Shown here: positions 1 to 21,299 of the stretch, piece by piece | Layout: each line of letters opens with the position of its first letter | Position numbering within the stretch: position 1 is the stretch's first letter | Virus record (IMG/VR): IMGVR_UViG_3300034375_008236 | Location: 1 to 21,299 of that record | DNA from: a virus | Direction: 5' to 3' (one strand) | Length of the DNA stretch: 21,299 bases | Made by a program: the position numbers and the translations under genes | The notes under the pieces: generated by a model | Databases searched by the model: none | Seen by the model: the letters and a program-made list of their open reading frames with translations, nothing else | Told to the model about the DNA's origin: nothing

Positions 1-254
1 ACAGCGACCCCGGGCGCACCGTTCGCAGCAACAAGCGGCGAGGACGACCACGCAACCCGGGCGTCGCAGTTGCTCTCAGCGACCGTCACGCAGCCCCACG
101 CGCCCGCAGCGGCCTCCGCGCGAGCCTGGGCATACGCGGAGGGGGCGGCGTCGATGCAAAGCCGTAGCGGGCGGCTGGCGGGCTCTGCCGGGGCGGCGGG
201 CGAGCACGAGGCAAGCGCGGCGAACAGGGGGATCCATCGCATGGCCATCGTCAT
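1..254 (-). CDS. Putative lipoprotein, partial (C-terminus beyond window edge)
   Basis: An open minus-strand frame starts at ATG 254 (alternatives ATG 248 and 242) and runs off the window at base 1 without a stop. The first 17 residues look like a lipoprotein signal peptide: one Arg, a short hydrophobic stretch, then the lipobox Leu-Ala-Ser-Cys with Cys at residue 17 (counting from 254). A Pro/Ala-rich linker follows, then a soluble region with three further cysteines. ATG 254 or 248 is favoured because starting at 242 makes the signal peptide very short. It is the last visible gene of the late block, 30 bp after the tail hub gene and separated from it by a hairpin. Phage lipoproteins in this position can act in lysis or superinfection exclusion, but nothing here shows which. 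The family is not recognised. Confidence 0.6.
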   Translation of the reverse strand, partial: MTMAMRWIPLFAALASCSPAAPAEPASRPLRLCIDAAPSAYAQARAEAAAGAWGCVTVAESNCDARVAWSSSPLVAANGAPGVA

Positions 255-266
255 AGTCCGTCGAAT

Positions 267-283
267 GCTTGCGAGACGCAAGC
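267..283 (-). other. Stem-loop after tail hub gene
   Basis: GCTTGCG and CGCAAGC form a perfect 7-bp stem with a 3-nt loop, beginning one base after the TAG stop (285-287) of the tail hub gene. There is no U-run in the minus-strand transcript, so it is not a textbook intrinsic terminator. It may protect the 3' end of the tail message or lower expression of the lipoprotein gene; that is inference. Confidence 0.5.
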
Positions 284-284
284 G

Positions 285-1886
285 CTAAGGATGCTCGTAC
301 AGCCGCAGCGACACGGCGGGCGCGCCGTCCGCGTGGGTCGTGTCCTCGACAACGGCTAGCCTGTTCGACCACCCCAGGCCGGAATCGGTCAGAGTTACGA
401 CCGCGCCAGGGGTTAGCCACGCGGAGTCGTTGCTGATGTCGTAAGCGACAGAGAGTGACGGCAGGGACGCGCGGTGTGCCATCCACGACGCGATGCGGTG
501 GGCGGTGCCGTCGTCCCAAACCGCAGTCGCCTTGACGGGATCAGCGGGGCGTCGCCCATATCGATCCGCGCTGACCCGCAAGCGGTGCGACTCCACGGAG
601 TCTGGGTCGTCGGACAGCGTTGAGTCGCTTCCGGTCAGAACTACGCGCCTCGTCGGCGCGTTGGCCTTGGCATCCCACCCGTACAACACCTCGATTTCGT
701 TCCTGATGTCGTCGGCGTCGGATGCTGCCACGGCGGACGCGCGCGAGCAGTTTCTACCAGCCTCCAGCGCGGCCACCGCATCGGCGGCCACAGCGTCGGG
801 GCGCCAGAGTGAAAGGGACAGGCCGCGCGCAGTATTAGCCACCGAAACCGGCAACATCGGCAGGACGTGCTCGGACAGCCACTCCCACGGGCGCACGGGC
901 TCGTCAGGGCTGCGGACGATCGCAGCGTCGATCTTGTAGCCGTTGAGTAGCGGTAGAACCGCAAGCATTCGGCCCCAATCAACTTGGGCGGTCGAGTTTC
1001 GCAGGATGAACTCGACCACATCCCCCGCACCCCGGATCAGCGCGCCCGACGCATCGACGGCGCCGCCCGCAGACGCGCCCCAATCGACCCACATTTCGTC
1101 CCCTGGCGACCATCGGGGTGGGCTCCACGGCGACAGATCTGCCAGCGCCACGCGGCGGCCACGGAGATCGCTGTATTGGCTCAAGATCGACAGCGTGCCG
1201 CTTTGCCCGTTGTCGAAGTTCTCGATGTAAACCGACGTAGCAGCGACCGGGTGTGCGGCGACGCCCGCCGAAATCGTGCCACCTGCAACGTGGTTCAGCC
1301 CGAACGCAGGCGAGCCGAAGGCCGAGCCGTCGCCGCTGCCCGGCTTGCCGATTACCACCGGCAGATACTCGCCAGCGAAATCACCGTCCCAGGTCCACAC
1401 CGATCCGCTTGCGCCGAATCCCGGAACTCCGAGGATCTGCGCTTGTGGGTGCGTCGATCCGAGGTCGTCGCTGATGGACTGCCGAACGACGAACGTAAGC
1501 GGCTCGTCAATTGCGCCAAACTCTACGCCGTCAATGATTCCGTCGATCACGAGTTCTCGTCGGGACGAGCCGACCGCGTGCAGGTACAGCCGGGCGCGGG
1601 CGCCCTGTAGGATGTGCCCGTCCGACAGCATCCCGGTTGCATCCAGCAACCCCGCCAGGACAAGCGAGCAACTGGCGACCCGCTCTGATGGCGTCTGCGA
1701 GAACAGCGACAGGGCGCGGCGAGGCGGGGACACGTCGAGCGCGCCGTCGTAAGACACCGACGCGCCGAAGTCCCCGAACGGCAGATCGTGCAGCGTTGAC
1801 TCCGCAACGCGAACCGTCTGCCCGCCCCACTCGATTTCAAGTAGGTAGACGACAGGCCCCGCCGCTAGGTCGGACGGGAGTAGCAC
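285..1886 (-). CDS. Tail hub / tail-tip structural protein
   Basis: A 533-aa protein starting at GTG 1886, which shares one base with the TAG stop of the preceding 1078-aa tail gene (TAGTG overlap, so translation is probably coupled). It is beta-rich without a signal peptide or membrane segment. The N-terminus (Val-Tyr-Leu-Leu-Glu-Ile-Glu-Trp-Gly-Gly, from about residue 13) and the C-terminal half, with its Trp/Pro-rich strands and closing beta barrel-like stretch, resemble tail hub or upper-baseplate proteins of siphophages. Placement as the second gene after the tape measure agrees, since these genes usually encode distal tail and hub parts closing the tail tube. The function call rests on position and overall look, not on a diagnostic motif. 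It could instead be a host-binding tip protein. Confidence 0.6.
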   Translation of the reverse strand: MLLPSDLAAGPVVYLLEIEWGGQTVRVAESTLHDLPFGDFGASVSYDGALDVSPPRRALSLFSQTPSERVASCSLVLAGLLDATGMLSDGHILQGARARLYLHAVGSSRRELVIDGIIDGVEFGAIDEPLTFVVRQSISDDLGSTHPQAQILGVPGFGASGSVWTWDGDFAGEYLPVVIGKPGSGDGSAFGSPAFGLNHVAGGTISAGVAAHPVAATSVYIENFDNGQSGTLSILSQYSDLRGRRVALADLSPWSPPRWSPGDEMWVDWGASAGGAVDASGALIRGAGDVVEFILRNSTAQVDWGRMLAVLPLLNGYKIDAAIVRSPDEPVRPWEWLSEHVLPMLPVSVANTARGLSLSLWRPDAVAADAVAALEAGRNCSRASAVAASDADDIRNEIEVLYGWDAKANAPTRRVVLTGSDSTLSDDPDSVESHRLRVSADRYGRRPADPVKATAVWDDGTAHRIASWMAHRASLPSLSVAYDISNDSAWLTPGAVVTLTDSGLGWSNRLAVVEDTTHADGAPAVSLRLYEHP

Positions 1887-4800
1887 TAGATTTCTTCCTC
1901 AATCGAAACGGTCGAAAGCCGCTCGGCCTCGTTGTAGTCCTCGTAGCCCAACACGTTCTCAACGCGCGGATCGGAAACAAGGCGCCCGTAGAGGAACCTG
2001 TAAGGTTCGCTGATCTGTTCCGAGCTTGACCCGCTCAGTTGCTCCAGCCGACCGATGTACACCGCGGCGGCCCGCGCATCGGCAGCCCGTAGGACCGCCC
2101 CCAAGATTTGCCGGCTGGTGTCCGCCACCGCCGCGACCGGCGTTGACCCGTCCGCCGTGACGTAGTGGGGCACGGGAGTCCCCACCTGTACGTTCGTCAG
2201 GTCAACCGCGCCATTCGCAATGGCGAACTCGATCACGCGGCGAGGCCGACCGAGCACCCGCTCCGCCCGCACGCCATCGGGCCGTGTAAACCGCTCCACG
2301 TTGCGCTCAATCGTCAGACTGTGCCCGAAGTCAACCGGCGTGCCGAACACGACAACCGGGCCCAGCACGAACGCGCCGATCTTGTAGTAGCCGTTTGCCG
2401 TCTTGTGCGCTGGAATCCGCAGCCGGATAGCCTGGAAGCCCGAAGCGTTGTGGGCAACGCCGCCAAACTCGCGGCGCCAAATCCTGCCCGTGCCGCTCGA
2501 AGGCTCCGCGCCCGTCAGTCCCGCAGGGTCTAGCGTCAAACGAGGGCGAACCGTCGTGCTATCCGTCCACGCACCCTCGGTGTTGTGGGCGATCTTGCGA
2601 AGCACAACCGGGTCCGTAGCCCCGGTATCGAACGTGTCCCCCGCGTGCATTTCGCGGAACAGGTAGCGGTCGCCAGTCTGTGACTGCCCCGTGTCCACCG
2701 ACACGACCGCGCCCTTTCGCCCGTACTTGAGCCCGCTGAATGCGTCGTATGCCTCGGCGTGGATCAACGTGCTCCACGAGGCGCCGTCGTATGTCTCAAC
2801 GTAGAACTCTCGGATGTTCGTCTGTAGCGCAAACGCCCCCACCGAATCGCAATCAAACTCGCTTGACGTGCCGATTGCGTCGAGATCCCACGCAAAGATC
2901 ATCTCGGTGCCGTCCGCAATCGACCGCCACGCCCGAGATGGGGACGGGGACTCCACCGATGCCACGTTGCCGCCGCTATAGACCGACGAACTGCCCACCG
3001 TCCAGCGATCGCCGATCCTTGCCGGGCCATCCACCGACGCCAACGACAGGCCCTCGGCCACGAACCTCGGCAAAGCCGTGAAGTCCCGCCCCCGCAGATC
3101 GTCGGGGTTCGTCCACTCCTCAGCCGGCGTCGCTGTACTGCTGGGCGCGTAGAAGTCCACACCGTCGCGGGCGAGGCCAACGAAGTACCAGTCAGAGTCG
3201 GCGGTGCCGCTCGCCCGGTGTCCGAAGGAAACCGTATTGTTGCTAGTCCCGCTGCTGGTAAGCGTCGCCTCGGGGCCCTCGGACCACACACGGAGCTGCG
3301 CCCTAGAGCCGATCCACGTTCGCACGTTGCCGTCGTCGTCAAGCGCAATCCGCACATGCTTCCGGGCCGTGAAGTCGGCCGACGCATCCGAGCCCTTGGT
3401 TGCCGCGGCGTGGTTGTCGTAAAGCCGCAGCGTCGTAGTCGTCAGCCGAATACTCACGTCATATGCGTAACTCGACCCGTCCCCCCACTCGATACGGACG
3501 GCCACATCGTCCGACGAAACCGAGCCGCCAGAATTGACCCGAACCGCAAACTCAACCATCAGGGTTTCGGCGGTCTTTGTCCAAGCGAACTCCCACGAGT
3601 CCGTCCCGCTGGTAGTCGTGACGTTCATGCCGGCGGCGGTCAGCGACTCGGAAGCGGTGCCGCTCGTAGACTGCGCCCAATACGGAGAGGACCCGCCGTT
3701 GTTGTCGAGGTTGTGCGGGAGCGTCAGCGGAAGCCACGGCAGGGCCTCGTCCTGATTCTTACCCCAGGCCATGTAGTCGGTGCCGAGCCACCGCGAGCCC
3801 TCGCCCTGCGCGGGTAGCGTGTGCTGCGAATAGCCACCGAGATAGACGCACGCCACAGAGTCGTTCGCGTAGCTGTTGCCTTCACCAGTCCACCGCGTCA
3901 GCAGGCAGACGGTCCCGCCCGCTTCGGCCGCCGTGTAGTGGTACAAGCTCGCGTCAGTGGGATCGACGAACTGCGCCGCCGCCTCGTACTTGGTGAACGA
4001 GTCGCCGGAGTCGATCGAGCGGTAGACAGTCAGGTCACCACTAGACGAGCCGCCGTCGTGGCAGAATGCGTAGACCTCGCCCGATCGGGCTTCGTACATC
4101 GCCAACGCGGGGTTGTCCGCCGCCGCCCCGGCCGCGATGTCTTGGTGGGTCAACGACGCGACCACGTCAGACGCGACCGCCAGCCGAGCAACCCGGAAGT
4201 CCAGGGCGCCCGACGCACGGTCTTGCCAACCTGCGAGGAACCCGCCCGCCCGAAGCGCCAGCACGACAGGCGAAGCCGGCTCGTCCGACGCCGCCGCAGT
4301 CGCCGTGAAACTGGAGTCTACGCGCTCAAAGCGGGCGCCAAGGTCGTAACTCGCAAACTGCGCCATGTTGTACGCGCTGCCGGTCCACCACGACACCAGC
4401 ATTACGATCTGACCCGCGCTGTAGGCCACGGCGATCCGCCGGATGTCGGCCTGGGCGATGTCGTGCGACAGCACGCGCTCCGCGGCGATCGACCACGTCG
4501 AGCCCTTGTCGTCCGTCTGTAGCACGTCCACCTGCTGCCCGCCGTCCGCGGTGACGAACAGGAGGATCTTGCCGCTCGGCAACTGCAATAGGCCCGGCCC
4601 CTTGATGTGCTGACTGCTCTGCGGAGTCGCAGGAACCGCGGACCACGACCCGCCACTGTCGTCGGGGTCGTACAGTTGCAACGACACGTTGTAGGGGTCG
4701 GCCGCGACTTGCGAGACTGCCGCCATGACCTCGCCCGTAGCAAGCGTGATCGCGGCGGGGAACACCTGTCGGAGCGTGCCCGTGTCGGAGATCAACGCAT

Positions 4801-5122
4801 CCCACCCTGTAATCACCTGCGGCCCGTCGTGCCCGTACCAGTCGCCCGAAGTACCCTCTCGGAAGACATACGAGGCGCCGTCGATCCCAGGCATCCCCGC
4901 GCGCTTCGCGTCAACCTGAAACGTCGTGTCGTCGGTCATCGGCCCGCTAGCCTGGAGAACCATCGACGGGTCGCCGGTCGGCTCTGGCACGCCCGCGACG
5001 GTGGACGCTTGCGTGTAGGAAGAATCGGTGGCGCCCGCTCCGCGCGCTTGTAGCGTGTCGTTGTTCACCCGCTCCTCGTGGAGCACGAGCGCCTGATACC
5101 GATCTCGGGACCTGTTCGCCAT
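1886..5122 (-). CDS. Large tail-tip protein with sialidase-like Asp-box propeller
   Basis: A 1078-aa virion protein directly downstream of the tape measure; its ATG at 5122 overlaps the tape measure stop as TGATG. Residues 110-440 carry four Asp-box motifs (S/T-x-D-x-G-x-S/T-W/F type): 153-160, 203-210 (TDDKGSTW), 258-265 (SYDLGARF, degenerate) and 369-376 (SIDSGDSF). Their spacing of 50, 55 and 111 fits blades of about 52 residues with one unmarked blade, as in sialidase/BNR beta-propellers. Residues 500-650 look like a LamG/concanavalin-type jelly roll. The last 170 residues resemble the C-terminal part of distal tail proteins. Likely role: tail-tip structure and glycan recognition at the host surface. 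The sialidase catalytic arginine triad and Tyr/Glu pair could not be assigned, so enzyme activity is unproven; a non-catalytic propeller is equally possible. Confidence 0.72.
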   Translation of the reverse strand: MANRSRDRYQALVLHEERVNNDTLQARGAGATDSSYTQASTVAGVPEPTGDPSMVLQASGPMTDDTTFQVDAKRAGMPGIDGASYVFREGTSGDWYGHDGPQVITGWDALISDTGTLRQVFPAAITLATGEVMAAVSQVAADPYNVSLQLYDPDDSGGSWSAVPATPQSSQHIKGPGLLQLPSGKILLFVTADGGQQVDVLQTDDKGSTWSIAAERVLSHDIAQADIRRIAVAYSAGQIVMLVSWWTGSAYNMAQFASYDLGARFERVDSSFTATAAASDEPASPVVLALRAGGFLAGWQDRASGALDFRVARLAVASDVVASLTHQDIAAGAAADNPALAMYEARSGEVYAFCHDGGSSSGDLTVYRSIDSGDSFTKYEAAAQFVDPTDASLYHYTAAEAGGTVCLLTRWTGEGNSYANDSVACVYLGGYSQHTLPAQGEGSRWLGTDYMAWGKNQDEALPWLPLTLPHNLDNNGGSSPYWAQSTSGTASESLTAAGMNVTTTSGTDSWEFAWTKTAETLMVEFAVRVNSGGSVSSDDVAVRIEWGDGSSYAYDVSIRLTTTTLRLYDNHAAATKGSDASADFTARKHVRIALDDDGNVRTWIGSRAQLRVWSEGPEATLTSSGTSNNTVSFGHRASGTADSDWYFVGLARDGVDFYAPSSTATPAEEWTNPDDLRGRDFTALPRFVAEGLSLASVDGPARIGDRWTVGSSSVYSGGNVASVESPSPSRAWRSIADGTEMIFAWDLDAIGTSSEFDCDSVGAFALQTNIREFYVETYDGASWSTLIHAEAYDAFSGLKYGRKGAVVSVDTGQSQTGDRYLFREMHAGDTFDTGATDPVVLRKIAHNTEGAWTDSTTVRPRLTLDPAGLTGAEPSSGTGRIWRREFGGVAHNASGFQAIRLRIPAHKTANGYYKIGAFVLGPVVVFGTPVDFGHSLTIERNVERFTRPDGVRAERVLGRPRRVIEFAIANGAVDLTNVQVGTPVPHYVTADGSTPVAAVADTSRQILGAVLRAADARAAAVYIGRLEQLSGSSSEQISEPYRFLYGRLVSDPRVENVLGYEDYNEAERLSTVSIEEEI

Positions 5123-7116
5123 CAGTTCTTCCTCGCCGCGTGCGGACTGCGCCGGCCTAGCGATCTGGGCTGGGCTGCCCGCAGGGTAGACGAAAGCGGC
5201 GAATCGTAGCGGCGAGCTGCGTTGCGCGTCTGCACGTCGTAGATCTTGGAGTCGAGCTTAATAACGGTGACAGCCTCGCCCGAATTGGACCCAGGCGCAC
5301 GGTTGATCTGCGCAACCACGTCGGGCCCGCCCATGCTGCGGACGGCTGCAGGGTTCAGCACGGCCTCGCCCTGCCGCAGCCGTGCCGTGATCTCGTCCCG
5401 AACCACGCCGCCGCGGTGGAACTTTGGCGGCTGCTTTGATGCGATGATTCCGATCTGAACAGCGCCCGCCACGCCAGCGGCAGCCATGGCAGCGATGCCC
5501 GCCGGGACAAACGGCACCGTCGTCGCGGCATTGGCTACCGCCAGCGCGGTACTGATGCCGGCCTGTAGAAGTGCCGACGCCTTGTTAACCCGGAACGCCT
5601 CCAGCGCCGCCTGCTTGCGGCCCTGCCCTTCCCGGTTGATGTCATCCAGCGCGGCCGACGCGAGCGCGCTGCTAATCGTGCCGATCAACTGCGCAGATTG
5701 GCTAAACGCACTGACGGCCTCGCTGGCGGACTGCGATCGCGCGTCGGACTCGGCCGCGATCCGCTCCATCGTCCGTGCGTGCTGGTCAGCCTCAAACCGC
5801 TCCTTGCCCTGCAAGAAAGCTTCGATCGCGGTCAGTTGGCCGTCAGCGTCGAAGTCACCGTCGGGGTCAGCGAGCCCACCATCGCCGGGGGCTGAAACGC
5901 CACCGCCGCCACTGGCAGGCGCGACCCCTCCGCCCAATGCGCTGCGCGCCAGACCATCAACCGCCATCGCCGCGGCGTTAGACTCGTCGCGGATCCTCCG
6001 GGCTGTCTCTAGGAACGTCTGCCCCCAACTATCGACGGCATCGCCCGTAGCGATGAAGTCCTTTACCGCGTTGTCGAGGTCGCGCGCTGCCCGCTCGCGC
6101 TCCTCAAACGCCTGCATCATCTCGTCGGAGCCGGACTCCGCGAAGATGAACTTGAGTTCAGCCCAACCTCGGCGGATCAGGGCCATCGTCGCGTTCAGTC
6201 CCTTGAGGGCCTTAACCGCCTCCCCGACGCCGGTAACGATCGCCGGACCGACAACCTCCATCATCAGCCGGCCGAACTGCTCGCCGCCGATCCCGGCCTT
6301 CTGCATGGCAACAAGGACATCGCTGAGCGCGACGAAGAACCCTTCCATGACCGGCATAAGCGGGGCGAGGGACGAGTCCTTGAGGTTCTGAAACGCGCGG
6401 CTGGCGAGGTCGCCAGCGTCCGCAAGGCGCTCCGCCTGGAGCGCGGCGCCGTTGCTCAGGATGCCGGCTTCTTCGATCTGCTCGGCAGCAACGCGCACCG
6501 CGTCGCCGCCCTCCTCAAACGCAGGCAGCAGCGCGGCGCCGGAACGGCCGAGCAAGTCAACAGCAACCTGCGCCCGCTCCGACTGGTCCCGCAGTCGCGG
6601 CATAGCGTCGCCAATGGCGGCAAGTCGCTCCGTGAGCGGCAACCGCGCGAGCGTGTCGGCCTCAAGACCTAGCTTCGCCAGGGCATCAGCCGCGGGCCCA
6701 GCCCCGTCGCGAGCGTCGGCGAGGTTCTTCCCGAGGAAGCGGGCCGTTTGCGCCGCCGAAACGCCGCCCTTCGTCAGCAGCCCCAGCGCGCCCTCTAGCT
6801 TCTGGAACTCCTCGGCCGTCGTGCCGGCTTCCTTCGCTTCCTTGGCGATCCGGTTGAGCCGGTCGGCGAGCTTGAGCGTATCGCGCGCCATCTTGACGGC
6901 AGCGGCGCCGGCAGCGACGAACGCGCCAGAGACAGCGCCGATCGCGACCTTCGCGCCCTTGCTGACCTTGATCGTGCGGTTGAAGCCCTGTTCGGACTTC
7001 TCGCCCACGTCGTCGGCCTTGCGCCCCACGTCGTCAAGCCCGCCGGTAACGTCCCGCAGCGCGCTGGCGAGATCCGACGCATCGCCACGAAAGACGAACT
7101 CGATCATCTCAGCCAT
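5122..7116 (-). CDS. Tail tape measure protein
   Basis: A 664-aa protein, starting at ATG 7116 and overlapping the chaperone-extension stop by 8 bp. It is mostly helical and Ala-rich with hydrophobic segments at about 55-76 and 520-560. Near the C-terminus residues 566-596 (Phe-His-Arg-Gly-Gly ... Leu-Arg-Gln-Gly-Glu-Ala-Val-Leu-Asn) form a motif seen in many tape measure proteins. Position immediately after the frameshifted chaperone pair is the standard tape measure place. Using the general rule of about 0.15 nm per residue, a tail near 100 nm is expected. An oddity is a Gly-rich linker (394-415) leading into an EF-hand-like calcium loop, DFDADGQLTAIE at residues 421-432. At 664 aa it is on the short side for the family. 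The protein sets tail length, is chaperoned by the gene product upstream and leaves the tail during DNA ejection. Confidence 0.9.
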   Translation of the reverse strand: MAEMIEFVFRGDASDLASALRDVTGGLDDVGRKADDVGEKSEQGFNRTIKVSKGAKVAIGAVSGAFVAAGAAAVKMARDTLKLADRLNRIAKEAKEAGTTAEEFQKLEGALGLLTKGGVSAAQTARFLGKNLADARDGAGPAADALAKLGLEADTLARLPLTERLAAIGDAMPRLRDQSERAQVAVDLLGRSGAALLPAFEEGGDAVRVAAEQIEEAGILSNGAALQAERLADAGDLASRAFQNLKDSSLAPLMPVMEGFFVALSDVLVAMQKAGIGGEQFGRLMMEVVGPAIVTGVGEAVKALKGLNATMALIRRGWAELKFIFAESGSDEMMQAFEERERAARDLDNAVKDFIATGDAVDSWGQTFLETARRIRDESNAAAMAVDGLARSALGGGVAPASGGGGVSAPGDGGLADPDGDFDADGQLTAIEAFLQGKERFEADQHARTMERIAAESDARSQSASEAVSAFSQSAQLIGTISSALASAALDDINREGQGRKQAALEAFRVNKASALLQAGISTALAVANAATTVPFVPAGIAAMAAAGVAGAVQIGIIASKQPPKFHRGGVVRDEITARLRQGEAVLNPAAVRSMGGPDVVAQINRAPGSNSGEAVTVIKLDSKIYDVQTRNAARRYDSPLSSTLRAAQPRSLGRRSPHAARKN

Positions 7117-7441
7117 GACCGCCCCCGAAGAAGAAGTCCGCCGCCTTGGGGTCGGCGCCCGCCTTTAGCGCCCGCTTCTTGAGCAGCGCCGTTCCGTCTG
7201 CCTGTGCGCCGCCCTTGGGCTTGGGGGCCTTCGCCAACTCAAGCTCAGCGAAGTCGGCCAGCGTCACCGGGGCCAGCAGGCCCCACCGCGCGCCGTCAGC
7301 GGTGAGCGTGCCGCCACCCTTGCCCTGGTGGCGGCTGCTCGTGCGGATCCGGTGGTAGGCAAGCAACTCCACCTTTTCTTCCTCGTCGAGCCCGTACCAA
7401 GCCCACGGATCACCTAGCACCGACGCGCAAGCGTCGAACAC
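7109..7441 (-). CDS. Tail assembly chaperone frameshift extension (GpT-like)
   Basis: A 110-aa frame whose only nearby start is GTG 7441, five bases after the upstream stop and lacking a well-placed ribosome site (the nearest GGAGG ends about 16 nt upstream). The same frame stays open backwards to 7474, exactly the end of the slippery heptamer in the upstream gene, so it is best read as the -1 frameshift extension, giving a joint product of about 277 aa (7941-7474, then 7474-7109). The C-terminus is Lys/Gly-rich and ends in Phe-Phe-Phe-Gly-Gly-Gly. By analogy to lambda gpGT, the extended protein would bind tail tube and tape measure during assembly and be absent from the virion. Independent initiation at GTG 7441 cannot be excluded. 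Confidence 0.8.
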   Translation of the reverse strand: MFDACASVLGDPWAWYGLDEEEKVELLAYHRIRTSSRHQGKGGGTLTADGARWGLLAPVTLADFAELELAKAPKPKGGAQADGTALLKKRALKAGADPKAADFFFGGGHG

Positions 7442-7443
7442 GA

Positions 7444-7941
7444 CTAGGTCGCCGTAACCTCCGGGCTCAAGCCATTTCCCACGAGGGCCTTGATCTTGTC
7501 CTCGCTGGGCATGGTCGACTTCATCACGCGGGACCAGATCTCGGACGTAACCTCGGTCTGCCAGTTCGGATCGTCGAGGTAACCGAGGTCGTCTAGTTCC
7601 TCCATCACCTCGTCGCCGTAGCGGAGCAGGTCCTCGGACGATTCCATGCGCGCCGGCTTCTTGGTCCGCAGCGGCGGCGAGTTAGCCCAGCACAGGCCGA
7701 TAGCGGCTCCGGTGGCGTTCTCGCTCGCGGCGAGCCTGAACGCTGCGTCAGGGCCCGTGCCGACCGCTTCCTTGATCCGGTCCTTCGCGTCGTCGTCGTC
7801 GCCCTCAAGCCCCGCGCTGACCGCCGAGACGAAGAACGGATCGGAGAACAGCAGCGAGTACAGCATCCCGCAGCGGGACGCACGAGGCAGGCGCCACGTC
7901 AGGCCCCCGGCGTCGAAGTAACGGCTACTCTTGCGGCTCAT
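7444..7941 (-). CDS. Tail assembly chaperone (GpG-like)
   Basis: A 165-aa protein from ATG 7941 (MSRKSSRYFDAGG), overlapping the 67-aa gene by 17 bp; a longer frame up to 8046 exists but its extra residues are out-of-frame-like Arg-rich sequence and overlap the upstream gene. The body is acidic and helical. It sits between tail tube and tape measure, the conserved slot of the lambda G gene family. Close to its end, codons GTG-GGA-AAT contain the heptamer GGGAAAT (7480-7474) in the correct phase for a -1 slip into the next frame. The short product ends at TAG 7446-7444. No sequence motif identifies this fast-evolving family, so the call rests on position, size and the frameshift signal. Confidence 0.82.
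   Translation of the reverse strand: MSRKSSRYFDAGGLTWRLPRASRCGMLYSLLFSDPFFVSAVSAGLEGDDDDAKDRIKEAVGTGPDAAFRLAASENATGAAIGLCWANSPPLRTKKPARMESSEDLLRYGDEVMEELDDLGYLDDPNWQTEVTSEIWSRVMKSTMPSEDKIKALVGNGLSPEVTAT
7474..7480 (-). promoter_or_regulatory. Programmed -1 frameshift slippery site
   Basis: On the minus strand the sequence is G-GGA-AAT, matching the X-XXY-YYZ rule with the zero frame read as GGA AAT. After slipping back one base, the new frame starts with TGG at 7474-7472 and is open for 121 codons through to TGA at 7109-7111. Lambda uses the closely related GGGAAAG. A GC-rich 6-bp hairpin lies at 7421-7436, about 37 nt downstream, further than usual for a stimulator. Confidence 0.85.
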
Positions 7942-8128
7942 CCTTGCCAGCCTTCCCGGCCGCCTTGGGGGCCTTGACCGGCTCAGGCGGCAGCATGTTG
8001 CGAATGTGCGCGACGCACTTCTTGCGCGAGACCCAGTGCTCGCCACGGAACCAGCAGTCGGGGCCGCGCTGGCCTTCCAGCCGGCGCAACTCCGACCGCA
8101 GTTCCTCGACTCGGTCGGCGAGCGGCAT
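7925..8128 (-). CDS. Small protein after tail tube, unknown function
   Basis: A 67-aa protein whose ATG at 8128 overlaps the tail tube stop as TGATG and whose TAG lies inside the next gene. The N-terminal 20 residues form a charged amphipathic helix; the middle holds Cys25, His31, Cys38 and His41 (C-x5-H-x6-C-x2-H), which could bind a metal; the tail is Lys/Pro/Ala-rich. Tight coupling on both sides supports a real gene of the tail operon. The family is not recognised, and a role beside the tail tube and its chaperones is only positional inference. Confidence 0.72.
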   Translation of the reverse strand: MPLADRVEELRSELRRLEGQRGPDCWFRGEHWVSRKKCVAHIRNMLPPEPVKAPKAAGKAGKDEPQE

Positions 8129-8658
8129 CAGGTCGAAGTCACCAGCGAGGGAGTCGGCTGGTACGCCGTGAACGAGCAGTTCACCGTCGTCGGGTCGCCC
8201 TCGCTGATCTCGCCCGTGATGTGCACGTGGTCGAGCACGATCGTGTAGGTGTTCGTGCCGTCGTTGGCGCGATACCGGAGCATGTACGTGTACACGTCCG
8301 GCCCGTCGTTGGTCGCGGTCCAGTTCGCGACGATGTCGCTGGACGCGGTGCGAAGGAACGTCTGCGTAACCTCGGCGTCCGAGGCGCCGCCCACGTCGCG
8401 GAAGTGCAGCGAGAACGAGCCCGTGATCGCCTGATCGTCGCCAGCGCGCAACTTCGGGCTAGAGCCGAAAGCGCCGCGGTCGAGGAACGCATTGACGGCC
8501 ACGCCGTTGACGCTGATCGACCAGTCGCCGACCTCGCAATCGATGGTCAGGATCGACTTCATCGCCACATCGTCGCCGGTCGAAGCGTCAAACGCGCCGT
8601 CCTCGCCGATGCTGATCGCGCCGTCGCGCTTCGTCTTGACAATGCCGGAAAGGGCCAT
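8128..8658 (-). CDS. Major tail tube protein
   Basis: A 176-aa beta-rich protein starting at ATG 8658, with GAGG about eight bases upstream. Strand-turn-strand patterns, such as the Thr/Asp-rich stretch at 30-50 and Tyr-rich strands at 120-145, and the length fit siphophage tail tube subunits. It lies after the gp10-like neck genes and before the chaperone and tape measure genes, the conserved place for this gene. Subunits stack as hexameric rings around the tape measure to make the tail tube. No enzymatic or membrane features are visible. The identification relies on context plus fold character. Confidence 0.8.
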   Translation of the reverse strand: MALSGIVKTKRDGAISIGEDGAFDASTGDDVAMKSILTIDCEVGDWSISVNGVAVNAFLDRGAFGSSPKLRAGDDQAITGSFSLHFRDVGGASDAEVTQTFLRTASSDIVANWTATNDGPDVYTYMLRYRANDGTNTYTIVLDHVHITGEISEGDPTTVNCSFTAYQPTPSLVTST

Positions 8659-8662
8659 GTTC

Positions 8663-9256
8663 TTACCTCACTCTAGTTCGGGTTCGATCGCGGCGAGGCC
8701 GACGAGCCCGCTCCGCCGAGGATACACGCATCAGCGCGCGACGGACACCGCGAAAAACAGACAGATTCCGCGCGGGCTTGTCACCCGCAACCATTCCGGC
8801 CAACTCCGTAGCCGCAACGATGTCCTGCGCGCGTCGGGCCGCCGAGCGTCGCACCAGCGCCGCAAGGTCCGCGGACAGCGTGCCCTCGTGCGTTCGGCGG
8901 TCCTCGCTAACGGCGGTCTGGAACTCCGCCACGAGCCGCAGCGCCGATGCCTCCCAGAACTCGCGCAGCGTGTCCCACGATTCGCCGTCCTGCCCGCCGG
9001 CCGGGTGGACGTAGCCGGCGTACTCGACCGGGTTGCGGAGGATGACCACCAGCCCCTGGGTGAACGACTCCCACATGGTGAACGAGTGGCCCGTATCCCG
9101 AGGCCACACCTCGATCAACTCCTCGCGCCAGTCGTCAATCAGCGCATTTATTGCATCCTGCAAACGACTCTGCAGCAGCGGGGACAACTCGGGCAGCGAC
9201 ACCCCGAGGCGCGTCCCGAAGTCATAGGAGTATTCGATCGGGCGCGGGTCACTCAT
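8663..9256 (-). CDS. HK97 gp10-like neck / minor tail protein
   Basis: A 197-aa protein from ATG 9256, overlapping the previous gene by 8 bp and ending four bases before the tail tube start. The central Asp-Thr-Gly-His-Ser-Phe ... Asn-Pro-Val-Glu-Tyr-Ala-Gly-Tyr-Val-His arrangement (about residues 54-83) is the hallmark pattern of HK97 gp10-type head-tail joining or tail-completion proteins. The C-terminus is helical and ends in a very Arg-rich tail (last 20 residues), perhaps contacting DNA. The upstream 180-aa gene has a weaker version of the same pattern, so the two may be paralogues occupying adjacent neck or tail-terminator positions. Confidence 0.68.
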   Translation of the reverse strand: MSDPRPIEYSYDFGTRLGVSLPELSPLLQSRLQDAINALIDDWREELIEVWPRDTGHSFTMWESFTQGLVVILRNPVEYAGYVHPAGGQDGESWDTLREFWEASALRLVAEFQTAVSEDRRTHEGTLSADLAALVRRSAARRAQDIVAATELAGMVAGDKPARNLSVFRGVRRALMRVSSAERARRPRRDRTRTRVR

Positions 9257-9791
9257 CGGTCATTGACTCCCGAGTGCTCTTGCCCAGGCGCTTGAGCGTT
9301 TCAGCGCCACGCCTGCGGAACGCGCCGAGGGCATCGCGCACGGCCTGCCCTTCGGGGTCGCCCACCTTGTGGATGTACTGCGAGTAGAACTTGCCCTTAA
9401 CCCGGGCGTCGTTGTACAGACGCAGCGTCGTGCCCTGCAGGTCCATGCGCCATGCATTGATTGAGCGGCCGGACTCGCGCCAGCCTGCTGTGCGGACGCG
9501 CGGATTGGCCGGCAGTTGCACGTTGCCGGAGCCGTCGTGCGGAACGTACTGATTCTTTCGGATCGGGTTGAACCGGGCGCCGACGGGCCAAATGCCATTG
9601 CCGGGGAACTTGAGTTGCCGGCGGACCGTGTTCCCGCTGCGGGACGCGCCGAACCCCGTCAAGTCCTCAAAGAAGGCCAGGGCCATTTCCCCTAGTTCCT
9701 CCTCGACGTTGTCCGCCAGCCCGCGAGCGGCGGCGCCTAGGCGCTTGATCGCCTCGTCCAACCCCTTTGTCTGAACGTCCGCCTTCGCCAT
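9249..9791 (-). CDS. Second HK97 gp10-like neck / tail protein
   Basis: A 180-aa protein. ATG 9791 is chosen over GTG 9794 because it forms an ATGA overlap with the stop of the upstream gene. Residues 10-50 are a helix ending in Phe-Phe-Glu-Asp-Leu-Thr-Gly; the middle is Arg/Gly/Pro-rich with Asn-Pro and Tyr-Val-Pro-His elements; a Tyr-Ser-Gln-Tyr-Ile-His-Lys motif near residue 137 recalls the Tyr-Ala-x-Tyr-Val-His end of the gp10 pattern. It probably acts at the head-tail interface or as a tail-completion factor. The role is inferred from position and weak resemblance. Confidence 0.58.
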   Translation of the reverse strand: MAKADVQTKGLDEAIKRLGAAARGLADNVEEELGEMALAFFEDLTGFGASRSGNTVRRQLKFPGNGIWPVGARFNPIRKNQYVPHDGSGNVQLPANPRVRTAGWRESGRSINAWRMDLQGTTLRLYNDARVKGKFYSQYIHKVGDPEGQAVRDALGAFRRRGAETLKRLGKSTRESMTDE

Positions 9792-10243
9792 CACGACACC
9801 GTCAGGTCAAACAGGCTCGTCCAGCGCGTGCGGCAGTCGAAGAACACCCACTCCTGCGCGTCGTTCTGCGCCTCCGTGGCGCCCAACCACACGCCCTCAA
9901 AGCCGAGGGGTGACCCGCTGACAACCGATGCGTGGGTCGCCCGGTGCGCCCGGTCGAGCACGTCGCGCGCGTCCAGCCGGTCCGTCTCGCGGAAGCCTGG
10001 GCGCAGACGGAAGGCGAAGCGGATCGTCGTCTCGGCGCGCACGACCGCCTTGTCGGTCGCCCCTGCGCGCACGTCCCCCGGCGCGTCCTCGCTGAACTCG
10101 CCGATGGAGTAGTACGACTCAGCCTTGCCTTGGGGCCCGTCGCGCACGTCGATCCGGTCGGTGTACGTCGCGCCCGTAACGGTGCCGAACAGCGCCTTGA
10201 CGCCCGCAAAGACTTCGCGCCGGGTCTTGGGGGCCCACGCCAC
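9791..10243 (-). CDS. Head-closure or tail-terminator protein
   Basis: A 150-aa protein starting at GTG 10243, three bases after the connector stop, with GAGGA about nine bases upstream inside that gene. It shows an alpha/beta pattern: an N-terminal helix, Arg/Glu-rich strands around 65-85 (Arg-Phe-Ala-Phe-Arg-Leu-Arg), a helix with Asp-Arg-Ala-His-Arg-Ala, and C-terminal strands. Size, fold character and location between the connector and the gp10-like genes fit tail-terminator or stopper proteins that cap the tail tube or close the portal channel. It cannot be assigned to one of these two roles by sequence alone. Confidence 0.55.
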   Translation of the reverse strand: MAWAPKTRREVFAGVKALFGTVTGATYTDRIDVRDGPQGKAESYYSIGEFSEDAPGDVRAGATDKAVVRAETTIRFAFRLRPGFRETDRLDARDVLDRAHRATHASVVSGSPLGFEGVWLGATEAQNDAQEWVFFDCRTRWTSLFDLTVS

Positions 10244-10246
10244 TGG

Positions 10247-11011
10247 TCAGTCCTCGGTGCCGATGCTGGGCCAGTAGTCCATGCGACTGGCCGCGAGCCA
10301 CACGCCCGGCGTGCCGGCGGACCCGCGCTCGTCGGCGTCGGGGAACCCGTCGGCGTCCTCGTCGTAGGTCCAGGTGATCTTGTCCCATTCGGCCTCAAGC
10401 AAGCCGGCGTAGTGCTCGGCTAGCTCCTGATACCGGCCACCCGCCCCGACGCTGCTAGCCGCGTCCATGTAGACGAAATACAGGGCCTTGTAGACCTGCA
10501 GGTCGTACAGCGCGAACGAGTCCAGCACCAGCCACGGAGCGCGACCGTCCCGAAGGATGCGGCGCACAATCGATTCCCACCCGCGGCGCAGGTACACCGA
10601 AAGGTCGGTTGGGCTGAACGACGAGCCCAACTCCTGATGCACCTCGGTCAAGTCCGCCTCGGTCGCAGGCGCCTTGAGTTGCCAGCGCACAAGGTGGGCC
10701 GCCTCAACGAACGTCCGATCGACACCGTCGCCGAAGTCGAGCGACCACCGGATCTGATACAGGGTCGACAGCGACAGCGTGACAGGCACCGACGCGGCGG
10801 GGATGGTGTACGTCGCCTTACTGGACGCAACGACCACAGCGGCGCCGTCGACCACCTTCTGGCCGTTCTGGTCGTACACGTCGATCGTGCCGCTGCTCGG
10901 CGCCGCGATGTCGCCGGCCGAATCGTAGATCGCGCACTCGATCGCGTTGTCGCGACCGCGCGTGATGAACTGCGGGAGCTTCGCGCGCAGGCTGTAGACG
11001 GCGTCGGTCAC
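10247..11011 (-). CDS. Head-tail connector (adaptor) with N-terminal beta domain
   Basis: A 254-aa protein from GTG 11011, overlapping the previous stop as GTGA. Residues 1-112 form a beta-sandwich-like domain (Ile-Asp-Val-Tyr-Asp, Ala-Thr-Tyr-Thr-Ile, Tyr-Gln-Ile-Arg-Trp-Ser), and 117-215 a helical bundle with a Trp/Tyr-rich core like the gp6/gp15-type adaptors that bind below the portal. Residues 217-228 read DEDADGFPDADE, a calcium-binding type loop of the EF-hand/thrombospondin type 3 pattern, followed by a Gly/Ser-rich segment and a short C-terminal strand. The adaptor call rests on position and helix content; the calcium loop is a direct motif match but its use is unknown. Confidence 0.6.
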   Translation of the reverse strand: MTDAVYSLRAKLPQFITRGRDNAIECAIYDSAGDIAAPSSGTIDVYDQNGQKVVDGAAVVVASSKATYTIPAASVPVTLSLSTLYQIRWSLDFGDGVDRTFVEAAHLVRWQLKAPATEADLTEVHQELGSSFSPTDLSVYLRRGWESIVRRILRDGRAPWLVLDSFALYDLQVYKALYFVYMDAASSVGAGGRYQELAEHYAGLLEAEWDKITWTYDEDADGFPDADERGSAGTPGVWLAASRMDYWPSIGTED

Positions 11012-11274
11012 GGCTTCCGGTCCCAGCGGATGCCCACAACCGGCGCGTCGATGCCCTCGTGAAGAACGAGGTCAACGCGCGGACGCGGCCGGCTCACCGC
11101 CGATCGCATCTCCTCCGTCGCCGCGCCCAGGACCGCGGCGGGGTCGTCCGCCAGCCCGGCCAGTTGAACCAGCGCAGCCACGACCACGTCGTCGGACAGA
11201 GGCACCCCGGCGCCGATGGTGCGAATGGCGACCTCAAGCGCTTCGCCGCTGGCCGCGAACATGATTTGACTCAT
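11008..11274 (-). CDS. Small head-region protein, unknown function
   Basis: An 88-aa protein from ATG 11274, which overlaps the stop of the 502-aa gene as ATGA; its own TGA overlaps the connector start as GTGA. A longer frame upstream to 11421 is Arg-rich antisense-like sequence inside the neighbouring gene and is rejected. Residues 10-65 are helical and Ala/Val/Leu-rich; the end is basic and contains the strand Val-Asp-Leu-Val-Leu. No family is recognised. Double overlap with head genes shows it belongs to the same operon. Confidence 0.68.
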   Translation of the reverse strand: MSQIMFAASGEALEVAIRTIGAGVPLSDDVVVAALVQLAGLADDPAAVLGAATEEMRSAVSRPRPRVDLVLHEGIDAPVVGIRWDRKP

Positions 11275-12779
11275 GGGGACATCCCGTAAATGCGGATCCG
11301 CTTGATCGTCGGGGCCGTAGTCCATGCGCCCGTGCCGGCGCTCGCGGCGACGATCACGCCGTTGTTGCCCTCTAGGCCGAACGTGCCGAGCATGTTCGCG
11401 CGAACGCCCGACAGCGACCACGTTGGCGAGACTGCCACCCGATCCGACTCGTCCTCTGCGGGGCCGTCAGGCCCAGCGCCCTGCCCGGCGAATCCGTTGA
11501 TCTTCTGACCGCTGGCGTAGATGCCCATCCAGTCGGGCACGCCGAGGTCGGAGTAGTGCGTCCCGTCCGTGTTGCCTCCGCCGTGGCCGAGTCGGGTAAA
11601 CAGTTCGTCGGCGGTCGCGTGGCCTGCCCACTCAAGCGAGGAGTAAACCGCCGAACCCGGCGGATCCTTCGTCCACGCAAGCGTCAGCGTGCTGTCGCCG
11701 TTCGTCCCCGGATCGCCGTCCACGTCGATCACGACCCAGACGTGCAAGGGCCGGTGCGTGCCGTACCCAGCCGGCCAGAAGTCGGTCGCCTTGAGGTAAA
11801 GCACCGGCCCGTCCTGCGTCGCACCGGCGAACGCCTTGCCGACGGCCGGGTCCAAAACGATGCCGTTGGACCCGTCGGCGTCGATGCTGTTCCCCGTCGT
11901 GCCGTAGGTGTACACCGGCACGTTCGAGCCCGGCACGCTCCATGCGTGGCCGTCGCCGTTGGCCGTCCAGTCGGCCGCAGCCACAGCCGACAGATCCAGA
12001 TCAGCAAGCTTCTGCAACCCCTTGTCGTTCGCCGTGCGGGCGTTGGCCGTCAGCGTGACGCTGTGGATCTTGAACGTCTCCGACGTGGTGTTGCTGTAGA
12101 ACACAATCCCGACGTAATGCGCGCCGCCCACGGTCGCCTTGTAGTCGTTGCTGGTCGGGCTGTGCTCCGTCTCGCTGCCGCCGTCCGGCGTGTAGTACGC
12201 GCGGAACTTGCCGCTGGAGTCGATCTGCAGGCGGCACTTGATGCGCACCCCGCTGCCGATGCTGATGAGGGCCTCGGGGTTGCTCTCCGTATGCCCGTTG
12301 ATGCCGGTAAGGTACGCCTTGGGGGCGATGACGCTGCTCGCGCCAGTGCGCCCGAACCCGCTGAACATCGACGGCGTATCGTTCGAGACAGACGCCTCCT
12401 CCTGCCACGCGGCGACACCCGCGACGCAGTTGCCCGAGGTCGACGGGATCTCCACGTCAAGTTCGATGCTGAACTCGCCGTCGATCTTCTCGGGGTAGCG
12501 GATCGCAAACCCGCCATTGTAGTGCGCGTCGTTGCAGTTGCCCCAGTCCTCGTTGCCGAGGGTGCCCTTGTTCAATTCGATATCAAACGACGTGCCATCG
12601 TCGGACATCGACACCGCGCGCGCGTTCGCGTCAACCACGACCCAGTCAACCATCGCGCCAGCGTCCAGCGTCGCACCGTCAAGGATCGACGTGGGCGTGC
12701 CGGACGACGGCGACTTGGTGACGCTGATCGCCTCCCAGGGCGACGCCGAACCGACAGCCTGGACCTTGATCGCAGGCAT
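11271..12779 (-). CDS. Large beta-rich head decoration / fibre-like protein
   Basis: A 502-aa protein starting at ATG 12779, sharing the base of a TGATG overlap with the 107-aa gene; the frame extends to 12800 but that start would lie inside the upstream gene. Residues about 90-245 resemble a LamG/concanavalin-A-like jelly roll (Phe-Ser-Ile-Glu-Leu-Asp-Val-Glu-Ile, then Val-Gly-Ile-Val-Phe-Tyr and Phe-Lys-Ile-His-Ser-Val). Residues 255-502 form a second all-beta region with Asp/Gly loops (Ile-Asp-Val-Asp-Gly-Asp). It has no signal peptide or catalytic motif. Its location between capsid and connector genes suggests a capsid-surface decoration or head fibre, possibly binding glycans, but a tail-associated adhesin encoded out of order is possible. 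Confidence 0.55.
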   Translation of the reverse strand: MPAIKVQAVGSASPWEAISVTKSPSSGTPTSILDGATLDAGAMVDWVVVDANARAVSMSDDGTSFDIELNKGTLGNEDWGNCNDAHYNGGFAIRYPEKIDGEFSIELDVEIPSTSGNCVAGVAAWQEEASVSNDTPSMFSGFGRTGASSVIAPKAYLTGINGHTESNPEALISIGSGVRIKCRLQIDSSGKFRAYYTPDGGSETEHSPTSNDYKATVGGAHYVGIVFYSNTTSETFKIHSVTLTANARTANDKGLQKLADLDLSAVAAADWTANGDGHAWSVPGSNVPVYTYGTTGNSIDADGSNGIVLDPAVGKAFAGATQDGPVLYLKATDFWPAGYGTHRPLHVWVVIDVDGDPGTNGDSTLTLAWTKDPPGSAVYSSLEWAGHATADELFTRLGHGGGNTDGTHYSDLGVPDWMGIYASGQKINGFAGQGAGPDGPAEDESDRVAVSPTWSLSGVRANMLGTFGLEGNNGVIVAASAGTGAWTTAPTIKRIRIYGMSP

Positions 12780-13102
12780 CAGAGCGCCCCGTAAGCGCAC
12801 CCGCCAGCGTTCGGCGTTCCGGTGTCAACCTTCACGTCAAGCGTCATCGTCCGGCCCTTCGGGACAGCGATCGGGATGATCGCGCCGGCCGACGCCGCGA
12901 CGAACTCGCCGCTGAACGTCGAGCCGCCGTCGAGGCTCATCTTAAACGTGATCTTGGCGGTCCCGCCGTCGACCCAGAGATCGAACCGAGTTGCGTTTCG
13001 CACCTCGATGTAGTTGCCGGATCCCAGGTAAGCGGTGGACAGCGCGAGCGACTGCAGCACGGACGCAACCGGGTCGCCTCCGTTAACAATGGTCAGAGCC
13101 AT
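12779..13102 (-). CDS. Small beta-rich head / decoration protein
   Basis: A 107-aa protein from ATG 13102 with a strong GAGGAGG ribosome site about six bases upstream. It consists almost wholly of predicted strands and Gly/Ser/Thr turns (Tyr-Ile-Glu-Val-Arg-Asn-Ala, Thr-Met-Thr-Leu-Asp-Val-Lys-Val), with few charged residues. It lies between two other beta-rich genes and its stop is coupled to the 502-aa gene. Size and composition fit a capsid decoration or fibre-base protein. The family is not recognised. Confidence 0.6.
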   Translation of the reverse strand: MALTIVNGGDPVASVLQSLALSTAYLGSGNYIEVRNATRFDLWVDGGTAKITFKMSLDGGSTFSGEFVAASAGAIIPIAVPKGRTMTLDVKVDTGTPNAGGCAYGAL

Positions 13103-13123
13103 GGCGGCCTCCTCAACTGCGCC

Positions 13124-13894
13124 TTAGCGCTCCTGCCAGACCTTGACGTAGTCAACGAGGATGACCTGAACGTCGGCCCCGGCGTCGCGCTGGTAGGCAA
13201 CGATGGGCTGCAGGTTGCCGGTCAGCGCGCCCGCGTCGAGGTCGCCGATTAGCACGCCATCCTTGTAGAACTTGATGGCGTCGAGGTCCGAGCCCTCGAT
13301 CCGCAGGACGGCCCACGTATCGTTCGCGAGGTCCTGCCCCACGTCCTCGTCATCGTTGTCGGTCGCGCCGTCGTCCGTCTCCAGGAGCAGCGCGGTATCG
13401 GCGCCCTCGACGCGGAACCATGCGTTCTTGGAGACGTTGTCCAGCGTGGCGTTGTAGGCACTGGCGAGGCCGACCACCAGCCGCTCGTCGGCGGTGAATG
13501 CCGTATCGTCGGCGTACTGCACCTGCACCCGCGCCTCGAACACGAAGTTCTTGGTGGAGTCGATGATGAGGTGATCGCCGAAGTCGATGCGCGCGGTCTG
13601 CGCCTCGGACTGCGAGTCGCCGCCGATCTTGAACTGCCCGCCGGCCGCATTGTCCACGTAGTCGGCGACCGCCGTACCGGCCGTGTCGGTGATCGTCGCA
13701 GCCCACGGGGCCGGGACGGTGTCGCCCGACGCCTGCGGGAAGTCGTCGAAGAACTCCCAGCCCACATCGACCGGAGCGAGGAAGTCGGCAGCCTCGCGGC
13801 TGTCCAGGTTGTTGTCCGACACGAGGACGATGCCCTTGGCGGACATCTCCTTGCGGATCTGCGGCTGCGCGTACTTGCGATCGTTGGCGTCCAT
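13124..13894 (-). CDS. Concanavalin-like beta-sandwich head protein
   Basis: A 256-aa protein. ATG 13894 is preferred to GTG 13903 because GGAG lies about ten bases before the ATG but directly abuts the GTG. The first 45 residues are polar and helical; residues 46-256 alternate strands typical of LamG/concanavalin-A jelly rolls (Trp-Glu-Phe-Phe-Asp-Asp-Phe opening; Phe-Val-Phe-Glu-Ala-Arg-Val-Gln-Val; Ile-Lys-Phe-Tyr-Lys-Asp-Gly-Val; closing Val-Asp-Tyr-Val-Lys-Val-Trp). A highly acidic loop at about 172-189 could bind cations. It is likely a virion surface or decoration protein; carbohydrate binding is a possibility, not shown. Two tandem palindromes precede the gene. Confidence 0.6.
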   Translation of the reverse strand: MDANDRKYAQPQIRKEMSAKGIVLVSDNNLDSREAADFLAPVDVGWEFFDDFPQASGDTVPAPWAATITDTAGTAVADYVDNAAGGQFKIGGDSQSEAQTARIDFGDHLIIDSTKNFVFEARVQVQYADDTAFTADERLVVGLASAYNATLDNVSKNAWFRVEGADTALLLETDDGATDNDDEDVGQDLANDTWAVLRIEGSDLDAIKFYKDGVLIGDLDAGALTGNLQPIVAYQRDAGADVQVILVDYVKVWQER

Positions 13895-13906
13895 GTTCTT
13901 CACTCC

Positions 13907-13932
13907 AGCCCCGCAGGGCAGCCCCGTGGGGC
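13907..13932. repeat. Two tandem 13-bp imperfect palindromes
   Basis: AGCCCCGCAGGGC and AGCCCCGTGGGGC lie head to tail with no gap, five bases after the stop of the 50-aa gene and just before the ribosome site of the 256-aa protein. Each unit can fold on itself (Gly/Cys-rich 4-5 bp stem). They could set translation or mRNA stability at the boundary between capsid-associated and decoration genes, or bind a protein. No U-run, so not a typical terminator. Confidence 0.55.
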
Positions 13933-13936
13933 AGGG

Positions 13937-14089
13937 TTAACGGCGATCGTTGTCCTTACGCCGGTCGTACTTGATTGCCTGTTCGCGGGCGATCCGCTTC
14001 GCGCGCTCGCGGCTCTCGCCGCCGTCGCGCAGTCGCTTCTCGAACCGCTCCATCTTCTGGCGGGTGGCCTCGCGCTCGCCGGCAGGCAT
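13937..14089 (-). CDS. 50-aa highly charged small protein
   Basis: A frame of 50 codons starts at ATG 14089, sharing one base with the TAA of the 212-aa gene (TAATG), and ends at TAA 13939-13937. A GAAGG-type ribosome site lies about seven bases upstream. The product begins MPAGEREATRQKMERF and continues as an almost uninterrupted amphipathic helix rich in Arg, Glu, Lys and Asp, ending Asp-Arg-Arg. The coupling geometry and lack of any other gene in this gap support it. The function is unknown; it could be an assembly factor or nucleic-acid-binding peptide. Its size means automatic calling may miss it. Confidence 0.62.
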   Translation of the reverse strand: MPAGEREATRQKMERFEKRLRDGGESRERAKRIAREQAIKYDRRKDNDRR

Positions 14090-14727
14090 TAGGACGCCTT
14101 CCCGCGACGCTTCGGCGCCTTGTTCTCGTCCATGCAGTCGGCCAGCGGCTTACCGGCGGCCATGGCCCGGTAGCGGGCCTCCTCCTCGGCGATCTGCTTC
14201 GCCGGGGCGTTGCGGGCCCGCAGGCCCTCGATCTTGCGGTTCTGCCGGTCGAGGAACATCGCGCGAAGCGCCTCGGGCATCGGCTGCACCACGCCGCTCT
14301 CGACAAGGTGCCGGGCGAACGCGCGGGCGTCCTCCACGTCGTGCTCCCACATCACGCGGTTACCGATCACCGTGGGGTTCTCCCACATCGTGAAGTGGTG
14401 CTTACGGTTGGCGTCGTTGGTCACCTTCCGCAGGTAGTTCTTCCACTTGCCAAGCCGGTTGTCGCCCAGCGAGAGCAGGACCGAGCCCCGCTCGTTGAAG
14501 TGGTTGCGGAGGATGCCGATCCCGCCGCGGCGGTCCGTGCCGTTCACGCCCGGCATCTTCTGGACGCTCAGGGTGCCGGGCAGGAACTCGCCAGTCTCAT
14601 CCACGAAGTTCCAGTGGTCCGCGTGGTGGACCAGCTCAAACTCCGGGTTGCCGGGCATGACCTTACGCGATGGCCGCGAAGCCTCCACGCTCTTGTCGAC
14701 GGTCACTGTATCGATGTTGAATGCCAC
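14089..14727 (-). CDS. Unknown protein following the major capsid gene
   Basis: A 212-aa protein from GTG 14727 with a perfect AGGAGG (14735-14740) seven bases upstream. The N-terminal 60 residues look like short strands with Trp and Pro; the middle contains Leu-Leu-Ser-Leu-Gly-Asp-Asn-Arg and a Trp-rich basic patch (Lys-Trp-Lys-Asn-Tyr-Leu-Arg-Lys); residues 125-200 are helical, with Glu/Arg-rich segments, and the C-terminus is Lys/Arg-rich. It follows the capsid gene after a strong hairpin, so it may be expressed at a lower level than capsid. No family is recognised with confidence; head completion or a structural role is positional inference. Confidence 0.72.
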   Translation of the reverse strand: MAFNIDTVTVDKSVEASRPSRKVMPGNPEFELVHHADHWNFVDETGEFLPGTLSVQKMPGVNGTDRRGGIGILRNHFNERGSVLLSLGDNRLGKWKNYLRKVTNDANRKHHFTMWENPTVIGNRVMWEHDVEDARAFARHLVESGVVQPMPEALRAMFLDRQNRKIEGLRARNAPAKQIAEEEARYRAMAAGKPLADCMDENKAPKRRGKAS

Positions 14728-14753
14728 TAGGGGGCCTCCTGTCGAACCCGGCT

Positions 14754-14786
14754 AGGCGGGCCCCGAGACAACCCCGGGGCCCGCCT
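14754..14786 (-). terminator. Strong hairpin after capsid gene (attenuator or mRNA stabiliser)
   Basis: AGGCGGGCCCCG and CGGGGCCCGCCT pair perfectly over 12 bp, nearly all G-C, around a 9-nt loop, six bases beyond the capsid stop. There is no U-run after it in the transcript, so it is probably a partial terminator or a 3' barrier protecting the capsid message rather than a full intrinsic terminator. Confidence 0.65.
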
Positions 14787-14792
14787 CAGTCA

Positions 14793-15701
14793 TCAGGCGT
14801 CGGTGGTGATCGACACCATGCGGTTCGCCTCCATGAGAGCGACCGCCGGGTAGTAGTGGACGGTGTAGGCGGTGGTGGCCGCCGTGCCGGTCCGGTCGAT
14901 CTCGATGATCGCGCGGACCGCGCCGGGGACCTGAACCACGCCGGACACGCCGGGGATGTTGCTCAGGTCCAGCTCGCTGTAGCCGAAGGCGCCGCGCGCG
15001 AACATCGCGCCCTGACGGTCGGCGCCCATGTTGGCCGTGGCGACCTGCGCCGAGCTGTAGAAGTTGACGTTGTGCCAGCTCCCGAGGAACCCGGGCGACT
15101 TGGCGCGCAGCATGTCGTCGGTCGGGGCCTGGAACTGCGCGGCGCCGCCCTCGCTGCGGAGCGAGGTCTGGAAGTCGCTAACCTGCGCCTGATGCAGCAC
15201 GCAGTCGAAGGGCGCCTCATTCAGGTCGTCCTGCAGCTCGAAGATCGCCGAGTAGATGTCGGTGACGGTCAGATCCGCGCCCGAGGTGCCCACGTTGGCG
15301 CCGGCCGAGGAGAACAGGCCGGTAACCAGCGTCGAGCGGGTGCGGGCGATGGCGGCCGCGGCGTCGTCGGCGATCAGGCCCTCGTTGTACTGACCCGGGC
15401 CGCCGGTCGCGCGGAACAGGTCCGTGAACTTGCGGACCAGCGCGTAGCGGGCGTGGGTGAGCTGGATCTGGTTGCTGGTCGGGTCGGTGGCCGAAACGTC
15501 GGCACCCTCGGCCGAAGACGCGAGGTCGTCGGTCAGCGTGACGGCGCCCATCTGCGAGACGGACGAACCGTTGCCGCCGGGGCCGACGTCGGTTCCGAGG
15601 GCGAACAGGTCGACCTGATCGCGGAGGTTGATGTGGAGGAGGCCGGTGGGGACCTCAGCGAGGCGCAGGTTGGCGCCGAAGCCGGAGTAATCGATGGTCA
15701 C
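14793..15701 (-). CDS. Major capsid protein (HK97 fold)
   Basis: A 302-aa protein starting at GTG 15701 with AGGGGTG six to seven bases upstream and ending at TGA 14795-14793. It lies directly after the scaffold gene. Residues 45-75 give an extended Gly/Ser/Asp-rich loop (E-loop region); a long helix rich in Ala (Ile-Ala-Asp-Asp-Ala-Ala-Ala-Ala-Ile-Ala-Arg, near 110-121) is the spine helix; residues 150-185 (Leu-Gln-Asp-Asp-Leu-Asn ... Val-Leu-His-Gln-Ala-Gln) fit the A domain, and the C-terminus ends in beta strands with Tyr-Tyr-Pro-Ala-Val-Ala-Leu. No N-terminal delta domain is obvious, consistent with a separately encoded scaffold. Hairpins on both sides suggest separate control of capsid mRNA. 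Confidence 0.88.
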   Translation of the reverse strand: MTIDYSGFGANLRLAEVPTGLLHINLRDQVDLFALGTDVGPGGNGSSVSQMGAVTLTDDLASSAEGADVSATDPTSNQIQLTHARYALVRKFTDLFRATGGPGQYNEGLIADDAAAAIARTRSTLVTGLFSSAGANVGTSGADLTVTDIYSAIFELQDDLNEAPFDCVLHQAQVSDFQTSLRSEGGAAQFQAPTDDMLRAKSPGFLGSWHNVNFYSSAQVATANMGADRQGAMFARGAFGYSELDLSNIPGVSGVVQVPGAVRAIIEIDRTGTAATTAYTVHYYPAVALMEANRMVSITTDA

Positions 15702-15755
15702 AGTTCACCCCTTGTAGGTGTCTGTGGCCCGCTGATTACGCCCTTATCGCTGGCG

Positions 15756-15775
15756 ACCCGGATTGCGGACCGGGT
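15756..15775 (-). other. Stem-loop in capsid leader
   Basis: ACCCGG and CCGGGT form a 6-bp stem with an 8-nt loop between the scaffold and capsid genes, about 55 bases before the capsid start. With the neighbouring 15783-15814 stem it makes a structured 5' leader. A role in mRNA processing or translation control is inference. Confidence 0.45.
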
Positions 15776-15782
15776 TATTGAT

Positions 15783-15814
15783 ACGCAAGGGTAGGCACAG
15801 CCGCTTCCTTGCGT
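15783..15814 (-). other. Stem-loop after scaffold stop
   Basis: ACGCAAGG and CCTTGCGT form a perfect 8-bp stem with a 16-nt loop, starting eight bases after the scaffold stop codon (15822-15824). It overlaps a possible capsid promoter. It may be a processing or attenuation site separating scaffold from capsid expression. Confidence 0.5.
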
Positions 15815-15817
15815 CAA
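15788..15817 (-). promoter_or_regulatory. Possible capsid promoter (weak)
   Basis: On the minus strand TTGACG (15817-15812, five of six consensus bases) and TACCCT (15793-15788, three of six) are separated by 18 bases, in the 120-bp gap before capsid. The -10 match is poor and the element overlaps a stem-loop, so this is only a candidate. Confidence 0.28.
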
Positions 15818-15821
15818 GCAA

Positions 15822-16496
15822 CTATCGCCTGGAGCCGTACTTCTTTCGCACGGCGTCCGGGTCCGCGTTCAACTGCGCCCAGAAGTCAGCGCCGCCGGGC
15901 GGGGCCGGAGCGGGCACGACCACCTTGCGGTCCTTCGGGACCTTCGGGGCTGCATCGTCGCCGTTGACGCCGGGGGGCGGCGGGGCCGCATCGGCGGGGG
16001 GCGCAGCCTCGCCCGGCTTGGGCTCCGCAGCGGGGGCCGGCGTGGCGACCTCGCCCGACGCAAACGGCTTGAGGTACGACCGCCCCTCGGCGGCCTCCGA
16101 CGCGAGCCAGTCGGCGAACGGCTTCGCCTCGCCGTCCTGCTGCGAGCGCTCATACTTCATCCACACGAAGTCCCGCATGTCCGCGTCGGTGATCCGCAGC
16201 GAGTCGCTAGCCAGCATCGCAAGATTGGCGGTCGCCCGATCCTTGTACGCCGCAAGCGACGACTCGGCCTTGGTGGCGCGGTCGCGCAGGTCGTCGACCT
16301 CGGACGCGGCGGCCTTGAATCCTTCGGCCGACTTGACGACCTCGGCGTGCTGGCCCTGCAGCGTCGTCAACTCACCGCGCACGGTGGTCAGTTCCTCGCG
16401 GGCGGTGGCAAGCGCGGCCTCCGCCTGCCGCTTCGCCTCGCGCACCCGCTCCAGTTCCTTACGCAGCCCCTCGGCAGCAGTAGCGTCGTCGCTCAT
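15822..16496 (-). CDS. Capsid scaffolding protein
   Basis: A 224-aa protein. ATG 16496 is preferred over an upstream in-frame start at 16562 because it follows the 118-aa gene stop by one base and has GGGGATG before it. Residues 8-90 form a long charged coiled coil (Leu-Arg-Lys-Glu-Leu-Glu heptads); 140-200 is an Ala/Pro-rich flexible linker; the C-terminus (about 203-224, Phe-Trp-Ala-Gln-Leu-Asn then Val-Arg-Lys-Lys-Tyr) is a small basic helix like those that dock scaffold to the inner capsid. It sits directly before capsid, the normal position. It guides procapsid assembly and then leaves; no protease domain is fused to it. Confidence 0.85.
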   Translation of the reverse strand: MSDDATAAEGLRKELERVREAKRQAEAALATAREELTTVRGELTTLQGQHAEVVKSAEGFKAAASEVDDLRDRATKAESSLAAYKDRATANLAMLASDSLRITDADMRDFVWMKYERSQQDGEAKPFADWLASEAAEGRSYLKPFASGEVATPAPAAEPKPGEAAPPADAAPPPPGVNGDDAAPKVPKDRKVVVPAPAPPGGADFWAQLNADPDAVRKKYGSRR

Positions 16497-16497
16497 T

Positions 16498-16854
16498 TCA
16501 TCCCCGTTCGTCGGCGGCATCCATCTGCCGCACGATCTTGTTCGCCCACGACCGGCCCGCATCGCCGCCCCAAAGCAGCCACGCGATCCGACCCTTGTCC
16601 GTGCTCTTGTTCTTCTCGTGCCGGGCGAAGAACGCCGACATCTGCCGCACGACCCGGGGCGATACGTTGCCGCCCTTCTTCAACTGCGACGCTCGGGCCA
16701 CCCCCGAGCCGATGCCCTGCCTTCCAGCCTCGCGGGTGGACAGACCACCCCTCTTGCTCTTGGGCGCGGCCTCGCGCATTCGCAAGCCGCGCTCCGCAGC
16801 CTCGCGCACGCCCTTCGGCGGGGCGAAGTCGATGTGGTCGTACTTAGCCGGCAT
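16498..16854 (-). CDS. Conserved phage head-module protein, unknown function
   Basis: A 118-aa protein from ATG 16854, overlapping the portal stop by 11 bp and ending one base before the scaffold start. It has a characteristic layout: N-terminal Ile-Asp-Phe-Ala-Pro-Pro-Lys-Gly-Val, a Gly/Lys-rich basic middle (Ile-Gly-Ser-Gly-Val-Ala-Arg-Ala), then a helix (Val-Val-Arg-Gln-Met-Ser-Ala-Phe-Phe-Ala-Arg-His-Glu) and Arg-Ile-Ala-Trp-Leu-Leu-Trp-Gly-Gly-Asp-Ala-Gly near the end. From memory this layout recurs in many phages near portal and capsid genes, sometimes beside or fused to prohead protease. No catalytic residues are evident, so a structural or assembly role is more likely than a protease. 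Confidence 0.75.
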   Translation of the reverse strand: MPAKYDHIDFAPPKGVREAAERGLRMREAAPKSKRGGLSTREAGRQGIGSGVARASQLKKGGNVSPRVVRQMSAFFARHEKNKSTDKGRIAWLLWGGDAGRSWANKIVRQMDAADERG

Positions 16855-18433
16855 CCGGCGGGCCGCCCGTCACCTGCCGCACGCGCTCTTGGCGTGCCTG
16901 ATCGTCCCACTTGGCGATCAGTGCTTCGGCCTGCGCCTCGTCGATGCCCAACGTCTCGGCGACGTTCCACAGCCGCGACGGGCTCACGCCCAGGTCATTG
17001 AGCGCGGCGATCCGGTCCTTCACGGCCTCGCGTTCCTCGCGGGACAGCGGTAGCCCGGGATAGGTCACCGACCAGCCGTCCTCGGGCAGCGACCAGCCGC
17101 CGGATCGGTTCAGCAGCGCCGCCGACTTCCGCAGCAACTCCTCGTCGCCACGCTGGAACGCCGGAGCCTGCCGCGCCTGCGACTCGCGCACAGCGGCACG
17201 GTCAAGTTCGATGGCGAACCCCGAGCGCTGGCCGCCGACCGACCGCGCCTCGGCGCCACCAGCAAGCCCCAACTCGGCCAGCAGGGAGTCAACGTATTCC
17301 TGGATCGCCATCTGCAGATTCGACGGGTCGCCGCCGGCCTGCCACTGTCCGAGCTGTCCGGTCTGCCCGCCGCGCGTCGAGAGCATCAGCAGGGACGCCG
17401 GATCCATCGCGATATGCCGCCCGACCGAAGAAGCGGGGTCGTCGGCCGGAACCGACTCCAGGCCGACCGGGTAGACGTTGACGCCGTACCGCTGAGGCCA
17501 CGACGCATCGAACAGCATGTGGTGCCAGAAGTGCCACGCTTCCGCGACGAGGTAACTAGCCTCGACGATCTCGCACCCCTCATAGGGCGAGAACAGCATC
17601 CCGCATCGCTCTAGGTGGTACATCTGCACCGGGATGAACGGCACGCCGTCGGCGTATCGCTCAAAGTAGTTCGCCCCGGATGCGCCGTCGTTGGCGTCAA
17701 GCTCCAGCGCCTCCGCAGTCTTATCGACCTGCTCGGCCTTCGGGCCCGACAGCAGCGCGCGCCAGTCGGCCATTTCCTCGCCCGACTGAGCCAGCAGAAC
17801 GCGGCGCTGGGGCTCGGCCGGGTCGGCGATGTCCCACACGTCCCAGGTCCACACCGGCTTCGGCGAGAACGACAGCCGCCGGGGCGTCGCAACTACAACG
17901 GCGGTCGGCTCGTCCGGCCGGTCCGCGGCCGACTCGACGTGAATGCAGGACAGCGGGACATTGGTAAACCGCAGCGACGCCGGGTTGCCCTCGACCACGT
18001 CAACGCGCCGGGCGCCATCGCGCACGAGGTTCACCGACCGCTGCAGCCGGCGGCCCATCTCCCACAAGCCGGCGTCGCCCACAAGCGAGGTGAAGGCGTC
18101 GATCTGGTCGCCCTCGACTCCGCACGCAGCGCGGCCCGCCTTGTCGTACAGCCGCGACATCTGCCGCGCGTAGGACGCTGCGAGGTTATGCGCCGTGCTC
18201 GGGTCGCCCATGACGCGGCGACGGGCCGACTTGCTTGCGTGCCCGAAGCGTCGGTCTAGACGCTCATTCAGGTCGCGCATCCACGCGCCCGACAGCAGGC
18301 GCTCACGGCGGCCCGCTTCGGCTCGGCGTTCATCGGCTGCAGGCCCACCCGGAAGGGGCGGCGCCATGCCCGGCGTGTAATCGATGTGCGTCGACACTCC
18401 GGGAATACTTGCAAGGCGCAAGCCGGGGCGCAA
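16844..18433 (-). CDS. Portal protein
   Basis: A portal-sized frame of 529 aa if TTG 18433 is used; GTG 18397 or ATG 18367 (507 aa) may be the true start, and none has a good ribosome site. The large alpha/beta body includes a His/Trp-rich segment (Ala-Trp-His-Phe-Trp-His-His), and residues from about 390 form a long helical region with Gly-Gly-Gln-Arg-Ser-Gly and Glu-Ser-Gln-Ala-Arg-Gln-Ala, typical of the wing/stem/crown of phage portals. The C-terminal 70 residues are helical. It follows terminase by one small gene and precedes the scaffold, as expected. The portal ring is the DNA entry channel and the docking site for terminase and the connector. Confidence 0.85.
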   Translation of the reverse strand: MRPGLRLASIPGVSTHIDYTPGMAPPLPGGPAADERRAEAGRRERLLSGAWMRDLNERLDRRFGHASKSARRRVMGDPSTAHNLAASYARQMSRLYDKAGRAACGVEGDQIDAFTSLVGDAGLWEMGRRLQRSVNLVRDGARRVDVVEGNPASLRFTNVPLSCIHVESAADRPDEPTAVVVATPRRLSFSPKPVWTWDVWDIADPAEPQRRVLLAQSGEEMADWRALLSGPKAEQVDKTAEALELDANDGASGANYFERYADGVPFIPVQMYHLERCGMLFSPYEGCEIVEASYLVAEAWHFWHHMLFDASWPQRYGVNVYPVGLESVPADDPASSVGRHIAMDPASLLMLSTRGGQTGQLGQWQAGGDPSNLQMAIQEYVDSLLAELGLAGGAEARSVGGQRSGFAIELDRAAVRESQARQAPAFQRGDEELLRKSAALLNRSGGWSLPEDGWSVTYPGLPLSREEREAVKDRIAALNDLGVSPSRLWNVAETLGIDEAQAEALIAKWDDQARQERVRQVTGGPPDAG

Positions 18434-18438
18434 CCACT

Positions 18439-18452
18439 ACGTTTCAAAACGT
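18439..18452. other. 14-bp palindrome upstream of portal
   Basis: ACGTTT-CA-AAACGT lies between the stop of the 79-aa gene (18458-18460) and the portal start region. It could be a protein-binding site or a short hairpin. An adjacent CTTGC/GCAAG hairpin (18408-18422) lies inside the longest portal frame, which favours a start at 18397 or 18367 if these are leader elements. Confidence 0.4.
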
Positions 18453-18457
18453 CGCAA

Positions 18458-18697
18458 CTAGGTCTTGACGGGCCTCGCCTGCAGGTCCGTCTCGACCCAA
18501 ACCTCGGCGTGGTCGTGCGGCTCGTCGGGGTTGTAGACCACCCGGAAGACGACGGCCCCGGACTCGTCCACGAAGTCGACCCCTAGATAGGGCTTGGTCG
18601 CCTGCGTCGCCGAGTCCCACAGCAGGACGGGCGGACGGGCGCCACCGTCGCGCCGGTTGTCGCGGATGGCGTTGGCGTTGACTGAAACGCGCTTCAT
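18458..18697 (-). CDS. Small conserved-type phage protein between terminase and portal
   Basis: A 79-aa protein from ATG 18697, which forms an ATGA overlap with the terminase stop. The N-terminal Val-Ser-Val-Asn-Ala-Asn-Ala-Ile-Arg-Asp-Asn-Arg-Arg, the central Pro-Val-Leu-Leu-Trp and the C-terminal Phe-Arg-Val-Val-Tyr-Asn-Pro-Asp ... Glu-Val-Trp-Val-Glu-Thr pattern recalls a small protein commonly found between terminase and portal in tailed phages (from memory, not searched). The predicted fold is a small beta domain. The biochemical function is unknown. Confidence 0.72.
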   Translation of the reverse strand: MKRVSVNANAIRDNRRDGGARPPVLLWDSATQATKPYLGVDFVDESGAVVFRVVYNPDEPHDHAEVWVETDLQARPVKT

Positions 18698-20124
18698 GCC
18701 CGGAACCTTAGCGCGGCGCTCGGCATGATGTCCTCAAGCTGCTCGCCCGGCCCGTATCGCAGCGAGTCAATCGCGTGCTTGCGGTCCTTGTCGTTGCCGA
18801 TGTTCGTGCCTTCCCAGCGACGCACGCACTCCAGCAGGGTCGCGCACTTGCGCTCGATGTACAGCGCGCCGTTGCCGAAGGCGTAGTTGACGACGCGCGT
18901 TCCCCACTCGACGGAGCCGGCGCCCTTCTTGGGCGTCTGGATCGCGCCGCGGGGCAGACGGAACTCGCGCTCAAACAGTTCGTTGACGCGCATTCCGGGG
19001 CTGTCCCCCTTGCCGCTGGTATTCACGTCGCCGACCCAGCGGTCGACCTGGGCCGGTGTCAGGCCGAACTTCGACAGCAGTTCGCGGAGGTGGCTGGCGT
19101 CGCGCTCAACCGTGGTCGCCGCCGTCGACTCGTACTCGCCGACCACCCACACCCGTCGGGGGCTCTGCGTCCAGACGTAGAGCAGCCAATATTCCGCCCC
19201 GGCTCGCTCGCCGTGGTCGCCCGCAAGGCCCACCCGCAAGTCAGCGCCCACGAGGTTGGGCAGCGAGGCGAACCCCTTGAAGTCGAAGACCTGGGACTTG
19301 CCGTCGAAGTTCGCCAGCCGGCGCGCGCCGCTGATGCCTTCCCACCCGCCCGTGGTGCGCTGCACGCGCTCCCACTCCAGATACACCGACATCTGCTCGG
19401 CGATGTCCTCGGCGGTCCGGTGGGGGCAGTCCTCGACGTTGAGTTGGATCACCGTCTGGGACCAGCCCGGATCGTGGTCGGCCTCGTAGCCGTCGGTTTT
19501 CTCCAGCTTGTGCCGGAGCCAGCGGAGGTCCTGCGAGTTGTCGATCGGGGTGAACGTAAGCCACACCGGACCACGACGGACGGCGACGCGGGACAGTGCC
19601 TCGCCCCAATGCGTCGCGCGCGGAGGCTCGTCCACCCAGAGCCAGTCATAGGTGCCCGAGGCGAGGGCGATCACCGACTGCTTGCCCGACTTCGGGACCA
19701 TCATCGAGCCGTTGGCGAGCGCCACCATCGAGCGGCCCCGGTACAGGTAGCCCTTGCCCGGAACGTACTTGCAAGCCTCGTGCAGCACGCCGCGAGGCTC
19801 GATCTCGTGCAGCTTCTCGCTGATCACGGGCCAGTGCTCTTGGACGATCCCGCAGACGATCAGGCCGGTCGTCGGCCCCGCCTCCACCTCGCGGAACGGG
19901 TGCCGGCCGATGGCGTGCGCCCATGCCTCGCCAGCGCCGCACCGAGACTTGCCCACTTGGTTCGCGGCTCGACACGCCCGCTTGCGCGACTGGTCCTCGT
20001 GAAACCGCCGCTGCCCCGGCGACATTCCGCCCCTACCCGGCTCGCCGTGCCAGTACCGTTCAAACGGGTCGTTGGCCGCCTCGGTTCGCTCGCGAATTGC
20101 TTGTAGGTGCGCAGCGGTCAGCAC
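18694..20124 (-). CDS. terL: Terminase large subunit
   Basis: A 476-aa packaging motor protein. Residues 53-60 (AANQVGKS) are the Walker A loop; 161-168 (WLWVDEPP) are Walker B with catalytic Glu166; Thr-Phe-Thr-Pro-Ile at 190-194 is the coupling motif. The nuclease domain follows: Asp295 in Gly-Ala-Asp-Leu-Arg, Asp366 in Trp-Val-Gly-Asp-Val, and Asp453 in His-Ala-Ile-Asp-Ser-Leu-Arg-Tyr, the usual metal-binding triad. It translocates DNA into the procapsid through the portal and cuts genome units. GTG 20124 is the only start before an in-frame TAG at 20152-20154, but there is no ribosome site; a TACCCT sequence ends six bases before the GTG, so a leaderless transcript is conceivable. No small subunit gene is adjacent. 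Confidence 0.96.
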   Translation of the reverse strand: MLTAAHLQAIRERTEAANDPFERYWHGEPGRGGMSPGQRRFHEDQSRKRACRAANQVGKSRCGAGEAWAHAIGRHPFREVEAGPTTGLIVCGIVQEHWPVISEKLHEIEPRGVLHEACKYVPGKGYLYRGRSMVALANGSMMVPKSGKQSVIALASGTYDWLWVDEPPRATHWGEALSRVAVRRGPVWLTFTPIDNSQDLRWLRHKLEKTDGYEADHDPGWSQTVIQLNVEDCPHRTAEDIAEQMSVYLEWERVQRTTGGWEGISGARRLANFDGKSQVFDFKGFASLPNLVGADLRVGLAGDHGERAGAEYWLLYVWTQSPRRVWVVGEYESTAATTVERDASHLRELLSKFGLTPAQVDRWVGDVNTSGKGDSPGMRVNELFEREFRLPRGAIQTPKKGAGSVEWGTRVVNYAFGNGALYIERKCATLLECVRRWEGTNIGNDKDRKHAIDSLRYGPGEQLEDIMPSAALRFRA

Positions 20125-20146
20125 GCGCGGAGGGTAGCACGTCCGG

Positions 20147-20198
20147 GTTGACTAAAGGCTGGCGCCTGATCCCAGGGTCAACTGGGCGGGATTAGTCA
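20147..20198. promoter_or_regulatory. Inverted repeats in divergent control region
   Basis: The left arm GTTGACTAA (20147-20155) is matched in reverse complement by GTCAAC (20177-20182) and TTAGTCA (20192-20198); CCCAG and CTGGG (20171-20186) make a further 5-bp stem between them. This lies in the 220-bp gap between terminase (minus) and the small plus-strand genes. It could be an operator for a regulator controlling both directions, or part of a packaging site. No strong minus-strand promoter was found here. Confidence 0.4.
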
Positions 20199-20221
20199 CA
20201 TTCGGGCCCGCGAAAAGCGTC

Positions 20222-20310
20222 GTGATTCCGCGCCTCTTGAAATTAGTTGGAAGAAAGTGCAGTCAGCGCCTTGTGCCCTCTGCGTTTCGTGTTACTATTT
20301 CATCACTGGC
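20222..20310 (+). repeat. 89-bp direct repeat copy 1 (promoter unit)
   Basis: First copy of a directly repeated element; its partner is at 20851-20939. Identical blocks are 20235-20258, a -35 block around 20270-20278, and 20288-20310, while the spacers between them differ. Overall length is the same in both copies. Confidence 0.85.
20271..20298 (+). promoter_or_regulatory. Promoter P1, extended -10 type
   Basis: TTGTGC (20271-20276) and TACTAT (20293-20298) are 16 bases apart, with TG one base before the -10 (20290-20291), giving an extended -10. A 24-bp block (20235-20258) upstream, AT-rich for this genome, could be an activator or UP-type site. Start of transcription is expected near 20305. 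It drives the 79-aa gene at 20345 and the coupled 85-aa gene. Confidence 0.72.
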
Positions 20311-20344
20311 GGCAAGGAAAGCCCCAGCAACCGGAGACGACACC

Positions 20345-20584
20345 ATGACCTTCGACGCCCCGTTCTTCAGCATCATCAACACCACCCTCACCGAGGACGG
20401 GGCCACCTTCACCGATGGCGGCGGCCGCACGGTCATCACCGAGGCCAACGGCGACAACATCGCCGTTTCCATCTTCGACGCGGCTCCGGGCCTGAACCCG
20501 GGCCGCATCCTGCGGACCTTCACCATCACTCACCACGACAACCTCCCCGCCGCCATCTTCGACGCCTTCGGGGAGGTCGCGTGA
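20345..20584 (+). CDS. Small unknown protein under promoter P1
   Basis: A 79-aa protein from ATG 20345 with GGAGA (20333-20337) seven bases upstream. It opens MTFDAPFFSIINTT, then predicted strands with Gly/Asp turns, Ile-Leu-Arg-Thr-Phe-Thr-Ile-Thr-His-His near residue 60, and a short C-terminal helix. It looks like a small alpha/beta soluble protein without a signal peptide or membrane segment. Its stop overlaps the next start as GTGA. It is divergent from the structural genes and preceded by a strong promoter, suggesting an early gene acting on the host or on regulation. No family is recognised. Confidence 0.75.
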   Translation: MTFDAPFFSIINTTLTEDGATFTDGGGRTVITEANGDNIAVSIFDAAPGLNPGRILRTFTITHHDNLPAAIFDAFGEVA

Positions 20585-20838
20585 GCGGCTCGCCCCTCGC
20601 GGGCCTGTGGTTCGACATCTTCAAGCACGAGCCAGGGATGCCCCACTACGACGCCGCGCGCTGGTTCCAGATCGAGGCGGCGCACTTCGTTGACCCCGAC
20701 ACAGGAGACGCGCTTGTGGGCGAACGTGAGGCCGTCGGGGCGCTTCTGGCGCTCGCCCGAGGGTTGCGTGACAAGTGCGCCGAGCAGCGTCGCCAGGGGC
20801 TTACCCCATGCGACACGCAGCGCGTGCCAACCGACTGA
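20581..20838 (+). CDS. Small unknown protein coupled to the P1 gene
   Basis: An 85-aa protein from GTG 20581, which overlaps the preceding stop as GTGA and has GGGAGG (20571-20576) four bases upstream. The longer in-frame extension to 20257 is rejected because it reads through the P1 promoter and the first gene in another frame. The sequence begins VSGSPLAGLWFDIFKHEPG, contains a helix (Ala-Arg-Trp-Phe-Gln-Ile-Glu-Ala-Ala-His-Phe) and then a longer helix with Cys near residue 68. No family is recognised. It is translated from the P1 message. Confidence 0.72.
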   Translation: MSGSPLAGLWFDIFKHEPGMPHYDAARWFQIEAAHFVDPDTGDALVGEREAVGALLALARGLRDKCAEQRRQGLTPCDTQRVPTD

Positions 20839-20850
20839 CCGAAAACCCCA

Positions 20851-20939
20851 GTGGTTCCGGGCGTCTTGAAATTAGTTGGAAGAAAGTTGCCGATTGCGCT
20901 TGTGCCCGTCTGATTCCGTGTTACTATTTCATCACTGGC
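20851..20939 (+). repeat. 89-bp direct repeat copy 2 (promoter unit)
   Basis: Second copy of the repeat, 629 bp downstream of the first. Perfect blocks at 20864-20887 and 20917-20939 flank a conserved -35 block; the sequences between blocks are mostly different although the distances are identical. Confidence 0.85.
20900..20927 (+). promoter_or_regulatory. Promoter P2, extended -10 type
   Basis: TTGTGC (20900-20905) and TACTAT (20922-20927), 16 bases apart, with TG at 20919-20920. The geometry is identical to P1, including the 12-base gap to the upstream 24-bp block. It sits 44 bases before the 101-aa gene. Confidence 0.72.
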
Positions 20940-20970
20940 CGGACGGAACCGGCCGAGGGAGACAGAGACA

Positions 20971-21276
20971 ATGAGCAACACCATCACCTTCGACCGCATG
21001 GACACCACCTACGGCGAGCAGTTCATCATGTACGGCGGCCGGGTCGTCGGCACCATCACCCGTAACCGCGCCGCCACCGAGACATTCGGCAACGAGGACA
21101 CGGTCGAGTCCTATACGGTCGAGATCAACGGCTGCCGACGCGACTTCAACGTCAACGGCCGCTTCTGGTACTTCGGGACCGGGTTCCACACCGAGCGGAA
21201 CGGCCACGACACCGCCCGCCGGGCGCACATGGCAGCGAAGGCCTGGGCCCGCACGAACCCCGCCGACGCGGCGTAG
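20971..21276 (+). CDS. Small unknown protein under promoter P2
   Basis: A 101-aa protein from ATG 20971, with GAGGGAG (20955-20961) about nine bases upstream, ending at TAG 21274-21276. It starts MSNTITFDRMDTTYGEQF, followed by strand-rich sequence (Val-Val-Gly-Thr-Ile-Thr-Arg; Tyr-Thr-Val-Glu-Ile-Asn-Gly; Phe-Trp-Tyr-Phe-Gly) and an Ala-rich C-terminal helix. The beta-sheet-plus-helix layout is common in small phage early proteins, but no family is recognised. It shares a promoter type, not clear sequence, with the 79-aa gene. Confidence 0.78.
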   Translation: MSNTITFDRMDTTYGEQFIMYGGRVVGTITRNRAATETFGNEDTVESYTVEINGCRRDFNVNGRFWYFGTGFHTERNGHDTARRAHMAAKAWARTNPADAA

Positions 21277-21299
21277 AGGCCGGGCCACCCGACCACCCG

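Follow-up and report, generated by a model that had tools for sequence, protein, structure and literature searches.

Putative promoter-leader linkers of exchangeable small-gene cassettes in five related phage contigs

Two repeated units beside a terminase operon

The window, meaning the whole 21,299-bp stretch of DNA that was analyzed, is an IMG/VR virus record with a GC content of approximately 67% (AT content approximately 33% genome-wide). It contains a leftward structural operon in which PHROGs recognizes a terminase (18694-20124) and a tape measure protein. Three small genes lie at the right end of the window and are oriented rightward, divergently from the terminase operon. Two proteins presumed from gene order to be the portal and the capsid protein (14796-18433) match none of 50,697 phage records, and the terminase is only 23-25% identical to those of other phages. 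We therefore regard the window and the relatives described below as an unclassified group of tailed phages without close known relatives.

No Pfam or PHROG match was found for the first and second small genes. The third was assigned to no family, its weak match to DUF3592 being below the cut-off, and its structure is too uncertain for use. The genes and the predicted features of the two repeated units, designated A and B, are as follows.

20210..20234, + strand: semi-conserved upstream segment of unit A (CGAAAA..GTGATTCCG.GC.TC); 16 of 24 columns are invariant in the six type I units described below
20235..20258, + strand: type I upstream block of unit A, 24 bp, at about -70 to -47; identical to that of unit B
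20271..20276, + strand: -35 hexamer of unit A, TTGTGC; CTTG is invariant in type I units, and TTG in all nine units
20290..20298, + strand: extended -10 of unit A, TG-T-TACTAT, 16 bp from the -35, a spacing constant in nine units
20305, + strand: predicted transcription start (A) of unit A, 7 bp past the -10
20306..20327, + strand: predicted leader hairpin of unit A, CUGG(C)GGC...GCCCCAG; -10.3 kcal/mol for the first 28 nt
20345..20584, + strand: cassette gene 1 (79 aa); its ATG is 40 nt after the predicted transcription start
20581..20838, + strand: cassette gene 2 (85 aa), an open frame with a GTGA overlap with gene 1
20839..20863, + strand: semi-conserved upstream segment of unit B, from the alignment, directly after the stop codon of gene 2
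20864..20887, + strand: type I upstream block of unit B, from alignment with unit A
20900..20905, + strand: -35 hexamer of unit B, TTGTGC, from unit comparison
20919..20927, + strand: extended -10 of unit B, TG-T-TACTAT, from unit comparison
20934, + strand: transcription start (A) of unit B, predicted from the -10
20937..20954, + strand: predicted leader hairpin of unit B, GGCCGG-ACGGAA-CCGGCC; -13.4 kcal/mol, z -3.3, matched by 0 of 200 shuffles
20971..21276, + strand: cassette gene 3 (101 aa), an open reading frame

An ungapped comparison places the two 89-bp copies at 20222-20310 (unit A) and 20851-20939 (unit B), offset by 629 bp. They are identical over 24 bp of upstream sequence (20235-20258 and 20864-20887), 9 bp that include the -35 (20270-20278 and 20899-20907), and 23 bp that cover the extended -10 and the start region (20288-20310 and 20917-20939). 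Between these blocks, none of the 11 bases of spacer 1 agree, and a 9-bp stretch of spacer 2 contains seven differences. An earlier reading made from the sequence alone had described two such copies, with the 24-bp block, the -35, the 23-bp block, 18 spacer differences and equal distances, and this description is exact on re-alignment; counted from the alignment, the 18 differences correspond to approximately 76% identity over 89 bp. Similarity reaches approximately 25 bp further upstream (family D7, 85% over 48 nt). The window's longest exact direct repeat measures 24 nt, whereas the longest in 100 second-order Markov simulations of the window was 20 nt, and the rest of the top ten were 17. 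Because two independent blocks share one offset and the simulations fall short, the probability that the repeat arose by chance is negligible.

Nine units with a common core

Further units were sought by using a 22-mer of the upstream block, matched exactly, in the IMG/VR viral collection (2.9 million contigs). The 22-mer is found in exactly four other contigs (L003-L006), and the same four encode the terminase and the presumed capsid protein. Searches with the terminase and capsid proteins revealed no relatives besides these four contigs, which are approximately 92-98.6% identical in DNA sequence to the window over the shared part. No tRNAs were found in L003-L006, and no Rfam family in any of the five contigs. 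Seven further units are located to the right of the terminase in the relatives, giving a total of nine in five contigs that are fragmentary, are all close relatives and all end inside the cassette region. The expectation of more copies, one per small-gene cassette, was thus borne out. All five assemblies stop approximately 0.5-2.5 kb from the terminase start, as expected for a hypervariable, repeat-rich region.

Three types of unit can be distinguished by their upstream elements. Type I units, of which there are six, carry the upstream block of the window (CTTGAAATTAGTTGGAAGAAAGT). The two type II units have a terminator, GGCCCGCCCCGGCGGGCC-TTTGTCGTT, followed by CTCCACTATCTCAGAAAAGTTTTACGATTCCC, and the single type III unit has the upstream element CTCCAACTTTCTTCATTATTTCTTACGATTCCC. 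Every unit comprises a TTG, a 16-bp spacing between -35 and -10, and the pattern TGnTAnnnT. The start region always ends in ASTGGC and continues into a leader, with a start codon approximately 40 nt downstream of the predicted transcription start. Among the six type I units, all 23 columns of the block are invariant, whereas invariant columns number 0 of 11 for spacer 1 (mean pairwise identity 0.43) and 3 of 11 for spacer 2 (0.57); the distances are fixed. Because the block is invariant while the spacers vary, constraint on the blocks is needed. These data uphold the earlier proposal of a defined unit under selection, which would have been weakened by equal conservation of the spacers in relatives.

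A search for the block together with the -35 in genome contigs, as an indication of the host, gave no matches. An 18-mer of the block has seven matches in genomes or contigs of 26-48% GC, in which the rest of the unit is absent, and a relaxed pattern for the core matches eight extra viral contigs, none of which has homologous proteins or a full unit. Both sets of matches were attributed to chance.

The units are read as promoters because of the extended -10 (TGTTACTAT) and its conservation. In all nine, the TGn abuts the -10 hexamer, which has T and A at positions 1 and 2 and T at position 6. The TTG of the -35 is likewise universal, but the remainder of this hexamer (TTGTGC) is weak in comparison with TTGACA. 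For this reason, the promoters of the window were missed by a stricter consensus scan, which gave one match, in L006. Under general bacterial promoter rules, the core resembles a standard extended -10 promoter of the sigma-70 type.

Two other sequences are found between the terminase and unit A. At 20131-20141, and at the same place in L003-L006, AGGGTAGCACG is kept upstream of the terminase in all five contigs. On the opposite strand, its complement, CGTGCTACCCT, is similar to the extended -10 (CGTGTTACTAT) and precedes the GTG of the terminase by a few bases; it is a possible leaderless divergent promoter, although one without a clear -35. The segment at 20147-20199, which is also present in L004, contains the half-sites GTTGACTAA, GGTCAAC and ATTAGTCAC and is possibly an operator; the matching segment has a different sequence in L003, L005 and L006.

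Upstream elements and leader hairpins

The AT content at -62 to -43 averages 62-68% and is high in all three upstream types, compared with approximately 33% genome-wide. UP elements are A/T tracts at -59 to -38 that are bound by the alpha subunit of RNA polymerase, and the upstream elements of the units could act in this way, with no regulator involved. When compared with the UP consensus, type I units match at 10 of 14 positions, approximately 8 bp upstream of the standard register, and types II and III match at 9 of 14 near the standard register. However, the match is not significant when the register is left free (p = 0.11), and generic UP function needs no 23 invariant bases. We consider this refinement of the promoter reading possible, at less than even confidence.

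Alternatively, the type I block might be the operator of a sequence-specific class I activator, of phage or host origin, that switches type I cassettes together, whereas types II and III would answer other factors. The 23 invariant bp in six units include G positions and go beyond what generic AT-richness needs. Moreover, the block is centered at approximately -58, and class I activators use distances such as this. The cassette regions of L006 and L005 also encode small proteins with a strand-helix-helix prediction. However, neither a dyad (p approximately 0.15) nor a direct repeat (p approximately 0.06) is significant in the type I block, and the only candidate regulator in the region, a weak prediction, matches no family or fold significantly, shows no link to the block and is not seen in the window. 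This refinement is likewise offered tentatively. AT-richness fits a UP element, and the exact conservation of 23 bases better fits a specific protein, so the two readings carry about equal weight. As for the earlier suggestion of a site for an activator or a phage sigma factor, the defined unit stands, but a dedicated factor gains little from an ordinary sigma-70-type core, a block without significant symmetry, and three units with other upstream elements.

The type III upstream element contains ACTTTCTTC (L006, 1504-1512, - strand), which matches the type I block over 9 nt in inverted orientation. A match of 9 nt is attained in 42 of 3000 shuffles, and this one is regarded as no more than a lead. 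The cassette proteins encoded at 1633-1845 (- strand) of L006 and 420-824 (- strand) of L005 have a common C-terminal domain of approximately 60-70 residues (42% identity), which in L005 is preceded by another domain. The predicted strand-helix-helix order of this domain is possibly that of a ribbon-helix-helix DNA-binding fold, and the search for significant family or fold matches to the L006 protein gave none.

All nine leaders are predicted to fold into a 5' hairpin, within transcripts predicted to start with ASUGGC. The stem is GGCCGG/CCGGCC, GGCCGG/CUGGCC, GGCGGG/CCCGCC, or a longer CUGG-type form. Among eight leaders compared with shuffled sequences, six have z scores of approximately -2 to -3.5, and the hairpins of unit A (z -1.3) and of one L004 unit (L004a, z -0.7) have unremarkable stability. 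The fourth pair of the GGCCGG/CCGGCC stem changes from C-G to G-C in one unit each of L005 and L006 (L005b and L006c), which is a compensatory change. Hairpins at the 5' end slow mRNA decay in other systems, and we infer that the leader hairpin may protect the mRNA.

Exchange of cassettes and promoter segments

At the unit proximal to the terminase, the collinear sequence that accompanies the terminase ends, the linker is common, and a different first gene follows in each of the five contigs. In L004, a type I unit precedes a gene whose product begins MTIEIDHL, and in L006 this gene is preceded by the type III unit; the two copies are 88% identical over the gene and the end of the leader, and similarity starts in the leader. 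Later genes are also joined by common terminator-leader linkers, and terminator hairpins precede the type II units. The small proteins scanned from the cassettes have no significant family match.

The spacers show a corresponding mosaicism. Two similar copies 629 bp apart might suggest a recent tandem duplication inside the genome of the window, after which the spacers drifted freely. However, spacer 1 of unit A matches the L005 and L006 units at 10 of 11 positions and unit B at none, and spacer 2 of unit B is identical to that of L005 (11 of 11), so that alleles are shared across contigs; we give a duplication of this kind almost no credence. When the orthologous first units are compared across contigs, their upstream flanks, spacers and start regions are found in mixed combinations, and the four-gamete test fails for 75 of 136 informative site pairs. 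Over approximately 1.1 kb that ends with the final base of the block, at its 3' edge, the window and L004 differ by 1.8%; beyond this edge they differ at 19 of 55 positions, a drop in identity from approximately 98% to 65%. Given the shared spacer alleles, the four-gamete failures and the break with L004, recombination between units, with crossovers inside conserved blocks, is required, and private drift after duplication fails as an account. The sequence-only reading was thus correct in positing a constrained unit, but the spacers did more than drift in place: because their alleles turn up again, newly combined, in other contigs, much of the pattern is a product of recombination between units. 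That reading did not include the leader hairpin, the exchange of cassettes or the additional promoter types. Promoter segments themselves, besides genes, are exchanged between the viruses.

On the best reading, selection maintains the blocks, and recombination uses them as joints. The exact coincidence of the L004 break with the block's 3' edge, and the reassortment of segments on either side of blocks, might instead mean that the blocks are conserved mainly as joints, through homology or as a recombinase site, and not for transcription. This is improbable, because recombination alone does not call for fixed spacing relative to the -35, -10, start site and start codon, the breaks lie at several joints and not one, and the core is retained in types II and III, which lack the type I block. 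Chimeric assembly at short repeats could also mimic shuffling of genes and spacers, in that the five contigs end 0.5-2.5 kb from the terminase start, inside the region, and mixed populations are likely. However, the longest exact repeat in the window (24 nt) is shorter than the k-mers usual for final contigs, one consistent grammar is found in five contigs, and the four relatives come from four different metagenome ids. We therefore judge chimeras very unlikely. Beyond selection and exchange as joint functions of the blocks, a dedicated regulator might recognize the 23-bp block and switch on shuffled host-takeover or anti-defence genes, with the block as the preferred exchange joint for genes and promoter segments. 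This combination is rather unlikely; if true, regulation and gene acquisition would run through one sequence.

Several known systems resemble the units. Phage morons are small genes with their own promoter and terminator, inserted in phage genomes as autonomous units, and usually have unrelated promoters. The cassettes are similarly autonomous small-gene transcription units inside a phage genome, but many of them share one exchangeable linker family. Promoter early stem-loop (PeSL) elements of T4-like phages were reportedly described by Arbiol in 2010 and Comeau in 2014. According to one report, PeSLs are repeated promoter and stem-loop linkers between small genes in intensely shuffled regions, and mediate gene exchange between close relatives (PMC4503421). 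Like PeSLs, the units place a repeated promoter with a stem-loop between genes, and different genes occur at the same linker in close relatives. In contrast to PeSLs, their sequences are different, the phage group is unrelated and not T4-like, the hairpin with the compensatory change is in the 5' leader, apart from the terminators, and even segments within the promoter are reassorted by recombination. The units may thus work like PeSLs, but are not classed as such because the phage is not T4-like.

In archaeal viruses, one highly similar promoter precedes many small, dissimilar, otherwise unknown genes, for some of which early timing and an anti-defence function have been shown, and conserved promoters have been used to find early or anti-defence genes (PMC11065993). 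The units also place a similar promoter before dissimilar small genes, but the archaeal promoters are of the TATA/BRE kind, and for the cassette genes early timing and anti-defence roles are possibilities. The SAS/ESAS repeats of cluster K mycobacteriophages likewise precede genes of different families, and approximately half of the repeats have a second element upstream; SAS is a 13-bp sequence at the translation start, and ESAS consists of inverted repeats with little support for an RNA hairpin (PMC3203893). In contrast, the units described here contain a recognizable promoter and a predicted RNA hairpin, and the 13-bp SAS sequence at the start codon, GGGATAGGAGCCC, is absent from the leaders of all nine. 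Judged by sequence or phage type, the units are none of PeSL, archaeal-virus promoters or SAS/ESAS.

We consider it likely that sigma-70-type promoter-leader linkers carry exchangeable small-gene cassettes, and that each unit is a complete expression linker with upstream enhancement, 5' hairpin protection, and recombination within blocks. One linker would stand before each small gene or gene pair in the hypervariable region. From 5' to 3', its promoter would have an AT-rich element (approximately -70 to -45), a weak -35 and an extended -10. The transcribed part would follow, with a fixed initial sequence, a hairpin starting 2-4 nt from the mRNA 5' end, a Shine-Dalgarno sequence and a start codon. 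The extended -10 would be read by the housekeeping RNA polymerase of the host, whose alpha subunit, or else a bound activator, would let the upstream element boost the weak-35 promoter; the 5' hairpin would guard the mRNA. Because each unit is a complete expression linker, a gene landing behind one would be expressed with its set. Because the linkers are alike, homologous recombination within conserved blocks could swap downstream genes and promoter segments.

This arrangement probably lets newly acquired genes be switched on correctly at once. In these five related viruses, new small phage genes could thus be brought under control immediately by landing behind a common promoter-leader linker. 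Almost no small genes are annotated in this group, and the linker may help to locate genes that are likely to act early or against host defences.
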